From Aequorivita sp. (GTDB lineage Bacteria; Bacteroidota; Bacteroidia; Flavobacteriales; Flavobacteriaceae), in assembly GCA_024637015.1 (NCBI GenBank), contig JAGXGE010000022.1, positions 1-64,000 on the forward strand: a DNA stretch of 64,000 nucleotides, written 5' to 3'. Of this stretch, positions 1-64,000 are shown in pieces. The notes under the pieces are model-generated. The model saw only the letters and a program-made list of their open reading frames with translations. It was not told where the DNA came from and made no database searches. Both the position numbers and the translations under genes were made by a program. Numbering within the stretch: the stretch's first letter is position 1; each line of letters begins with the position of its first letter.

Positions 1-229
1 CATCAGGAGTAAAAATAGCTTTCAAAGCTTCATAGTCTAGTGTTGTTCCCTTTTCGAAAGAAATAAAAGCATAAGCATCTTTTACAACTTGGTTGATGGC
101 TTTCTCCTTTTCCGAAATAGTTGTTTCCATCTTGGTCATTGTTTCTTTCGACCCTGAATTATCTGGATTTTGGTTACAGGAATAAAAACTGGCAAGAAAT
201 AGACATAATAAGAATGTAAAGTTTTTCAT
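1..229 (-). CDS. Partial lipoprotein of unknown function, N-terminal part
   Basis: Only the first 76 codons lie in the window; the gene runs off the left edge. The reading frame from the ATG at 229 begins with a charged MKNF start and a hydrophobic stretch ending in LASFYSC, a lipoprotein signal peptide with Cys at about residue 18. After it comes a Lys/Glu-rich segment (SEKEKAINQVVKDAYAFIS). This is loosely like small secreted NTF2/SnoaL-type proteins of Flavobacteria, but too little is present to assign a family. Expected location: periplasm or cell surface, anchored by lipid. Confidence 0.7.
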   Translation of the reverse strand, partial: MKNFTFLLCLFLASFYSCNQNPDNSGSKETMTKMETTISEKEKAINQVVKDAYAFISFEKGTTLDYEALKAIFTPD

Positions 230-333
230 AATTAATGGTTTAGAATTTGATTATAAGTAAAGTCTTGGTCATTCAGAATGTTTAAAAGAAGTTTATCATA
301 TATTTTCTGTTCTTTTTTCAATGACTACGTTAA

Positions 334-456
334 GTGTATGAACTGTGGCGTGGATTCGTTACGGAACATTCCAAACCGATACTTGCCAGAGGAAAATCCG
401 CAGGATTTTCCAGATGAGCGAGGACAAGCCATAGCTTATACACAGTGTTGTGTGTA
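334..456. repeat. Imperfect inverted-repeat intergenic element (cassette-type, left copy)
   Basis: The outer arms GTGTATGAACTGTG (334-347) and CATAGCTTATACAC (430-443) are complementary at 11 of 14 positions. Inside is a perfect 9-bp hairpin, ggaaaatcc (391-399) with ggattttcc (403-411). The right end continues as TGTTGTGTGTA (446-456), which recurs inverted at 928-938 on the far side of the neighbouring gene. The layout GTTAAG-TRTA...GTGGCG...GCCAT...TATAC matches the element at 9014-9219. Confidence 0.65.
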
Positions 457-465
457 GGTGTTATT

Positions 466-891
466 TCAGTTAACCATTCCGTATTGGTCAATTTCTTGTT
501 TTCCATTTTCGGGAAGGGAAAAACTCAAATCAGTCCAAGCAGTTCCTTCAATACCTTTTAGGACAATTCCCTTTTCAGTTTTAGATATTGTGAATAAGAA
601 ATCCGCAAGATTGGCGTCTTTGTCCGAAGAAATATTGTCTAATTCGGTCATTCCATATTCGTCAATTGCTTGTGGTCGGTCATTGTTTAGGCTAAATGAC
701 AAGTCAATCCACGCACTTCCTTTCACGCTTTGCATTTTAATTCCATTTTCCTTTTTCTCCACGACAACTTTGAAGTCTTTTAAATCGGTTGATTTTTTTT
801 CTTGAGCTACTAATTTAGAGCTTGCTGTTAGTACAAATACAGCGATTAATAAATTTAGCATTGGTCTGGTAAAATTCAATTGTGCTTTCAT
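466..891 (-). CDS. Small secreted protein with an internal duplication
   Basis: About 141 residues from the ATG at 891. A longer reading from 951 would translate through the flanking repeat word at 928-938, so 891 (MKAQLNF) is preferred. A signal peptide is visible (hydrophobic LLIAVFVLTASS, then LVAQ). The mature protein is two copies of one unit of about 50 residues: GIKMQSVKGSAWIDLSFSL...DEYGM and GIVLKGIEGTAWTDLSFSL...DQYGM. No catalytic motif is visible and the function is unknown. The gene stands alone between two repeat elements that carry matching inverted junction words, which suggests it moves or is shuffled as a unit. Confidence 0.75.
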   Translation of the reverse strand: MKAQLNFTRPMLNLLIAVFVLTASSKLVAQEKKSTDLKDFKVVVEKKENGIKMQSVKGSAWIDLSFSLNNDRPQAIDEYGMTELDNISSDKDANLADFLFTISKTEKGIVLKGIEGTAWTDLSFSLPENGKQEIDQYGMVN

Positions 892-927
892 ATCTATAGT
901 TTTAAATTTCAGTTCTGTTTTTTTACT

Positions 928-1110
928 TACACACAACATGTACATATACACATATTTTTAAAATTCAATTGCGTCTATCCCACACATGTGCGGAAGTTAC
1001 TACTCAATATTTTTCAAAAACAACAACAATTTAACCCCACCAAGTACGGAAAACCGTAAAAGGGTGCTTATTTAATCGGGGAGAATACCAAATATAAAGT
1101 TTTAATTCTA
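928..1110. repeat. Upstream flank of the small secreted gene: junction word plus shared upstream repeat
   Basis: TACACACAACA at 928-938 is the exact reverse complement of TGTTGTGTGTA at 446-456. From about 1002 the sequence resembles the regions upstream of two other minus-strand genes (6464-6642 and 9601-9690). The best shared blocks are CAACAACAAT-type (1021-1030) and GAGAATACCAAATATA (1081-1096; GAGAGTACCAAATATA at 6614-6629). A 5-bp hairpin tacgg-aaaa-ccgta lies at 1045-1058. It could be an operator, a 5' untranslated region or one end of a mobile cassette. Confidence 0.5.
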
Positions 1111-1558
1111 GAAAGGCAATAGGCTGTAAGCTATAGGCCTTAGGCTTTTTTGAATGGGTGAATGGGTGAATATGTGAGTTTGTGAATGAGGAGTTGTTAG
1201 TTGATGGTTGATGGTTGTGAGTTGTGGGTTGTCTGTTGGAAGTCAGAGGTTTTTTTAATTATAGTACATTTGAAAACCAATAACCCATTCGTGGAGAAGA
1301 AAGAAAACGGAACCAAAAAAACAAAAACCCCAATAAAAACAAAGAACATCCTTTAAGGGGAAGGTGGCCCCGACTTTTCCGTCGGGGACGGAAGGGGGTT
1401 CACGCTTTGCACTTCGGCTTCACTCAATACAGCCACCAGCACGCCAAAGGGGCAACGGGATTAGTGCTTTTCATAAGATGCCGTGTTGTAGGCTGCCTTT
1501 TTATTTTTTTTTGATTTCAACACTTATAATATGTATATCATTTTCACCTACATTTTAA
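1111..1558. other. Intergenic stretch, low-complexity and dispersed repeats, no gene seen
   Basis: 1150-1240 is TG-rich low-complexity sequence (gaatgggtgaatgggtgaat and similar). 1261-1312 is a gene fragment described separately. 1350-1400 holds a dispersed hairpin repeat with the perfect stem ccccgac (1368-1374) / gtcgggg (1381-1387). The open frame that crosses 1364-1558 is composed of this repeat and has no protein-like composition, so I do not call it a gene. Confidence 0.55.
1261..1312 (+). pseudogene. 5' fragment of a paralogue of the methyltransferase gene at 3509
   Basis: The stretch from ATAGTACATTTG to about 1312 closely copies 3500-3552, including the putative promoter box TACATTTG and the first codons. 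Translated from TTG it reads MKTNNPFVEKKEN, against MNTNNLFVENKEK in the intact gene. The frame then enters A-rich sequence and stops. It is a remnant of a second copy; a matching 3' remnant lies at 4294-4359. Confidence 0.6.
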
Positions 1559-1975
1559 TTACTCTAATTGGTCTTGAACTATTCGCTCGAATTGTAGTTG
1601 TTTGAAAGCAAACCATTCCTGTCTATACTCCGAATTATCTATGGCAAATTTAAAATTACGGAAAGGCGCTTTTCTTTGTATAATGCTTTCCAAGTCCTGC
1701 CTAAATGGGGTGTGTGGAAGCTGTTCCACAAAACGCCCCATAATCTTAAATGACTCAAAGCTTTCCGGTGCCTCAATTTTAATGAAATTGTTAGTTGCAG
1801 AAGTTACTCTTTTTAGTTCCGCTTCAAAGCTTTCCCAAAACTCCTCCTCATAGCCTATTTGACCATAATTTGGAATGGGTACCACTTCATTGGTTGTTGA
1901 ATTGTAGTAGCAATCATAACCACATTCCAAATGTTGGGCTATTTCCCTAATTATTTCTTTTGTGGGATTATCCAT
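1559..1975 (-). CDS. UPF0158 family protein
   Basis: About 138 residues from the ATG at 1975 (MDNPTKEIIREIAQHL). A start at 1999 is also open, but 1975 gives the compact ATGGATAA overlap with the stop of the upstream DUF3024 gene. The N-terminal pattern IIREIAQHLECGYDCYYN and the later ESFKIMGRFVEQLP and AFKQLQFER segments are typical of the UPF0158 family, which is soluble, cytoplasmic and of unknown function. It is the second gene of a translationally coupled pair. Confidence 0.75.
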   Translation of the reverse strand: MDNPTKEIIREIAQHLECGYDCYYNSTTNEVVPIPNYGQIGYEEEFWESFEAELKRVTSATNNFIKIEAPESFESFKIMGRFVEQLPHTPFRQDLESIIQRKAPFRNFKFAIDNSEYRQEWFAFKQLQFERIVQDQLE

Positions 1976-2312
1976 AAAAACAGCCGTGTTTATCCTCATT
2001 TATAACAGCAATTATTTTTTCCAAATGGGTGGCTTTGGGGAAGGGCTCATAACCTTCCCATTTTCCATTGGCCCGCCTCCAATATAGATGCCACTCTTGT
2101 TTTGATTTGTAAAACCTAATTTTCGCGAACTCTATATTCTGTATTTCTTCCGGTTTTCTCCATACGGGCCTTATTTCATACAATATGGCTACTTTCCCGT
2201 CATAGGAATATCCAAAATCCAATTGCTTGCGAATCTCGGGATCTTCAGGGCGTTTGGATTCCACGTAATCCTTAAGGGTTGATTCGTTAATATCTATTAT
2301 ATTATTTTTCAT
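1968..2312 (-). CDS. DUF3024-like protein
   Basis: 114 residues, soluble, with no signal peptide. The C-terminal half contains WHLYWRRANGKWEGYEPFP and HLEKIIAVINEDKHGCFYG, the conserved end of the DUF3024 family (function unknown). The 3' end overlaps the start of the UPF0158 gene, so the two are read as one message. The ATG start at 2312 is the first in the frame. Confidence 0.72.
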   Translation of the reverse strand: MKNNIIDINESTLKDYVESKRPEDPEIRKQLDFGYSYDGKVAILYEIRPVWRKPEEIQNIEFAKIRFYKSKQEWHLYWRRANGKWEGYEPFPKATHLEKIIAVINEDKHGCFYG

Positions 2313-2405
2313 CTTTAATATATTCCTTTTGTCAATATCCTATGTTTCCCAGCAAACAGGGTGAGAAGCTCGCGCCAGCACTTTGGAAGGCTTCAGTGCA
2401 TACCC

Positions 2406-2861
2406 TTAACCATCCATTAACTTCACTTCTATTTCACGTACGCCATCTTCAGGAGGGCCAAATCTTAAATGGGCAATGGCTCCTTTCATAAATTCGGTTT
2501 TTTCTAGCATAGGTTGGACAGCCTTAAAGAGTTCCTCAGCGTTTGGTCCGTACATATATAAAAAACCATCGCTATAGTCCATCGCTATTTCATGTCCGTC
2601 ATAAACCCCCACCCCTTTTTCGCTAATCAATTTTTCAAGCACTCTCTCAAGTTGGTGTAAGGGATCCAGTTCATCAATACCGTAGCGGAAATGAATTATT
2701 ACTGCGTGTTCCGTAAGCTGAGCTCTGGATTCCTTTTTAATTTTATTCAAAAACTCCTTTAAAATCCCCAATTTATATGTTTTTATACGTTCGCGAACCA
2801 GTGCAAAAAAAAGTTTCCCGAACGATATTCTTCTCGGACTATTTTCAAATATAATAAGCAA
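2406..2861 (-). CDS. Conserved hypothetical protein
   Basis: Up to 151 residues; I do not recognise a family. The C-terminal 100 residues look like a genuine compact domain (IIHFRYGIDELDP, DGHEIAMDYSDGFLYMYG, FMKGAIAHLRFGPPEDG), rich in acidic and aromatic residues, without membrane segments. The start is doubtful: the only early initiator is TTG at 2861, and the first codons contain TATATTTG on the minus strand (2853-2846), a perfect -7 promoter box. Translation may therefore begin later, for example at an in-frame TTG near residue 38 preceded by AAGGAG. Confidence 0.6.
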   Translation of the reverse strand: MLIIFENSPRRISFGKLFFALVRERIKTYKLGILKEFLNKIKKESRAQLTEHAVIIHFRYGIDELDPLHQLERVLEKLISEKGVGVYDGHEIAMDYSDGFLYMYGPNAEELFKAVQPMLEKTEFMKGAIAHLRFGPPEDGVREIEVKLMDG

Positions 2862-2882
2862 TATGCATTAATTGAGAAATCG

Positions 2883-2917
2883 ACGGCTTGAATTTTTATA
2901 ATTCAAGCCGTGTTTTT
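2883..2917. terminator. Strong 12-bp hairpin with T-run
   Basis: The perfect stem acggcttgaatt (2883-2894) / aattcaagccgt (2900-2911), 5-base loop, is followed by gttttt on the plus strand. It looks like a rho-independent terminator, but no plus-strand gene ends here. On the minus strand it sits just upstream of the gene at 2406-2861, so it may be a relic or a 5' leader hairpin. Confidence 0.5.
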
Positions 2918-3091
2918 GAGTTAATTAATCCTTTCCCATTAAAAAATCACAATCCAAATACCAGTGATACATTGGCACGCTTTTCTCTCTAGCGCGCTTT
3001 TGCAAAGCGTGTCCCTTTACTTATAACATTTGCAATGCGACCCTAGTTAATCATAAGTGTTTCACTCGAGCCCCTTCCAAAGATTCCCTAT

Positions 3092-3208
3092 CGTCATTGC
3101 GAAAGAGCGACCCAAGGAGCGACTGAAGCAATCTGCCCAGATGTAGTTCTATTCATGACCACAAATAGTCTCATTAGATTGCCACGGCCTATCGGCCTCG
3201 CAATGACG
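3092..3208. repeat. Dispersed CGTCATTGCGA-type palindromic repeat, copy 1
   Basis: It begins CGTCATTGCGA (3092) and ends TCGCAATGACG (3198-3208), so its ends are inverted copies and the unit can fold into a long hairpin. This type of intergenic repeat is scattered through many bacterial genomes. Copy 2 follows 20 bp later in the same orientation. Confidence 0.75.
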
Positions 3209-3228
3209 ATTCAATCTATCATTCCTAT

Positions 3229-3340
3229 CGTTATTGCGAAAGAGCGACCCAAGGAGCGACTGAAGCAATCTGCCGAGGTGTAGTTCTATTCATGACCACA
3301 AATGGTCTCATGAGCTTGCTTCGCTCCGCTCGCAATGACG
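3229..3340. repeat. Dispersed CGTTATTGCGA-type palindromic repeat, copy 2
   Basis: It starts CGTTATTGCGA at 3229 and ends CGCAATGACG at 3340. It shares with copy 1 the run from the agagcgacccaaggagcgac block to the tagttctattcatgaccac block, almost unchanged. The rest of 2918-3508 holds AT-rich dispersed sequence (3420-3480) and no gene. Confidence 0.75.
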
Positions 3341-3508
3341 ACCCTCGCCAATCAAAGCAACAATCACCCCGGTGACCGAGTGAATCGATGAGCTGAATAG
3401 CTATTGCATATGATTGAGATTTGAATTTTGAGATTTATTTGTGATTTAGAATTTGAGATTTGAACTTTAGGCTGTAAGCCTTAAGCTTAGCCCTTTTTAA
3501 TAGTACAT

Positions 3509-4186
3509 TTGAATACCAATAACTTATTCGTGGAGAACAAAGAAAAGAAACCCTGGCCCACCAAGCTAGCCATGGAACAGGTTTATGAAAGGAACCTTTG
3601 GGGCGGCAACAAAGCCGATTTCTATTCAGGAGAAGGATCGCACCGTCCAGAAATAGTAAATCCATATATAGCCGCAGTGACAGCATTTTTAACTTCGTTT
3701 GAACCTCCGCTAACGGTTTGCGATTTAGGCTGTGGTGATTTTAATGTAGGGAAGGAATTGGTAACGCATACCAAAAAGTATATTGCAGTAGATATCGTGC
3801 CAAGCCTGATAGCCCGAAATAAAGAAATGTTTAAAGCAGCAAATTTAGAGTTCCAGTGTCTGGACATCGCAGTAGCTGATTTGCCTTCCGGGGATTGTGC
3901 CATACTACGGCAGGTGCTTCAACATCTATCAAATACTGAAGTACAAAGTATCGTGAACAAGTTGGCTGCTTTTAAATATGTTATTCTAACAGAACACATC
4001 CCCAAAGGCGCTTTTGTACCCAATAAAGACATTATTTCAGGACAGGGAAATAGACTAAAAGTGCAAAGTGGGGTAAACCTACTGTCGCCGCCCTTTAATT
4101 TTAAGGTTCAGGAAGAAACACAACTATCAGCTGTTGTCTTGGATGACGGGAAAGGAATTATCGTAACCACACTTCTGCAACTATAA
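3509..4186 (+). CDS. Class I SAM-dependent methyltransferase
   Basis: Up to 225 residues. Motif I of the Rossmann methyltransferase fold is clear (TVCDLGCGDFNVG, about residues 69-81), followed by an acidic residue ending strand 2 (YIAVDIVPSL) and a motif IV-like segment (DCAILRQVLQHLSN). The substrate is unknown. The start is uncertain: TTG at 3509 is the only initiator giving full length, but it overlaps TACATTTG (3504-3511), a perfect -7 box, so ATG at 3572 (MEQVYERNLWGG) is an alternative. The 5' and 3' ends of the gene are duplicated as fragments at 1261-1312 and 4294-4359. Confidence 0.75.
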   Translation: MNTNNLFVENKEKKPWPTKLAMEQVYERNLWGGNKADFYSGEGSHRPEIVNPYIAAVTAFLTSFEPPLTVCDLGCGDFNVGKELVTHTKKYIAVDIVPSLIARNKEMFKAANLEFQCLDIAVADLPSGDCAILRQVLQHLSNTEVQSIVNKLAAFKYVILTEHIPKGAFVPNKDIISGQGNRLKVQSGVNLLSPPFNFKVQEETQLSAVVLDDGKGIIVTTLLQL

Positions 4187-4293
4187 ACAAACTAAGCCCA
4201 AGACGCATTCCCCCCTTTGAAGGCGATGTGCTGAGCTTGCCGAAGTAGGGCTAGGGGGATGTAAACCAGTCTCCGCCTAACACTAAGCAACCA

Positions 4294-4359
4294 ACACAAC
4301 TATCAACGGTCGTTTTGAATGACGGCAAAGGGGTTATTGTGACTACACTTTTGCGATAG
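4294..4359 (+). pseudogene. 3' fragment of a paralogue of the methyltransferase gene
   Basis: It begins ACACAACTATCA exactly as the intact gene does at 4118 and encodes QLSTVVLNDGKGVIVTTLLR then stop, against QLSAVVLDDGKGIIVTTLLQL in the gene. Most differences are synonymous or conservative, which suggests it was once under selection as the end of a second copy. No start or upstream coding part is attached; a dispersed repeat (4200-4262) lies between. Confidence 0.65.
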
Positions 4360-4371
4360 TTTTTTAAATTT

Positions 4372-4465
4372 TGTGGTCGAGCACAGTCCAAATGTCTGGT
4401 CGAGCGCAGTCGAGACCTTATTGATTGCAATCAACCCATAGTTCTCGACTGTGCTCGAACGGACA
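4372..4465 (-). repeat. Double-hairpin repeat of the GTCTGGTCGAGCGCAGTCGAGACC family
   Basis: In minus-strand orientation the unit at 4465-4393 is TGTCC + hairpin (TTCGAG..CTCGAA type), a 24-bp spacer, then GGTCTCGACTGCGCTCGACC + AGACA. A half copy (tggtcgagcacagtcc) precedes it at 4374-4389. Copies of the same family flank the GIY-YIG gene at 11109-11215 and 11621-11702. Confidence 0.75.
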
Positions 4466-4518
4466 TCGAAACATACCTTTTTAGACACCCTCTTGTCTTA
4501 TACAAATTTGGAGATTTT

Positions 4519-6399
4519 TTAAAATTTCACTTCCAAACTGTTATTAGTGTTGTCTGCATCGGGATAATGGGTTGTGATTAATTGAAGGGACTTTAGGTTT
4601 TTACTATTTTCGATCGCTATCGCTACCGATTTATTGCCCTGTGACCAAACCTCAGCCGTTTTTTCAATCAATTGTTCCGTACCATCTATATAAGTAAGTT
4701 TTAAGATAATGGGCAAGGGCAACCCTCCTATATTCGTGATGTTAACTTTTGATGTATTCTTGTCTAAGCCCGTCAACTCCAAGTCTCCATATCCAGGTTG
4801 AAATACCCACGCATTCCAGAACCAATCGAGATTTTGATTGCTTATTTCATTAAAGGTGAACATAAAATCATAAGGCGTTGGATGTTTCCCTGCCCACCGA
4901 TTGATATACGTTTTCAAACATTTTTGAAAAGTTGCTTCACCAAGCATATTTTCCAATGTAAAATGCATAAACGCAGGTTTTCTATATGACAAATGGCTAT
5001 GAGAAGGCCTAAACGTTAAAAGAAAGGAAGGAGTGATAAGGGGAACATCCCACATGGAGCCAGCCGATCTATTATAGGAATTCAAATTTCTACTCAATTC
5101 GGCATTTTCATCTTCCCCACCTTTGTAATAAGACTGTATGAATTTTATGGTAAAAAAAGTTGCCCACCCTTCTTCCATCCAAGAATATTTAACCTCATTT
5201 ATTCCCACGAAGAAAGGAAAATAAGTATGCGCCAGTTCGTGGAAAGTCACATCGGTATCTTCGGATTCCTTATCGCCCATACCATTATTGGCCAGCATTG
5301 GAAATTCCATCCCGTCAAACTCGGTCACACCAATAAAAGTTGTGAAGCTTGGATAAGGATAAGGTATTCCTGGAGCAACAGTTGATAAAAACACCAAGCT
5401 TTTTTCCTGAACCTCCAACAGCCTTTCGGCCGTATCATTTTTATTGACATCGTAAACCACATTCGATAGCACTTCTTTGCCGTTAATGGTTACTGCATTG
5501 CTTATCCATTTAAAAGTATTGCTCATTCCAAAAGCAAAGTCTTTCACGTTTGATGCTGTATAATGCCACGTTTCTTCTCCCTCACTTTTTATTGGGGAAG
5601 TAGTGCCCGGAACTATTGTCACCGCACTATGGGAAGTTTTAGCTTTAGTATATCGCTGCAGTTCTTCTGCCGTTAATACCTTATCGGGGTTTTGTAAGGT
5701 TCCTGTTGCCCAAACATTATAACCCCCAGGGACTTTAATTTTTACATTAAAATCAGCAAAATCATTATTAAACTCTTGCGATGCTAAATATTCCATTCGG
5801 TCCCATCCGTCAATATCATCATACCTGCCAATTTGAGGATACCAATACCCAACAAAGGCGCTGTTAGGGTCATATGCTCCTATTCTATTGACATATATCG
5901 AAGGTATTTCAGTAGTCCATTTTAAATCCAAAGTAATGGAGGTACCTGAAGCAATAGGCTTAGATAGCCTTACCATTGTGTAGGTGCCATAATTTCTAAC
6001 ATTCGGGCCATCTTTGAGGGAAACAGGCACTTTATCTATGGTAAAATCAGTTAATATCATTCCATCGGTAAGCGTTTCCAATGGCACCTGACTAGCTCTT
6101 GCCGCTCCTTTTTTATAATGATTTGGATAGGTCTTGATAACAATTACGCTCAAGCTATCAGGACTATTGTTGGTATACACAATGCTTTCAGTACCTTTTA
6201 TTTTCCAAGAACCAGGCTCAATTTCTGCTGCGATAGTATACGAACTAGAATTTTGCCAATAATTTTCCCCTGGACTTCCAATGTATGCCCTTGTTTTATT
6301 TTCATATGCTTTTTTAAATTCAGTTGGCATATATAAATCGGTCTGGCCATATATGTTTAAGGACAACATTACGAGAATGATAGGTAGTTTTAGTTTCAT
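4519..6399 (-). CDS. Secreted M1-family zinc metallopeptidase
   Basis: 626 residues with an N-terminal signal peptide (about 1-19, ending NIYGQ). The gluzincin site is intact: HELAH at 387-391 with the third zinc ligand Glu410 after 18 residues (SWMEEGW). The exopeptidase motif is present in altered form, DGMEFP instead of the classical GAMEN. M1 enzymes are mainly aminopeptidases; this one probably trims peptides in the periplasm or outside the cell. No type IX sorting domain is visible at the C-terminus. It stands alone, with a shared upstream repeat at 6421-6642. Confidence 0.88.
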   Translation of the reverse strand: MKLKLPIILVMLSLNIYGQTDLYMPTEFKKAYENKTRAYIGSPGENYWQNSSSYTIAAEIEPGSWKIKGTESIVYTNNSPDSLSVIVIKTYPNHYKKGAARASQVPLETLTDGMILTDFTIDKVPVSLKDGPNVRNYGTYTMVRLSKPIASGTSITLDLKWTTEIPSIYVNRIGAYDPNSAFVGYWYPQIGRYDDIDGWDRMEYLASQEFNNDFADFNVKIKVPGGYNVWATGTLQNPDKVLTAEELQRYTKAKTSHSAVTIVPGTTSPIKSEGEETWHYTASNVKDFAFGMSNTFKWISNAVTINGKEVLSNVVYDVNKNDTAERLLEVQEKSLVFLSTVAPGIPYPYPSFTTFIGVTEFDGMEFPMLANNGMGDKESEDTDVTFHELAHTYFPFFVGINEVKYSWMEEGWATFFTIKFIQSYYKGGEDENAELSRNLNSYNRSAGSMWDVPLITPSFLLTFRPSHSHLSYRKPAFMHFTLENMLGEATFQKCLKTYINRWAGKHPTPYDFMFTFNEISNQNLDWFWNAWVFQPGYGDLELTGLDKNTSKVNITNIGGLPLPIILKLTYIDGTEQLIEKTAEVWSQGNKSVAIAIENSKNLKSLQLITTHYPDADNTNNSLEVKF

Positions 6400-6420
6400 A
6401 ATCTAGTTTAGTTACTATGT

Positions 6421-6642
6421 GAATAAATACTATAATGGAATGTATTCCCATTATAGATACAAGTTCGTATTCCAATATATTTCCGAGTGCAACAATAATC
6501 AAACACGCCAATTACAAAAAACAGTAATAGTGTACTTATTCAGCTGTGCATCTTCGTAAAGAGTTATAGTAAGCAGGATTCCTACGTCGTGAAACGCAAT
6601 GGAGAACAATGAGGAGAGTACCAAATATACCTTTTAATTTTA
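6421..6642. repeat. Upstream repeat module of the M1 peptidase gene
   Basis: 6421-6509 aligns with 9564-9651 (shared blocks such as CAATATATTTCC and AACAA.AAT.AA.CA), and 6611-6642 aligns with 1078-1110 (GAG.GTACCAAATATA). It contains the imperfect palindrome tataatggaat / attcccattata (6431-6455). All three related regions lie directly upstream of minus-strand genes. The rest of 6400-6857 shows no gene. Confidence 0.5.
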
Positions 6643-6857
6643 AATTAACAAACCCACCTTTTCAGTCCCTTACCTTACTCCAAAACCAAAACCAAAATCT
6701 TGATTTAAATAGGCACGCTTTTTCACTTCAAATACCCTCCAGACAGGCCTAATTATGCTAAAGGGATTAATTTGTTCGATTTATGATAATTATCATATAT
6801 TCCCTTGCTCCAAAAGTTTACTTTTATTCTAAATTAACCTTCTTAAAATTTAATAAA

Positions 6858-7241
6858 ATGAAAAACAATCAATTAATTAAAACTTGGCTTAGAATCTTAT
6901 TAGGCTTATTCTTGATAGTATATGCATTAAATCAATACTTTCATTTTATGCCTACTAGCTACGGTGTAATGCCTGATAATACTAGGGATTTTATAGATGC
7001 AATAGTAATTTACCTTCCAATTCTCTACTTTTTTGAAGTTGTTTTAGGGTTATTGTTCGTATTTAATAAGTGGACTCCTTTTTTATTACTTGTCCTTTTT
7101 CCATTATCAGTAGCATTTTTAATTTTTAGTATTTCAAACCAAGATCTTTCTGATGCTTGGCCTGCATTATTAGTAGCAATACTTAATTTTACCTTGGTAC
7201 TATTTGAAAAAGAAAAATACAAACCTCTTTTCAAGAGTTAG
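6858..7241 (+). CDS. DoxX-like small membrane protein
   Basis: About 127 residues from the ATG at 6858 (MKNNQLIKTW). A longer reading from 6783 has an atypical, poorly composed N-terminus. Four hydrophobic segments are visible: about 10-28 (LRILLGLFLIVYALNQYF), 50-72, 75-95 and 100-118. The spacing and the NQYFHFMP motif after the first helix are typical of DoxX-like proteins of Flavobacteria. Its role is unknown, probably in the inner membrane. It is a single gene, followed by a hairpin. Confidence 0.72.
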   Translation: MKNNQLIKTWLRILLGLFLIVYALNQYFHFMPTSYGVMPDNTRDFIDAIVIYLPILYFFEVVLGLLFVFNKWTPFLLLVLFPLSVAFLIFSISNQDLSDAWPALLVAILNFTLVLFEKEKYKPLFKS

Positions 7242-7255
7242 CATTCCTTAATTAC

Positions 7256-7292
7256 GCCTGACTCCAGCCTATGTCGGTTGGGGTCAGGCTAT
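7256..7292 (+). terminator. Hairpin terminator after the DoxX-like gene
   Basis: The stem gcctgactcc (7256-7265) / ggggtcaggc (7280-7289) has one mismatch and is followed by tatttt. It lies 15 bases after the stop codon, so it probably ends the DoxX-like transcript. Confidence 0.6.
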
Positions 7293-7478
7293 TTTAATGG
7301 CACATATGAATCTGTCTTTAAAGGGAGCTTTTCCAGCTTTTGAAAAAGCCAATACCGTTTTGCGAATATGGTAGTTGCATTGGTCAAGTAACTAATTTAG
7401 CAAATACAAGCCGAAAAGACACTAGCGCAGCGCACTGGCGTAAGCAATTAGGCATAACCTCTGTGGGGAACTCGTTTT

Positions 7479-8444
7479 TTAAATATTAATAATAACATTC
7501 CCTGTTTTCTCTCCAGTCAGCACATACGCATAAGCTTTGGATATATCTTCCAATACATATTCCCGGTCTATTACTGGTGTAAAAATTCCTTTCTTCAACA
7601 TATCAATAATATAGGGGATCGTTTTCTGCTTGCTGTAGGGTATCGGAAAGATCACTTTTTTACTCCCGAAAATTGATGTTGAAACTGCATAAAAAAGATT
7701 TTGGGAGTAAGGCCCTAACTCTGAAGAGATATAAACTCCGTTTTTTGTTAACAACGATTTACATTTCCCAAAGGTGCTTTTACCCACTGCGTCAAATATA
7801 AAGTCGTATTGATCTTTAACCGCTGTAAAGTCTTCCTTTGTGTAATCATAAATTTTGTCAGCGCCTAAGGATTGTATTAATTCAATGTTTTTTGTAGCAC
7901 AGGTTGCCGTTATTTCCACATCAAACTGCCTAACAAATTGTAAGAGCGCAGAACCAATTCCTCCAGTTGCCCCATTTATTAAAATTTTTTGCCCAGATTT
8001 AATAGGTACTTTATGTATAAAAGTATACGCATAGTTAGCCCCTTCTAAACTTGCTGCTGCCTGTTTGTAATCTATGGTTTGGGGTATTAAAAATAAATTT
8101 TCTGTTGTTAGTGTTGTATATTCAGCTTGCGATGCTGAACCTACGTCATTAAACCCAAAGACTTTATCGCCGATGCTAAATGACTCCACGTCGCTCCCTA
8201 TAGATACTATTTCCCCTGCAAAATCTGTCCCCAATATTATTTTTCTTGGTTTAAAGAAACCCAATACAAACCGCATAATAAAAGGTTTGGCTGTAAGGTT
8301 TGCACAATCTGTTCTGTTTACTGTCGTGGCATAAACCTTAATTAACGCTTCATTGGCTTTCGGAATAGGGGTTTCAATACGCTCAATGTTTAGCTGTTTC
8401 GGTGTACCATAGCTTCTTCGTACTGCGGCTTTCATTTTTTGCAT
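7479..8444 (-). CDS. NAD(P)-dependent MDR oxidoreductase (quinone-oxidoreductase type)
   Basis: 321 residues. It has the GroES-like N-terminal half with EALIKVYATTVNRTDC and GTDFAGEIVSIGSDV, then a Rossmann half with INGATGGIGSALLQ (NAD(P)-binding glycine motif). There is no structural-zinc cysteine cluster, so it belongs to the zinc-independent quinone oxidoreductase-like branch and probably reduces quinones or enones with NADPH. Translation may start at ATG 8435 (MKAAVRR), the usual family start, rather than 8444. It begins 2 bases after the stop of the gene at 8447-8950, so the two are coexpressed. Confidence 0.85.
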   Translation of the reverse strand: MQKMKAAVRRSYGTPKQLNIERIETPIPKANEALIKVYATTVNRTDCANLTAKPFIMRFVLGFFKPRKIILGTDFAGEIVSIGSDVESFSIGDKVFGFNDVGSASQAEYTTLTTENLFLIPQTIDYKQAAASLEGANYAYTFIHKVPIKSGQKILINGATGGIGSALLQFVRQFDVEITATCATKNIELIQSLGADKIYDYTKEDFTAVKDQYDFIFDAVGKSTFGKCKSLLTKNGVYISSELGPYSQNLFYAVSTSIFGSKKVIFPIPYSKQKTIPYIIDMLKKGIFTPVIDREYVLEDISKAYAYVLTGEKTGNVIINI

Positions 8445-8446
8445 TT

Positions 8447-8950
8447 TTATTCTTTCCAGTTTTGGTAAATCAAGTGAGCAGGTTTTTTATTTTTTGTTGT
8501 TAGTTCTTTTTCAATCCGCTCGGCTAACCATTGAACCCATTCACCAAAATTCTCATCATTATTTAATTCCCTAGTCTCAATGAAATAATTTTTCATTTTA
8601 TTCCAGAATAGAATTATAGGACCTCTCATAAAATCAGCAACTAAATCTAATTTTATCTCTCTTTTAAATACTAGAAGCCCCAAACTTTCAAGTTTTACGA
8701 ACATTACCAAAACATTCGATAATTTGTCACCCAATTCATCTTCAATTTCCTTTTTTGTCAAATCTTCAGAAAGATTGTAGATTATATTTAAAGCTTCAAT
8801 AAATTCTAATGTTTGTACTGAATTCAACATCTGCAAAGCAGATTCTCTTGACCTTTGCTTTTTAAGCTGAAGTAATTGGACCGCGGCAAAAATACCAGCG
8901 GCAATAATAGCAACAGTATTCAGTATGTTGAGAAAAGTGCTTAAATCCAA
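8447..8950 (-). CDS. DUF4760-like membrane-anchored protein
   Basis: 167 residues with one N-terminal transmembrane segment (about 5-27, FLNILNTVAIIAAGIFAAVQ), followed by a basic stretch (LKKQRSRESA) and a helical cytoplasmic domain. Layout and length match the DUF4760 group of small bacterial proteins of unknown function; this is my best guess, not a firm match. It is the first gene of a two-gene unit with the oxidoreductase. The repeat element at 9014-9219 lies just upstream. Confidence 0.6.
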   Translation of the reverse strand: MDLSTFLNILNTVAIIAAGIFAAVQLLQLKKQRSRESALQMLNSVQTLEFIEALNIIYNLSEDLTKKEIEDELGDKLSNVLVMFVKLESLGLLVFKREIKLDLVADFMRGPIILFWNKMKNYFIETRELNNDENFGEWVQWLAERIEKELTTKNKKPAHLIYQNWKE

Positions 8951-9013
8951 TGTCGTATTTTAATTTATCATTGTTATTTTTCAGTTTGACTTCAAATAAA
9001 GTCTGACGGTTAA

Positions 9014-9219
9014 GTATAATAATCGTGGCGCTTGGCGCAGTGCGCTGCTGGCAGCAGCTACAACTTTTTCCTTAGCCTCGGCAACAAATTATTCAGAGCT
9101 GCGTGAGAATCGGAAAGACAAGCTATTTCGATTTTATCAGAAACCAAGATAGCTAATTATTTGCAGCAAACACAATACTTTTCAGCTCAAAAGCCATGAT
9201 TATTATACGTTGTTAACTC
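9014..9219. repeat. Inverted-repeat intergenic element (cassette-type, second copy)
   Basis: The terminal arms GTATAATAATCGTGGC (9014-9029) and GCCATGATTATTATAC (9193-9208) pair at 15 of 16 positions around about 160 bp of interior. The right arm is followed by TGTTAACTC (9211-9219), whose exact inverted copy lies at 9552-9560 beyond the next gene. Its general plan matches the element at 334-456. Confidence 0.7.
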
Positions 9220-9224
9220 TAGTT

Positions 9225-9545
9225 CTAGTTCAGAATTAAGATTAGACTAATTCCGATCCACAGTATTGATTCGGATAGGAGTATTGTTCCTAAATATAAT
9301 TCTATTTTTTTACTGTTAATCCAATTCGTCAAAATCAGCGCAATACTTATAAATCCAACAATATTTGCAAATATTGCAAAAACACCCTCAGAGGTTATGT
9401 TAAAAGAATTTTCAGAATCAGAACCGATAATGTCAGTTCCTTTAAAGATCAAATCTAAAATCAAACTAATTCCAATAAACAACATACCCAAAGAAACAAC
9501 ATGAAATAGAGCAGATACTATTTTGATTATTTCGGATTTATTCAT
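9225..9545 (-). CDS. Small membrane protein of unknown function
   Basis: 106 residues with three predicted transmembrane segments, at about 10-30 (SALFHVVSLGMLFIGISLIL), 50-72 (GVFAIFANIVGFISIALIL) and 82-103 (LGTILLSESILWIGISLILIL). No recognised family. It stands alone between repeat elements whose inner ends carry the same 9-bp word in inverted orientation, so it looks like a cassette gene. ATG start at 9545. Confidence 0.65.
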   Translation of the reverse strand: MNKSEIIKIVSALFHVVSLGMLFIGISLILDLIFKGTDIIGSDSENSFNITSEGVFAIFANIVGFISIALILTNWINSKKIELYLGTILLSESILWIGISLILILN

Positions 9546-9551
9546 CTATGG

Positions 9552-9651
9552 GAGTTAACATGCGGATAAACACCATTATAATATTTATCCTCATTATATA
9601 AGGGTTCGTTTTTCAATATATTTCCAAATGTAACAAGAATTAACAAACCCC
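9552..9651. repeat. Upstream flank of the small membrane gene: junction word plus shared upstream repeat
   Basis: GAGTTAACA (9552-9560) is the inverted copy of TGTTAACTC (9211-9219). Next to it is the hairpin ggataaa (9564-9570) / tttatcc (9584-9590), and then sequence resembling 6464-6509 upstream of the M1 peptidase gene. 9652-9727 shows nothing beyond a small cgttttt/aaaaacg hairpin. Confidence 0.55.
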
Positions 9652-9727
9652 GTTTTTCGTCAAAAACGGAAGAAATAAAACCCCCAAGCTGTAACCTTAT
9701 TTTTAGAATAATTCATCTCAAACGATA

Positions 9728-9782
9728 CCTAAGAGATACTTAAGATTAACTTAAGGTCGACTTAAGGTCGACTTAAGGGTAA
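9728..9782. repeat. Five-unit 11-bp tandem array of CTTAAG-type sites
   Basis: CCTAAG at 9728 and CTTAAG at 9739, 9750, 9761 and 9772 stand exactly 11 bp apart. The third and fourth units are identical (CTTAAGGTCGA); the first, second and fifth differ after the hexamer. It lies about 170 bp upstream of purK, with no other gene between. Confidence 0.8.
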
Positions 9783-9921
9783 AATCAGCTAAAAATTACA
9801 AGCTAAAAACGCGTTCCCATTCTCACATCACAAACCCTCCAACCCAAAGCTTTCGAAAAAAACGTCTCACGATTCAGAATTCACTACACACAATTCACTA
9901 CCCACCTACTCCTCATTTTAC

Positions 9922-9929
9922 TATCTTTG
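9922..9929 (+). promoter_or_regulatory. -7 promoter box for purK
   Basis: TATCTTTG matches the Bacteroidota -7 consensus TAnnTTTG exactly, 23 bases before the purK ATG. I see no clear -33 TTTG at the usual spacing. Confidence 0.6.
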
Positions 9930-9952
9930 CACATTCAAACAATCAAAATCAA

Positions 9953-11107
9953 ATGAACTACTTCTCCACCAGCTTTACCCTCGGCATTCTAGGCGGCGGG
10001 CAGTTGGGCAAAATGATGCTCTACGAAACCCGCAAGTGGGATATCCGCACCAGTGTTTTAGATCCTAGTGCCGAAGCCCCCTGCCGCATCGCTGCAGACA
10101 ATTTTCAGCAAGGCGACCTGATGGATTTTGAAACCGTCTATAACTTCGGAAAAAAGGTGGACGTGCTTACGTTTGAGATTGAAGGCGTAAATATTGAAGC
10201 CTTGGAAAAACTGGAAAGCGAAGGAATAAAAGTTTATCCCAGCGCCGCCACCCTGCGCAACATACAGGACAAAGGGGTGCAGAAACAGTTTTACAAAGAC
10301 CACCAAATACCTACTTCGCCCTTTAAGGTTTACAAAGACAAAAACGAACTGAATGAAGCCATAGTTCGCAAAGAGCTCCATTTTCCCTTTGTATGGAAAA
10401 GCTGCACTGGCGGGTATGACGGCAAAGGCGTAAGCATCATCCGCGAAGCCGAAGACGTAATCCCATTATCGGAAGGCGCTTGCATCGCAGAGAAATTGAT
10501 TCCCTTTAAAAACGAGCTGGCAGTAATCGTAGCCCGCAACCCTTCCGGAGAAGTAACTACCTATCCAGTGGTTGAAATGGAATTCCACCCAGAAGCCAAC
10601 CAAGTGGAATACGTAATCTGCCCCGCCCGTATAGACGAAGCAGTGGCACAAAAAGCAAGAGCCGTTGCCACCAAAGCCTCTGAAGCCTTTAAACACGTAG
10701 GCCTTTTGGCAGTAGAAATGTTCCAGACAGAAGATGATGAAATATTGGTAAACGAAGTAGCCCCCCGCCCCCACAACAGTGGTCATTACAGCATAGAAGC
10801 TAGTTACACCAATCAGTTTGAACAGCAAATAAGAGCTATATTAGACTTACCTTTGGGAAACACCGATAGTAAAGTTGGTGGCATTATGGTTAACTTAGTA
10901 GGTGCCGAAGGCCACACAGGCCCTGTAGTCTATAAAAACATAGAAAGTCTTTTGGCGATGGAAGGCGTAACGCCCCACATCTATGGCAAAAAAGAAACCC
11001 GCCCGTTCAGAAAAATGGGCCATGTAACCATAGTAAACAAAGACCTCAGCAAAGCACGAAAAATTGCCGAGGAGGTTAAGAAAACGATTGAGGTTATAAG
11101 TAAATAA
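9953..11107 (+). CDS. purK: 5-(carboxyamino)imidazole ribonucleotide synthase PurK
   Basis: 384 residues, the usual length. PurK uses ATP and bicarbonate to carboxylate AIR to N5-CAIR in purine synthesis in the cytoplasm. The N-terminal preATP-grasp domain has GILGGGQLGKMM; the ATP-grasp domain has FVWKSCTGGYDGKG, the conserved ARIDEAVAQKA region and EIVNEVAPRPHNSGHY-like residues (ILVNEVAPRPHNSGHY). Its product is the substrate of PurE at 11717-12205. In many Flavobacteria the two genes are adjacent; here a GIY-YIG gene and repeats lie between them. Confidence 0.96.
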   Translation: MNYFSTSFTLGILGGGQLGKMMLYETRKWDIRTSVLDPSAEAPCRIAADNFQQGDLMDFETVYNFGKKVDVLTFEIEGVNIEALEKLESEGIKVYPSAATLRNIQDKGVQKQFYKDHQIPTSPFKVYKDKNELNEAIVRKELHFPFVWKSCTGGYDGKGVSIIREAEDVIPLSEGACIAEKLIPFKNELAVIVARNPSGEVTTYPVVEMEFHPEANQVEYVICPARIDEAVAQKARAVATKASEAFKHVGLLAVEMFQTEDDEILVNEVAPRPHNSGHYSIEASYTNQFEQQIRAILDLPLGNTDSKVGGIMVNLVGAEGHTGPVVYKNIESLLAMEGVTPHIYGKKETRPFRKMGHVTIVNKDLSKARKIAEEVKKTIEVISK

Positions 11108-11108
11108 A

Positions 11109-11215
11109 TGTCCTCTCGAATAGACTGTACTGAGCGCAGTCGAAGTGCAGTCGAGAGGTCCTTATTAAGCAAGATCACAATAAAGAAGCAGGTCTCGACT
11201 GCGGTCGACCAGACA
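11109..11215 (+). repeat. Double-hairpin repeat flanking the GIY-YIG gene, copy 1
   Basis: It begins TGTCCTCTCGA two bases after the purK stop and ends GGTCGACCAGACA. There are two hairpins, the first ending CAGTCGAGAGG and the second GGTCTCGACTGCGGTCGACC, with an AT-rich spacer between. It is 25 bp longer than copy 2 because of an insertion in the first hairpin (11120-11145). Confidence 0.8.
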
Positions 11216-11245
11216 TATAAATAAAATAATCTATTCTGCTCTTAA

Positions 11246-11602
11246 ATGAAATCATATTACATTTACATATTGGAATGTTCAGATGGTTTACTTTATACAG
11301 GATTCACAAACAATATTTCGAGAAGATTTGATGAACACCAAAACGGATTAAACAAATCTTGTTTCACATACAAACGAAGACCTTTAGAATTAATATTCCA
11401 CCAAGAATTCAATGATGTGAAACAAGCCATATATTTTGAAAAGAAAATTAAAAACTGGAGTGCGCAGAAAAAAAGAGCCTTAGCAAACGAAGATTTCGAA
11501 ATGCTTCAAATATTGGCTGAATGTAGAAATATGACACATTCAAAATACCGGCCAACTGCTGAAGAGGTTTTGACTGCGCTCGACCAGACACGCAAATGTT
11601 AA
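11246..11602 (+). CDS. GIY-YIG nuclease family protein
   Basis: 118 residues. A single GIY-YIG domain spans about residues 4-85: YYIYILECSDGLLYTGFT carries the two motif tyrosines, RRFDEH (26-31) the catalytic arginine, and Glu65 (YFEKKIKNWS) the metal ligand. These residues suggest a metal-dependent DNA nuclease of the stand-alone YhbQ/UvrC-domain type. The last codons (ALDQTRKC) are read through a half copy of the flanking repeat (11569-11590), so the gene end is made of repeat sequence. It sits between repeat copies 1 and 2 and interrupts purK-purE. It may act on the repeat or spread with it. Confidence 0.88.
   Translation: MKSYYIYILECSDGLLYTGFTNNISRRFDEHQNGLNKSCFTYKRRPLELIFHQEFNDVKQAIYFEKKIKNWSAQKKRALANEDFEMLQILAECRNMTHSKYRPTAEEVLTALDQTRKC
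11569..11590 (+). repeat. Half copy of the double-hairpin repeat inside the GIY-YIG gene
   Basis: TGACTGCGCTCGACCAGACA matches the right half of repeat copies 1 and 2. It supplies the final codons of the nuclease gene. Confidence 0.75.
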
Positions 11603-11620
11603 CTATCTTTGAAACCAAAA

Positions 11621-11702
11621 TGTCCCCTCGAGCGCAGTCGAGAGGTCCTTGTGAAGCAGAATTACTATAAAGAAATAGGTCTCGACTGCGCTCGACCAGA
11701 CA
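11621..11702 (+). repeat. Double-hairpin repeat flanking the GIY-YIG gene, copy 2
   Basis: It begins TGTCCCCTCGAGCGCAGTCG and ends CTCGACCAGACA, in the same orientation as copy 1 and with a related spacer (cctt.t.aagca.aat..c.ataaagaa). It ends 14 bases before the purE start codon, so it forms part of the purE leader. Confidence 0.8.
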
Positions 11703-11716
11703 AAGAACCAATATAA

Positions 11717-12205
11717 ATGAGCAAAGTAGCAATCATAATGGGAAGTACCAGCGATCTGCCAGTAATGCAGGAAGCCGTAGATATATTAAAAGGATTTGAT
11801 ATTGAGGTAGAAGTAGATATCGTCTCCGCCCACCGCACGCCAGACAAACTTTTTGATTACGGAAAGAATGCACACAAACGCGGCATTTCTGTGATAATAG
11901 CCGGAGCGGGTGGTGCAGCACACCTTCCAGGGATGATCGCCTCACTGTCGCCATTGCCAGTAATTGGCGTTCCCGTAAAATCCAGCAACTCCATTGATGG
12001 TTGGGATAGCATCCTTTCCATCCTTCAAATGCCGGGCGGTGTTCCTGTTGCCACAGTTGCATTGAATGGCGCAAAGAATGCTGGTATTTTAGCTGCGCAG
12101 ATTATCGGCGCATCAGACAAATGTGTTCTGGACAAAATAGTTGCATACAAAGAAGGCCTTAAAATGAAGGTTGAGGAAGGTGCGAAAAAAATGAAAAACC
12201 GATAA
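11717..12205 (+). CDS. purE: N5-CAIR mutase PurE
   Basis: 162 residues, the normal size. PurE converts N5-CAIR to CAIR, the step after PurK. The class I PurE signatures are present: IIMGSTSDLPVMQEA at the N-terminus, SAHRTPDKLFDYG, IIAGAGGAAHLPGMIAS and GVPVKSSNSIDGWDSILSI. Cytoplasmic octamer in known members. A repeat copy lies directly before the start, so expression may depend on read-through from purK or on a promoter inside the repeat. Confidence 0.96.
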   Translation: MSKVAIIMGSTSDLPVMQEAVDILKGFDIEVEVDIVSAHRTPDKLFDYGKNAHKRGISVIIAGAGGAAHLPGMIASLSPLPVIGVPVKSSNSIDGWDSILSILQMPGGVPVATVALNGAKNAGILAAQIIGASDKCVLDKIVAYKEGLKMKVEEGAKKMKNR

Positions 12206-12295
12206 GCCTAAAAATAATAAAGGCTAAAGTCCATCAGCTAAGAATACTTTTAACTTTATAATTTATCATTTAAAATTTTGCAGTTTAAATTGTCT

Positions 12296-14317
12296 ATGAA
12301 AAACAACCCCCTATTACAACCCTACAACACCGCTCCCTTTTCCAAAATAGAAAATGCACATTTCCTCCCAGCAATCAGTAAATTGATTGAAGAAACAAAG
12401 GTTGAAATAGATACAATCACTTCAAATAATGAAGCGCCTACTTTCAAAAATACCATAGAAGCCCTTGAAAACACAGGCGAACAATTGGACAGAGCAACAA
12501 GTATTTTCTTCAACCTCAACAGTGCCGAGACCAATGACGAAATACAGAAAATAGCACAAGAAGTTTCGCCTATGCTAACAGAATTCAGCAACGATATGTT
12601 ATTGAACGAGGCTTTGTTTAAAAGAATAAAAACGGTTTACAACCAAAAAAACTCTTTAAGTCTTTCTGAAGAACAGCGAATGCTGCTAGATAAAAAATAC
12701 AAGGCTTTTTCAAGAAACGGCGCCAACCTTTCTGAAGAAAAGAAAACGGAATTGCGAAAAATAGATACTGATCTTTCCAAACTGAGCCTAACCTTTGGCG
12801 AAAACGTTTTAGCAGAAACCAACAAGTTCGAACTTCACATTACCGACGAAAAGGATCTTTCCGGTTTACCTGAAGGCGTAATTGAAGCTGCTGCCCAAAC
12901 CGCTGAGGAAAAAGGAAAAGAGGGCTGGGTTTTCACATTGGATTACCCAAGCTACGTACCGTTTTTAACCTATGCCAACAACCGCGAACTGCGAAAAAAA
13001 ATGGCAATTGCATTTGGTGCAAAAGGATTTCATAATGACGCATTAGATAATCAACAAAACGTTTTGCAGATTGCGACGCTTCGTCACCAACGTGCTAAGT
13101 TGTTAGGTTATAAAAGCCACGCACACTTCGTATTGGAAGAGCGTATGGCGGAAACACCTGAAAAGGTAAAATCATTTTTAAATGAATTGCTTGAAAAAGC
13201 AAAACCTGCAGCCCAAAAAGAATTCGATGAGTTAACCGCTTTTGCAAAAGAATTAGATGGGATTGGCCATTTGGAAAAATGGGACGGCGCTTATTATTCT
13301 GAAAAACAAAAACAAAAACTCTTTAATCTAGATGATGAAAAGCTAAAGCCATATTTTGAGTTAAAGAATGTAATTAATGGGGTTTTTACCGTTGCCCAAA
13401 AACTATACGGACTTCATTTTGAAGAAGTACAAAACATAGACAAATACCACGCCGATGTAAAAACATACGAAGTAAAAGACGACGAAGGAGAGTTGGTCGC
13501 AATCTTTTATGCAGACTTCCACCCACGTGCAGGAAAACGCAATGGTGCCTGGATGACCTCCTATAAGACACAACAAATAAAGGACGGGAAAAATGACCGT
13601 CCGCATATTTCCATCGTTTGTAATTTTACCAAGCCAACGGCTAGCAAACCTTCATTGTTAACTTTTAATGAAGTAACAACACTATTCCACGAATTCGGTC
13701 ACGCACTGCACGGAATGTTGGCAAACACCCACTACCCTAGCCTTTCCGGCACCAGTGTGTATTGGGATTTTGTGGAACTGCCCAGCCAGATTTTAGAGAA
13801 CTGGTGTTATGAAAAAGAAACCCTGGAGCTCTTCGCAACACATTACAAAACGGGTGAAGTAATCCCAATGGAATATGTTGAAAAAATAAAGGATTCCGCC
13901 ACCTTTTTGGAAGGCATGGCAACCTTGCGCCAGTTGAGTTTTGGAATGTTGGATATGGCTTGGCACGGCAGCGATCCTTCGGGAATAAAAGGCGTAAAAG
14001 CTTTTGAAGTTGCTGCATTTGATGACACCCAACTTTATCCCGATGTAAAAGAAAACTGTATGAGCACTTCATTTTCGCATATATTTCAAGGTGGATATTC
14101 AGCGGGATATTACAGTTACAAATGGGCTGAGGTTTTGGATGCGGATGCTTTTGCCCTCTTTAAACAGGAAGGGATTTTCAATAAAAAAGTGGCCGACAGA
14201 TTCAAAGGTTTTGTGCTTTCGCAGGGCGGAACTATGGATCCTATGGAACTTTACATAAAATTCCGCGGGCAGAAACCAGACCCCGAGGCTTTGTTGAAAC
14301 GCGCAGGATTGTTATAA
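12296..14317 (+). CDS. M3-family oligopeptidase (dipeptidyl carboxypeptidase/oligopeptidase A type)
   Basis: 673 residues from the ATG at 12296; a TTG at 12278 would add six residues but is less likely. The M3 zinc site is clear, FHEFGHALHG (HExxH) at about residue 455, with the third ligand in the conserved SQILENWCYE segment and the FSHIFQGGYSAGYYSYKW substrate-binding region near the end. There is no signal peptide, so it probably degrades peptides in the cytoplasm. Length matches the Dcp/PrlC group. Confidence 0.92.
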   Translation: MKNNPLLQPYNTAPFSKIENAHFLPAISKLIEETKVEIDTITSNNEAPTFKNTIEALENTGEQLDRATSIFFNLNSAETNDEIQKIAQEVSPMLTEFSNDMLLNEALFKRIKTVYNQKNSLSLSEEQRMLLDKKYKAFSRNGANLSEEKKTELRKIDTDLSKLSLTFGENVLAETNKFELHITDEKDLSGLPEGVIEAAAQTAEEKGKEGWVFTLDYPSYVPFLTYANNRELRKKMAIAFGAKGFHNDALDNQQNVLQIATLRHQRAKLLGYKSHAHFVLEERMAETPEKVKSFLNELLEKAKPAAQKEFDELTAFAKELDGIGHLEKWDGAYYSEKQKQKLFNLDDEKLKPYFELKNVINGVFTVAQKLYGLHFEEVQNIDKYHADVKTYEVKDDEGELVAIFYADFHPRAGKRNGAWMTSYKTQQIKDGKNDRPHISIVCNFTKPTASKPSLLTFNEVTTLFHEFGHALHGMLANTHYPSLSGTSVYWDFVELPSQILENWCYEKETLELFATHYKTGEVIPMEYVEKIKDSATFLEGMATLRQLSFGMLDMAWHGSDPSGIKGVKAFEVAAFDDTQLYPDVKENCMSTSFSHIFQGGYSAGYYSYKWAEVLDADAFALFKQEGIFNKKVADRFKGFVLSQGGTMDPMELYIKFRGQKPDPEALLKRAGLL

Positions 14318-14331
14318 AATAAGCCTAAATA

Positions 14332-14922
14332 TTGAAAATCAAACGGTGGACATATTTGATTATTGGAATACTCATTTTGGGTTTTGTTGGACTTTGGACA
14401 TTTAAGAAGTTCAACTATAGTACTCATTTCTCTGTCGGTCAAAAAGTTGATAGTCTAAATGGCGTTTTCGTTTATTATAATGGTGGTATTGATAATGTAA
14501 AAGATCGGAACACTACATCAGAGGGTTATAATTTAGGGCTAAAATATCAGTGCGTTGAATTTGTCAAACGTTATTATTATGAAAATTTAAATCATAAAAT
14601 GCCTAACAGTTATGGAAACGCAAAAGATTTTTTTGATAATAGTTTAACTGACGGACAGAAAAACACTCAACGAGATTTGACTCAGTATTCAAATCCTAGC
14701 AAGGCTAGGCCAAAAGTTGATGACCTATTAATTTTCTCAGGAACTACATTTAACAAATACGGACACGTTGCTATAATTTCGGAAGTTACAGAAAACAAAA
14801 TCGAAATAATCCAACAAAATCCCGGTCCTTTTGGTCCATCGAGAGAATCATTCCGACTTGAAAAAAAAGGTAAATGGGAAATAAGTAATGATAGAATTTT
14901 AGGTTGGTTAAGGAAAAAGTAA
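14332..14922 (+). CDS. Membrane-anchored CHAP-domain protein
   Basis: 196 residues from a TTG start at 14332. One N-terminal transmembrane segment (about 7-24, YLIIGILILGFVGLWTF) is followed by a CHAP (NlpC/P60-like) domain. The catalytic Cys lies in YQCVEFVKRYYY and the His in YGHVAIISEV. CHAP enzymes cut peptidoglycan amide bonds or glutathionylspermidine; the LGLKYQCVEF context resembles the latter as well. It probably faces the periplasm. The gene follows the M3 peptidase by 14 bases and may be cotranscribed. Confidence 0.82.
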   Translation: MKIKRWTYLIIGILILGFVGLWTFKKFNYSTHFSVGQKVDSLNGVFVYYNGGIDNVKDRNTTSEGYNLGLKYQCVEFVKRYYYENLNHKMPNSYGNAKDFFDNSLTDGQKNTQRDLTQYSNPSKARPKVDDLLIFSGTTFNKYGHVAIISEVTENKIEIIQQNPGPFGPSRESFRLEKKGKWEISNDRILGWLRKK

Positions 14923-14928
14923 AAAAAA

Positions 14929-14963
14929 ACCTGAATTAAAAACTAAATATTCTTAATTCAGGT
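14929..14963 (-). terminator. Hairpin terminator of the M28 peptidase gene
   Basis: The perfect 11-bp stem acctgaattaa (14929-14939) / ttaattcaggt (14953-14963) has an A-run on its plus-strand left side, that is, a T-run on the minus strand. It therefore terminates transcription coming from the M28 gene; it may also slow the CHAP transcript. Confidence 0.75.
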
Positions 14964-15022
14964 CTCGTCTGTGGTCTATTAATCAACAACCCATTGCTTA
15001 TAGCCTAATGCTTAAAGCAATA

Positions 15023-16480
15023 TTAATTCAATATAAATTTCCTCGTAAAAGCGTGCCCATTTTCCAAAGTGAACTGCGCAATATAAAACCCTTGGGCGAA
15101 TTGCTGTAGTTGAAGACTTCCTGCTTCGGCATTCACTTTTTCCGATGTAATTTTTTGTCCAGCCACGTTGTAAACCGAAATTTCCTTAACATTTGAAACC
15201 GTATTGTTCAGGCGGTAATTCAACGTTTTGTCTTTTACAAAAACACGGATGGCATTTTCAGAAAAATCATTTACGGAAAGCGTCTGTGGTTTTGCCGCTT
15301 CAATCAAAAATTCAAGTCCAAGTTTTGCAAACTTCACTGCATGGTTTGGTTGGTTGAAAAAAGAATAAAGATCACCAGCGGTGTGAATGTTGGGGTTGTC
15401 TTCGCCAAATGCTGCCTCAAAAGGGAAAGCGGCATCATATCCATTATCTGCCCAACTGAAGTGGTCTGAGCAGCCATAACCACACTCGGTAAAACCATAG
15501 GTAAAACTGTGCGTGCCCGAAGCATTGTAGTGATCCATCAAATCAGTCAAATAATTGTTTAAAGAAGCACTGTTGTATGGATCTGTCGTGATATATACAT
15601 CGCCACTTGAACCGTTATAACCCGTCATATCAAACTGAACGAACGCTGCCACATTTACACCATTATCGGCATATTCCTCCGCTATTTCCGCAGAGCCCAC
15701 AAGGCCTATTTCTTCTGCGGCAAAAGCCATTACTTCAATAGTTCGGTTTGGCACAAAGTCTTTTTCCAATAACACGCGCACCATTTCATTTAAGGAAGCA
15801 ATTCCGGAAGCGTTATCATCGGCGCCAGGAGCATTGTTGTTTCCTTGAAAGGAGAACGAATCGATATGGCCGCCAATAATTACAAACTCATCTGGAGTGT
15901 TGGCACCATCAATTGTTAATATTACTGAAGGCATTGGGGTATTTACATGCTCAAAAATACGGGTGTGAACATCCGTTCTGCCAGAGGCCAAAATCATCAC
16001 ATCCCATTTTGCCTGTTGGTCAAGAACGGCTTGTTCGGCTTGAGGTTGGGTGTGGTAGCGGGTACCATAATTTTGTAGGTTCAAAATATCGTTTTCAATA
16101 TTGGCTCCGTCCACCAAATCTAAACATTCGTTTACAAAAGTATCTTCGGTTATGGTATAATCTATTAACGGATTTCTGCGTGCTACGGGCTCTAACGCCT
16201 GTAATGCTTTTTCTTCGGAAGCCCTAAAAATATAACCAGGACCATGGGTTTTTACATTGTCATGGATTTTGTGGATTATGTTGTCAGTGAGAATTACTGC
16301 AGCCTGATTATTCCTGCTTTCTAAAATGGTAATTTCATCAGGGAAAAGTTCTTCAATATAAACAGCATCATCGGCATCCATCGTGGCATAGGTATAATTG
16401 TTAGGCCAAGGACAAGCTTGGGCATTGGCCATTACTGTAAATAACAGGTACAAAAGTACTACTGAAGTAAATTTTTTCAT
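15023..16480 (-). CDS. Secreted M28 zinc aminopeptidase with type IX sorting domain
   Basis: About 485 residues from the ATG at 16480 (MKKFTSVVLL). Upstream in-frame codons to 16531 are not signal-like. Signal peptide about 1-20 (ending MANAQA). The two-zinc M28 site is complete: GGHIDS (His), GADDNASG (bridging Asp), AEEIGLVGS (Glu-Glu), QFDMTGY (Asp), HTAGD (His). The last 75 residues form a Por-type sorting domain (VYNVAGQKI, GFYIAQF, KFILN), so it is exported by the type IX system and sheds this tail, which PorU would cut. Probable role: external leucine-type aminopeptidase. Confidence 0.92.
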   Translation of the reverse strand: MKKFTSVVLLYLLFTVMANAQACPWPNNYTYATMDADDAVYIEELFPDEITILESRNNQAAVILTDNIIHKIHDNVKTHGPGYIFRASEEKALQALEPVARRNPLIDYTITEDTFVNECLDLVDGANIENDILNLQNYGTRYHTQPQAEQAVLDQQAKWDVMILASGRTDVHTRIFEHVNTPMPSVILTIDGANTPDEFVIIGGHIDSFSFQGNNNAPGADDNASGIASLNEMVRVLLEKDFVPNRTIEVMAFAAEEIGLVGSAEIAEEYADNGVNVAAFVQFDMTGYNGSSGDVYITTDPYNSASLNNYLTDLMDHYNASGTHSFTYGFTECGYGCSDHFSWADNGYDAAFPFEAAFGEDNPNIHTAGDLYSFFNQPNHAVKFAKLGLEFLIEAAKPQTLSVNDFSENAIRVFVKDKTLNYRLNNTVSNVKEISVYNVAGQKITSEKVNAEAGSLQLQQFAQGFYIAQFTLENGHAFTRKFILN

Positions 16481-16653
16481 TGGGAAATTTATAAAGTTAA
16501 CTATTGTAAAAATAAAACATCTGCCGAACAAATTGACGCTTTCCCAAAGTTTAACTATTTAAGCTATAAAATATTTTTAAACTAATTGGCCAGCATCTTC
16601 GTATATGTTTATAGAAACTTCCCTATTTTTGAAATAGGCTAAAAACTATTCAT

Positions 16654-17202
16654 TTGGAACTATTGAATCCCGACCAATGGGTTGATAAATATTCAGATTA
16701 CCTTTACAATTACACCATAGTAAGGGTGAATGACCATATTGTTGCCCAAGACCTTATTTCAGAAACTTTTTTGGCTGGTCTGAGGTCGAAAAAAAACTTT
16801 AAGGGCGAAGCTACTGAACGAACGTGGCTTATTTCAATCTTGAAGCGAAAAATTATTGATCACTATAGAAAAATAAATTCCAAAAAAGGAAAGGCTGAGG
16901 TACATATTACCTATCGAGACGATGATGCCGAAGGTGATTGGCTGGAAGAAAATGCCGCTGACCCTTTTGACAAAAACGCCGAGGACAGGATGGAAAATAA
17001 GGAGTTAGGGCTTGCTATCTTAGAATGTTTGGACAAACTGAGCGAAAAGCAGGCAACTATCTTTAAAAAGAAAACCATTGAAGATTTTGATACCGAAGCT
17101 CTTTGTAAAGAATACAACATTACACCGTCTAATCTCTGGGTAATAATTCATCGAGCACGCAAGTCAATGGTTGATTGTTTGGAGAAAAATTGGTTTAATT
17201 AG
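16654..17202 (+). CDS. ECF-type RNA polymerase sigma factor
   Basis: 182 residues from a TTG start at 16654; no ATG is available. Region 2 is seen at about 10-75 (DYLYNYTIVRVNDHIVAQDLI, then RTWLISILKRKIIDHYRK) and region 4 at about 120-175 (CLDKLSEKQATIFKKK, then CKEYNITPSNLWVIIHRARK). Region 1 and most of region 3 are missing, as in ECF sigmas. It is followed 5 bases later by a small zinc anti-sigma candidate, so the two form a regulatory pair. Confidence 0.9.
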   Translation: MELLNPDQWVDKYSDYLYNYTIVRVNDHIVAQDLISETFLAGLRSKKNFKGEATERTWLISILKRKIIDHYRKINSKKGKAEVHITYRDDDAEGDWLEENAADPFDKNAEDRMENKELGLAILECLDKLSEKQATIFKKKTIEDFDTEALCKEYNITPSNLWVIIHRARKSMVDCLEKNWFN

Positions 17203-17207
17203 AATAT

Positions 17208-17462
17208 ATGAAGTTTTTTTTAGAGTGTGATAAAGCTGTTCACGTATGTGACAAAAGTCAATATAATGAAGCCAGCTTCTTCGAAAAGTTAATGCTGAAG
17301 TTGCACATACTTATGTGTAAATTTTGCCGTGGCCATGCAAAAAGAAACAGCAAACTAACCAAAACGATAAAATCTGCTAATATCAAAACGCTCCGCCCCG
17401 AAGAAAAACAGCAATTAAAAACCAAACTTCGGCAAGAAATAGATAACGGTCCACAATCCTAA
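17208..17462 (+). CDS. Small soluble zinc-binding anti-sigma factor candidate
   Basis: 84 residues, Cys/His-rich. It carries the zinc anti-sigma motif Hx3Cx2C (His33, Cys37, Cys40 in HILMCKFC), plus Cys7, His12 and Cys14 near the start. There is no transmembrane segment, so it would be a cytoplasmic anti-sigma, possibly sensing redox state or metal. It lies directly after the ECF sigma gene. Its last 4 bases overlap the end of the convergent gene at 17459-18277. Confidence 0.78.
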   Translation: MKFFLECDKAVHVCDKSQYNEASFFEKLMLKLHILMCKFCRGHAKRNSKLTKTIKSANIKTLRPEEKQQLKTKLRQEIDNGPQS

Positions 17463-18277
17463 AGATTTTCAAAGAGAATAAAAAGCGCATACCAAAGTAT
17501 CGGTAGCCCCTCCACCCAAAAAGAAGCAAAATAACGTGATTGCTCGGTTTTTGAAACAACAATAAACCATCCCAAAACCACACAAAAAAACAACAAGCTT
17601 ACAATATAGGCAACTTCGTAATCTTGTTTAAAAAATTCGAAAGCCAAGCAGAGCAACAAAACCGCTTCTCCAATCAGTTTCGTGGCTTTAACACCAACTT
17701 CATGCGGCACGGTTTTTAGATTTTGTGCATCATAGGGCATATCGCGAATTTCGAAAGGCAGAATAAGCGCGATAACTATCAAAATCCGTTGAAAAAAAGT
17801 AAGCAGCAAATCCCCAGAAAAGTAAACTTCAGAAGCAACTACAGGAACAATTACCGTAACACCAGCCCATACAAAAGCCACCACAAAAATCTTTATTCCA
17901 GAAAGTCCTCTTAAATTTTTACTTCTTACGAAAGGGACCGCATAAAAAAAAGTTGTCAATCCAAAACCTGCGGTAACCAAAAGTGTGTTTATGGAAAGTT
18001 GAAAAGAAATAATCCCCAATAAAGCGAAACACACCGCAGAAAAAACCTGAATCGTTTTTAAGGAATTTGTCAAACTTCGGTGGTGCAAACCCGCGACTTT
18101 GGCATATTTTACAAAATTATAACTCGTTAAAGCGCCAAGAAAAACAAATGCCCAAAGTTCAAAGGGGATAGTTAAATTGTACTCCATAACCGTAATTGCC
18201 AAAAAGGCAACCACCGCAAAAGCTACGTGAATACTACTGTTTATATAAAAAGCAAATACTCTTCTCAAAACCTTCAT
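17459..18277 (-). CDS. UbiA-like integral membrane protein
   Basis: 272 residues with seven to nine hydrophobic segments spread along the length. The fold resembles UbiA prenyltransferases, with a loop EIRDMPYDAQNLKTVP at about 185-200 corresponding to the second Asp-rich motif. The first motif (NDxxDxxxD) is replaced by SYNFVKYAKV, which lacks the aspartates, so prenyl transfer is doubtful. The function may differ from classical UbiA. ATG start at 18277; single gene. Confidence 0.68.
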   Translation of the reverse strand: MKVLRRVFAFYINSSIHVAFAVVAFLAITVMEYNLTIPFELWAFVFLGALTSYNFVKYAKVAGLHHRSLTNSLKTIQVFSAVCFALLGIISFQLSINTLLVTAGFGLTTFFYAVPFVRSKNLRGLSGIKIFVVAFVWAGVTVIVPVVASEVYFSGDLLLTFFQRILIVIALILPFEIRDMPYDAQNLKTVPHEVGVKATKLIGEAVLLLCLAFEFFKQDYEVAYIVSLLFFCVVLGWFIVVSKTEQSRYFASFWVEGLPILWYALFILFENL

Positions 18278-18375
18278 AGCACCAAAAATAATTAAAGTGT
18301 GAGTAACCTTGATATTTAGTTGAAAAATTAAATTTTTCAGATACTTAAAAGCAACCTATTTTAGGTTAAATATTG

Positions 18376-18383
18376 TAATTTTG
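18376..18383 (+). promoter_or_regulatory. -7 promoter box for gcvP
   Basis: TAATTTTG fits TAnnTTTG, 25 bases before the gcvP start codon. I see no glycine riboswitch-like structure between 18290 and 18408. Confidence 0.55.
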
Positions 18384-18408
18384 CCACCTAAATTTCAATC
18401 GTAAATTA

Positions 18409-21258
18409 ATGAACACAGATTCTTTTGCTTTAAGGCATATCGGTCCACGGGAAAACGACCTTCCTGAAATGCTTAAAACCATTGGTGTAAGCTCTATTAA
18501 CCAACTTATTTACGAAACCGTTCCAGACGATATTATACTGAAAAAACCACTGAATCTGGACATCGCAATGAGCGAGCAGGAATACCTTGAGCATATCACC
18601 GAACTTTCCACAAAAAACAAGCTTTTTAAAACATATATTGGATTGGGTTATAACCAATCAATCACGCCTCCGGTTATTCAACGGAATATTTTGGAAAACC
18701 CAGGATGGTACACGGCTTATACACCTTACCAAGCTGAAATTGCTCAAGGCAGACTGGAAGCTTTGCTAAATTTCCAAACCGTAATCAGTGATTTAACGGG
18801 AATGGAACTTGCAAACGCATCCCTTTTGGACGAATCCACTGCAGCCGCAGAAGCAATGGCATTGCTTTATAATGTTCGTGAAAAGAGCAAGAAACAAAGC
18901 AACGCTTTCAAGTTTTTTGTTTCGGAAGAAGTGCTGCCGCAAACTCTTTCAGTACTTGAAACACGATCAATTCCTTTGGGAATCGAATTGGTAGTGGGCA
19001 ATCACGAAGATTTTGATTTTTCAAAAGAATTCTTTGGAGCGATAGTTCAATATCCAAGCAGAACTGGAAAGGTTTACAACTTTAAAAATTTCATTGAAAA
19101 AGCGAACGAAAACCAAATAAAAGTTGCCGTTGCCGCAGACATTTTGAGTCTTGTGATCCTGGAATCTCCAGGTCAATTCGGGGTTGATGTAGTTGTGGGA
19201 ACCACGCAGCGTTTCGGAATTCCGTTAGGCTATGGTGGACCACATGCCGCTTTCTTCGCCACAAAAGACGAATACAAACGAAGTATTCCTGGACGTATCA
19301 TCGGTGTTACGAAAGATACCGATGGCAACCGTGCCTTGAGAATGGCACTTCAAACAAGAGAACAGCACATTAAACGCGACAAGGCCACTTCCAACATTTG
19401 TACCGCTCAGGTTTTATTAGCGGTTATGGCTGGAATGTACGCAGTTTATCACGGTCCAGAAGGTTTGAAATATATTGCAAGAAAAGTACACAACGGGGCT
19501 GCAACACTTGCAAACGCATTGGAAAAATTAAGCTTTGAGCAAATAAACGAAACCTATTTTGACACCATTGCAATTAAAACTGATGCTACCAAAATCAAAT
19601 TTTTGGCGGAAGCAAAAGAAGTAAATTTCTATTATCCAAACGACGAAACAGTTTCAATCTCAATTAACGAAACTACAACCGTAAAGGATTTGAATAAAAT
19701 ACTCGCAATCTTTTCCGAAGCGATTAAAAAAGATTTTCAAAAAATCACCGAATTGGAAACCGGCAATAAAATTCCAAAAGAAGTTGCTCGTAAAACCGAA
19801 TTTCTTCAACAAGAAGTTTTCAATAAGTATCACAGCGAAACCGATTTGATGCGCTACATTAAAAAACTGGAACGCAAAGATCTTTCACTTACTCATTCAA
19901 TGATTTCATTGGGCTCATGTACCATGAAACTGAACGCTGCGGCGGAAATGCTGCCATTGAGCGACCCAATGTGGGGCAATATGCATCCATTCGTTCCAGT
20001 AGATCAAGCCGAAGGCTACCAAATTATTCTGAAAAAACTTGAAAAACAACTTACCGAAATTACTGGTTTTGCAGGAACTTCCCTTCAGCCAAACAGTGGC
20101 GCTCAGGGTGAGTATGCCGGCTTGATGGTAATTCGTGCATATCACAAATCGCGTGGCGAAAGCCATAGAAATATTTGCTTGATTCCATCATCAGCACATG
20201 GAACAAACCCTGCGAGTGCAGTTATGGCAGGTATGCAAGTGGTTGTAACAAAATCTACCGAAGAGGGAAATATTGACGTTGATGATCTTCGCGAAAAAGC
20301 AATAAAATACAAAGACAATCTTTCGTGTTTGATGGTTACCTATCCTTCAACACACGGGGTTTATGAATCCGCTATTCGCGAAATAACCAGTATAGTTCAT
20401 GAAAACGGCGGACAGGTTTATATGGACGGTGCAAATATGAACGCACAGGTTGGTTTGACCAATCCCGGTGCTATCGGTGCGGATGTTTGCCACTTGAACC
20501 TTCATAAAACTTTTGCTATTCCTCACGGTGGTGGCGGACCGGGTGTTGGACCAATTTGTGTAGCCAAGCAACTAGTTCCATTTTTGCCTTCAAACCCAGT
20601 GATCCAAACAGGGGGTGAAAAAGCAATTACGGCAATTTCAGCAGCACCTTATGGCAGCTCGCTGGTTTGCTTAATTAGTTACGCTTACATCTGTATGCTC
20701 GGTGTAAATGGCTTGAAAAAAGCTACCCAATACGCCATTTTGAACGCTAACTATATTAAAGAAAGACTAAATGGTCAATATGAAGTGCTATACTCAGGCG
20801 AATATGGCCATGCAGCCCACGAAATGATTGTAGATTGCCGTCCGTTTAAAGCGAAGGGAATAGAAGTAACCGACATCGCTAAACGATTGATGGACTATGG
20901 TTTTCACGCACCCACGGTGTCATTCCCAATTGCCGGAACATTGATGATTGAGCCTACAGAAAGCGAAAGTAAGATGGCTTTAGATCAATTTTGTGATGCG
21001 ATGCTTTCCATCAGAAAAGAAATTGAAGCGGCTGATAAAGAACAACCTAATAACGTTCTGAAAAATTCGCCACATACCTTGCAAATGTTGACTGCAGATG
21101 TATGGGATTTCCCTTACAGCAGACAGGAAGCGGCTTTTCCGTTGGAATACATTTCCGACAATAAATTCTGGCCTTCAATTAGAAGGGTAGATGACGCATT
21201 TGGTGACAGGCACTTGGTTTGTACCTGCAACCCGATTGAAGCTTATATGGAAGCGTAA
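18409..21258 (+). CDS. gcvP: Glycine dehydrogenase (decarboxylating), P protein
   Basis: 949 residues, the single-chain form. It decarboxylates glycine with pyridoxal phosphate and passes the aminomethyl group to the lipoyl H protein of the cleavage system. The N-terminal half is seen in FALRHIGPRE, NASLLDESTAAAEAM and GYGGPHAAFFA. The C-terminal half has the PLP-lysine segment CHLNLHKTFAIPHGGGGPG. The other gcv genes are not in the window. Full length with no frame break. Confidence 0.97.
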   Translation: MNTDSFALRHIGPRENDLPEMLKTIGVSSINQLIYETVPDDIILKKPLNLDIAMSEQEYLEHITELSTKNKLFKTYIGLGYNQSITPPVIQRNILENPGWYTAYTPYQAEIAQGRLEALLNFQTVISDLTGMELANASLLDESTAAAEAMALLYNVREKSKKQSNAFKFFVSEEVLPQTLSVLETRSIPLGIELVVGNHEDFDFSKEFFGAIVQYPSRTGKVYNFKNFIEKANENQIKVAVAADILSLVILESPGQFGVDVVVGTTQRFGIPLGYGGPHAAFFATKDEYKRSIPGRIIGVTKDTDGNRALRMALQTREQHIKRDKATSNICTAQVLLAVMAGMYAVYHGPEGLKYIARKVHNGAATLANALEKLSFEQINETYFDTIAIKTDATKIKFLAEAKEVNFYYPNDETVSISINETTTVKDLNKILAIFSEAIKKDFQKITELETGNKIPKEVARKTEFLQQEVFNKYHSETDLMRYIKKLERKDLSLTHSMISLGSCTMKLNAAAEMLPLSDPMWGNMHPFVPVDQAEGYQIILKKLEKQLTEITGFAGTSLQPNSGAQGEYAGLMVIRAYHKSRGESHRNICLIPSSAHGTNPASAVMAGMQVVVTKSTEEGNIDVDDLREKAIKYKDNLSCLMVTYPSTHGVYESAIREITSIVHENGGQVYMDGANMNAQVGLTNPGAIGADVCHLNLHKTFAIPHGGGGPGVGPICVAKQLVPFLPSNPVIQTGGEKAITAISAAPYGSSLVCLISYAYICMLGVNGLKKATQYAILNANYIKERLNGQYEVLYSGEYGHAAHEMIVDCRPFKAKGIEVTDIAKRLMDYGFHAPTVSFPIAGTLMIEPTESESKMALDQFCDAMLSIRKEIEAADKEQPNNVLKNSPHTLQMLTADVWDFPYSRQEAAFPLEYISDNKFWPSIRRVDDAFGDRHLVCTCNPIEAYMEA

Positions 21259-21330
21259 CAACTCAGAATTCTGAATTCAGAATTCCGAATTATTAAAGCT
21301 TTTCGTACTTTTAACGAAACTTTTCAATTT

Positions 21331-22389
21331 ATGAATGTCAAGATAACAGGCATCGGTAGTTATATTCCAAGTAAAGTTGCCAAGAACGAACATTTCGGAG
21401 ACCATCATTTTTACAATGAAGACGGCACCCGTTTTGGCCATGAAAATCAGGTGATTATTGAAAAGTTTAAAGCCATCACCGGTATTCACGAAAGGCGCTA
21501 TATTCCAAAAAAACTCAATACTTCAGATATAGCTTCCTTTGCGGCAGAAAATGCAATCAAAAATTCCGGAATCAACAAAGAAGAACTCAATTATATTATT
21601 GTTGCCCATAATTATGGCGATGTAAAAGATGGTTCGGTACAAAGCGATACTGTACCCAGCATTGCAACACGTGTAAAGCACAAACTTAAAATTCAAAATC
21701 CAACCTGTGTGGGCTACGATGTGCTTTTTGGATGTCCAGGCTGGATTGAAGGAATGATACAAGCCTATGCTTTTATTAAAGCTGGAATGGCGAAAAAATG
21801 CTTAGTTGTTGGCGCAGAAGCCCTTTCACGTGTGGTTGACCCGCATGATCGCGATTCTATGATTTACAGTGATGGCGCTGGTGCGGCTGTGGTTGAATCA
21901 AGTGAGGAGCCAGGAGGTATTCTCAATCACTTTAGCGCGACCTATGCTTTTGAAGAAGCACATTTCATCTTTTTTGGCGAAAGCAACAATCTGGAGATAA
22001 AAGACAATCGCCGTTATATTAAAATGTACGGCCGAAAAATTTATGAATTTGCGCTGAACAATGTACCTGACGCGATGAAAACCTGTTTGGATAAAAGCGG
22101 TGTTGGAATTGATGAAGTGAAAAAAATATTTATCCATCAAGCAAATGAAAAGATGGACGAAGCCATCGTGAACCGCTTTTATAAACTATACGGCAAGTCT
22201 GCTCCCGAAAAAATTATGCCTATGAGCATAAACAAATTGGGCAATAGCAGTGTAGCGACTGTTCCGACTTTGTATGACCTAGTTTTGAATGGCGAGCTAG
22301 AAGGACATTCCATCCAAAAAGGAGATGTGGTTATTTTTGCCAGTGTGGGTGCGGGCATGAATATTAATTCGATAGTTTACAAAGTGTAA
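21331..22389 (+). CDS. FabH-like 3-oxoacyl-ACP synthase III family protein
   Basis: 352 residues, about 35 longer than E. coli FabH because of an insertion near residues 21-50. The thiolase-fold triad is intact: Cys135 (DVLFGCPGWIEG), His269 (FIHQANEKMDEA) and Asn305 (NKLGNSSVATVP). It therefore condenses an acyl thioester with malonyl-ACP or a similar donor. It overlaps the following methyltransferase gene at TAATG and heads a three-gene set with a glycosyltransferase, so it may be a pathway enzyme rather than housekeeping FabH. Confidence 0.85.
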   Translation: MNVKITGIGSYIPSKVAKNEHFGDHHFYNEDGTRFGHENQVIIEKFKAITGIHERRYIPKKLNTSDIASFAAENAIKNSGINKEELNYIIVAHNYGDVKDGSVQSDTVPSIATRVKHKLKIQNPTCVGYDVLFGCPGWIEGMIQAYAFIKAGMAKKCLVVGAEALSRVVDPHDRDSMIYSDGAGAAVVESSEEPGGILNHFSATYAFEEAHFIFFGESNNLEIKDNRRYIKMYGRKIYEFALNNVPDAMKTCLDKSGVGIDEVKKIFIHQANEKMDEAIVNRFYKLYGKSAPEKIMPMSINKLGNSSVATVPTLYDLVLNGELEGHSIQKGDVVIFASVGAGMNINSIVYKV

Positions 22390-22910
22390 TGTACGAAGGT
22401 AAATTTCCGAAAAAAAGATACAAACACACCCTTCGTTTTCTAAATGAAGTTATTTCCAAAGAAGAAAAGATCCTTGATTTAGGCGTTCCAAATCCATTTT
22501 CAGAAATAGTTACAAAAGAAGGGTTTAATGTCACAAATACAAAAGGTGAAGATTTGGACTTTGAAACCAACGTTGTAAAAACGAAGGAATTTGATGTGGT
22601 TACTGCTTTTGAAATCTTTGAACACTTGGTTTCTCCTTTTAATGTCTTGAAAGATATTCAGGCCAAAAAACTGGTTGCTTCCATTCCTTTGAAACTTTGG
22701 TTTGCATCTGCATACAGAAGCAAGACTGACAAATGGGACCGCCACTATCACGAGTTTGAGGATTGGCAATTTGATTGGCTGCTTGAAAAAGCCGGTTGGC
22801 GAATCGTAAAAAGTGAAAAGTTTACCAACCCCGTTAAGAAAATCGGGATACGACCTATTCTTCGTAGAATTACACCACGATATTATCTGGTCTTTGCAGT
22901 AAGAGATTAA
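22389..22910 (+). CDS. SAM-dependent methyltransferase-like protein
   Basis: 173 residues. The Rossmann methyltransferase pattern is recognisable: KILDLGVPNPFSEIV (motif I, degenerate, with one glycine where DxGxGxG is usual), then DVVTAFEIFEHLVSP (motif IV region) and a C-terminal half with KWDRHYHEFEDWQFDWLL, typical of Methyltransf_11-like proteins. The degenerate motif I leaves activity uncertain. It overlaps both neighbours (TAATG at 22389 and 22910), so translation is coupled. Confidence 0.72.
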   Translation: MYEGKFPKKRYKHTLRFLNEVISKEEKILDLGVPNPFSEIVTKEGFNVTNTKGEDLDFETNVVKTKEFDVVTAFEIFEHLVSPFNVLKDIQAKKLVASIPLKLWFASAYRSKTDKWDRHYHEFEDWQFDWLLEKAGWRIVKSEKFTNPVKKIGIRPILRRITPRYYLVFAVRD

Positions 22911-23776
22911 TGGATTTCTACATCGTCATACCTGCCCACAACGAAGAAGCATTTATTGGCGATATGCTTCAATCCATTGTTGAACAGACAATTCTTCCAA
23001 AAAATGTTGTTATAGTGAACGACGCCTCAACCGATGGCACTCAAAATATAATTCAGCAATTTTCAGAAAAACATTCCTTTATTAAAAGTGTCATTCACAA
23101 TTCAGGACAATACCATGAGCCTGGAAGTAAAGTCATCAGTGCCTTTTACAAAGGATTTGAAACGCTTGACACAGGTTTTGATTTTATCGGAAAATTTGAT
23201 GCCGATCTTATTTTGCCACGCGACTATTTTGAAAAAGTTTTAAAGCTATTTGCTTCTGATAAAAAAATAGGAATTGCAGGAGGCAATCTATTTGTTGAAA
23301 AAGGAAAAGGTTGGGAATTTGAAGCTATTTCTGAAAAAACAAAAGTGCGCGGCCCCATAAAATTATACCGAAAAAAATGCTTTCAAGGAATCGGCGGTCT
23401 AAAAAAATCCATTGGCTGGGACACTGTGGATGAGCTTTTGGCTCAATATCATGGCTGGAAAATAAAGACAGACACTTCACTCCACGTAAAACATTTAAAA
23501 CCTACGGGAAAGGTTTATTCAAAAACTTCAAAATACAAACAAGGCGAGGCTTTTTATAAAATGCGTTATGGGTTTTGGCTCACATTGATTGCTTCTTCCA
23601 AACTGGCTTCCAAAAAAAATAGTTTTCAGTTCTTTATGGATTGCATAAAAGGGTATTATAAAGCCCAGAAAGAAAATATGGATTTTATAGTCTCCGAAAA
23701 AGAAGGCGAATTTATCAAAAACCTACGATGGAGGAAAATTCGACAGAAACTAGGCATTGGTAAATTCAGGATTTAA
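22910..23776 (+). CDS. Family 2 glycosyltransferase
   Basis: 288 residues. GT-A fold signatures: YIVIPAHNEEAFIGDML at the N-terminus, VNDASTDGTQ (nucleotide-sugar Asp), FIGKFDADLILP (metal-binding DxD-type motif) and GGNLFVE. It is soluble, with no long C-terminal membrane segments, so it is likely cytoplasmic or peripheral. Acceptor unknown; the gene is coupled to a FabH-like synthase and a methyltransferase, which suggests glycosylation of a lipid or secondary metabolite (inference). Confidence 0.85.
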   Translation: MDFYIVIPAHNEEAFIGDMLQSIVEQTILPKNVVIVNDASTDGTQNIIQQFSEKHSFIKSVIHNSGQYHEPGSKVISAFYKGFETLDTGFDFIGKFDADLILPRDYFEKVLKLFASDKKIGIAGGNLFVEKGKGWEFEAISEKTKVRGPIKLYRKKCFQGIGGLKKSIGWDTVDELLAQYHGWKIKTDTSLHVKHLKPTGKVYSKTSKYKQGEAFYKMRYGFWLTLIASSKLASKKNSFQFFMDCIKGYYKAQKENMDFIVSEKEGEFIKNLRWRKIRQKLGIGKFRI

Positions 23777-23812
23777 CAACTTTCAATTAACACTCTAAGG
23801 GTTTATATTTTT

Positions 23813-23820
23813 TATTTTTG
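23813..23820 (+). promoter_or_regulatory. -7 promoter box for the alkaline phosphatase gene
   Basis: TATTTTTG is a perfect TAnnTTTG box, 16 bases before the ATG at 23837. It gives the phosphatase its own promoter, separate from the glycosyltransferase operon. Confidence 0.65.
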
Positions 23821-23836
23821 CAAATAAAAATTTTCA

Positions 23837-24943
23837 ATGAAAATCAAGCTTTTCCTATTCATAATTCTTTTGTCTTTTACTACAATTACAACTTCCTGTG
23901 TTTCAGTGCAAGTCAAAGAGAATACTATTTCAACAATTCCTTCAGAAGTAAAAAAACCGAAAAATATTATTCTTTTAATCGGGGATGGTATGGGGTTGGG
24001 CCAAGTTTCAACGGCTATTTATTACAAAGATGGCAACCCTAATTTTGAGCGGTTCCATACTATTGGCTTAAGCAAGACCTCGTCAGCCAACGAATTGATT
24101 ACCGATTCCGCTGCAGGAGCAACTGTTTTTTCAACCGGAGAAAAAACTTATAATGGCGCGATTGCTGTTAATAAGGATACCATTCCAATTCCAACCATCG
24201 TGGAGCAATTATCAAAAAGAGGATTGGCAACGGGCATTATTGCAACATCTTCCATTCAGCACGCCACACCAGCAAGTTTTTATGCACACGTAAAATCTCG
24301 GAGTCTTTATGAAGATATTACCACTTTTGTACCAAATAGTGGAGTGAACTTTTTTGCGGGCGGCGGTTTGAAATTTTTCAATAACCGAAAAGATGGAAAG
24401 GATCTTTTGGCAGAAATAAAAGTCAACGGGTATAATGTAATTACGGACAAACTTCCCAGCACACCAAGTGAAAACAATGAAATTATTCTACTTGCAGATG
24501 ATGGAATGCCAAAAATGAGTGAAGGCCGCGGCGATTTTCTGCCCAATTCTACCAAACTGGCTTTGGAAAAACTTTCCAAAAATGAAAAAGGATTTTTCTT
24601 AATGGTTGAAGGAAGCCAAATAGACTGGGGCGGCCATAACAATGATGCAGACTACCTAATTCAGGAACTTTTGGATTTCGAAAAAACTTTGGGAGTGGCA
24701 TTAGATTTTGCCCGAGAAAACGGCGAAACACTCGTAATTGTTACTGCTGATCACGAAACGGGGGGCTATACACTTGCTTCAGATGGTAATGATTATAATA
24801 AAATAAAACCTGCCTTTTCTACCTCTGGGCATTCAGGCACCATGGTTCCTGTTTTTGCGGAAGGTCCTGGAGCTTCCTATTTCAGTGGTATTTTTGAAAG
24901 TACCGAGATTTATCATAAAATGATGGCTCTATTTGGTAAATAA
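23837..24943 (+). CDS. Alkaline phosphatase lipoprotein (PhoA superfamily)
   Basis: 368 residues. Lipoprotein signal with lipobox TITTSC (Cys21). The catalytic core is present: Asp50 (LIGDGMGLG), the nucleophile Ser91 (LITDSAAGATVF), metal-binding VEGSQIDWGGHNND, VTADHETGGY and STSGHSGTMVPVFAEG. It hydrolyses phosphate monoesters in the periplasm or at the outer membrane to release phosphate. The length is shorter than E. coli PhoA and typical of flavobacterial forms. Confidence 0.92.
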   Translation: MKIKLFLFIILLSFTTITTSCVSVQVKENTISTIPSEVKKPKNIILLIGDGMGLGQVSTAIYYKDGNPNFERFHTIGLSKTSSANELITDSAAGATVFSTGEKTYNGAIAVNKDTIPIPTIVEQLSKRGLATGIIATSSIQHATPASFYAHVKSRSLYEDITTFVPNSGVNFFAGGGLKFFNNRKDGKDLLAEIKVNGYNVITDKLPSTPSENNEIILLADDGMPKMSEGRGDFLPNSTKLALEKLSKNEKGFFLMVEGSQIDWGGHNNDADYLIQELLDFEKTLGVALDFARENGETLVIVTADHETGGYTLASDGNDYNKIKPAFSTSGHSGTMVPVFAEGPGASYFSGIFESTEIYHKMMALFGK

Positions 24944-25011
24944 AAGCTAAAATAGGCTTTTTCAGAAAACAGTACACTAATTTTAGTATTTTAGCCATAG
25001 CTATCGTTTTT

Positions 25012-25749
25012 ATGAAGTATTTACAAGATATTGGTTCTTATTTTTTGATGTTGAAAAAGGTGTTTGGCAGCTTTACCAAATCTTCTGTTCTAAAACATCT
25101 TATCCTTAAGGAAATCAACGACCTTATTATTGGATCTTTGGGCATTGTTGCCTTTATATCCTTCTTTGTTGGGGGTGTGGTAGCTATTCAAACCGCCCTT
25201 AACATGAACAACCCGCTGATTCCTAAAAGCCTTATTGGGTTTGCTACACGGCAATCGGTAATTTTAGAATTTGCACCTACTTTCATTTCAATTATTATGG
25301 CAGGAAAGGTTGGTTCTTTTATTACCTCAAGCATTGGCTCTATGAGGGTTACAGAACAGATTGACGCATTGGAGGTAATGGGTATCAATTCACTGAATTA
25401 TTTGGTTTTTCCAAAAATAGTCGCCTTAATGTTCTACCCTTTCGTAATTGTTATTGCCATGTTCTTGGGTATTTTGGGAGGCTGGGTTGCTGGTGTTTAT
25501 GGGGGCTTTTCTAGTTCTACAGCCTTTATTTCGGGCCTGCAGGATAGTTTTATTCCCTATCAACTTTTTTATGCATTCTTTAAAACTTTCGTTTTTGCCT
25601 TCATTCTGGCCACTGTGCCTTCTTGGCAAGGTTTTTACATGAAAGGTGGTGCGCTGGAAGTGGGAAAGGCAAGTACCAATTCATTCGTTTGGACCAGTGT
25701 ACTTATTATTGCGGCCAATTACATAATAACCCAATTATTGCTTAGTTAA
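25012..25749 (+). CDS. MlaE-family ABC transporter permease
   Basis: 245 residues. Five or six membrane helices and the MlaE (permease) signatures: VGGVVAIQTALNMNN, RQSVILEFAPTFISIIMAGKVGSFITS and MRVTEQIDALEVMGIN. It is the inner-membrane part of a phospholipid transporter that helps keep outer-membrane lipid asymmetry. It overlaps the ATPase gene at TAATG. The partner MCE-domain (MlaD) protein is not in the window. Confidence 0.93.
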   Translation: MKYLQDIGSYFLMLKKVFGSFTKSSVLKHLILKEINDLIIGSLGIVAFISFFVGGVVAIQTALNMNNPLIPKSLIGFATRQSVILEFAPTFISIIMAGKVGSFITSSIGSMRVTEQIDALEVMGINSLNYLVFPKIVALMFYPFVIVIAMFLGILGGWVAGVYGGFSSSTAFISGLQDSFIPYQLFYAFFKTFVFAFILATVPSWQGFYMKGGALEVGKASTNSFVWTSVLIIAANYIITQLLLS

Positions 25750-26513
25750 TGATAAAAGTAGAAGATGTACATAAAAGCTTAGGCGGTGAAGAAATCCTAA
25801 AAGGAATAACCACCGAATTTGAAAGGGGAAAAACCAATCTTATTATTGGCCAGAGTGGCAGTGGAAAAACCGTTTTCCTAAAGTGTCTTATTGGATTATT
25901 CAAACCTGAACAGGGAAGGATATATTATGAAGACAAAGCTATCCAAGATATGGATGACGACCTACAGCGAAAGCTTCGCGAAGAAATAGGGATGCTTTTT
26001 CAAGGCGGTGCCTTGTTTGATTCCATGAATATTGAAGAAAACGTTATGTTCCCGCTACGAATGTTCACTAAACAGAATAAAACCGATATGCTGGCACGAG
26101 TGAACGAAGTATTAAAACGGGTAAACCTAGAAAACGTAAACAAAAAATTTCCTGCCGAAATCTCTGGAGGGATGCAAAAAAGGGTTTCCATTGCCCGCGC
26201 AATCGTAAACAAACCCAAATACCTTTTTTGTGACGAGCCAAACTCTGGTCTTGATCCAAAAACAGCCACTTTAATAGACACGTTAATTCAAGAAATCACA
26301 CACGAATATAACATTACCACAATCGTGGTTACACACGATATGAACTCAGTTATGGAAATTGGAGAAAAAGTGGTCTTACTTAAACACGGAAAGTTGGTTT
26401 GGCAGGGCACTAATCAGGAAATCTTCAAAACAGACAATGAGGATGTTACGAACTTTGTTTACTCCTCAGACCTATTTAAAAAAATAAGGGAAGTCCAATT
26501 GAAGGAAGAGTAA
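25749..26513 (+). CDS. MlaF-type ABC transporter ATP-binding protein
   Basis: 254 residues. Walker A IIGQSGSGKT, Q-loop GMLFQGGALFDS (typical of the MlaF/TtgA group), signature EISGGMQKRVSIARA, Walker B KYLFCDEPNSGLDP and H-loop VVTHD are all present. It powers the permease encoded immediately upstream. The two genes share an overlap and form an operon. Confidence 0.95.
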   Translation: MIKVEDVHKSLGGEEILKGITTEFERGKTNLIIGQSGSGKTVFLKCLIGLFKPEQGRIYYEDKAIQDMDDDLQRKLREEIGMLFQGGALFDSMNIEENVMFPLRMFTKQNKTDMLARVNEVLKRVNLENVNKKFPAEISGGMQKRVSIARAIVNKPKYLFCDEPNSGLDPKTATLIDTLIQEITHEYNITTIVVTHDMNSVMEIGEKVVLLKHGKLVWQGTNQEIFKTDNEDVTNFVYSSDLFKKIREVQLKEE

Positions 26514-26581
26514 TTTTTTTCTTAATATTACCTTAATTATCAAATATTTTAATCTATTTTTAGTTTCCAAATTAAAATATT

Positions 26582-28195
26582 ATGATAAAAAAATTACTTA
26601 TCCTCAACCTTCTATTTTTCTGTGTTGCCTTAACGGCTCAAGTTTCATTCACCAACCAAAGCGGACTAATTGGTAATTACCAAGACTATTCTGAAGTTGC
26701 TGTTGATATGAACGGAGATTATCTTGACGATTACGTTCGGGTTTCCGAAAATGGGATCGGCATAGATTTCCAGCTTGCAGACCATACTTTCAATTCCGTG
26801 TTTATTGCAACGCCAATACAAAATATCCCAGATTGGAGCGTAGCTGCCGGCGATATTGACGGAAACGGGTTTAACGATCTTCTCCTTGGAAACAATTCGC
26901 GTGTTTCTTTTTTATTTGCAAATGAGGATGGAACTGCCTATACGGAAGTTCCAAAACCAGACTATATCTTTTCGCAAAGATCAACCCTCGCCGACATAAA
27001 CAACGATGGTTTACTTGATGCCTTTATCTGCCACGATATAGACCTTAGCCATCCCTACCGAAATGGTGGTGGCCAAAATATGATTCTGGACCAAACGTTA
27101 ATTGTAACCTTAGACCGTCCAGGAAATTACGCCGCCATCTGGGTAGATTATGACAACGATGGCGATAGTGATATGTATTTAACCAAATGTCGTGGCGGTG
27201 CTCTGCCTGGTGACGAAAATCGTGACAATGCGATGTACACCAATAACGGCGATGGTACTTTTACTGAAAATGGCCTAGATATTGGAATGCGCGACAATGC
27301 ACAATCATGGTCAACCGTTTTTGAGGATTTTGACAATGATGGCGATTTTGATGCTTTCATTGTAAATCACGATTTCCAAAATCGTTTAATGCAAAATGAC
27401 GGGACAGGAATGTTTACTGATGTTATTGCAGGGTCAGGAATAAACCCAACTGATCTTGGTGCTTGGGAAAACCAATCAGGCGATTTCAATAATGATGGCT
27501 TTGTAGATATTTTTTCAGAAATGTCCAAAGAGCTTTACCTAAACAATGGCGATATGACCTTTACTGGCCAAGACCTAAATTTTGACGAAGGAGGAATTGG
27601 AGATTTTAATAATGATGGTTTTTTAGACGTTGTTAACGACGGAAACCTATACATCAATGACGGAAATGCCAATAACTGGGTAAAAGTTGGTTTGGAAGGC
27701 GTTGAAAGTAACAAAAATGGAATTGGCGCTAGGGTAAAAATTGTTGGCGATTGGGGCACACAGATGCGTGAAGTACGTTCCGGCCAAGGATTTAGCCACA
27801 TGAACTCCTTATTGGCCCATTTTGGGATCGGCACCAGTACAGCCATTGAAACCTTGATTATTGAATGGCCTTCTGGAACGGTAGATGTAATTCAAAACCC
27901 AGATATGAACATGACCCACATCATCGTAGAAGGAAGTTACCCATTGGCTGTCACAGACTATATAAAAGATGGATTAAAATTATATCCAAACCCAACCTCA
28001 GAGATACTTAACTTTTCAATGAAAGGGCTTGAGAATACTCCAGTGCAAATTATAGACATAAACGGAAAAGTAATTTTAAGTACAAAAGTATCAAACGAAG
28101 GAGCGATAAACGTTTCTGCATTAAAAACAGGTACTTATTTTGCAATGCTTCAGGTTGAAAAGAAAACCGCCAGCTATAAATTCATTAAGAATTGA
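26582..28195 (+). CDS. Secreted CRTAC1-like FG-GAP/ASPIC-UnbV protein with type IX sorting domain
   Basis: 537 residues. Signal peptide (about 1-19, VALTAQ). Residues about 35-360 hold repeated FG-GAP/VCBS-type units with calcium-binding DxNxDG loops (DIDGNG, DINNDG, DNDGD, DFDNDGD, DFNNDG), forming a beta-propeller. An ASPIC-UnbV domain follows (GIGARVKIVGD, SGQGFSHMNSLLAHFGIG). The last 80 residues (LYPNPTSEILNFSM, KTGTYFAML, YKFIKN) are a type IX sorting domain. Probably an extracellular adhesion or binding protein. Confidence 0.9.
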   Translation: MIKKLLILNLLFFCVALTAQVSFTNQSGLIGNYQDYSEVAVDMNGDYLDDYVRVSENGIGIDFQLADHTFNSVFIATPIQNIPDWSVAAGDIDGNGFNDLLLGNNSRVSFLFANEDGTAYTEVPKPDYIFSQRSTLADINNDGLLDAFICHDIDLSHPYRNGGGQNMILDQTLIVTLDRPGNYAAIWVDYDNDGDSDMYLTKCRGGALPGDENRDNAMYTNNGDGTFTENGLDIGMRDNAQSWSTVFEDFDNDGDFDAFIVNHDFQNRLMQNDGTGMFTDVIAGSGINPTDLGAWENQSGDFNNDGFVDIFSEMSKELYLNNGDMTFTGQDLNFDEGGIGDFNNDGFLDVVNDGNLYINDGNANNWVKVGLEGVESNKNGIGARVKIVGDWGTQMREVRSGQGFSHMNSLLAHFGIGTSTAIETLIIEWPSGTVDVIQNPDMNMTHIIVEGSYPLAVTDYIKDGLKLYPNPTSEILNFSMKGLENTPVQIIDINGKVILSTKVSNEGAINVSALKTGTYFAMLQVEKKTASYKFIKN

Positions 28196-28268
28196 CACTA
28201 TACAAAACCACGAATTCACGAATAATTATTTAAAAATATTCGTGAATTCACAGCAAATAGAAAACTGT

Positions 28269-28298
28269 AAATCCCAGTAAAAATACTGGGATTTTTTT
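28269..28298. terminator. Bidirectional terminator between the CRTAC1-like and DUF389 genes
   Basis: The perfect 11-bp stem aaatcccagta (28269-28279) / tactgggattt (28284-28294), 4-base loop, is followed by TTTT. It ends the plus-strand gene, and the minus-strand DUF389 gene stops inside its T-run, so it can serve both directions. Confidence 0.85.
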
Positions 28299-29733
28299 AT
28301 GGATACTCGGAAACTTGCAGGGTGTCCAACTTCAATTTAAACTTAAGCCATTGCTCTATTTTTTTCAAATCAGTCTTTCTTTCTTTTGAAGAAACATCAT
28401 TTTTCCAACGAATATTGATTACCGGCAAAGTATCGGTTTTTTGAAAGTTTGTAGTAATCTTGTTAGAATAACTAAAAGTTTCAACTCCTTCATAATTAAT
28501 TTTTAGTTCTTCACTCAAGTCTTTAAAAGGAACATTTTGAACCTTTATTAGTGCAATTTGATTTTCTAAAAAACTTATTTTTTCATCCTTATCTTGAATT
28601 ATTTGCTCATTCTTAACATATAAATCCTCAAGTATTCCTGCTTTTATTTCGCTCGAAAGCTTCTCTGCCATTTCACCACTTTGATCTGCACCTTGATAAA
28701 TACGTAAGTGGGTTTCTTCTAGTTTTTTAGTTTTTTCCAATTTTGCCAACCATTCGTTTATTTTATTCTGTGGAACAGGACGACCAATTAAATACACATC
28801 TATATTTCTCGATTTATAATCCTGGGTAAATTTTACCACTTCGGCGCCTTCATATCTAATAATGTTTTTCACAAATTCCTTCGTAGTATTTTCAAAAACT
28901 TGTCGATTCAATAATTTAATAAATAACCAAACACTTGGCACCATCACGGCAATGGCTATCAATGAAGCAATTTGAGCAATTCTTCTGCGCCGTTTACTAT
29001 TGGCATAACGCACCAACGGAAATCGTAAAATTTTGGAAACAATAAAAGTAGAAAGAGCAATGAAAACTGCATTTATGGAAAATAAATAAAGCGCACCACC
29101 CGCGTAAGAACCATTTCCAACTGCCAAACCATAACCCACAGTACACAATGGAGGCATCAACGCAGTTGCAATTGCAACACCAAAGATTACACTAGCAATG
29201 GTGCCACTTTTGGTTTTAGCCACAATCAATCCCAAACCACCAAAAATGGCTATCAGCACGTCTAAAATTGTGGGATAAGTTCGGGCGATTAACTCAGGGG
29301 TTTCCTCTGTTAGTGGTGAAAGTTTAAAATAGAGAAAGGCCGTTAGCACACTTAAAACAACCATCACCCCAAGGTTTATGAGAGAACGTCGTAAAGTTTC
29401 AACATCATTAATTGCAACAGATAAACCAATACCAACGATTGGCCCCATTAAAGGTGAAATAAGCATTGCACCAATAACAACAGCCGTGCTACTCACGTTA
29501 AGCCCAATGGATGCCACAAAAATGGAAAAAATAAGAATCCAAGCTGTGTGCCCTTTAAAAGAAATATCCTTTTTAACGGCTTCAATCGTAGCATCACGAT
29601 CAGAATCAGTGCGGATATCAAACAGCTCAATTAAGAATTTTTTGATGCTTTCCCAGGTGTTAAGTTTTAAGTTTTCAAACTCCTCGTCATTAGGAGTTAC
29701 TTTTATATCATTCTTATTTTCGGAAGTATTCAT
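28297..29733 (-). CDS. DUF389 (TIGR00341-like) membrane protein
   Basis: 478 residues. The central part carries five or six transmembrane helices, with the DUF389 core ISFKGHTAWILIFSIFVASIG, VIGAMLISPLMGPIVGIG, VAIATALMPPLCTVGYGLA. It ends in a long soluble C-terminal region with a coiled-coil stretch (about 345-400, QDKEDKISFLENQ-like heptads). Function not established; possibly a membrane transporter. It follows manC by less than one codon (29733/29734), so the two are cotranscribed. Confidence 0.85.
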   Translation of the reverse strand: MNTSENKNDIKVTPNDEEFENLKLNTWESIKKFLIELFDIRTDSDRDATIEAVKKDISFKGHTAWILIFSIFVASIGLNVSSTAVVIGAMLISPLMGPIVGIGLSVAINDVETLRRSLINLGVMVVLSVLTAFLYFKLSPLTEETPELIARTYPTILDVLIAIFGGLGLIVAKTKSGTIASVIFGVAIATALMPPLCTVGYGLAVGNGSYAGGALYLFSINAVFIALSTFIVSKILRFPLVRYANSKRRRRIAQIASLIAIAVMVPSVWLFIKLLNRQVFENTTKEFVKNIIRYEGAEVVKFTQDYKSRNIDVYLIGRPVPQNKINEWLAKLEKTKKLEETHLRIYQGADQSGEMAEKLSSEIKAGILEDLYVKNEQIIQDKDEKISFLENQIALIKVQNVPFKDLSEELKINYEGVETFSYSNKITTNFQKTDTLPVINIRWKNDVSSKERKTDLKKIEQWLKFKLKLDTLQVSEYP

Positions 29734-30813
29734 CTACAAATATTTTTTACCAAATTTTTCTGAAATATCTTTCAGAAGTTCTTTTATTTCCTGCTCTTTT
29801 TTTTGGGGAAACAATAAAAGTACTTCTTCTTTATCCACTACAATATAATCTTCAATTCCGTCTAAAACAACCAATTTTTTCGAAGCGGTAAAAATCATAT
29901 TGTTTTTGGAATCTTTTAATAAAGTTTCAGCATTTACAGTGGAATTGCCAGCCTCGTCTTTTTGCATTTTGTCGTAAAGTGCACCCCAAGTTCCCAAATC
30001 ATTCCAATCAAAAGTGGCTTTTTTCACAAAAACATTCTCGGCTTTTTCAAGAATCCCATAGTCTATAGAGATATTCTCTGCTTCGGTATAATTTTTTTCA
30101 ATAAAAGGTTTTTCTTCGGAAGTATTCAAAACAGCCATTCCCTTCGAAAGTAACAAATTCATTTCCGCCAAATATTTTTCAAAAGAAGCGACGATGCTTT
30201 TAACACTCCAAATGAAGATACCCGCGTTCCAAAGAAAATTTTCTTCAGCAAGAAATTGTTTGGCTGTTTGATAATCTGGTTTTTCACGAAACTGCTTCAC
30301 TTTTTTTATTTCTGAAGTATCATTTTTATCGCTTTCAATATAACCGTAACCTGTGTTCGGAAATGTTGGCTCGATGCCCAAGGTCAACAAGATATCCTCA
30401 CGCTGGGCTGCATCAAAACAGGCTTGAACATCTTTCGCAAAGGCTCTTTCATTTTCAATCCAGTGGTCACTTGGCGCCACGAGCATTAATGCATTTGGAT
30501 TTTCTTTTTTTATTTTTAGGGCTGAAAGCAAAATACATGGTGCTGTATTGCGCATTGCGGGTTCCAATACCACTTGCTTTTCTGAAATTTCTGGCAATTG
30601 CTTCAGTGTAATATCCAAATACATTTCATTGGTAAGAATATATATATTATCTGAAGGAATAATTTTGTTGAGTCTCGAAAAAGTTTTTTGCAGCAATGTT
30701 TGCCCCGTTCCCAACATATCATGAAATTGCTTGGGAAATTCTTGGGTGCTCATCGGCCAAAAGCGGGAACCAATGCCACCTGCCATAATTACTGTGTAAT
30801 AATCTTTGTTCAT
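29734..30813 (-). CDS. manC: Mannose-1-phosphate guanylyltransferase
   Basis: 359 residues, the single-domain form without the C-terminal isomerase. It makes GDP-mannose from GTP and mannose-1-phosphate for surface polysaccharides. Nucleotidyltransferase signature near the start, MAGGIGSRFWPMSTQEFPKQF-type (MAGGIGSRFWPMS, then FPKQF), followed by VLEPAMRNTAPCI, APSDHWI, GYGYIE, EKP and ENISIDYGILEKA. Cytoplasmic. ATG start at 30813; upstream intergenic 30814-30981 shows no gene. Confidence 0.92.
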   Translation of the reverse strand: MNKDYYTVIMAGGIGSRFWPMSTQEFPKQFHDMLGTGQTLLQKTFSRLNKIIPSDNIYILTNEMYLDITLKQLPEISEKQVVLEPAMRNTAPCILLSALKIKKENPNALMLVAPSDHWIENERAFAKDVQACFDAAQREDILLTLGIEPTFPNTGYGYIESDKNDTSEIKKVKQFREKPDYQTAKQFLAEENFLWNAGIFIWSVKSIVASFEKYLAEMNLLLSKGMAVLNTSEEKPFIEKNYTEAENISIDYGILEKAENVFVKKATFDWNDLGTWGALYDKMQKDEAGNSTVNAETLLKDSKNNMIFTASKKLVVLDGIEDYIVVDKEEVLLLFPQKKEQEIKELLKDISEKFGKKYL

Positions 30814-30981
30814 AGTTTAATTTTTTGAGCCAAGACTTAAGGGAAGCACGAATCAGGATAGATTCAGACTAATATGAAATCTGTTTCGAAAATTCATCAC
30901 CCGTTCAACTAATTACCTTTTCATCGTGTTTCGTGGTTCCGTTTTGTCCTGTTTCTCTTCAGTCGTGCATCGCGTTTCTTT

Positions 30982-31578
30982 TTATTTTAAAAACTCCACT
31001 TCTGCATTTGGATTGAAAAGATATATTCTTCCAGTTGATACCTCTAGGCACTCAAAGCGCTTTACACGCTGTTTTCCGCGTTTAAAAATTTTACCGTTGT
31101 ACAATCTAAAATGCCCCCCAAAGGGTATCTCAAAGATATAGTTTTTATCGTTCTCTGGGTCAAACTGCTTTAAGGCCAAAGCCAATGCTGCATCTGTATC
31201 GCTGGATGCATTTGGGTTTTTAAAATGACGCGCCAACAAAGGCAACAATTGATTTGGAAAAACCTCAGGCCGCAAAAAAGGCAACATCAACAATTGAAAA
31301 GTTCGTTTCCACTCTAATCCATGCGGTTTTATAAAACGCCCATATTTAGTAAATGCCTCCAAATGTGCTATTTCGTGGACAAGTGTGATTAAAAATCGGT
31401 ATTTGTTCAACGAGGCATTTACAGTAATTTGGTGTTGGCCATTGGCCATTTTTCGGTAATCACCATGGCGTGTAACGCGCTCGTTTACAATTTTCAGATG
31501 CACGTTGTGGTTCTTTATTAAATCAAAAGTGGAAGCAACGGAAGCTTGCGGAATATATTTTTCAAGAATTTCTGTCAT
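30982..31578 (-). CDS. SprT-like zinc metalloprotease-domain protein
   Basis: 198 residues. The SprT-like motif is VHEIAHLEAF (HExxH, about residue 68), followed by a region rich in H and W (PHGLEWKRTFQLLM). Similar proteins in Bacteroidota are annotated as SprT-domain proteins; their substrates are unknown. Cytoplasmic, no signal. It starts 17 bases after the SDR gene and may be cotranscribed with it. Confidence 0.85.
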   Translation of the reverse strand: MTEILEKYIPQASVASTFDLIKNHNVHLKIVNERVTRHGDYRKMANGQHQITVNASLNKYRFLITLVHEIAHLEAFTKYGRFIKPHGLEWKRTFQLLMLPFLRPEVFPNQLLPLLARHFKNPNASSDTDAALALALKQFDPENDKNYIFEIPFGGHFRLYNGKIFKRGKQRVKRFECLEVSTGRIYLFNPNAEVEFLK

Positions 31579-31595
31579 AAAAACTATTCAAAAAG

Positions 31596-32279
31596 CTACG
31601 GAGTTGTACTTGAAACCTGCAATATTTTCCCGTTATAAAACTTATTTCCATTAAGGGAAAAATCCATGATATATTGTGCCATTTCGGTCGCTGATAACGG
31701 TGCATTAAAACCTGGAAAGGCTTCTTCAAGCATTTCGGTTTGCACAGAGCCCAAAGCCAAAACGTTGAAGGAAGGACCGGTTTCTTTGTATTCTTCCGCA
31801 AGCAATTCGGTTAAAGTGATGACTGCTCCTTTACTGCTGCTGTAAGCGCTCAATCCAGGAAATTTTACACTGCCTTGTATGCCGCCCATACTGCTAATAT
31901 TCACTACGTGTCCGTCAGTTTTCATAAATGGCAATGCTGTTTTTATTAAAGAAGCAACGCCAAAAACGTTCACGTCATAACTTCTTTTAAACTCTTCGAC
32001 AGTTATTTCTGAAAAGGGTTTGTTCACTAAAAAACCTGCATTGTTTATTAAAATATCCACGCTCTTCATTTCTTTTTGAAGGTATGTGGAGAGATTTATT
32101 ATTTCAGATTCAACGGCAATGTCAAATTCCAATACAGTAACTTTTTTCAGTTTTAAACCTGAAACTGGTTTTGAGTTCCTTGAAAGTGCCAAAACGTTAT
32201 GACCGGCTTCGGAAAAAAGCTTTACCATTTCAAAACCAATGCCTCGGGAAGTTCCTGTAATTATTATGTTTTTCATCAT
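31596..32279 (-). CDS. Short-chain dehydrogenase/reductase
   Basis: 227 residues. Classical SDR signatures: TGTSRGIGFEM (cofactor glycine motif, residues about 8-18), NNAGFL, the catalytic Ser in VVNISSMGG, and YSSSKGAVI (Tyr and Lys separated by three residues). The substrate is unknown. It stands between pdhC and the SprT-like gene on the same strand, 73 bp from pdhC. Confidence 0.9.
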   Translation of the reverse strand: MMKNIIITGTSRGIGFEMVKLFSEAGHNVLALSRNSKPVSGLKLKKVTVLEFDIAVESEIINLSTYLQKEMKSVDILINNAGFLVNKPFSEITVEEFKRSYDVNVFGVASLIKTALPFMKTDGHVVNISSMGGIQGSVKFPGLSAYSSSKGAVITLTELLAEEYKETGPSFNVLALGSVQTEMLEEAFPGFNAPLSATEMAQYIMDFSLNGNKFYNGKILQVSSTTP

Positions 32280-32352
32280 TTAAATATACACAAATCCCAA
32301 TAGATTCACCAAAAAGGAAGCTATCGGGATTATATTTAATTATTAAATTTTA

Positions 32353-34077
32353 TTAAACAAACATCGTCACAGGATTCTCAATATATTGTCGCAGTGTTTG
32401 CAAGAATTTTGCACCTGTTGCACCGTCCACAGTTCGGTGGTCGCAGGCCAAAGTCACCTTCATTGTATTGCCAATAGCAATTTGTCCGTTTTTAACAACT
32501 GGCTTTTGAACAATTGTACCCACAGATAAAATAGCAGAATTTGGCTGATTTATTATAGAAGTAAATTCGGTTATTCCAAACATTCCAAGATTTGAGACCG
32601 TAAACGTACTGCCCTCCATTTCCTGAGGAGTAATTTTTTTATTTCTCGCTTTTCCAGCTAGTTCTTTTACCTGCAAGCCTATTTGAGAGAATGTCATTTG
32701 GTCTGCAAATTTCAATACAGGAACCAATAAGCCTTCATCAACCGCAACAGCAACACCAATGTGAATATGCTTAGCTATTTTAGTAACTTCTGGTGTCCAT
32801 TGGCTGTTTACTTGTGGATGTTTTCTTAAAGCCATCGCACAGGCCTTTATAACCATATCATTGAAGGATATTTTCACATCTGGATCTGCATTTATTGCTT
32901 CGCGAGCGGCGATTGCGTGGTCCATATCCAACTCGATAGTTAAATAATATTCCGGTGCAGAAAATTTGGATTCGCCCAAACGTTTTGCAATAGTTTTGCG
33001 CATTTGCGAGTTTTTCACTTCCTCAAAACTTTCGGTTCCAACGGGAGCGTATCCTTGTCCACTAGCAGCAGGTTGATAATTTTCGATATCGCTTTTTACG
33101 ATTCGTCCATTTTCACCACTTCCATGTACTTGACGTAGATTGATTCCCTTCTCCTCAGCTAATTTTTTAGCCAAAGGGGAAGCAAAAATGCGACCTTCGT
33201 TTGAAGTTTGCTGACCGTCAGATTTTTTATCTGAAGAAATTTCTTTTTTTGATTCTACTTTTTCTGAAGCTTGTTTTGTTTCTGAATTGCTTTCTTCGGA
33301 AGATTTTTCCTCATTTTCAGAAGTTTTTGCAGATGTGGATTCCTTTTTACCTGAAGACTTTCCTGCATTTTTGAAATTTTCAGCAACCCCAGAAATATCT
33401 GTTCCTTTTGGGCCGATGATTGCTAATAAAGCATCAACAGGAGCAGATTCGCCTTCAACTATTCCAATTTTCAAAAGCATTCCGGAATAGAACGATTCAA
33501 ATTCCATGGTGGCTTTATCGGTTTCAATCTCAGCAAGAATATCGCCCTCTTCCACTTTGTCGCCTTCTTTTTTAAGCCAAGTTGCTACCGTTCCTTCGGT
33601 CATGGTATCACTCAAACGCGGCATGGTAATTACCTCAACGCCTTCCGGCAGTTCAGCCGAATCTGAAGAACTTTCAGATTTTTCTTCAGAATCCTTTTCG
33701 GAAGCCTTATCGTCATCCACTTTCGTAGCTTTGGTTTTATCTTCCTTTTTATCAGATGATCTATTTTCTTCTTTTGAGTTGTCTTCCTTCGATTTTGAAT
33801 CTGAAGATTTTCCGTTGACCAAATCTGAAATATCTTCGTCTTTTTTTCCAATAATTGCCAAAAGTGAGTCTACAGGAGCGGTTTCGCCTTCCTTTATTCC
33901 GATGTAAAGCAGCGTACCTTCATAAAAAGATTCAAACTCCATCGTGGCTTTGTCGGTTTCAATTTCGGCAAGAATATCGCCTTCCTTTACCGTATCGCCC
34001 ACTTTTTTAAGCCAGGTTGCCACCGTTCCTTCTTCCATTGTGTCGCTCAAGCGCGGCATGTTTATTACTTCTGCCAT
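32353..34077 (-). CDS. pdhC: Pyruvate dehydrogenase E2 (dihydrolipoyl acetyltransferase)
   Basis: 574 residues. Two lipoyl domains (about 1-80 and 150-225), each with the lipoyl-lysine motif ETDKATMEF, separated and followed by Ser/Lys/Glu-rich flexible linkers. Then the subunit-binding domain (FASPLAKKLAEEKGINLR, GSGENGRIVKSDI) and the catalytic acetyltransferase domain ending in DHRTVDGATGAKFL (His and Asp catalytic). It transfers acetyl to CoA. It begins 3 bases after the pdhA stop. Confidence 0.95.
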   Translation of the reverse strand: MAEVINMPRLSDTMEEGTVATWLKKVGDTVKEGDILAEIETDKATMEFESFYEGTLLYIGIKEGETAPVDSLLAIIGKKDEDISDLVNGKSSDSKSKEDNSKEENRSSDKKEDKTKATKVDDDKASEKDSEEKSESSSDSAELPEGVEVITMPRLSDTMTEGTVATWLKKEGDKVEEGDILAEIETDKATMEFESFYSGMLLKIGIVEGESAPVDALLAIIGPKGTDISGVAENFKNAGKSSGKKESTSAKTSENEEKSSEESNSETKQASEKVESKKEISSDKKSDGQQTSNEGRIFASPLAKKLAEEKGINLRQVHGSGENGRIVKSDIENYQPAASGQGYAPVGTESFEEVKNSQMRKTIAKRLGESKFSAPEYYLTIELDMDHAIAAREAINADPDVKISFNDMVIKACAMALRKHPQVNSQWTPEVTKIAKHIHIGVAVAVDEGLLVPVLKFADQMTFSQIGLQVKELAGKARNKKITPQEMEGSTFTVSNLGMFGITEFTSIINQPNSAILSVGTIVQKPVVKNGQIAIGNTMKVTLACDHRTVDGATGAKFLQTLRQYIENPVTMFV

Positions 34078-34080
34078 TTC

Positions 34081-35079
34081 TTATAATTTATCTGATAAAA
34101 ACGGATAATCCTCTTGTTCGTAAACAACATCAAACATTACGTTCTTCTCAGGATAAGGTGATTCTTCCGCAAATTTTTCACATTCGTTCACCAAGTCTTT
34201 TACCCTTTTGTCAATCTTTTTTATTTCAGCTTCGGTTGCCCATTTGTTTTCATATATCTGATGAAGCACATAAGTAATTGGGTCTTCTTCCTGCTTTTTT
34301 GCAACTTCTTCTTTGGTTCTGTAATGCTGCGCATCACTCATGGAATGTCCCCTATATCTATAAGTACGCAATTCCAAAAATGTTGGGCCATCGCCGCGAC
34401 GGGCACGTTGAATTGCTTCGTCCATTTCTTTTGCAACCACTTCGGGTTTCATTGCGTCCACTGGTTTACAAGGCATTTCATATCCTAAACCGAGCTTCCA
34501 AATGTCTGTATGGTTTGCGGTTCGCGCTACGGAAGTTCCCATTGCGTAGCCGTTGTTTTCAACACAAAAAACCACTGGAAGTTTCCAAAGCATGGCAAGG
34601 TTAAAAGTTTCGTGAAGTGAACCTTGACGTGCTGCACCATCGCCCATATAGGTTAGTGTTACAGCATCTCTTTCAAAATACTTATCGGCAAAAGCCAAGC
34701 CAGCGCCTAATGGAATTTGTCCGCCCACAATCCCGTGACCGCCATAAAATCGATGCTCTTTAGAAAAAATGTGCATCGAACCTCCTAAACCCTGAGAAGT
34801 TCCCGTTCCTTTTCCAAAAAGTTCGGCCATTACTCTTTTGGGGTCTACACCCATCCCGATGGGTTGTACGTGGTTTCGGTAAGCGGTAATCATTCTATCT
34901 TTTGTAAGGTCCATTGCGTGCAATGCGCCTGCTAAAACAGCTTCCTGACCGTTGTAAAGGTGCAGAAAACCCCTTACTTTTTGATTGATATATACTTGCG
35001 CCAGTTTATCTTCAAACTTGCGCCAAAATAGCATGTTCTCGTACCAATCCAAGTACGTTTTTTTGGTGATTTTCTTCAT
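34081..35079 (-). CDS. pdhA: Pyruvate dehydrogenase E1 component, alpha subunit
   Basis: 332 residues. Thiamine diphosphate-binding motif GDGAARQGSLHETFNLAM (GDG...N) with the following VFCVENNGYAMGTS; the phosphorylation-loop region RYRGHSMSDAQHYRT is also present. It decarboxylates pyruvate together with a beta subunit that is not in this window. It is cotranscribed with pdhC (3-base gap) and has a -7 box at 35127-35134. Confidence 0.95.
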   Translation of the reverse strand: MKKITKKTYLDWYENMLFWRKFEDKLAQVYINQKVRGFLHLYNGQEAVLAGALHAMDLTKDRMITAYRNHVQPIGMGVDPKRVMAELFGKGTGTSQGLGGSMHIFSKEHRFYGGHGIVGGQIPLGAGLAFADKYFERDAVTLTYMGDGAARQGSLHETFNLAMLWKLPVVFCVENNGYAMGTSVARTANHTDIWKLGLGYEMPCKPVDAMKPEVVAKEMDEAIQRARRGDGPTFLELRTYRYRGHSMSDAQHYRTKEEVAKKQEEDPITYVLHQIYENKWATEAEIKKIDKRVKDLVNECEKFAEESPYPEKNVMFDVVYEQEDYPFLSDKL

Positions 35080-35126
35080 CTATCGACTATAAGGTTTTCC
35101 CAGTGGAAAATTTATTAAACGGATAA

Positions 35127-35134
35127 CAAAAGTA
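35127..35134 (-). promoter_or_regulatory. -7 promoter box for pdhA-pdhC
   Basis: On the minus strand this reads TACTTTTG, fitting TAnnTTTG. A TTTG lies 21 bases further upstream (35159-35156), near the expected -33 position. Confidence 0.6.
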
Positions 35135-35291
35135 GCACTTTATAAGGTTAAAACACAAATTCCAAATTCCAAAATCTAATTAAATTCCAAATTTCAAGTA
35201 CCAAATTCCAAATAAGTTTTAAAAAACAAATTTCAAAATTCAATAGTTAGAGTTTTTTGGGATTTGTGGCCTTTGAATTGTTGCTTTCGTT

Positions 35292-35774
35292 TTATAGGTA
35301 TTTTGCATCAAAACCTAACGGGAGCAAATCCATCACTGAAGCAACTTTGATTATTTCACCCGTTTCGCCCATAAAGTAGATAGCGATTGGCGATTTTTGC
35401 TTCTGCTCATACTCCGCCAAGGATTGTCGGCAAGCTCCACAGGGTGCAATAGCTTCTGCAATTTCTTTTTTTTCAGCGCGTACGGTTATAGCTAGTGCTG
35501 TAATTGTTTCATTGGGAAAGTTGGCGCCAGCATTAAAAACCGCAACCCTTTCAGCACAAAGCCCTGAGGGAAAAGCGGCATTTTCTTGGTTACTGCCTTT
35601 TACAATTTCTCCCGAAGAAAGCCGAAGCGCTGCCCCAACCCTAAAATGTGAATAAGGCGCATAAGCATTTTCACGTGCTTGCTGCGCCTTATTCATCAAT
35701 TCTTGAATTTCTTTTGGAAGCTCTGAAATGGTTTCAAAAACTTCTAAATAGGTTTCAATTTTTATTTTTTTCAA
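35292..35774 (-). CDS. cdd: Cytidine deaminase
   Basis: 160 residues from a TTG start at 35774, four bases after the porV stop. The longer open frame to 35921 overlaps porV and is not real. Zinc site: CAERVAVFNAG (Cys and the catalytic Glu: C-A-E) and PCGACRQSLAEYE (two Cys). It converts cytidine or deoxycytidine to uridine in pyrimidine salvage. The porV-cdd order is common in Flavobacteriaceae. Confidence 0.93.
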   Translation of the reverse strand: MKKIKIETYLEVFETISELPKEIQELMNKAQQARENAYAPYSHFRVGAALRLSSGEIVKGSNQENAAFPSGLCAERVAVFNAGANFPNETITALAITVRAEKKEIAEAIAPCGACRQSLAEYEQKQKSPIAIYFMGETGEIIKVASVMDLLPLGFDAKYL

Positions 35775-35778
35775 ACTA

Positions 35779-36936
35779 CTAATATTCGTCGTAGGTATCG
35801 CCAAAGTTGAATGTAAGACCAAAACGAAGGGTCCCATCCAGTGGGCTGTTTGCCAATTTAGATGTTGAAAACAAATATGACATGTCAATATTGATAGCGG
35901 TATAGCGGAAGCCTGCTCCAAAGGTCAGAAATTTTCTACTTCCCTTTACGTCACTTTCGTTGAAATAACCTGTACGGAATGCAAACACATCTTGATACCA
36001 ATACTCAGCTCCTAAAGCCCAAGTAAACTCTTTCAACTCCTCGCTGAAACCGTCAGGGGCATCACCAAAAGAAGAAATCATCCCGCTAAAAAAATTTTCG
36101 TTGTAATAGTCATCTTCGCTGTTTATTAAGCCGTCATTGTTTGAATCGCTTGGCGTTGGCACCAAAAGTTTGTTAACCTGAGCTGAAACACCCACTTTAT
36201 TGTATTCATCAAGAATAAAATCAAAACCACCACCTAAGGCAAGGTTTGTTGGAAGGTTGCTTTCTGAACCTACTTCATCATACTTAAGTTTTGGTCCAAT
36301 GTTAGAAATATTGAAACCCAATCTCCAACGACCATCAAAATCGTTATAAGGTATTTCCTCACTTTGATAATAACCTGCAACATCCACAGCTACTGAACTT
36401 GCTGCAGAAGCATCTGCAATAGAAGTTTGCAATTTCAAATCTGAACGAATGTATCTACCAGCAACAGCCATAGAAAAACGTTCGCTAAGTCGCAGTGAAT
36501 AGGAAATATCAAAAAGAAGTTCGTTTGGCTTTACAATTAAAGGGGTTTCGTCCGGTGTTTGGCGAAGTTCAATTTCACCTTGACTGAAATAACGGAAACT
36601 TGCAGCAACTGCACTTTGTTCACTCAAACGGTTATAATAAGTAACATTACCCAAAAATATATCGTTTACCAATTTGTTTAAGTAGGGAGTATAGGTTACA
36701 CCAACTCCTTGTTTTGAAAGTGAAAAAGCGTATTTTGCTGGGTTCCATTGTTGTGAGAAAGCATCAGATGAAGTAACAACACCTATGTCACCCATACCAG
36801 CAGAACGTGGATCGGCAGCTATTAATATAAATGGGACACCCGTGGTAATTACGCGATTTTCAATACCTGTATTATCCTGAGCAATCGACTTAAACGCCAC
36901 AAGGCCTAACAAAATTGGAATAAATAATTTCTTCAT
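35779..36936 (-). CDS. porV: Type IX secretion outer-membrane protein PorV
   Basis: 385 residues. Signal peptide (about 1-19, FKSIAQ) and an outer-membrane beta-barrel of the FadL-like type; conserved N-terminal GVPFILIAADPRSAGMGDIGVV and a terminal phenylalanine-rich strand (LRFGLTFNF). PorV shuttles type IX cargo to the PorU sortase for cleavage and attachment. It lies directly after porU, but a good -7 box at 36960-36953 gives it its own promoter. Confidence 0.93.
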   Translation of the reverse strand: MKKLFIPILLGLVAFKSIAQDNTGIENRVITTGVPFILIAADPRSAGMGDIGVVTSSDAFSQQWNPAKYAFSLSKQGVGVTYTPYLNKLVNDIFLGNVTYYNRLSEQSAVAASFRYFSQGEIELRQTPDETPLIVKPNELLFDISYSLRLSERFSMAVAGRYIRSDLKLQTSIADASAASSVAVDVAGYYQSEEIPYNDFDGRWRLGFNISNIGPKLKYDEVGSESNLPTNLALGGGFDFILDEYNKVGVSAQVNKLLVPTPSDSNNDGLINSEDDYYNENFFSGMISSFGDAPDGFSEELKEFTWALGAEYWYQDVFAFRTGYFNESDVKGSRKFLTFGAGFRYTAINIDMSYLFSTSKLANSPLDGTLRFGLTFNFGDTYDEY

Positions 36937-36952
36937 ATTAAATAATTTTGGA

Positions 36953-36960
36953 CAAATATA
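36953..36960 (-). promoter_or_regulatory. -7 promoter box for porV
   Basis: TATATTTG on the minus strand, a perfect TAnnTTTG, 16 bases before the porV ATG and inside the 34-bp porU-porV gap. Confidence 0.6.
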
Positions 36961-36970
36961 ATTTTAATTT

Positions 36971-39900
36971 TTAAAGGATGACAAGTTTCTCGAATTTTTC
37001 AACCCGCTGATTGGTTAACGTTGATTTAACAGTAATCTTATAAATGTAAACTCCTTTTCCTATACGATCACCAAAATCATCGCGGCCGTCCCAAGTAATT
37101 TCGCGGCACAAATAAATGCCCGATGGTGGCAAGGAAGCATTTTTTGTCCAAACCACTTTCCCGGTAACGGTGAATACTTGCACTTGCACGTCCAGTGTTT
37201 CGTCCGGTCTGTTATGGTTGAACCAAAATTCGGTATAATTAACGAATGGGTTAGGATAATTGAGTACGCGTGTAATTTCAAGTTTATCACTGCCTGCAAC
37301 GATGAACTGAATTTCTGCGGTAGAGGAATTGTTGTAGACATCCCACGCTTTCAAAGTTAGAGTATGCAGCCCATCTTCCAAATCACGGAATTTATAGTTG
37401 GTTGAGCCCTTTGTATAATCGTCAACCTCTGCTTGGTAAAATTCATTTAAAAGAAATGGATTGGCCTCATCTCCGTCCAAAACAGCAACAATATCGTGGC
37501 CAATACCACTAGCGGTATTGATACCGTTCGGATCTTCCAGTTTTGCCAATAAAATTGGTGAGTCATCGGTTATACCCCCAGACACAAAACTTTCATCATT
37601 CATATAAAGCCGAATCAATGGTCCTTCATTGTCTTCCGGGGCATTTTCATTGAGTCCCCCGACATTCAAATCCAAGTTTACCCCAGCTTGGTCTTCCAGC
37701 ACATTATCCCTTTTGGCATAGAGGCTGACCCTGCCTTTGCCCACAGGTATTTGAATATCTCGCGGAACAACAAACTCAAATTCAAAAAGGCCGTTTGAAA
37801 CTGTTGCTTGGCCATTGAAAAGTCCTTCGCCCAAGGTGATAAAATCCATGATGAAACCGACACCATCATTATCCAGTGTTTGGCGCATTACATTTTTGTC
37901 AAAAACTTTTGCCTCAAGCACCCCATTGTAGTCCGTCATTAACACACCAGCTTCATTAATTACTTCTCCTTCAAGTTTTATTTTGCTTAAAGCTTTAAGT
38001 GTATCTGTAGCCTGCGCAAGAGGAATACCATTTAGTTTAGTTAGCCGAATACTCTTTTTTGGAAATGCGAGACGCATTGCAGGGTCCCCAATATAAAAAA
38101 CAACTCGCCTTAATGGGCTATTTATATTATCTTCTTTTGCGCGCCTAAAGGCTTCTGCAGGAGGACGAGGCACATCAACACCATAACCAAAAAGCTCACC
38201 TGCCAATGCCTCATTAAAGTCAATCCCTGTGGAAATGAAGATGGCCCGTGTGGTACTAACCAAGGAAATTGCACCCCCATTTTTATTTTGAAAAGTTAGT
38301 TCACCCGCCGTAATGCGCAATGGATTGTCAAATTTTGTAAACTCGCAGGTAACAGTTATTATACATGGAAGATTGTTTTTATTATTAAGTTCTTGTGCTG
38401 CTTCCTTTGTATATATAAATTCTTTAGCCATACCATCTTCACCTCCATGCCCAAAATAATCCATAACTATAGCACCCACCTCTATTGCGCTTTTAATAGC
38501 TTCATTTACTTCCGGATAGCGATTTCCTCCTGCTGATGCTTCTTGCTGATATGCATCTGAATGTATTTTCTTTACATTTATATAGGGTTTTTCTTGGGCT
38601 ATTCGATCTCCCAATTCATCCAGTTTTGTTTCTAAAATCTGTTCACCACTCTCATCAACATCATCAGACACAAGAACGAAGTTTGTTCTCCAGTTACCGT
38701 AAGAAGTTTCTGACGTGTACTTAATAATTTTATCTACCATCGCGTTGGCTAAAGAAACGTTGTCCACAACTATGCGTCCCATTGCAATGTCCAGTCTATC
38801 TATATCTGTTGAACCCCTACCTATAGTTCCTTCGAGTTCATCCATATTTCCATAGAAATCATCAGACATGAAAGACTGGCTGATACTGGTTCCTGAAACA
38901 GTTTGGAAGGTGGGCACAATATTGTTATTATTGGGAATCCTGTTTTTATAATCTATAGAAGCATCTCCCATAATTCCAACATACTTAATCCTTTTAGATT
39001 CTTCAGAAGCATTGTAATACACATATCGAATAAAATTCCGGATAGCGCTAATATCTTGTTTGCCAGAACTGAATTCTTCATAAATTTTATCTGTGGTTAC
39101 CACTTTTACATTCAGCCCTTCTAAGTTTTTATGATATGTTGCCAATCGTAACGCTGGCTGAATAAGGAATGGAGCAGTGATGATTATGTAATCTACATCT
39201 TTAAAATTTCCTGATTCATCATTAAATATGGTTCCTTTTAAATTTTGATTTTGAACAGCAGACTGTGCAATTTTTATAGGAACAAAATAATTGTTAGGAT
39301 TTACTGCTACATATTCGCGCACTTCACCTAGTGTTTGTTTAAAACTAAAGGATGAAGCATTTCCTTCATTTTGTTTTGAAGTAATAAATTGAAAATCCGT
39401 AACATCCCAAACCTGCGAAAACTGGGATGCATTGCTGATTTGATACTCTCCAATACCAGCTGAGGTAGCTGCATCTTTATACCGAAAAGCCAACTGTCCA
39501 TCTACTCCACTTAATTGGCGAATTGCCCAAATACCAATGTAGTCCAAATAGGCTATACTTGATGGGTTTCCACTATTGTTATAGGCAAGATCAACCGTAA
39601 CGGTCGCACTGTTTGCTGGAATTTCTTCAAATAAGCTAGCCAAGCTTAACAACCCTCCACCTAATCTGCTAAACATCAAAGGATCCAAGCTTGTGCTGTT
39701 GACAGATACCGCCATTGAAGTGTTACTCTCTGAAGCTGCACCAGCTTTAATAACAAGCTCCATAGGTTTTCCTGAAACAATATTTGGAAACTCAAAGCTG
39801 TAGCTTTGTTCGCTTTCTATATCAAAACGATTTCCGTACCATACCCTGCCCAACTTCGTGGGGCTTTCCTCGTCTTCTTCATGAAATTTATAATCATCAA

Positions 39901-40804
39901 ATTGATTAATCGTGAATTCAACAGCTCCAGTTGGTTCAGTCATGGCCCTTACTCGTTTTCCGGCACCACCATCTGCAGTAACGTAATAATAAGATTCATC
40001 GCTATACGGGTTTATGTTGGAGTCGTTTTCCGCATTATAACCCTCGGTGCCTGTGCCATAAAATAAAATGTAATCTCCACCATCAAAATTTCCATCCTCT
40101 TCACCCACAACTTGTATGGCGTTTTCCGGAAGGTCAAAAAATTTGTTTTGCGAATTCAGCAATGGCAAAGTCTTTCCACCATCACCGTATACTTTTAGAT
40201 TTCTGGGGTTAATACCATCGGTATTCATACCCAAATTATTCAAAAAAGATTTATCTATTTTATAAATCCCAGTTTGGTCAACCTTAAATTTAAACCATTT
40301 TCCACTGGCAAGCACAGAATTGGTAATAGCTGGTGGCGCATTGCGGCTTTGTGGCCCATATTGATATTTAATATCAAATGAAAGCACTTTTTGATAACTT
40401 CCATTGGTTTTGATTATAGGCGTAATATTAAAAATGGTAAAAAGTTTATCTCTGGATTTAGTGCTTGTAATACTATATTTTAGTTTGCTTGGCAATAAAT
40501 CAGGATTAATCTTTTTTAGTTCCGCCGAAGAAACCGAACCGTACTGAACGTTTGAAACTGTTACTGAATTTCTGTCGGAAAAACCACTATCTTCCCACTG
40601 CGTGGTATAGCTAACGACCTCCTTATCCATTTGAAGTTTCAGTGCTTCAATTGCTTTTTGCTTTGCAGAAACCTCTTGTTTCTTAACTCCAAAATTATTG
40701 GTGGATGCACTGCTATCTCCCCAATCTATGGTTACGCTTTTTGACTGTGCCTTTCCCAAAAAAGGCATCACAATTAAAATAAAAAGAAGTATCGCTTTTC
40801 TCAT
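36971..40804 (-). CDS. porU: Type IX secretion system sortase PorU
   Basis: 1277 residues from the ATG at 40804 (MRKAILLF). Signal peptide about 1-20. A gingipain-like C25 cysteine peptidase domain lies about residues 530-930, with the catalytic His in MDYFGHGGEDG and Cys in ITVTCEFTKFDNP. The end (ITRVLNYPNPFVNYTEFWFNH, VEKFEKLVIL) is a sorting-domain-like fold that marks it as surface-exposed. It cuts sorting domains from cargo such as the M28 and CRTAC1-like proteins encoded here. Divergent from gldJ. Confidence 0.95.
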   Translation of the reverse strand: MRKAILLFILIVMPFLGKAQSKSVTIDWGDSSASTNNFGVKKQEVSAKQKAIEALKLQMDKEVVSYTTQWEDSGFSDRNSVTVSNVQYGSVSSAELKKINPDLLPSKLKYSITSTKSRDKLFTIFNITPIIKTNGSYQKVLSFDIKYQYGPQSRNAPPAITNSVLASGKWFKFKVDQTGIYKIDKSFLNNLGMNTDGINPRNLKVYGDGGKTLPLLNSQNKFFDLPENAIQVVGEEDGNFDGGDYILFYGTGTEGYNAENDSNINPYSDESYYYVTADGGAGKRVRAMTEPTGAVEFTINQFDDYKFHEEDEESPTKLGRVWYGNRFDIESEQSYSFEFPNIVSGKPMELVIKAGAASESNTSMAVSVNSTSLDPLMFSRLGGGLLSLASLFEEIPANSATVTVDLAYNNSGNPSSIAYLDYIGIWAIRQLSGVDGQLAFRYKDAATSAGIGEYQISNASQFSQVWDVTDFQFITSKQNEGNASSFSFKQTLGEVREYVAVNPNNYFVPIKIAQSAVQNQNLKGTIFNDESGNFKDVDYIIITAPFLIQPALRLATYHKNLEGLNVKVVTTDKIYEEFSSGKQDISAIRNFIRYVYYNASEESKRIKYVGIMGDASIDYKNRIPNNNNIVPTFQTVSGTSISQSFMSDDFYGNMDELEGTIGRGSTDIDRLDIAMGRIVVDNVSLANAMVDKIIKYTSETSYGNWRTNFVLVSDDVDESGEQILETKLDELGDRIAQEKPYINVKKIHSDAYQQEASAGGNRYPEVNEAIKSAIEVGAIVMDYFGHGGEDGMAKEFIYTKEAAQELNNKNNLPCIITVTCEFTKFDNPLRITAGELTFQNKNGGAISLVSTTRAIFISTGIDFNEALAGELFGYGVDVPRPPAEAFRRAKEDNINSPLRRVVFYIGDPAMRLAFPKKSIRLTKLNGIPLAQATDTLKALSKIKLEGEVINEAGVLMTDYNGVLEAKVFDKNVMRQTLDNDGVGFIMDFITLGEGLFNGQATVSNGLFEFEFVVPRDIQIPVGKGRVSLYAKRDNVLEDQAGVNLDLNVGGLNENAPEDNEGPLIRLYMNDESFVSGGITDDSPILLAKLEDPNGINTASGIGHDIVAVLDGDEANPFLLNEFYQAEVDDYTKGSTNYKFRDLEDGLHTLTLKAWDVYNNSSTAEIQFIVAGSDKLEITRVLNYPNPFVNYTEFWFNHNRPDETLDVQVQVFTVTGKVVWTKNASLPPSGIYLCREITWDGRDDFGDRIGKGVYIYKITVKSTLTNQRVEKFEKLVIL

Positions 40805-40821
40805 TAGTACCAATAACGCTC

Positions 40822-40829
40822 CAAATATA
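40822..40829 (-). promoter_or_regulatory. -7 promoter box for porU
   Basis: TATATTTG on the minus strand, a perfect TAnnTTTG, 17 bases before the porU ATG at 40804. Confidence 0.6.
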
Positions 40830-41023
40830 CACTTAGTATAGGGGAACTTTTTAAACTTTTTCTATAATACAGTATTAGGATAATAATTTTAAAACTAATA
40901 CGTTTGCATTCAGGATTGGTCATAAAACCTTTCAAAACCCCACAGCGCAATAATAACAAAATATTATTGTGTTTTTGTCGTTAATTACTATATTGCGAAC
41001 CCAATTTTATCATATTTGAATCT

Positions 41024-42700
41024 ATGATGTTAAGAAAAAACCTAGCATTAAAGCTATTTATTACTGTAATAGCGGCCTCTCTTCTCGTAGGCTGCAACAA
41101 AACGAGGGATTATAAAAACAGCTCACGAGCCACAGGCTGGAAAATGAACGCCAAAGAAGGCGGTTTCCAGTACAACCCCGAGTCTAAAGAACAAGAAACA
41201 GGCCCAGGTCTTGTTTTTGTTGAAGGAGGTACTTTCACCATGGGAAGGGTGCAGGATGATCCAATGCATGATTGGAACAATGCCCCTACCCAACAACACG
41301 TTCAATCATTCTATATGGATGAAACCGAAGTCACGAATCTAATGTATCTTGAATATCTGGATTGGTTGAAAAAAGTTTTCCCACCATCTGACGAAAATTA
41401 CCGAAGAATTTATGAAGGCGCTGTGCCCGACACCCTTGTTTGGAGAAACCGTTTAGGCTTCAATGAAGTAATGACCAACAACTACCTTCGTCACCCCGCA
41501 TATGCAGAATATCCGGTGGTAGGCGTTAGCTGGATTCAAGCTGTTGAGTTTAGCAATTGGAGAACGGACCGTGTTAACGAAATGGTTTTGGAGACAAATG
41601 GAATCACATCCCGCAACGCACGTTATGACGTTGAACCAGGAGAAACTTTCAATACAGAAACATACTTAAACGCCCCTACATTGACTTACGGTGGTAATGA
41701 CTCCATTACCCGAGGTGGAAAAAAATCGGAATCCATCGCCAAAAGAAGCAAGGACAGTACAAATTTATACATAGGGCGCGAAGATGGGCTGCTATTGCCA
41801 GCCTACCGCCTTCCTACCGAGGTTGAGTGGGAATACGCAGCACTTGGATTGATTGGCCTCCGTAGTTATAATGTTTACAGAGGAAAGAAAAAATATCCTT
41901 GGGAAGGGCAATATACCCGTTCTGGAAAAAGAAAATCACGTGGCGACCAATTAGCCAACTTTAAACAAGGTGATGGTGATTACGGTGGAATTGCTGGATG
42001 GAGTGATGACGGTGCCGATATTACTGCACAAGTAAAATCATACGAGCCAAACGACTATGGATTGTATGATATGGCAGGAAACGTGGCAGAATGGGTAGCA
42101 GATGTTTATCGCCCAATCGTAGATGATGAATTTAACGATTTCAATTATTACCGCGGAAATGTTTACACCAAAAACGCTATTGGCGAAGACGGCAAAGTAA
42201 AATTAGTTACTAAGGATTCCATAATCTATGATACCTTAAGCAACGGAAAAATTGTTGCACGAAACCTGCCAGGCGAGATACTTCAGGTGCCCGTTGACGA
42301 AAACGAAACTTATTTGCGAACCAACTTCTCAGAAAGCGACAACCGCGATTATAGAGATGGTGATAAACGTTCATCTCGCTATTATCAATCTTTTGCAGAC
42401 GATGAAACTGAGAGTGGCGATGGTTCAAACCGTATGTACAACTCGCCAGTCCAAAATGTATATGCTGACAGTACAGGATCTCTTGACCGAGAATATGACA
42501 AATCCTCAAGCAGAACCACTTTGGTTGACAATGAAGTTCGTGTATACAAAGGAGGTTCTTGGAGAGACCGTGACTATTGGCTAGATCCAGCTCAAAGACG
42601 TTATTTCCCTCAGGATATGGCTACTGACTATATTGGCTTTAGATGCGCAATGAGTCGTGTAGGTTCAAAATCTAAAAAAGGAAAAACCCCACGCAACTAA
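41024..42700 (+). CDS. gldJ: Gliding motility lipoprotein GldJ
   Basis: 558 residues. Lipoprotein signal with lipobox SLLVGC (Cys at about 24). The body is a formylglycine-generating-enzyme (FGE-sulfatase) fold: PGLVFVEGGTFTMGR, DETEVTNLMYLEYL, YPVVGVSWIQAVEFSNWR, YRLPTEVEWEYAALG, YDMAGNVAEWVADVYR and KGGSWRDRDYWLDPAQR...GFRCAMSR. The conserved cysteine pair of true FGE is not obvious, fitting a structural role. GldJ is needed for gliding and stabilises type IX components. ATG ATG at 41024; either may be used. Confidence 0.95.
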   Translation: MMLRKNLALKLFITVIAASLLVGCNKTRDYKNSSRATGWKMNAKEGGFQYNPESKEQETGPGLVFVEGGTFTMGRVQDDPMHDWNNAPTQQHVQSFYMDETEVTNLMYLEYLDWLKKVFPPSDENYRRIYEGAVPDTLVWRNRLGFNEVMTNNYLRHPAYAEYPVVGVSWIQAVEFSNWRTDRVNEMVLETNGITSRNARYDVEPGETFNTETYLNAPTLTYGGNDSITRGGKKSESIAKRSKDSTNLYIGREDGLLLPAYRLPTEVEWEYAALGLIGLRSYNVYRGKKKYPWEGQYTRSGKRKSRGDQLANFKQGDGDYGGIAGWSDDGADITAQVKSYEPNDYGLYDMAGNVAEWVADVYRPIVDDEFNDFNYYRGNVYTKNAIGEDGKVKLVTKDSIIYDTLSNGKIVARNLPGEILQVPVDENETYLRTNFSESDNRDYRDGDKRSSRYYQSFADDETESGDGSNRMYNSPVQNVYADSTGSLDREYDKSSSRTTLVDNEVRVYKGGSWRDRDYWLDPAQRRYFPQDMATDYIGFRCAMSRVGSKSKKGKTPRN

Positions 42701-42722
42701 AAAATAAAAATCTATAAAAACT

Positions 42723-42756
42723 ACCCTCCCTTGCACTTCGCCTCGGAGGGTTTTTT
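42723..42756 (+). terminator. Terminator after gldJ
   Basis: The stem accctcc (42723-42729) / ggagggt (42745-42751) is followed by T6, 15 bases before the murF start. It partly separates gldJ from murF. Confidence 0.75.
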
Positions 42757-42770
42757 AGTATATTTATTTT

Positions 42771-44051
42771 ATGAATACAACATCTATCCATCATCTTTTT
42801 CTGGAGAGTAGCGGAGTTAGTACCGACACTCGTAAAATATTTAAAAACTGCATCTTTTTTGCTTTGAAAGGAGAGAATTTCAACGGAAACTTATTTGCAC
42901 AGGAAGCTTTAGACAAAGGTGCTTTCAAAGTAATTGTTGACGAAAAAGCTTTTCATAAAAGTACTGGCGAAACTATTCTTGTGGAAAACGTTTTATTGAT
43001 GCTTCAAGAATTGGCAACTTTTCACAGGAAATTTTTGGGTGTTCCTATAATATCACTCACAGGAAGTAATGGAAAAACCACTTCCAAAGAATTAATAAAC
43101 GCAGTACTCTCAAAAAAACTTAAAACCGTTGCCACACAAGGGAATTTGAACAACCACATAGGTGTTCCTTTGACATTGCTTGCAATGAATAAAGAAACAG
43201 AAATTGGAATCGTAGAGATGGGTGCCAATCATTTGGGAGAAATTAAAATGCTAAGCGAAATAGCAGAGCCTGATTATGGTTATATTACCAATTTTGGAAA
43301 AGCCCATTTGGAAGGGTTTGGCAGCCTCGAAGGTGTAGTGCAAGGCAAAACCGAGCTCTATCAATTTCTTAAAAAGCACAGAAAAAAAATATTCGTAAAC
43401 GCAAACGATCCGAAGCAATTAGCAAATTCAGAAGAAATTGACCGTATAACTTTTGGGACTGCGCAAAGTGATTTTGATATTAAATTATTAGACAGTTCAC
43501 ACCACCTTTTGGTGGAATTCGGTGGAACCCAAATACAGAGTAATTTAGTTGGAGCATACAATTTTGCAAACCTTTCTGCAGCAATCGCTATTGGCGCTTA
43601 TTTTAAGGTTTCTTCAGAAGAAATTAAAGTAGGTATTGAAGCATATGTTCCGTCCAACAATCGCTCGCAATTGATTTCAAAAGGCACGAACACCATTTTA
43701 ATGGACGCCTATAACGCTAACCCAACAAGTATGCTTGCAGCCCTGGAAAACTTTAAACAGGCAAAAGGCAGTAATAAAATTATGTTTCTGGGTGATATGT
43801 TTGAGCTCGGAAAAGAAGCCGAAGCTGAGCATCAAAACATTGTTGATTTTTTAGCGAAAAATCCTTTCGGAAATGTATTTTTAGTGGGAAGCAATTTCTA
43901 TAAAACAACGAATAATGCAATCCATATCAAGCAATTTGAAACTTTTGACGAATTGAAAAATGAAATTGAAAGCAATACTCCAAAAAAAGCAACAATCTTG
44001 ATTAAAGGTTCTCGCGGAATGGCTTTGGAAAGAATATTGGATATTATTTAA
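42771..44051 (+). CDS. murF: UDP-MurNAc-tripeptide:D-alanyl-D-alanine ligase MurF
   Basis: 426 residues, typical. ATP-binding P-loop SLTGSNGKTTSKE, then IGVPLTLLAMN, GANHLGEIKMLSEIAEPDYGYITNFG and DAYNANPTSMLAAL match Mur ligases of the MurF type. It adds the D-Ala-D-Ala dipeptide in the last cytoplasmic step of peptidoglycan precursor synthesis. It is convergent with the injection-system module; only 13 bases separate the two stops. Confidence 0.94.
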   Translation: MNTTSIHHLFLESSGVSTDTRKIFKNCIFFALKGENFNGNLFAQEALDKGAFKVIVDEKAFHKSTGETILVENVLLMLQELATFHRKFLGVPIISLTGSNGKTTSKELINAVLSKKLKTVATQGNLNNHIGVPLTLLAMNKETEIGIVEMGANHLGEIKMLSEIAEPDYGYITNFGKAHLEGFGSLEGVVQGKTELYQFLKKHRKKIFVNANDPKQLANSEEIDRITFGTAQSDFDIKLLDSSHHLLVEFGGTQIQSNLVGAYNFANLSAAIAIGAYFKVSSEEIKVGIEAYVPSNNRSQLISKGTNTILMDAYNANPTSMLAALENFKQAKGSNKIMFLGDMFELGKEAEAEHQNIVDFLAKNPFGNVFLVGSNFYKTTNNAIHIKQFETFDELKNEIESNTPKKATILIKGSRGMALERILDII

Positions 44052-44064
44052 AGATTTTAATCAT

Positions 44065-44454
44065 TTAACCCACCTCACACTGCACCTGCCCCGCTTGCGC
44101 AAAAGTTATAACCCCGCCCCACATACAATTCAAAGAACACGTATTGTCTAAAGTGGGGATATTTGCCAAAAGAACCGTTGGACTTCCCGGCACCCATGGA
44201 GTTACTGTTGCGGGAATACAAGGCATCGGTGTCAAAACGCCAAGTGCCGCTGTGGTTGCAGCGGCTACCGTAGGGTTGGCCATAGAAGAGCACATTCCAA
44301 AAGGTGGAATATTCACCAAGGGTTTATTGTCCAATATATTTGCCGCTGGCATGTTACTAATCATTACACGGTTTTCTGGCAAAACAATTAAACTTGAAGG
44401 AGCTACCCCAAAAGAGCACATCATCGTGGCTCCCATACATACTTGCTGTGGCAT
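44065..44454 (-). CDS. DUF4280 PAAR-like spike-tip protein
   Basis: 129 residues, with conserved proline/glycine turns and three or four cysteines near the ends (CMGATMMC, TCSLNCMWGG, VQCEVG). The block SSLIVLPENRVM then NIPPFGMCSSMANPTV is the DUF4280 pattern, a PAAR-like tip that sharpens VgrG spikes in contractile injection systems. It is the last gene of the five-gene module, and the structural partner of the spike at 45070-46854 (inference from family and position). Confidence 0.82.
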   Translation of the reverse strand: MPQQVCMGATMMCSFGVAPSSLIVLPENRVMISNMPAANILDNKPLVNIPPFGMCSSMANPTVAAATTAALGVLTPMPCIPATVTPWVPGSPTVLLANIPTLDNTCSLNCMWGGVITFAQAGQVQCEVG

Positions 44455-44509
44455 AATTATATGGTTTTTAAAATATTCAACCTTCTTTTAAATCTTTTTG
44501 GCTACTTAA

Positions 44510-45028
44510 TTATCTCCATAATATTTCTAGCATTTTTGGCATCCAACCTAATTTTATTCTAGTAATATTCCATGGAATTTGATCTAATAGCATGTCAACA
44601 CCTTTAGTCTCTACTCTCAAGAAATAGGCTTCGGCATCTTCTTCAAGTCTTCCGTTCCGTTGAAGAAAAGTTTCTTGCAAACCTGCGATTGAGGTTAGAC
44701 CAAGTACAGTCCATTGCTGGATAACTGCAACCAATAAACTGTTAACCAGTTCTTTATCCGTGTCACTCAATGTAATTGATAAATCTATGGGAGTGTTTAA
44801 ACTTATGCAGCAAAGCACTTTATGGATTGCCAAATCATGCTCATTTACTATTGTGCTTCCGGTAGCGGCATATTGTAGTATATGAATGGCTTTATACACA
44901 CTTCCAGCATCGTTAAATGTATTGTCTTGCATTAGCCCAGATCTTTCAAATAACATTGGCAGAAAAGGAGCAATAATTATTAATCCTGCATAATTACTAT
45001 ATAAAGGTTCCTCAAGTTCTCGTTCCAT
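44510..45028 (-). CDS. Contractile injection system tape-measure protein, C-terminal-type domain
   Basis: 172 residues, helical, without signal peptide. The core YSNYAGLIIIAPFLPMLFER, SVYKAIHILQYAATG, EHDLAIHKVLCCISLNTPI, LTSIAGLQETFLQRNGRLEE and MLLDQIPWNITRIKLGWM closely matches the C-terminal region of tape-measure proteins of extracellular contractile systems (Afp14/Pvc14 type). Full-size proteins of this class are usually several times longer, so this is a short form or a fragment. In the module it lies between the VgrG and DUF4280 genes. Confidence 0.75.
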   Translation of the reverse strand: MERELEEPLYSNYAGLIIIAPFLPMLFERSGLMQDNTFNDAGSVYKAIHILQYAATGSTIVNEHDLAIHKVLCCISLNTPIDLSITLSDTDKELVNSLLVAVIQQWTVLGLTSIAGLQETFLQRNGRLEEDAEAYFLRVETKGVDMLLDQIPWNITRIKLGWMPKMLEILWR

Positions 45029-45069
45029 TCTTTCGATTTTTAAATGATTTTAAATCTTCTTTCAAAAAA

Positions 45070-46854
45070 TCAATTAATATTAACCATTGCTCCTTTAGCA
45101 CTTAACATTCCAGCGGTGGAGATGGTACATTCGGCGCCACCATTTACAGTTGTGGACACATCTCCTTTTATAGAAACATTTGCAGCGGTGGCTTTTAAAG
45201 ATGATTGACCGTTAATACTCACATTATTACCTTCAATCTTAACATCTCCCGCAGCTTTTATATGTATGCCTTTAGAACTTTCTAATAAAATTCCGTCGGT
45301 ACTCATTTCTATCTTGTTGTTATTTTTATCTGAAATTGTAATTTTTTCAGATTCATCGCTAAATTCCATGGTATTTCCGCTGGGAGTACTTATGGTTATT
45401 ATCTTGTTTTCATCATCAAATTTTAGTTGAAGATTGTTTTTGGTAACGAATGTTTTAATTGAATTTTTTTCATCTGGAATTTCAGGCGATGGATTGGCGC
45501 TGCTGTAAACGCTTCCCAAAATAATAGGAAACCGTGGGTCTTCATTCATAAAACCCAACAAAACCTCATCTCCAACTTCTGGCATAAAATAGGCACCAAT
45601 GCTTTTTCCTGCATAAAAAGTTGCCAACCGAGCCCAAACTGCTTCGCCTTCTGCCCCGAGTATGGGAATTTCAACTTGTACACGGAATTGGTTGTCTGGA
45701 TCTTCGTACATTTTTTTCACAACTCCTGTTTGCAATCCTTTCACTCCAGGCAACAATCCAGATGCTTCTGGTGCTGAAATACGGTAGTTTTCAGAAAACC
45801 ATTCAGCAGACAAACCTATTTTTACTTCCGTATTCCAATGGCCATCTTCAACAGTATGGATAACTCCAGAAACAAAAGCATCTCCATTGAAACGACTGCT
45901 TAATCCTTCTAATTTTATTGTTGTATTTACCTTTGCTTTTGAGGAACCCTGGAAAGACAGTGTTCCTTTGTATCGGGATAATCGAGATTTTATAAGCGCC
46001 GCATTAGACCAAACTTGTATGTCTTCATTGGTAATTGCGGTAGATGAATTTAGGTTATTAGTGCCAGCACTTAGCACATCAGAAAGTTTCTTTCCCGTTA
46101 AATTGCCTTGCTTGTTCACACTTGGCTCCGTGGATGTGGTATTAATTATTTTTTGGGCACTTATGTCCCAAGCATTTCCCTTGGTTTCGGAATATTGATG
46201 AGTAGCGTCCATTTCAACATCAAATTCAATAATATCATTTCCAAATGATAATTGTAATTCTGGGCTATCGGAAACATTTGGCTTTGCAACTGTTAATTTT
46301 CCGCTGTCTGTGATTACTATCATTCCATTTGCCTCGGCACGACTTATTATAAAATCCCAGTCTGTGCTATAAAACTGGACAATTTCTTTGTGTTCTACTG
46401 TCGTTGCCGTTACAGCTGAAGATAAACCATTATTACCGACAATTCTTTCTATAGCATCACTGTCTTTCATCTCAGTAAAAATGGCATTGTTTCTGTTGAT
46501 TGCCATTTTTAGGGCTTTGTCTTTGCAGGTAATCAATAAAGTGGTTCCCGAAATGTCATCGGCTTTAATTTTTTGCTTTATCACAATGCCTTTGAAAACA
46601 CTCTCATTTTTACTGTGATAGCCTAATTTAATTTCTACCTCAGTACCAGGCACAAATGTGCTCGACTCAGCAATTTCAAATGTTTGAGAAGCAGGATTTC
46701 CGTCAAGCAATACAATTTCTGCTTCTGCAATTCGGTTTAGGTGCTGTTCCAACTTTATGGAGAGAACCTCGTATGAACTTGGTATTTCTGATCCTCCCGA
46801 AAGGATTGAAAATGTTATTAAATCTGTTTCTTCATTTAAAGGTGAGGTTGGCAT
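45070..46854 (-). CDS. VgrG-like spike protein
   Basis: 594 residues. A gp27-like N-terminal hub (about 15-360: LGYHSKNESVFKGIVIKQ, FYSTDWDFIISRAEANGM), then a gp5-like OB-fold (about 385-460: FRVQVEIPILGAEGEAVWAR, PEVGDEVLLGFMNEDPRFP), then a repetitive beta-helical needle (KITISDKNNNKIEMS...KATAANVSIKGDVSTTV). This is the trimeric spike of a contractile injection system. No effector domain is fused to the end. Confidence 0.9.
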   Translation of the reverse strand: MPTSPLNEETDLITFSILSGGSEIPSSYEVLSIKLEQHLNRIAEAEIVLLDGNPASQTFEIAESSTFVPGTEVEIKLGYHSKNESVFKGIVIKQKIKADDISGTTLLITCKDKALKMAINRNNAIFTEMKDSDAIERIVGNNGLSSAVTATTVEHKEIVQFYSTDWDFIISRAEANGMIVITDSGKLTVAKPNVSDSPELQLSFGNDIIEFDVEMDATHQYSETKGNAWDISAQKIINTTSTEPSVNKQGNLTGKKLSDVLSAGTNNLNSSTAITNEDIQVWSNAALIKSRLSRYKGTLSFQGSSKAKVNTTIKLEGLSSRFNGDAFVSGVIHTVEDGHWNTEVKIGLSAEWFSENYRISAPEASGLLPGVKGLQTGVVKKMYEDPDNQFRVQVEIPILGAEGEAVWARLATFYAGKSIGAYFMPEVGDEVLLGFMNEDPRFPIILGSVYSSANPSPEIPDEKNSIKTFVTKNNLQLKFDDENKIITISTPSGNTMEFSDESEKITISDKNNNKIEMSTDGILLESSKGIHIKAAGDVKIEGNNVSINGQSSLKATAANVSIKGDVSTTVNGGAECTISTAGMLSAKGAMVNIN

Positions 46855-46885
46855 AGATTTTATTTTAATGAGTGTTCTTGATTCT

Positions 46886-47341
46886 CTATATGGTTTTAAT
46901 TACTTCAAAATAGCTGTAAGCAAACTCAAGACTTTCAATAACCAATTCGTCGTTTATCGAATTTAAATTGGAAGTCATCCATTTTACAGGCCAAGCATTT
47001 GCAAAACTCCAAGATTTGAGAGGGTTTCCATTTTCATCCAACAATGTAATAGCAATATTTTTTGTCTCTATGGCATCTTCTAAATTACCGTTCAAGGTTT
47101 TTAAACACCAAAATATTATTTCAGAATCTTTGGATACCAAACCCCGCTTCAAAACTAAATTTGAGAATTTTGCAGAAGTGGGAACGCGATGCTTAAAGCT
47201 GTTGGTGTCGCCCTCTGTAATTTCCTCTACGCCCATCTCCATGGACAATCCAGACACTTCCTTAAAAATAGCATCCACACTTCCAGATACGCCACTAAAA
47301 CTGAGCTGAAAATAAAAAGCAACGGGAGGGTAACTATTCAT
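46886..47341 (-). CDS. Contractile injection system tube protein (second)
   Basis: 151 residues with the gp19/Hcp-like tube fold seen in eCIS Afp1/Afp5 proteins: FSGVSGSVDAIFKEVSGLSM, VPTSAKFSNLVLKRGL, ITLLDENGNPLKSWSFANAWPVKW. It shares several blocks with the first tube protein (EVSGL, KRG, SWSFANAWP). Its start codon touches the stop of that gene, so the two are coupled. Confidence 0.85.
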   Translation of the reverse strand: MNSYPPVAFYFQLSFSGVSGSVDAIFKEVSGLSMEMGVEEITEGDTNSFKHRVPTSAKFSNLVLKRGLVSKDSEIIFWCLKTLNGNLEDAIETKNIAITLLDENGNPLKSWSFANAWPVKWMTSNLNSINDELVIESLEFAYSYFEVIKTI

Positions 47342-47799
47342 TATGAACCATTTTTAATGGTTAAACCTTCGTGACTAAGTTCTAAAGTTTCTACAGCAAC
47401 CTCATTTGCATCCGCTATCATATCGGTTCCAGTTATTTTTGTTGGCCAAGCATTGGTCAAAGTCCACGTCATAGTAGGCTTTGCTTTTTCATCCAAAAGT
47501 TGAATGGTAACGGTTTCCCTTTTTATGGTGTTCATTTTTATGGCGTCGTACCATTCCCAGAAACGATTGTCACTTACAAAAATCCCCTTCTTTAGGGTTA
47601 TATTTCCTCTTTTTGCAATACCGGGCATTTTAATGGTAGAAAATTGCTTACTATCACCGTGCCTGTATTCTATAGGCTGTGTTTCTGTTTCCAAGCCTGA
47701 AACTTCTTGAAAGGAAACTGTATTATCCTGTGAACCAAAACTTACCTTAAAGTAAAACTTGGGTATGGGCCATATATCATTTTGAGAATCTTCTGCCAT
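47341..47799 (-). CDS. Contractile injection system tube protein (first)
   Basis: 152 residues, the same family as the next gene: KFYFKVSFGS, FQEVSGLETETQPIEYRHGD, GNITLKKGIF, VTIQLLDEKAKPTMTWTLTNAWPTK. These proteins stack as hexamers to form the inner tube. It is the first gene of the module. The plus-strand side (47800-47880) shows no clear -7 box. Confidence 0.85.
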   Translation of the reverse strand: MAEDSQNDIWPIPKFYFKVSFGSQDNTVSFQEVSGLETETQPIEYRHGDSKQFSTIKMPGIAKRGNITLKKGIFVSDNRFWEWYDAIKMNTIKRETVTIQLLDEKAKPTMTWTLTNAWPTKITGTDMIADANEVAVETLELSHEGLTIKNGS

Positions 47800-47888
47800 T
47801 TTTTATGATTTAAAAAACTTAATTATATAATATTAGCAATAAAAGGCTTTGTTTCCTATAAGTACTAGTACGTATATTCCGAAAGCAA

Positions 47889-47919
47889 AAAATCCCGATG
47901 AAAAATTCACCGGGATTTT
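47889..47919 (-). terminator. Terminator after tRNA-Val(GAC)
   Basis: Stem aaaatcccg (47889-47897) / cgggatttt (47911-47919), perfect 9 bp with T-run on the minus strand, directly after the tRNA gene. Confidence 0.75.
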
Positions 47920-47928
47920 AAATTTTAG

Positions 47929-48003
47929 TGGGTCATACTGGATTCGAACCAGTGACTTCCACGTTGTCGACGTGACACTCTAAACCAACTGAGTTAATGA
48001 CCC
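47929..48003 (-). tRNA. tRNA-Val, anticodon GAC, with C33
   Basis: Read on the minus strand it folds into a full cloverleaf: acceptor GGGTCAT/ATGACCC, D-stem ACTC/GAGT, anticodon stem TCACG/CGTGG with loop TCGACAA, variable loop AAGTC, T-stem ACTGG/CCAGT with loop TTCGAAT, discriminator A. The anticodon in the loop is GAC (Val). Position 33 is C instead of the near-universal U. 3' CCA is not encoded. A35, C36 and A73 agree with valine identity. Confidence 0.82.
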
Positions 48004-48085
48004 TTATTTAAATTTAGACCTCCAAATTACAAAAAATGTAACACTGAGCACTGTCAAAGCACCAAAACAAATGCTAGGTGAAAAG

Positions 48086-49066
48086 TTATTTATCGAATTT
48101 TTTTATGGGCTTCTTTTTTATCATTCCTCCTTTGGCGTCTTTTACAGATGTCATAATTATAAAAGCCTGTTTGTCTATTTTATCCACCTCCGTTTTAAGC
48201 TTGCTCATTTCTAATCTAGTGATTACCGTATAAACAACATCAACAGGTCTTCGGGTTTCGCCATTTTTGGAAAAGCCGTTTTCGGCTTTAAAGATTGTGC
48301 ATCCCCTGCCCATTTTTTCGATAATTGCCAAACGAATTTTTTCATTTTCTTCTGAAATAATAGTAATTCCCATAAACTCCTCAATACCGTCTATTACAAA
48401 GTCAACTGTTTTTGAAGCTGCGAAATATGTAAGAATAGCATAAAGCGCAATTTCTGTGGAAAGAAAATAGGCAGCTGCTAAAAATATAAATACATTAAAT
48501 AGCATAATCACATTCCCCACTGTAAGACTCGTTTTTCGGCTAATAAAAATGGCCAAAACTTCCGTACCATCAATGATGGCACCACCGCGAATTGCCAATC
48601 CTATTCCCAACCCTAAAAAGAATCCACCAAAAGAAGCAACTAAAATTTTGTCATCTGTAATTAACGGATAGGGTATTAAAGCCACAGCAATTGCCAAAAG
48701 AACTATGCCTAATACACTTTTTATTGCAAATCTTTTCCCTATTGAAAAATAGGCCAATGCCAAAAAGGGCAAGTTAAAACACACCAATAAAAGCGGAAAT
48801 GGAATACCCGCCAATTCATTTACCATCAGTGAAATACCCGTTACACCACCATCAATAAAATTGTTCGGTATTAAAAAACCCCTTAATCCAAAAGAAGCCG
48901 CAGTTACTCCCAGCAGTAAGTAGAAGAAATCCCAAATTTCATGGGTCACCTCAACCTCCAAATTTTTCACCTTTTTATCAAAAGATTCAGTCGGCTGTGT
49001 TTTTTTTTGTTGTTTCTGACGGTTTTTTACAACCTCTATTATGATATTTCTAAATAATGGATTCAA
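48086..49066 (-). CDS. YitT-family membrane protein
   Basis: 326 residues. Five predicted membrane helices between about 45 and 205 (FYLLLGVTAASFGLRGFLIP, FPLLLVCFNLPFLALAY, SVLGIVLLAIAVALIPYP, LGLGIGLAIRGGAIIDGTEVLAIF, FNVFIFLAAAYFL), then a cytoplasmic DUF2179 domain (about 230-315: MGITIISEENEKIRLAIIEK, RRPVDVVYTVITRLE). Family function is unknown. A -7 box lies at 49098-49091. Confidence 0.88.
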   Translation of the reverse strand: MNPLFRNIIIEVVKNRQKQQKKTQPTESFDKKVKNLEVEVTHEIWDFFYLLLGVTAASFGLRGFLIPNNFIDGGVTGISLMVNELAGIPFPLLLVCFNLPFLALAYFSIGKRFAIKSVLGIVLLAIAVALIPYPLITDDKILVASFGGFFLGLGIGLAIRGGAIIDGTEVLAIFISRKTSLTVGNVIMLFNVFIFLAAAYFLSTEIALYAILTYFAASKTVDFVIDGIEEFMGITIISEENEKIRLAIIEKMGRGCTIFKAENGFSKNGETRRPVDVVYTVITRLEMSKLKTEVDKIDKQAFIIMTSVKDAKGGMIKKKPIKKFDK

Positions 49067-49090
49067 AGATTGCTTTTTTTATGATTTCTC

Positions 49091-49098
49091 CAAAGTTA
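49091..49098 (-). promoter_or_regulatory. -7 promoter box for the YitT gene
   Basis: TAACTTTG on the minus strand fits TAnnTTTG, 24 bases before the ATG at 49066. Confidence 0.55.
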
Positions 49099-49146
49099 GC
49101 CTTATTATAAAGAAGAAATGAAATTTTGAAGCTTTATGCTACAAAA

Positions 49147-49174
49147 AAAAACCGAAGCTTTCACTTCGGTTTTT
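49147..49174 (-). terminator. Terminator after tRNA-Val(TAC)
   Basis: Perfect 11-bp stem aaaaaccgaag (49147-49157) / cttcggttttt (49164-49174) with a T-run on the minus strand, 6 bases after the tRNA. Confidence 0.85.
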
Positions 49175-49180
49175 AAAAAC

Positions 49181-49258
49181 TGGTGGGCGATGAGGGGTTC
49201 GAACCCCCGACCCCCTCGGTGTAAACGAGGTGCTCTGAACCAGCTGAGCTAATCGCCC
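49181..49258 (-). tRNA. tRNA-Val, anticodon TAC
   Basis: Minus-strand cloverleaf: acceptor GGGCGAT/ATCGCCC, D-stem GCTC/GAGC, anticodon stem CCTCG/CGAGG with loop TTTACAC (T33 normal, anticodon TAC), T-stem GGGGG/CCCCC-type with TTCGAA loop, discriminator A, and an encoded 3' CCA (49183-49181). Confidence 0.93.
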
Positions 49259-49323
49259 TCATTGTTTTGAGGTTGCAAATATAAGTTAGTTTTTATTTCC
49301 CGCAAACATTTATTTGAAAAATA

Positions 49324-50502
49324 TTATAAAACTTCTGCAACCACAAAAGTGCTCCCACCAATAAAAACTAAGTCCTTTGATGAAGCGATATTCAGAGCCG
49401 CTTCATAAGCTTTAGATACTGAAATATATTCTTCACCAATCAACCCAAAACCTCTTGCTTCCGACAATAATAAAGATGCGTCCAAACCCCGTGGAATATT
49501 CGGTTTGCAGAAATAATAAGTGGCGCTCTTTGGAAACAACGGCAATATCGAAGTCAAATCTTTATCGCTGACTACACCCAAAACGATATGCATTTTTTCA
49601 TAGCTTTCGGTTGCCAGTTGTTCCATCACAAATTTCAATCCATCTTTGTTGTGGGCGGTATCACAAATCACTTTAGGAGTTTTGTTTAAAACTTGCCAAC
49701 GCCCCATCAATCCAGTATTTTTGATTGTATTAAGCAACCCAGTTTTAATGTTTTCCTCGAAAATATTCCAGCCTTTTTCCTGCAAAAGACTCAAACTTGC
49801 CAAGACTGTTTTTATATTTTTTTGTTGATAAATCCCTTTTAAATCTGAAGTGTAATCCGAAGTATCTATTGTTTCGACAAAAGTGATTGGCGAATTTCTT
49901 TCCGAAGAAATTCTTTCAAAAACATGCTTTGTTTCAAGAAGTGTTTCCCCAATAATAACTGGAATTCCTTCTTTTATGATTCCGCCTTTTTCCGTGGCGA
50001 CTTTTTCCAAGGTATTTCCTAAAAATTGTGTATGGTCCAAACCAATATTTGTAATAACAGAAACTTCTGGCCAGATAATGTTTGTACTGTCCAACCTGCC
50101 ACCCATTCCAACTTCAACAATAGCAATATCTACCTTTTCAGTTCTAAAATAATCAAACGCCAAACCCACGGTCATTTCAAAAAAAGAAAGTTGATTTTTT
50201 TCAAAATAGGATTTATGGTTTTCAACGAATTCCGAAACATATTTCTTCGAAATCATTTCCCCGTTTATTTTTATTCGTTCCCTAAAATCTTTTAAATGTG
50301 GTGAAGTGTAAAGTCCCGTTTTATAGCCTGCTTCCTGAAATACCGAGGCAAGCATATGGCTGGTACTCCCCTTTCCATTGGTGCCTGCAACGTGGACACT
50401 CTTAAAACTTTTTTCGGGATTTTTTAAATAATTGGCAAGATGAATAGTAGCAGATAAATCAGCCTTATATGCAGACTGCCCGACCCTCTGGTACATTGGC
50501 AA
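49324..50502 (-). CDS. folC: Folylpolyglutamate/dihydrofolate synthase FolC
   Basis: 392 residues from TTG at 50502. Mur-ligase-like fold: P-loop HVAGTNGKGSTSHMLAS, SPHLKDFRERIKING, VEVGMGGRLDSTNI, NIGLDHTQFLG and DTAHNKDGLKFV. It adds glutamate to folates. The TTG lies inside the usual N-terminal motif: upstream in the same frame the sequence reads IKYSETITWLFAQLPMYQ, the normal FolC start except that ATC stands where ATG is expected (50541). So either the protein is shortened at its N-terminus or translation begins at a non-standard codon. Confidence 0.88.
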   Translation of the reverse strand: MPMYQRVGQSAYKADLSATIHLANYLKNPEKSFKSVHVAGTNGKGSTSHMLASVFQEAGYKTGLYTSPHLKDFRERIKINGEMISKKYVSEFVENHKSYFEKNQLSFFEMTVGLAFDYFRTEKVDIAIVEVGMGGRLDSTNIIWPEVSVITNIGLDHTQFLGNTLEKVATEKGGIIKEGIPVIIGETLLETKHVFERISSERNSPITFVETIDTSDYTSDLKGIYQQKNIKTVLASLSLLQEKGWNIFEENIKTGLLNTIKNTGLMGRWQVLNKTPKVICDTAHNKDGLKFVMEQLATESYEKMHIVLGVVSDKDLTSILPLFPKSATYYFCKPNIPRGLDASLLLSEARGFGLIGEEYISVSKAYEAALNIASSKDLVFIGGSTFVVAEVL

Positions 50503-50568
50503 TTGCGCAAATAGCCAAGTTATGGTTTCAGAATATTTGATAGAGAAAAGTTTTAGTCTTCAACAAAA

Positions 50569-51387
50569 TTACTCAGAAAGACTGAATCTATAGATTATTT
50601 TACCAATCTGTTTTGCAGGAGCTTTATCGTCTGCATTAAATTTTGTTGCTAAGGCAGCGCGCTTTGCAGGTTCAGTAAGACATCGTGAATTGTTTGTAGT
50701 TCCACGCACACCAGGAGTTGCATTGATCACTTTTCCACTTCTGTCCACTTCAATGCTTACCACAACAGTACCGGCCTCGTTGCAATCTTGTTGGAATTTT
50801 TCTTTGTTCAATGCTTTTCGTCCGCCGAGTAAATAATTGCCATCACCATCCAATCCTTTTCCGGTGCCGTAATAACTGCTCGCGTTGGGATCGCCGTCTG
50901 GGCTTCCTTTATCGCCAGGTTTGTTGTCATTCCCCTCGCCTCCTTTTGCAGTGCCATCACTTTTTGGGCCGTTCAAAATACTTGACAGCGCATCAGTAGT
51001 AGATTTATCGGGTTTTGGATCTGGTTTTTTTACCTCTTTTTTAGGTTGTTCTTTTACAGGAGTTTCTGTTTGTTCCTTTTTGGGTTTTTCCTTTTTGATT
51101 ACAGGGGCTTCTTCATTGTCCTGCGTAACTACTTCTTCCTTTATTTCAGCTTTGGGCTGTGAAACAGGCTCGGGAGTGGTTTTTTGTGGTGCGGATTGTA
51201 TTTTTTCAGTCGGCTGGATGTTTCCACTACCCGTTTCGGTTGTACCAAAATTTATTGCTATGCCCTCCTCTAACGGCGGATCCAGATATTTCATTCCCAC
51301 ATAAAACAACAAAATAAGAATGATAACATGCACGATTACCGTGATGGTCATACTTTTTCTTTTATGTTCTGTATCTAAAAAGTTCAA
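50569..51387 (-). CDS. TonB-type energy transducer
   Basis: 272 residues. One N-terminal membrane helix (about 15-34, ITVIVHVIILILLFYVGMKY), a long Pro/Lys/Glu-rich periplasmic arm (about 55-170), and a C-terminal TonB-like domain (EKFQQDCNEAGTVVVSIEVD, GKVINATPGVRGTTNN, KQIGKIIYRFSLSE). It carries proton-motive energy from ExbB/ExbD to outer-membrane receptors. It lies 78 bp after exbD; the gap holds a dispersed G-rich repeat. Confidence 0.88.
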   Translation of the reverse strand: MNFLDTEHKRKSMTITVIVHVIILILLFYVGMKYLDPPLEEGIAINFGTTETGSGNIQPTEKIQSAPQKTTPEPVSQPKAEIKEEVVTQDNEEAPVIKKEKPKKEQTETPVKEQPKKEVKKPDPKPDKSTTDALSSILNGPKSDGTAKGGEGNDNKPGDKGSPDGDPNASSYYGTGKGLDGDGNYLLGGRKALNKEKFQQDCNEAGTVVVSIEVDRSGKVINATPGVRGTTNNSRCLTEPAKRAALATKFNADDKAPAKQIGKIIYRFSLSE

Positions 51388-51465
51388 GGTTTAAAATTTA
51401 AGATTCAAAATTGTGGAATGTTCGTTTTCAACAGAAATTCTTTCCCCTTTGGGGGGTAAGGGGGA

Positions 51466-51858
51466 CTAATTTGGCCTTACGGCAAGTACTACTTTGAAGT
51501 TGTTTCTATTTGCAATATCCATTACAAAAACAGCATCTTCAATGGGCACGCCTTCTTCCGCGCGAAGAATTATGGTAGGTTCATCCTGTCCGGCGAGCGT
51601 TTTTTTCAGTTCGCTTTCAATGCTGTATTCACTTACGCGCTCTTTGTCCACATAATAAGCCCCGTCCTTTGTGATGCTAACGGACGCTTTCTGTACGTTT
51701 GAAGTTTTCCCTTTTGCCTTTGGAAGAATTAAATCCAAGGCATCTGGCGTTATTGCAGGCGAAGTAAGCAAGAAGAACACCAACAACAGAAACACAATGT
51801 CTGTCATGGAACTCATGCTGAATTCTGCACTTACTTTATTTCTTCCTCGTAAGTTCAT
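51466..51858 (-). CDS. exbD: Biopolymer transport protein ExbD
   Basis: 130 residues. A single N-terminal membrane helix (SMSSMTDIVFLLLVFFLLTS, with the functional Asp in it) and a periplasmic domain with ITKDGAYYVDKERV and DAVFVMDIANRNNFKVVLAVRP. Works with ExbB and TonB. Its start overlaps the exbB stop by one base. Confidence 0.93.
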   Translation of the reverse strand: MNLRGRNKVSAEFSMSSMTDIVFLLLVFFLLTSPAITPDALDLILPKAKGKTSNVQKASVSITKDGAYYVDKERVSEYSIESELKKTLAGQDEPTIILRAEEGVPIEDAVFVMDIANRNNFKVVLAVRPN

Positions 51859-52556
51859 TAAACTGGCTCATTTAAAATATCAAGGAAATCAACAGCAGTA
51901 GCTTCCATCTGATGGACTACTTTATCTGTTTTTACAACCAAATGATTGTAACCCATATAGGCAATAATACCTACTATCAATCCCGCGACGGTAGTAGTCA
52001 TTGCGGTATAAATACCTTCAGCAAGGCTTCCCATTTCGGCTTGACCACTACTTGTAGCAAGTTCGTGAAACGCCAAAACCATCCCGATTACTGTTCCTAA
52101 AAAACCAATCATTGGTGCAGCTCCTGCAATTGTGGCCAAAACACTCACATTTTTTTCAAGTTTGTAAACTTCAAGTCGTCCCGCGTTTTCAATAGCTGTA
52201 TTGATGTCTTCCAAAGGGCTTCCAATTCTGGAAATTCCTTTTTCAGTTAAATGTGAAACCGGGGTGTTATTTTGGGCGCAAAGCATTTTTGCGGCTTGAA
52301 TATTTCCTTTGGCAACATGGTCGCGGATTTGGTTCATAAAATTACCATCCATTTTTGAGGCCGCTTTTATTGCGAAAAGTCTTTCAAAATAAATATAGAC
52401 TGCAACAAAAAGAAGCACAAAAAGCACTGCAATAATTATTTGTCCTGCGACACCCCCTGTCATTAAAAGATCCATTATGGAGAGGGTTTTCTCTTGGGCA
52501 ACTGGTTCAAGATCTTGCGCTATATCAGCACCTTCTTGAATAAAGGAGTTTAGCAT
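51858..52556 (-). CDS. exbB: MotA/TolQ/ExbB proton channel family protein
   Basis: 232 residues with three membrane helices: about 35-58 (GQIIIAVLFVLLFVAVYIYF), 140-165 (LATIAGAAPMIGFLGTVIGMVLAF) and 185-210 (GIYTAMTTTVAGLIVGIIAYMGYN). These hold the conserved ExbB core. It forms the proton channel powering TonB; first gene of exbB-exbD-tonB. Confidence 0.93.
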   Translation of the reverse strand: MLNSFIQEGADIAQDLEPVAQEKTLSIMDLLMTGGVAGQIIIAVLFVLLFVAVYIYFERLFAIKAASKMDGNFMNQIRDHVAKGNIQAAKMLCAQNNTPVSHLTEKGISRIGSPLEDINTAIENAGRLEVYKLEKNVSVLATIAGAAPMIGFLGTVIGMVLAFHELATSSGQAEMGSLAEGIYTAMTTTVAGLIVGIIAYMGYNHLVVKTDKVVHQMEATAVDFLDILNEPV

Positions 52557-52604
52557 AAAAAAGGGTTTGTTTTAGTAAATAACGAAATTAGGTTTCAGAA
52601 ATTG

Positions 52605-53984
52605 TTAGGTATGGTGAAATAAGACTCTCTCAAACAAAAGGAATACTCCAGCCCCTGCTATAAAGCCCAAAAAGGCAAGCCAGGTTATTTTCTTTAGATA
52701 CCAGATAAAGTCTATTCTTTCCATTCCCATTGCGGCAACACCAGCGGCAGAGCCAATGATAAGCATACTTCCACCCGTTCCGGCTGAGTATGCAATAAAG
52801 TGCCAAAGCACAGAATCTATCGGCATGTCATACATTCCCATTGAAGCTGCAACTAACGGCACGTTGTCAATAATTGCAGAAAGCACACCCAACAACAAAA
52901 TAACAACATCTTGATTCGGTATGGTTTGCTGTAACACTTCTGCCAAATAACGAAGTGTTCCTACTTCTTCCCCATTTACAACTCCATAAACAAGGCTTTC
53001 AAGCCCTGCAACCGCCATCAATATTCCAAGGAAGAAAAGGATACTTGAAATTTCAATACGAGAAAGTGCTTTATGTGCTGAGTACAAATGCCTTCTTTCT
53101 TTACTGAAATCCTCTTCAGGGTGAATGTATTCTGAAACAAGCCAAACAACACCTAGCGCGAGCATCATCCCCATATAGGGTGGCAAATGCGTCAACGTTT
53201 TAAAAATTGGTACAGAAATTATCATCCCCAATCCTAAAAAGAGCATCGTCTTACTGCTCAAAAGTTTTTCCTCATCTTTATCCTCTCTTGCGTCTACTGA
53301 AATAGTTCCTCTAAAAGCTGGCATATAGCTAGCGATGGCGAACGGTACTACAAAACACACAATGGCGGGTAAGACCACAAATTCTATCAAGCCGCCAGCA
53401 GATACAAGTTTTGCAATCCAGAGCATGGTTGTGGTAACATCTCCAATTGGAGACCAGGCACCACCAGCATTTGCAGCTATAACCACCAATGCTGCATACC
53501 AAAGTCGATCCTCCCTTTTATGAATTAATTTTCTTAAAAGTGTAATCAATACAATCGTTGCAGTAAGGTTGTCTATAATTGCTGAAAGAAAAAAGGCAAG
53601 AATACCAATTATCCAAAGAAGTTTTCTTTTGCTTTTTGTGCGTACGGCACTCTTTAATATTTCAAAACCACGGTGAAGGTCAATAATTTCAACAATCGTC
53701 ATTGCACCTATTAAGAAAATTAATATTTCAGCAGTTTTTCCTAGATGGTGAAGCAATGCTCCCTCAAAACCTTCCATCGCAGCTTCCCCACCGGAAAGAA
53801 AATTGAAAGCCTGCTCTTCACTATTTATAACATCAAACCATCCATTGGTGAAACCAATGGCTAGAACCGCCCAAATAAGCGAGGCCATTATGAGCGCCGG
53901 AACAGTTTTATCTAGCTTTAAAGGGTGTTCCAAAGTGATGGAAAGGTATCCTATTACGAAAATTAAAATTATTATTGATGTCAT
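52605..53984 (-). CDS. nhaD: Na+/H+ antiporter NhaD
   Basis: 459 residues with about 12 membrane segments. NhaD/ArsB-type signatures include DNLTATIVLITLLRKL, ANAGGAWSPIGDVTTTMLWI and AGTGGSMLIIGSAAGVAAMG. It exchanges Na+ for H+ across the inner membrane, fitting a marine or salt-exposed host. It starts 21 bp after the glutamate-type dehydrogenase stop and is probably cotranscribed with it. Confidence 0.92.
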   Translation of the reverse strand: MTSIIILIFVIGYLSITLEHPLKLDKTVPALIMASLIWAVLAIGFTNGWFDVINSEEQAFNFLSGGEAAMEGFEGALLHHLGKTAEILIFLIGAMTIVEIIDLHRGFEILKSAVRTKSKRKLLWIIGILAFFLSAIIDNLTATIVLITLLRKLIHKREDRLWYAALVVIAANAGGAWSPIGDVTTTMLWIAKLVSAGGLIEFVVLPAIVCFVVPFAIASYMPAFRGTISVDAREDKDEEKLLSSKTMLFLGLGMIISVPIFKTLTHLPPYMGMMLALGVVWLVSEYIHPEEDFSKERRHLYSAHKALSRIEISSILFFLGILMAVAGLESLVYGVVNGEEVGTLRYLAEVLQQTIPNQDVVILLLGVLSAIIDNVPLVAASMGMYDMPIDSVLWHFIAYSAGTGGSMLIIGSAAGVAAMGMERIDFIWYLKKITWLAFLGFIAGAGVFLLFERVLFHHT

Positions 53985-54005
53985 AATACTGTTGGTTACT
54001 TTGAA

Positions 54006-55232
54006 TTATAATAACTGCTTTAATGCAATTTCAAAAGCAGTTTTACTAATATTCGTTTTGGTACTGTTGTTATCAAATGTATTTTGAATTGCGTTTTTGA
54101 TAGTGATGGAAGTATCGTTGAAAATTGCCTCATCCGTCATTTGTACTTTGCGCTCCATAAAATAAGCGAAAACTCTCGCCATCCCGCAATTACTGATGAA
54201 ATCTGGGATTAAACTTACGCGTTCGTCCGTAAACTCCATAATGGATCCGAAGAAAATTTCTTTGTCGGCAAAAGGAACGTTTGCACCACAACTGATTACT
54301 TCCAATCCAGTTTCAATCATTTGTGAAATCTGTTCTTTTGTGATCAATCGCGAAGCAGCACAGGGTGCAAAAATCTCCGTTTCCAGTTTCCAGATTTTAT
54401 CATTTATTTCTTCAAAAGAAATCATATTGTCTGAAACCAAAGTGTTGCTATTTTTATTAAGAAAGAGTTGCTTTATTTCTTCAAAAGAAAAACCATCTTT
54501 ATTAATAATTCCACCTTCGCGGTCAATAATCCCGACAATTTTGGCCCCCATTTGCGAAAGATAGTACGCAGCTGCTGCACCAACATTTCCAAAACCCTGT
54601 ACTATAGCGCGTTTTCCTTTTACGCTTCCGCCATAAATATCGTAATAATGACGAACAGCCTCAGCAACTCCGTAGCCTGTAATCATATCGGCAACGGTAT
54701 ATTTTCGGGAAACATCTGGCGAAAAATTTACGTTCTCCAGAACCTTTATTACGCCTTGGCGCAATTGCCCGATTCTATTTATTTTATCAGCTTCTGTAGG
54801 CGAAAAATGTCCGTTAAAAACTCCTTCCTGTGGATGCCAAACACCGCTTTGTTCAGTGATTGGAATTACTTCGTGGATTTCATCCACATTTAAGTCGCCA
54901 CCAGTACCGTAATAAGCTTTCAGCAAAGGCGAAACAACTTTGTACCAACGTTCCAAAACTCCTTTTTTCCCAGGGTCTGCTGGATCAAAGTTGATTCCAG
55001 ATTTTGCGCCGCCAATGGCTGGTCCAGAAACTGTGAATTTCACTTCCATTGTTTTGGCCAAAGAAAGAACTTCATTCATGTCAAGCCCTTTGCGCATGCG
55101 GGTTCCACCACCGGCAGCACCACCTCGCAATGAATTGATCACCGTCCAGCCTTCGGCTTCGGTTTCGGGGTCATTCCAGTGAAAAACTATTTCGGGTTCT
55201 TTGTCTTCGTACTTTTTAAGTAGTTCCTTCAT
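54006..55232 (-). CDS. Glu/Leu/Phe/Val dehydrogenase family protein
   Basis: 408 residues. N-terminal catalytic domain with LRGGAAGGGTRMRKG and FTVSGPAIGGAKSGINFDP (active-site Lys in GGAKSG), then a Rossmann domain with VQGFGNVGAAAAYYLSQMG. It deaminates an amino acid to the 2-oxo acid with NAD(P)H. The exact substrate cannot be told; the form is shorter than hexameric GdhA. A -7 box lies at 55291-55284. Confidence 0.92.
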   Translation of the reverse strand: MKELLKKYEDKEPEIVFHWNDPETEAEGWTVINSLRGGAAGGGTRMRKGLDMNEVLSLAKTMEVKFTVSGPAIGGAKSGINFDPADPGKKGVLERWYKVVSPLLKAYYGTGGDLNVDEIHEVIPITEQSGVWHPQEGVFNGHFSPTEADKINRIGQLRQGVIKVLENVNFSPDVSRKYTVADMITGYGVAEAVRHYYDIYGGSVKGKRAIVQGFGNVGAAAAYYLSQMGAKIVGIIDREGGIINKDGFSFEEIKQLFLNKNSNTLVSDNMISFEEINDKIWKLETEIFAPCAASRLITKEQISQMIETGLEVISCGANVPFADKEIFFGSIMEFTDERVSLIPDFISNCGMARVFAYFMERKVQMTDEAIFNDTSITIKNAIQNTFDNNSTKTNISKTAFEIALKQLL

Positions 55233-55283
55233 TTAATGCGGAGAGTTAAAATTGTCCGTTGCCAAGGCTTTGGAATCTGACGA

Positions 55284-55291
55284 CAAATATA
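55284..55291 (-). promoter_or_regulatory. -7 promoter box for the dehydrogenase-nhaD unit
   Basis: TATATTTG on the minus strand, perfect TAnnTTTG, about 51 bases before the ATG at 55232. Confidence 0.55.
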
Positions 55292-55380
55292 AAAAACTTG
55301 TGAGGGGTTTATATTTATTTTAAGTAAAATTTATCGGAAGAAAAAATACTACTCGCAAGTAGGTGAAAAATTCAGAGAAT

Positions 55381-55938
55381 CTATTTAAATCTGTCAAGAT
55401 CCAAAATTTCCTGTTTAATTTTATTTATCCAAATAACATTTTCCTCCTTTAGTATCCCATTTTTTGTTTCGGAATCATACGTCTTTTGATATTGCCTGCA
55501 TTCTTGCCATAAATGTTCATATGCTAAAGCATAAACAGAAAAGCGTTTTTCTTTTATATTCTTTAGTTCGGAAAATTTTTTTCTTATCCTTCTCGCATAC
55601 AATTCAGCAATATCAAAATGCAACTGTTCATGAGCGAGTAAATCTTCTGTTTGAGATATAGTCCAAGATTTATCTTTATAAAATTTCGCAATAACAGTCA
55701 AGTTCTCATATCCTTGAATATTATCTTCGGCATCTACCAAAACATTTTCAGGAACAATTTCAATTTTATAGCTAGTAAGGGCATTTCCAAAAAGATTTGG
55801 AGCTAAAATCCCTGTAAAATCCTTCCACTCCAACTTTTCGTTATGGTTCCAAACAATTGTATTTAAATTGGAATTATCAAAAGCATTTTGAGAAAAAGCT
55901 CCCGTAGTAAACAAAAGTAGAAACCAAAAGATCTTCAT
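55381..55938 (-). CDS. DUF922-like secreted putative metallopeptidase
   Basis: 185 residues. Signal peptide about 1-17 (TTGAFSQ). The centre has LLAHEQLHFDIAELYARRI, an HExxH motif of the DUF922 type that may bind zinc; a third ligand is not certain. Expected in the periplasm or outside. It starts 48 bp after the anmK stop on the same strand. Confidence 0.78.
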   Translation of the reverse strand: MKIFWFLLLFTTGAFSQNAFDNSNLNTIVWNHNEKLEWKDFTGILAPNLFGNALTSYKIEIVPENVLVDAEDNIQGYENLTVIAKFYKDKSWTISQTEDLLAHEQLHFDIAELYARRIRKKFSELKNIKEKRFSVYALAYEHLWQECRQYQKTYDSETKNGILKEENVIWINKIKQEILDLDRFK

Positions 55939-55986
55939 AAGTTTTAAAAAAATTAAAAGGACGCGTGAGAAATAACAATATTAAAA

Positions 55987-57045
55987 TTATCTATAAACTT
56001 TCCCAGAAGAATGATCTTTCGAAGCCCCGGTAACACTCGCCAAACAGTTAACCTCTTCTCGTAGTTTCAGAACACCTAAAAGTCCAAAAATCAATGCTTC
56101 TTTGTATTCTATAATTTCTGGGGAAGGAATAATAATCTCAACCGAAGCAAGGTCCTTAAGTCTTTCAATCAGAAAAGAATTATAGGTACCACCGCCGGTT
56201 ATGAACACCGAAGTATTTTCAGAAAACTGATTGGCTAATTGTACAGCAATATGCTCCGTAAATGTTCGTAAAATGTCTTCGGAAGAAATTTCAGAAATCT
56301 CCAAAAGTGGTAAAATAGTTGACTGAACCCATTCCAACCCCAAAGATTTTGGAGGTTTTTCAGTATAAAAAGAAAGTGAATTTAATTTTTTAAGCAATTG
56401 TTCATCCATTTTTCCCGAAGCTGCTAATTTGCCATCTTCATCGAAATCTCTCCCAAGTTTTTCAGCGTATTTGTTTAAAACGATATTTACCGGACAAATA
56501 TCATAAGCAATCCGTCCGCCATTTTTTTCAAAGGAGCAATTCGCGAAACCACCCAAATTCAAACAATAATCATATTCTGAAAAAAGCAAACGATCGCCAA
56601 TTGGCACAAGAGGCGCACCTTGCCCACCTAGTTGAACATCCTGCACCCTAAAATCACAAACTACAGTTTGTCCGAGCATTTTTGAAATGCGCGGCAAATT
56701 ACCTACTTGATAGGTCAACCCTTTTTCGGGACGGTGCAAAACTGTATGCCCATGACTACAGACTGCGTCAATTTCAGGAATATTGTACTTTTTGATAAAC
56801 TTAGAAATTTCTTCGGAAAGTTTTTCTGTGTATCTAAAATCCAGCCGTTCCAATTTTTCATGCGAATAGTGGATAGCTTCTCGAAGTTCATCTTTCCAAA
56901 ACGAGGAATACGTAACGGTTTCTGCCGCGAGGATTTGAAAACTCCATTTTTTTTCAAAATAATCAAAATTGATTTCGGCCAAATCAATCCCGTCCAGCGA
57001 AGTTCCGCTCATTACGCCTATAATATGAAAATTGTTTTTTTTCAA
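55987..57045 (-). CDS. anmK: Anhydro-N-acetylmuramic acid kinase
   Basis: 352 residues from TTG at 57045. Hexokinase-like fold: IGVMSGTSLDGIDLAEI near the start, SHGHTVLHRPEKGLTYQVG, GGQGAPLVPIGDRLLF, LNLGGFANCSF and TGGGTYNSFLIERL. It phosphorylates and opens anhydro-MurNAc during recycling of cell-wall sugar. The -7 box at 57059-57052 ends only six bases before the start, so the message may be almost leaderless. Confidence 0.93.
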   Translation of the reverse strand: MKKNNFHIIGVMSGTSLDGIDLAEINFDYFEKKWSFQILAAETVTYSSFWKDELREAIHYSHEKLERLDFRYTEKLSEEISKFIKKYNIPEIDAVCSHGHTVLHRPEKGLTYQVGNLPRISKMLGQTVVCDFRVQDVQLGGQGAPLVPIGDRLLFSEYDYCLNLGGFANCSFEKNGGRIAYDICPVNIVLNKYAEKLGRDFDEDGKLAASGKMDEQLLKKLNSLSFYTEKPPKSLGLEWVQSTILPLLEISEISSEDILRTFTEHIAVQLANQFSENTSVFITGGGTYNSFLIERLKDLASVEIIIPSPEIIEYKEALIFGLLGVLKLREEVNCLASVTGASKDHSSGKVYR

Positions 57046-57051
57046 GCTTTA

Positions 57052-57059
57052 CAAAAATA
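57052..57059 (-). promoter_or_regulatory. -7 promoter box for anmK
   Basis: TATTTTTG on the minus strand, perfect TAnnTTTG, 6 bases before the TTG start. Confidence 0.55.
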
Positions 57060-57247
57060 TTTGAAATTTAAAGATAGTAATGAAGATCTAAAAAATTCCA
57101 AATTACAAGCACCAAATTCCAAATAAATCCCAAAAAGGAAAACATCAAATTCCAAACAGTTGCAACCCTTTTGGAATTTGGTATTTGGGATTTGTTGCTT
57201 CTTTGTTATTTCGGATTTATGATTTGGGATTTGCTTTTTTTTATAAG

Positions 57248-57255
57248 TACCTTTG
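57248..57255 (+). promoter_or_regulatory. -7 promoter box for the acyl-CoA dehydrogenase gene
   Basis: TACCTTTG fits TAnnTTTG; a TTTG at 57223-57226 lies 21 bases upstream, near the -33 position. The ATG follows at 57294. Confidence 0.65.
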
Positions 57256-57293
57256 CCACTCTTTATACCAAAATTACCTTTAAATAAAAACCT

Positions 57294-58436
57294 ATGGATT
57301 TCAGTCTATCCGAAGAACAGTTAATGATCCGCGACGCAGCTCGCGATTTTGCGCGCACCGAATTACTTCCGGGCGTAATTGAAAGGGATAATCTTCAAAA
57401 ATTTCCGACCGAACAAGTCAAAAAAATGGGCGAGCTCGGCTTTTTAGGGATGATGATAGATCCAAAATACGGCGGTGGCGGAATGGATACCCTCAGCTAT
57501 GTTTTGGTAATGGAAGAATTGAGCAAGATTGATGCTTCGTGTTCAGTGATTGTTTCAGTGAACAATTCCCTGGTTTGTTACGGACTTGAAAAGTACGGTT
57601 CAGAGGAACAAAAACAAAAATATCTGACCAAGCTTGCTACAGGTGAAAAACTTGGAGCTTTCTGCCTAAGCGAACCGGAAGCGGGTAGCGATGCTACTTC
57701 TCAAAAAACCACAGCAATTGAAGATGGCGATCATTATATTTTGAACGGCACCAAAAACTGGATTACCAATGGTGGCTCTGCAGATTTTTATTTGGTTATC
57801 GCACAAACCCATAAAGAAAAAAAACACAAAGGAATCAATGCTTTTATCGTTGAAAAAGGCTGGGAAGGTTTTGAAATCGGCCCAAAAGAAGACAAACTGG
57901 GAATCCGCGGAAGCGACACACATTCATTAATCTTTAACGATGTAAGAGTTCCAAAGGAAAACAGAATTGGCGAAGACGGTTTTGGATTTTCTTTTGCAAT
58001 GAAAACACTTGCTGGCGGACGTATTGGTATTGCCGCACAAGCGTTAGGAATTGCAGCAGGAGCTTATGATATGGCACGAGAATATTCCAAAGTACGAAAA
58101 GCTTTCGGAACAGAAATATGCAACCACCAAGCTATAGCTTTCAAATTGGCCGATATGCACACTAGCATTGAGGCTGCACGAAATCTTGTTTATAAAGCCG
58201 CGTGGGATAAAGACCAAGGTAACGACTATGATATGAGCGGTGCAATGGCAAAATTATATGCCAGCCAAGTGGCAATGGATGTCTCTATAGAAGCAGTTCA
58301 AGTTCACGGCGGAAATGGTTACGTAAAAGAATATCATGTAGAACGTTTGATGCGTGACGCAAAAATCACTCAAATTTATGAAGGAACTTCAGAAATACAG
58401 AAGATTGTAATTTCTAGAGGCCTTTTGAGGGATTAA
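57294..58436 (+). CDS. Acyl-CoA dehydrogenase
   Basis: 380 residues, the standard three-domain form. FAD/substrate signatures: GAFCLSEPEAGSDATSQKT, WITNGGSADFYLV, GIRGSDTHSLIFNDVRVP, and the C-terminal YVKEYHVERLMRDAKITQIYEGTSEIQKIV, with the catalytic Glu in IYEGTSE. It resembles the short/branched-chain group. It oxidises acyl-CoA in fatty-acid or branched-amino-acid breakdown. Confidence 0.94.
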   Translation: MDFSLSEEQLMIRDAARDFARTELLPGVIERDNLQKFPTEQVKKMGELGFLGMMIDPKYGGGGMDTLSYVLVMEELSKIDASCSVIVSVNNSLVCYGLEKYGSEEQKQKYLTKLATGEKLGAFCLSEPEAGSDATSQKTTAIEDGDHYILNGTKNWITNGGSADFYLVIAQTHKEKKHKGINAFIVEKGWEGFEIGPKEDKLGIRGSDTHSLIFNDVRVPKENRIGEDGFGFSFAMKTLAGGRIGIAAQALGIAAGAYDMAREYSKVRKAFGTEICNHQAIAFKLADMHTSIEAARNLVYKAAWDKDQGNDYDMSGAMAKLYASQVAMDVSIEAVQVHGGNGYVKEYHVERLMRDAKITQIYEGTSEIQKIVISRGLLRD

Positions 58437-58445
58437 TATTTGAAA

Positions 58446-58496
58446 TGTCTCCCCGAGCAGCCTGTCCTAAGCGGAGTCGAAGGGCAGTCAAGGGGT
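58446..58496 (+). repeat. Partial copy of the double-hairpin repeat family
   Basis: TGTCTCCCCGAGCAGCCTG followed by GCGGAGTCGAAGGGCAGTCA resembles the left half of the copy at 11109-11215 (extended form). The right half is missing. Confidence 0.55.
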
Positions 58497-58520
58497 TATC
58501 ATTAAATACAAAATAGATTG

Positions 58521-58546
58521 AAAACCCGTCCAAAGTGGCGGGTTTT
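58521..58546. terminator. Bidirectional terminator, acyl-CoA dehydrogenase / porin
   Basis: Stem aaaacccg (58521-58528) / cgggtttt (58539-58546) followed by TT; the convergent porin gene stops at 58547, so it can end both transcripts. Confidence 0.8.
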
Positions 58547-60430
58547 TTATAGGAAGAAATTCCAAACCAGTCCAAACCGCAGCACATTATCGCGGTAGGG
58601 ATAACCGGGCGCCGCAAAATATTCATTCTTTCCGCCAAAGATGGACATGAAGTTTTCATACACAAAGAAAATACGCGTCTGCCGTATTTTCGCATTAAAG
58701 AAAATATCTACCAGCGGAAAACCACCCAATTCCTGATCATTCTGAACGTAAAACTCGGCAAGAACCGGATCATAAGCGTTCATATTATATTGGGTGAAAT
58801 ATTTAAAAGTTACACCTGTCTGCATAAAAAGCGCACGTTTAAACCAGTGGTCTTCATAATAAAGTGAATTTCGCGTAATTATTTGTGGTACATTAAAAAC
58901 CGTTTCGCCACTTAAAACCTGTTGATACATTACCGTATTATCGAGTCCAAATTTCCCAAACTTAAACTCCTTTTCAGCCTTTATTTTTAAATAGTCCACC
59001 CGTTCTGAAGCCTGTAATGGTGAAGGCGTGCTATCGTTGGCTTTTATTCCGAAGTAGGCATAATCATCAATTCCAGTATAGCTAACTGAAGCATTACCGA
59101 ATTTTTTGGTGTTGATTTCAAACTTCAGTTCCTGGGTTTTTACATTGTTCAGCTCGTTTTTCCAATTGTAGTTTTTGTAATCACTTTGGTACAATAGAAA
59201 ATTAAAATTTGGTGCTGTAGAATGAATCGTTATGGAAGCTTTGGCATTATAATCTTCATTCAAATCATAGGATGCGGCACCTTGAATATAATTTCCATCA
59301 AAATCGCCCGCCACATTTATGGCTCCCTTTCCGCTTAGTTTAAAACCGCGATATTCTTTTTCATAAGCCGCTCCGGCTTCAATGAGGTTTCCTTTTATTC
59401 TATTGGGGATTCGCTCTTCATCAAGTATTAAAACAGAATTATAACCGTAATTAAAATCGGTATAGCTTGCCCAAGCAGTAATTTTTCCCAAAACGGAATT
59501 GTCAAAATCTGCATATCCCTTTGCATTGAAATCTTCAAGATAGGTGCCAGTAAACAAATCCGCGGTTTCATAGGAAGGACCAAATTCTGCAAATGGTGCA
59601 TCCTGCCCATATTTAAAAGATTTCTCTTCATAACTTAAAATATTTCCCAGTGTTAAAACCGTATGGCTCAAACTGTCTCGCTGTGAAATAAGTTCATAAG
59701 TGTGGTCTCCATAAAACCGAAGCCCTTCCAGCTTATTATCGGCATTTTCAAATTTCACATCCAACCTTCCGCGATCAGTGAATTCAGGATCATCATTTAT
59801 AAAAAGCGCCAAGGAATTATCCGTCAAACCTCCATTTTCCTCATTCATAATATCCTGCGCAGCCACGTGAAAACGGATTTTATAGCGTTGGCTTTTGGTG
59901 TGATAATTTGAAGTGAAGAGAAAATTTCCTGTACTTGTCAAAATGTGTTGGTATTTTCCAAGAGAACGAACTCCTTTATAACCAATGGAAAAGTTGAATT
60001 GGGGTGAAGTATTTATTGTAAAAAAAGCATCCAATTGCTGGCCCTGAGCGTAAGCGGTTTTAAAATACAGCTCTGTTAAAGGCGTAGGCACGTTGAAATA
60101 ATTTATATCTTCAATTTCCTTGTAATTAAAATGGTGCGACTGCGCCACAAAAAGCGGCATTAAATTTAACCTGTCAAAGGAATACGCCAAAGAATTATAA
60201 GTCTGTCCAACGTTTGAAAATTGCAGTAGTTCAAAATTATCCTTTCTTAAATAGTTGAATTTATACTTTTTTTTGATTGAAAGTGTAGTATCTAAATACG
60301 TCGTGTCCCTGTCTGCAGAAATTATTTTATAATAATCAATCGGAGGTTTTACCTTTTTTGGAGTAGGAGTTTGCGAAAACACAGTTGCCGAGGCAAACAT
60401 AACAATAAGTAGCAAAAGTGTTTTTTTCAT
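58547..60430 (-). CDS. Putative outer-membrane porin
   Basis: About 627 residues from ATG at 60430 (MKKTLLLLIVMFASATVFS). The frame can open at 60451, but a -7 box at 60456-60449 overlaps that region, so 60430 is used. Signal peptide about 1-20. The rest alternates aromatic and polar residues in beta-strand fashion (NFSIGYKGVRSLG, YRIRFHVAAQD-like KIRFHVAAQD), ending in LRFGLVWNFFL with terminal aromatics: an outer-membrane beta-barrel. Similar flavobacterial proteins are named putative porins; substrate unknown. Confidence 0.8.
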   Translation of the reverse strand: MKKTLLLLIVMFASATVFSQTPTPKKVKPPIDYYKIISADRDTTYLDTTLSIKKKYKFNYLRKDNFELLQFSNVGQTYNSLAYSFDRLNLMPLFVAQSHHFNYKEIEDINYFNVPTPLTELYFKTAYAQGQQLDAFFTINTSPQFNFSIGYKGVRSLGKYQHILTSTGNFLFTSNYHTKSQRYKIRFHVAAQDIMNEENGGLTDNSLALFINDDPEFTDRGRLDVKFENADNKLEGLRFYGDHTYELISQRDSLSHTVLTLGNILSYEEKSFKYGQDAPFAEFGPSYETADLFTGTYLEDFNAKGYADFDNSVLGKITAWASYTDFNYGYNSVLILDEERIPNRIKGNLIEAGAAYEKEYRGFKLSGKGAINVAGDFDGNYIQGAASYDLNEDYNAKASITIHSTAPNFNFLLYQSDYKNYNWKNELNNVKTQELKFEINTKKFGNASVSYTGIDDYAYFGIKANDSTPSPLQASERVDYLKIKAEKEFKFGKFGLDNTVMYQQVLSGETVFNVPQIITRNSLYYEDHWFKRALFMQTGVTFKYFTQYNMNAYDPVLAEFYVQNDQELGGFPLVDIFFNAKIRQTRIFFVYENFMSIFGGKNEYFAAPGYPYRDNVLRFGLVWNFFL

Positions 60431-60448
60431 CCTAGGGAAACTTTCGGG

Positions 60449-60456
60449 CAAAGGTA
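60449..60456 (-). promoter_or_regulatory. -7 promoter box for the porin gene
   Basis: TACCTTTG on the minus strand, perfect TAnnTTTG, 18 bases before the ATG at 60430. It decides against the longer start at 60451. Confidence 0.6.
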
Positions 60457-60548
60457 TATTTTTTTTGGTTTTAAGAGTTACTGAGTTTATAGGTTATTGC
60501 GTTATTAAATACATTCAAACCATCCGCTCCAATAACTTAATAACTTAT

Positions 60549-60556
60549 TAACTTTG
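60549..60556 (+). promoter_or_regulatory. -7 promoter box for rnhB
   Basis: TAACTTTG, perfect TAnnTTTG, only 4 bases before the rnhB ATG, suggesting a leaderless or nearly leaderless message. Confidence 0.6.
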
Positions 60557-60560
60557 CCCC

Positions 60561-61160
60561 ATGTTAAAATTAAAAATAAATAGCCATCTTCAGGAATGCG
60601 GCACAGACGAAGCAGGCAGAGGCTGCTTGGCTGGGCCCGTCACCGCTGCAGCCGTTATTCTTCCCGATGATTTTCAGCATCCTTTTTTAACTGACAGCAA
60701 ACAGCTTTCAGAAAAAAAACGATTGCAGTTGAAAGAAATTATTGAGAGGGAAGCCATTTGTTTTAAAGTTGTTCACGTAATGATGGACGAAATCGATAAA
60801 ATAAATATTCTCAATGCCTCCATTTTAGGGATGCACCGTTCCATACAAGGTCTTTCCTGCGCTCCCGAGTTTATTGCCATTGACGGTAATCGTTTTAAAC
60901 CTTTCCGAAAAACCCCTTTTGAATGTGTAGTAAAAGGCGATGAAAAATTTCTGCATATTGCCGCAGCTTCCATTTTGGCCAAAACATATCGGGACGAATA
61001 TATGACTGCACTCCATGAAAAATATCCGCAATACAACTGGAAACAAAACAAAGGCTACCCTACCAAAGAGCACCGTGAAGCTATCCGAAACCACGGTAGC
61101 ACAATCTTTCACAGGAAAAGTTTTAAACTTTTACCGGATCAGCTAGGATTGAAACTCTAA
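60561..61160 (+). CDS. rnhB: Ribonuclease HII
   Basis: 199 residues. [19 protein letters not shown] carries the Asp-Glu catalytic pair, [11 protein letters not shown] follows, then IDGNRF and [13 protein letters not shown] (Asp). It removes RNA from RNA-DNA hybrids and single ribonucleotides. The gene is followed at 61165-61215 by a dispersed G-rich repeat. Confidence 0.96.
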
Positions 61161-61268
61161 AATAGTTCCTCCTCCTTTTTCAGGGGGAGGTGCCGAAGGC
61201 CGAGGGGGCTGTTGAAAACCCGTCAATAAACTAATTCAATTATACACCAAACCATCAATATTCATTGC

Positions 61269-61276
61269 TATTTTTG
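61269..61276 (+). promoter_or_regulatory. -7 promoter box for the gene at 61281
   Basis: TATTTTTG, perfect TAnnTTTG, 4 bases before the ATG; nearly leaderless arrangement as for rnhB. Confidence 0.6.
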
Positions 61277-61280
61277 TATT

Positions 61281-63737
61281 ATGGGAAAATATTTGGGCAA
61301 ATCAATAGCGTTTTTACTTTTTATCCCAATGCTTTTGGGAATTTTTGGAAACTGTGACAAAACACCTCCAAAAACAGGGACTCTAATGGATTTTGTTCCA
61401 GAGAACACTTCTGTGGTTTTCAAGATCTCAGATTTTGAAAATTTACAGGCAGATATTGAAAACAATACACTGCTTTCAAAATTTGAAAAAACAGCTCCTT
61501 ATTTATTTTTTTCGGAAAATGCGGAGTTGTTAAAAAACCTGCATCCCAGCACGCAGAGCCTTTTCTGTATAAACAAAGTGAATGATTCCGTTTCGGCATA
61601 TACTTTTATTTCGAAAGAGACTAAGAATCTTTTTCAGCCAGATTCCCTTAAAAACAAGACCATCGAAACCTTGAAATTGGACGAGCAATCGTTTCAAAGA
61701 ATCACTATTGACAAACAAATAGCTTATTCAGCAATCATAGACAGTGTGTTTGTTGTTACTTCTTCACAACAAATTTTACTGGATATTTTAAAAGGAAAAA
61801 CCGAGCGTGACGACACGTTCAAAAAAGTTTTCAATCTGCCGTCTTCCAATAAATTCACAGCTTTAATCCGCGGAAATAAAGTTGCACTCAACGATTCCAC
61901 GAAAGTAATATTCACTTCGTGGAGCGCACTGGATGTTACAATCACGCCAGAATCCTTTACTGCAACGGGAATCACACTAGCAACCGATAGCATTCCGCAA
62001 TTATTGAATGTTTTTGAAGATCAAATACCTCAACAGAACGATGTATCCTCTCTAATACCAACAGATGCTTTGGGCGCCGTGAGCTTTACGTTTAACGATG
62101 CCGAAAAATTTCAAAAAAATCTTCGGAATTTCCGTGGCGAAAAAGATGGTGTGCAAACCACCGGAATTTTTGGCTCAATAAGCGAAGCTGGGATAATTCA
62201 GTTTAAAAACGAAAACGCAATTTTCATAAAAAGTATCGATGCCGCTTTAACAAATGATGCCTTGGCGCGTTATGTTTCTGCAAAAAGTGAATTTCGGGAG
62301 ATTGAAATAAGCAGTTTTAGCGAGCCGGAATTGTTCCAAAAAACGTTTTCGCCTTTTATAAATTCCAAAAAGGCAAATTATGTTTTTCAAGTGGAAAATT
62401 TCTTCGTCTTTACGGAAAGTGAAATCACCGCACAGCAAATTATCAGCGATTTTCAAAACAACAACACACTAAAGAATACTTCTTATTTTGAAAACACCGC
62501 AACAGATTTAAGCACGGGTTCTTCACTTCTAATTTTCAAAATGAAAGGCGAATTTTCGGAAGCAGTTTCAGGTTTTTTTAATGCGAAAAGCAGCGCAAAT
62601 ATTAAAAACATTTCTTTTGATGAATTTCCGCTGGCAGCGCTCCAATTTAGTTTCGACCGAAATTTTGCACATGTAACACTGAGTTGCAAAGAAGCTAGCG
62701 CGACCACAAAAAATATTTCGGGTAGTGTTTCGGAAAAATTTAATTTAAAACTTGAAAATGCAGTTTTGGGTAGTCCACAGATTTTCAGCAACCAACATAA
62801 TGGCAGCAATGTTGTGGTGCAAGATATTGCCAACAAGCTTTATTTTATTTCTGAAAGTGGAAAAATTCTTTGGTCAAAAAACATTGGTTCCCCCATTTTA
62901 GGGACAATTGAAACGGTAACCATATCAGGCAACAACCACTTGGCCTTTGCCACAAAAGATGGGTTCTATATTTTTGATAGAAACGGGAAGGAAGCTAAAG
63001 GATTTCCCATAAAATTTAAAGATAACGTTACGCAGCCTCTTTCTGTTTTTGATTATGACAACAATAGCAATTACCGTTTTCTCGTTGTGCAGGGCAAAGA
63101 AGTGCTAATGTATGACAAAAACGGAAAAACAGTAAAAGGCTTCGGTTTTAACAAAGCGAAAAGCAACATCGCCCAATCTCCCGTCCACATTCGTATGGGC
63201 AATAAAGATTACATAGTTATTGTGGAGGAAAGTGGAAAGTTGAATATTTTAAGCCGTGTTGGAAAAACACGTGTTTCAGTTTCAAAAAACTTCAATTTTT
63301 CTGAAATACCAATTGCTGAGGAAGACAATACTTTTGTTGTGATAACAAAGGAAAACACTAAAGAGCGTATTTCGCAGGATGGGAAGGTTTCTTCCCAAAA
63401 ACTAGATGTGGGCAGAAATTATTGGTTCGCCATAAACGGCAATGTTAAAGTAACGCTTGATGACAATCTGCTTCGAATAAACGGAAAATTGGCTGAACTG
63501 CCGCTGGGTGTTTATACAAATCCACAACTCTTCAATGTGAATAGAAATACATTTATTACCATTACAGAAACACAAGAAAAAAAGGTCTATGTTTTTGACC
63601 AAAACGGAAAAATTTTGAATGGTTTTCCGGTTTATGGAACCGCTGCGGCATCTATTGACAGCGGAAGCAGCAAAAACAATATAATTACAGCAACCAAAGG
63701 AGACGCCAATAGTTTAATTCTTTATTCAAGTAATTAA
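61281..63737 (+). CDS. Large lipoprotein-like protein with C-terminal beta-propeller
   Basis: 818 residues. The N-terminus has a hydrophobic signal and a possible lipobox (IFGNC, Cys near 25). Residues about 35-480 form a domain of the DUF3352 kind (FVPENTSVVFKISD, DIENNTLLSKF, repeated serine/lysine-rich strands). From about 500 onward, repeated strand units with DRNGKEAKGFPIKF, DKNGKTVKGFGF and DQNGKILNGFPV form a PQQ/WD-type propeller. Function unknown; probably at the cell surface. It follows rnhB. Confidence 0.7.
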   Translation: MGKYLGKSIAFLLFIPMLLGIFGNCDKTPPKTGTLMDFVPENTSVVFKISDFENLQADIENNTLLSKFEKTAPYLFFSENAELLKNLHPSTQSLFCINKVNDSVSAYTFISKETKNLFQPDSLKNKTIETLKLDEQSFQRITIDKQIAYSAIIDSVFVVTSSQQILLDILKGKTERDDTFKKVFNLPSSNKFTALIRGNKVALNDSTKVIFTSWSALDVTITPESFTATGITLATDSIPQLLNVFEDQIPQQNDVSSLIPTDALGAVSFTFNDAEKFQKNLRNFRGEKDGVQTTGIFGSISEAGIIQFKNENAIFIKSIDAALTNDALARYVSAKSEFREIEISSFSEPELFQKTFSPFINSKKANYVFQVENFFVFTESEITAQQIISDFQNNNTLKNTSYFENTATDLSTGSSLLIFKMKGEFSEAVSGFFNAKSSANIKNISFDEFPLAALQFSFDRNFAHVTLSCKEASATTKNISGSVSEKFNLKLENAVLGSPQIFSNQHNGSNVVVQDIANKLYFISESGKILWSKNIGSPILGTIETVTISGNNHLAFATKDGFYIFDRNGKEAKGFPIKFKDNVTQPLSVFDYDNNSNYRFLVVQGKEVLMYDKNGKTVKGFGFNKAKSNIAQSPVHIRMGNKDYIVIVEESGKLNILSRVGKTRVSVSKNFNFSEIPIAEEDNTFVVITKENTKERISQDGKVSSQKLDVGRNYWFAINGNVKVTLDDNLLRINGKLAELPLGVYTNPQLFNVNRNTFITITETQEKKVYVFDQNGKILNGFPVYGTAAASIDSGSSKNNIITATKGDANSLILYSSN

Positions 63738-63823
63738 CATCTATATACTTATGCGTTAAAAAAGTCGAGAGTTAAAATATTTTAATTAACTTTAATTCAC
63801 AAACCAACTTTTTAAACCCCACT

Positions 63824-64000
63824 ATGAGAGTGCTACTCTCTATATTCCTCTTGCCCATGGCTATTGCTGCTTTGGGCCAAAATAACCTACAAGCAAAAAA
63901 ACCTTTAGGTAAAGACTCCATTACACTTTCCAACTATCGATTAAAAATCACCCAAACCATCAATGCACATCCCGATAGTGCTTTTGTGGTTATCAAAAAA
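63824..64000 (+). CDS. Partial secreted protein, N-terminal part
   Basis: 59 codons to the window edge, starting MRVLLSIFLLPMAIAALG, a typical signal peptide. The mature part (SITLSNYRLKITQTINAHPD...VVIKK) is consistent with the tetratricopeptide-type N-terminus of flavobacterial two-component or LuxR-type sensors, but there is too little to decide. No -7 box is clear. Confidence 0.6.
   Translation, partial: MRVLLSIFLLPMAIAALGQNNLQAKKPLGKDSITLSNYRLKITQTINAHPDSAFVVIKK

Follow-up and report, generated by a model that had tools for sequence, protein, structure and literature searches.

A small GIY-YIG nuclease gene of the marine bacterium Aequorivita sp. and the hairpin repeat that encloses it very probably belong together as a pair. 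The sequence comparisons suggest that enzyme and repeat are partners, with the repeat being what the enzyme recognises. We consider it likely that the nuclease would cut the hairpin, and it may be, though we would not count on it, that the enzyme drives the spread of the repeat. The sequences show the pairing itself, hairpins specific to individual paralogues, stem positions of the hairpin that vary in a compensated manner, and changes of the junction at which the gene resides. The window, by which we mean the whole 64,000-nucleotide stretch that was analysed, belongs to an assembly of 3.22 Mb in 39 contigs; its relevant features are collected in Table 1.

Table 1. Nuclease gene, neighbouring genes and repeat copies in the window, with the sites returned by the 26-nt scan
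Feature	Position	Strand	Remarks
purK, left neighbour of nuclease, intact	9953-11107	+	Pfam: ATP-grasp, PurK_C
Upstream repeat dimer	11109-11215	+	TGTC...GACA, tags outside; right unit 11190-11215
UPF0213-type GIY-YIG nuclease gene, 118 aa	11246-11602	+	ORF between purK and purE
Single unit within 3' end of nuclease gene	11565-11590	+	half copy by comparison 11565-11597
Downstream repeat dimer	11621-11702	+	units 11621-11646 (-), 11677-11702 (+)
purE, right neighbour of nuclease, intact	11717-12205	+	Pfam: AIR carboxylase
Dispersed copy	4370-4465	-	dimer 4393-4465 and partial unit 4370-4395
Degenerate repeat relative	58446-58496	.	TGTC start, TCGACTCCGCTT-like core; <18/26 match
Scan site	4370-4395	-	
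Scan site	4393-4418	-	26/26
Scan site	4440-4465	+	
Scan site	11190-11215	+	
Scan site	11565-11590	+	
Scan site	11621-11646	-	
Scan site	11677-11702	+	26/26
Scan site	14960-14985	+	weak

The nuclease gene and its hairpin repeat

The protein encoded between purK and purE matches the GIY-YIG domain PF01541 with 66.7 bits, compared to a curated Pfam cut-off of 22.6, and its closest named homologue, from A. soesokkakensis, is 94% identical. Residues Y7, Y17, R27 and E65, which we take to be the catalytic residues of GIY-YIG enzymes (Tyr, Tyr, Arg, Glu), are invariant across 60 aligned nuclease rows. Alignment and tree omit 9 of the 69 related loci described below, in which the frame falls outside 85-140 aa (6 broken, 2 at contig ends, 1 with a mid-gene start), and the alignment also omits the near-duplicates L057, L081 and L084. 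The top structures for the family profile were the UPF0213 proteins 1zg2 (E 7.7e-18) and 1ywl (1.7e-13). With the AlphaFold model of the window nuclease (pLDDT 89) as query, Foldseek ranked the same two structures first and second at TM-scores, by query length, of only 0.45-0.48, followed by Slx1, likewise with modest TM-scores. Searches of PHROGs and NCBIfam with the window protein assigned no family. As the original prediction had stated, neither purK nor purE is broken by the gene between them; both are intact, and Pfam confirmed their names.

The repeat (repeat A) is a sharply bounded unit of 26 nt, AGGTCTCGACTGCGCTCGACCAGACA. Each unit forms a hairpin tagged with GACA (TGTC); in the double copies, two units stand inverted as a dimer whose tags lie outside. 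Two double-hairpin copies had been predicted to bracket the gene in the same orientation, and they indeed form direct repeats, 83% identical across 86 nt, with the PF01541 gene between them and the left unit of the upstream dimer modified by an additional hairpin. The reading that a third, half copy encodes the end of the nuclease was likewise correct: it specifies the residues VLTALDQT, after which only RKC and the stop codon follow. When the window was scanned with the 26-nt unit, eight sites reached at least 18 of 26 matches; of 20 mononucleotide shuffles of the window, 18 had no such site and 2 had one. The copy predicted on the opposite strand at 4372-4465 was recovered as a dimer and a partial unit, one of its sites being a perfect match. 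The partial copy predicted near the far end of the window proved to be a relative with a TGTC start and a similar core, but one so degenerate that it falls below the scan threshold.

Across the window's own genome, the 21-nt core of the repeat has 41 sites at up to 3 mismatches, and the reversed control pattern has none. Among 38 units from 30 loci of this genome, the inner stem, the loop and the tag are nearly constant, with GACA (TGTC reversed) present in 34 of the 38. The stem consists of six paired positions with a bulge and carries a 6-nt loop, its outer pairs being GC, TA or CG: pair 2-21 is GC in 26 units and CG in 8, and pair 3-20 is GC in 17, TA in 9 and CG in 8. The two outer pairs thus swap in a compensated way, which is the pattern that selection for a hairpin produces. 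Ten inverted dimers with tags outside occur in the 30 loci, a count that covers this arrangement alone. Folded as single-stranded DNA and compared with shuffles, the downstream dimer and the copy at 4372-4465 stood out clearly (z -6.2 and -5.7, respectively); the upstream dimer was not distinct from its shuffles (z -1.5), and two single units that were tried folded no better than shuffles and were not stable alone in the energy model. Tandem arrays of the core, with a spacing of mostly about 97-115 nt, were seen at G300:C1:874098-874880 and 3028786-3029604, in a genome with 69 core copies.

Pairing across loci, paralogues and genomes

A scan of genome contigs provided a set of 69 related nuclease loci. 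Counted at up to one mismatch, the core occurs 151 times in the 102.5 kb within 600 nt of the nuclease and 53 times in the 1161 kb elsewhere in the same loci, that is, 1.47 versus 0.046 copies per kb, a 32-fold enrichment. An inverted pair of units (up to 2 mismatches) surrounds the nuclease in 50 of the 69 loci; 9 have a unit on one side or in another orientation, and 10 have none. A frequent layout places one unit 20-50 nt ahead of the start codon and a second, inverted unit about 324 nt beyond that codon, which puts it at the gene's 3' end; in 21 of the 69 loci the stop codon falls in or beside a unit. As for the 10 loci lacking a pair, a stretch of N interrupts L103, L090 carries altered hairpins that are similar in sequence, and the remaining 8 (L094, L095, L097-L099, L101, L105, L106) are distant relatives of 43-57% identity from Brocadia, Nitrospirae, Deltaproteobacteria, Chryseobacterium, Chitinophagaceae, Leeuwenhoekiella, Ignavibacteriales and Melainabacteria. 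By eye, both flanks of all 8 distant loci hold different hairpins that bear a TGTC or CGTC tag, in orientations that are not constant, as exemplified by TGTCATCCTGAGCTTGTCGAAGGATGAC in the Nitrospirae locus.

A repeat-agnostic score for the inverted match between the two flanks of a gene, with genes of the same loci as controls, yielded a median of 20 for 66 nucleases and a mean of 12.5 for 991 control genes (p=1.8e-22; 3 of the 69 loci were excluded for short or N-containing flanks). The 99th percentile of the controls (22) was exceeded by 26 of the 66 nucleases, the other 40 not lying above it, and by 10 of the 991 control genes. Among the distant loci, five scored at, above or just under this percentile (L094 28, L097 37, L098 22, L101 30, L105 25) and three below it (L095 15, L099 20, L106 14). 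Chance clustering of the repeat at the nuclease is ruled out by the shuffles and the control genes. It could still be argued that these are ordinary intergenic repeats or terminators next to which the gene happens to lie, given that the hairpins reach into or abut the 3' end of the gene and may affect transcripts. Such hitchhiking is contradicted by the 32-fold enrichment, by the control genes and by the paralogue specificity described below, and we consider it extremely improbable.

Flank matching was extended to 91 UPF0213-type genes of Bacteroidota, drawn from 29 best-match loci and 60 stretches chosen from the match list (88 genes without duplicates; 3 of 94 domains were dropped for short flanks or partial matches). 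Compared with swapped partners, a gene's own flanks ranked above the 95th percentile in 57 of the 91 and above the 99th in 31, and both tags stood beside the matched segment in 15. Own flanks also beat the mean of the flanks of same-genome paralogues in 43 of 53 genes from 15 genomes (p=4.6e-8), a sixteenth genome being left out for having a single usable gene. TGTC was the tag most frequently present on both flanks. YGTC-tagged hairpins occurred on both sides at 35 of 154 nuclease loci versus 17 of 975 control genes, a plain rule that misses bulged stems such as the one in the window repeat itself; the 154-locus set omits the duplicates L207, L221 and L226 (the genes of L190, L188 and L189), which the 91-gene set keeps.

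Individual loci illustrate this diversity. Genome G395 offers a second nuclease-repeat pair: two identical copies of GTCATGCTGAACTTGTTTCAGCATC, inverted relative to each other, enclose the nuclease gene (1534836-1535102). This hairpin family has 32 sites in that genome (up to 2 mismatches), including a variant in which one stem pair is swapped; the pattern was found in 9 of the 11 genomes asked and is absent from the window's own genome. The latter harbours two further small GIY-YIG genes with tagged hairpins. One of them, L001, is bracketed by a repeat beginning CGTCATTGCGAG, with 11 sites at up to 2 mismatches. The other, L003, has TGTC-tagged hairpins on both sides, and the hairpin beside it has a single match in the genome and is thus not dispersed. 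By eye, the hairpins of both genes start with TGTC or CGTC and end with GACA or GACG. Repeat A was not found within 1.5 kb of the other six GIY-YIG matches in the genome. Judged by such flanks, paralogues of one genome tend to have different hairpins, each better matching the two sides of its own gene. Two side observations concern related genes. A GIY-YIG gene of 104 aa (L005, G000:C10:13091-13297, minus strand) lies, by eye, between an apparent tRNA gene and an imperfect partial second tRNA copy, perhaps a tRNA-linked insertion, and adjacent GIY-YIG copies on the same strand, about 0.4-1.1 kb from start to start, occur in G013:C15, G244:C1, G418:C7 and G396:C86.

An IS200/RAYT-type tyrosine transposase might instead spread the repeats, the nuclease being unrelated, and the own genome does contain two PF01797 matches. 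This is very unlikely, as no repeat lies within 1.5 kb of either match (one of them on a stretch of only 1738 bases in all), the tag is TGTC, and the GTAG tag showed no enrichment when the 154 nuclease loci were compared with the 975 control genes. A RAYT was therefore rejected as driver of the repeat in the own genome, its Y1_Tnp genes having no repeat nearby. Separately, other inverted repeats were seen by eye near a Y1 transposase-like gene of 154 aa (L281, G000:C19:8417-8761), where the studied repeat is absent.

Repeat abundance was compared with nuclease presence in 299 genomes of the family. The exact 14-nt core is present in 51 of the 56 genomes with a close nuclease (E up to 1e-34; median 8 copies), in 23 of the 45 with an intermediate match (median 1) and in 48 of the 198 with a weak match or none (median 0), an association of p=2e-23 by a statistic that ignores phylogeny. 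Exceptions occur in both directions: 5 of the 56 close-nuclease genomes have zero cores, and G084 (26), G080 (25) and G156 (23) are rich in cores without a close nuclease. Where two genomes of a genus differ in the close nuclease, its bearer has more cores in 7 genera, fewer in 1 and the same number in 2. Inside Aequorivita, the link is weak. The median was 13 cores in the 7 genomes whose homologue reaches 82% identity or more (in one it has early stops, in another it is split across two contigs) and 9 in the 18 without (p=0.06), so that bearers are not clearly above non-bearers; 3 genomes with 59-67% homologues had been left out and, when joined to the bearers, gave p=0.056. Repeat counts thus track the nuclease across the family and do not clearly do so within the genus; an abundance unrelated to the nuclease, the outcome named as speaking against the original proposal, is excluded at the former level and not at the latter. 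Because the core is found in all 28 Aequorivita genomes and a close homologue in 7, the repeats persist without this nuclease. Either they outlive it, or another paralogue serves them.

An alternative is a host-serving interpretation, in which the hairpins would be selected signals used by the nuclease to regulate how single-stranded DNA is taken up or recombined, their spread not being selfish. A comparable role is reported for Ssn of Neisseria. The presence of the repeats throughout Aequorivita fits this interpretation, and so does the fact that nuclease lineages keep their neighbourhood (pur region, ALDH region) across genera. The nuclease is patchy, however, its close version occurring in 7 of the 28 genomes, broken copies are found in 6 of the 69 loci, and the junctions change, all of which a selfish unit predicts; we thus regard the host-serving reading as unlikely, if worth keeping in mind. 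Early in-frame stops were noted in copies L039, L076, L096, L100, L102 and L104, and repeat A still flanks these broken copies, except for L102.

Junction states and changes of site

Comparing purK-purE junctions, as originally suggested, uncovered empty, dimer-only and nuclease-bearing sites within one genus. Among 23 Aequorivita purE loci, the junction holds the nuclease in 5 (G000, G299, G310, G311, G312) and nuclease-less repeat dimers in 5 (G306, G308, G313, G317, G319). It is as short as 10 nt in G301 and G315, others have different inserts, and that of G302 lies off the contig. G313 carries a nuclease, 94% identical to the window's, at the junction of purE with dcp, an M3 peptidase gene according to Pfam, and the same purE-dcp site is used in Marixanthomonas, some Winogradskyella and others. 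Five Aequorivita loci (L149, L152, L156, L157, L159) have 565-1152 nt of other sequence between purK and purE, with inserts that by eye resemble Fic/Doc- or RhuM-type genes. The purK-purE junction seems to be an insertion hotspot.

Other nuclease groups occupy other places. One lies next to one aldehyde dehydrogenase gene, either preceding or following it (the proteins of the two forms are 85% identical), with RidA-like, GNAT or short-chain dehydrogenase genes alongside; a third group sits between methionyl-tRNA synthetase and tex. On a tree of 62 nucleases with 17 site labels, in which many forks are unresolved and one label pools 14 rows with unshared neighbours, 25 label changes are needed, against a minimum of 16 and a shuffled mean of 41.6. 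Lying between these two values, the count indicates that sites are inherited within clades yet repeatedly changed. Pairwise alignment of 15 locus pairs of species revealed no nucleotide-precise pair of empty and filled sites; 6 of the 15 showed repeat-bearing gaps, with junctions too diverged to read the insertion point.

The GIY-YIG fold is frequent among homing enzymes, and the dimer-only junctions (5 of the 23 purE loci) would be potential targets of a free-standing homing endonuclease that cuts gene-less repeat sites, homologous repair then copying its gene into them; in that case the repeats would be no more than targets and spread otherwise. What argues against homing is that paralogues and lineages have their own hairpin on both sides of the gene, so the repeat seems to move together with its gene and not to be a target conserved in the host, and we judge this scenario quite improbable. 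Of the self-spreading pair that was originally proposed, two parts hold: nuclease and repeat go together (50 of 69 loci, 32-fold enrichment, 299 genomes, paralogues), and the gene changes sites (25 label changes, junction states in one genus). The third part, that the enzyme would drive the spread, is somewhat less likely than not.

Proposed mechanism and relation to known systems

We rather favour the view, with a little less assurance than for cutting as such, that the protein is a small GIY-YIG nuclease specific for both hairpin and sequence, with the surrounding 26-nt TGTC-tagged hairpin as its predicted cognate site. Recognition and cutting are predicted from the pairing, the co-specific flanks and the fold. 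In the mechanism we propose, the nuclease gene and its flanking inverted hairpins would constitute one unit, and the dispersed dimers would be the same hairpin pair minus the gene. The enzyme would bind the hairpin in single-stranded DNA, as on the lagging strand, during DNA uptake or in an extruded cruciform, and nick it near the tag. Repair or recombination at the nick could then spread the dimers and occasionally carry the nuclease unit to another junction.

Bacteria widely carry short hairpin repeats, and for one large superfamily of these no enzyme was known in 2013. A nuclease gene bracketed by a matching repeat, with repeats that differ between paralogues, opens this question to tests with individual proteins and short oligonucleotides, and such loci supply many candidate sequence-specific single-strand cutters. 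Less expected seem the shift between neighbouring junctions, the occurrence within one genus of empty sites and of sites with dimers alone, and the paralogue-different repeats.

According to the parts of an earlier survey on which we draw (Di Nocera 2013, PMC3733652), REPs split into GTAG and CGTC superfamilies. RAYTs, which are HUH tyrosine transposases, go with the GTAG-tagged REPs; the CGTC repeats, often TGTC-tagged, do not flank tyrosine transposases and were, as of 2013, without a dedicated transposase. CGTC REPs are mostly head-to-head dimers with tags outside, their stem of 8-9 bp begins with AT and their loop has 4-5 nt, and CGTC-1 of Neisseria is dRS3 (same parts of PMC3733652). As far as that description goes, the window repeat is like the CGTC-tagged REPs in its TGTC tag, hairpin body and dimers with tags outside, and unlike them in its 6-nt loop, the missing AT at the stem start and its gene partner. 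The original comparison with REP sequences and their transposases is apt as logic, and not as homology. REP/RAYT units (REPtrons, REPINs) likewise place an enzyme gene between hairpins and have dispersed gene-less dimers; on the same partial description, their enzyme is an HUH transposase and their tag GTAG, whereas the window has a GIY-YIG enzyme and TGTC. The window gene also differs from E. coli yhbQ, whose product is presumably a UPF0213 protein: yhbQ overlaps yhbS by 14 bp, leaving no intergenic room for a hairpin downstream.

A literature search for GIY-YIG nucleases with palindromic repeats found no paper on them. Site-specific single-stranded GIY-YIG nucleases have reportedly been described as the Ssn family (by Chenal, Veyrier and colleagues, in Nature Communications in 2025), the enzyme of Neisseria meningitidis being said to cut single-stranded DNA at the NTS repeat and the family to comprise homologues by the thousand, each with a site of its own. 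The kind of system reported here has probably been described already. By that account, both systems would share a small GIY-YIG protein, a short palindromic repeat in many copies that also lies around the gene, and homologues with different sites. The window system, known from sequence alone, goes beyond the Ssn account in its site changes, its empty and dimer-only junctions and its likeness to the CGTC-tagged REPs. As a more speculative proposal, which we put forward tentatively, CGTC/TGTC-tagged REPs might be mobile substrates of UPF0213-type GIY-YIG nucleases. Together they would represent a second class of REPtron that evolved independently and whose GIY-YIG single-strand nuclease, in place of an HUH transposase, would spread hairpin dimers and relocate the gene that encodes it, in many cases no further than the adjacent junction of that gene neighbourhood.
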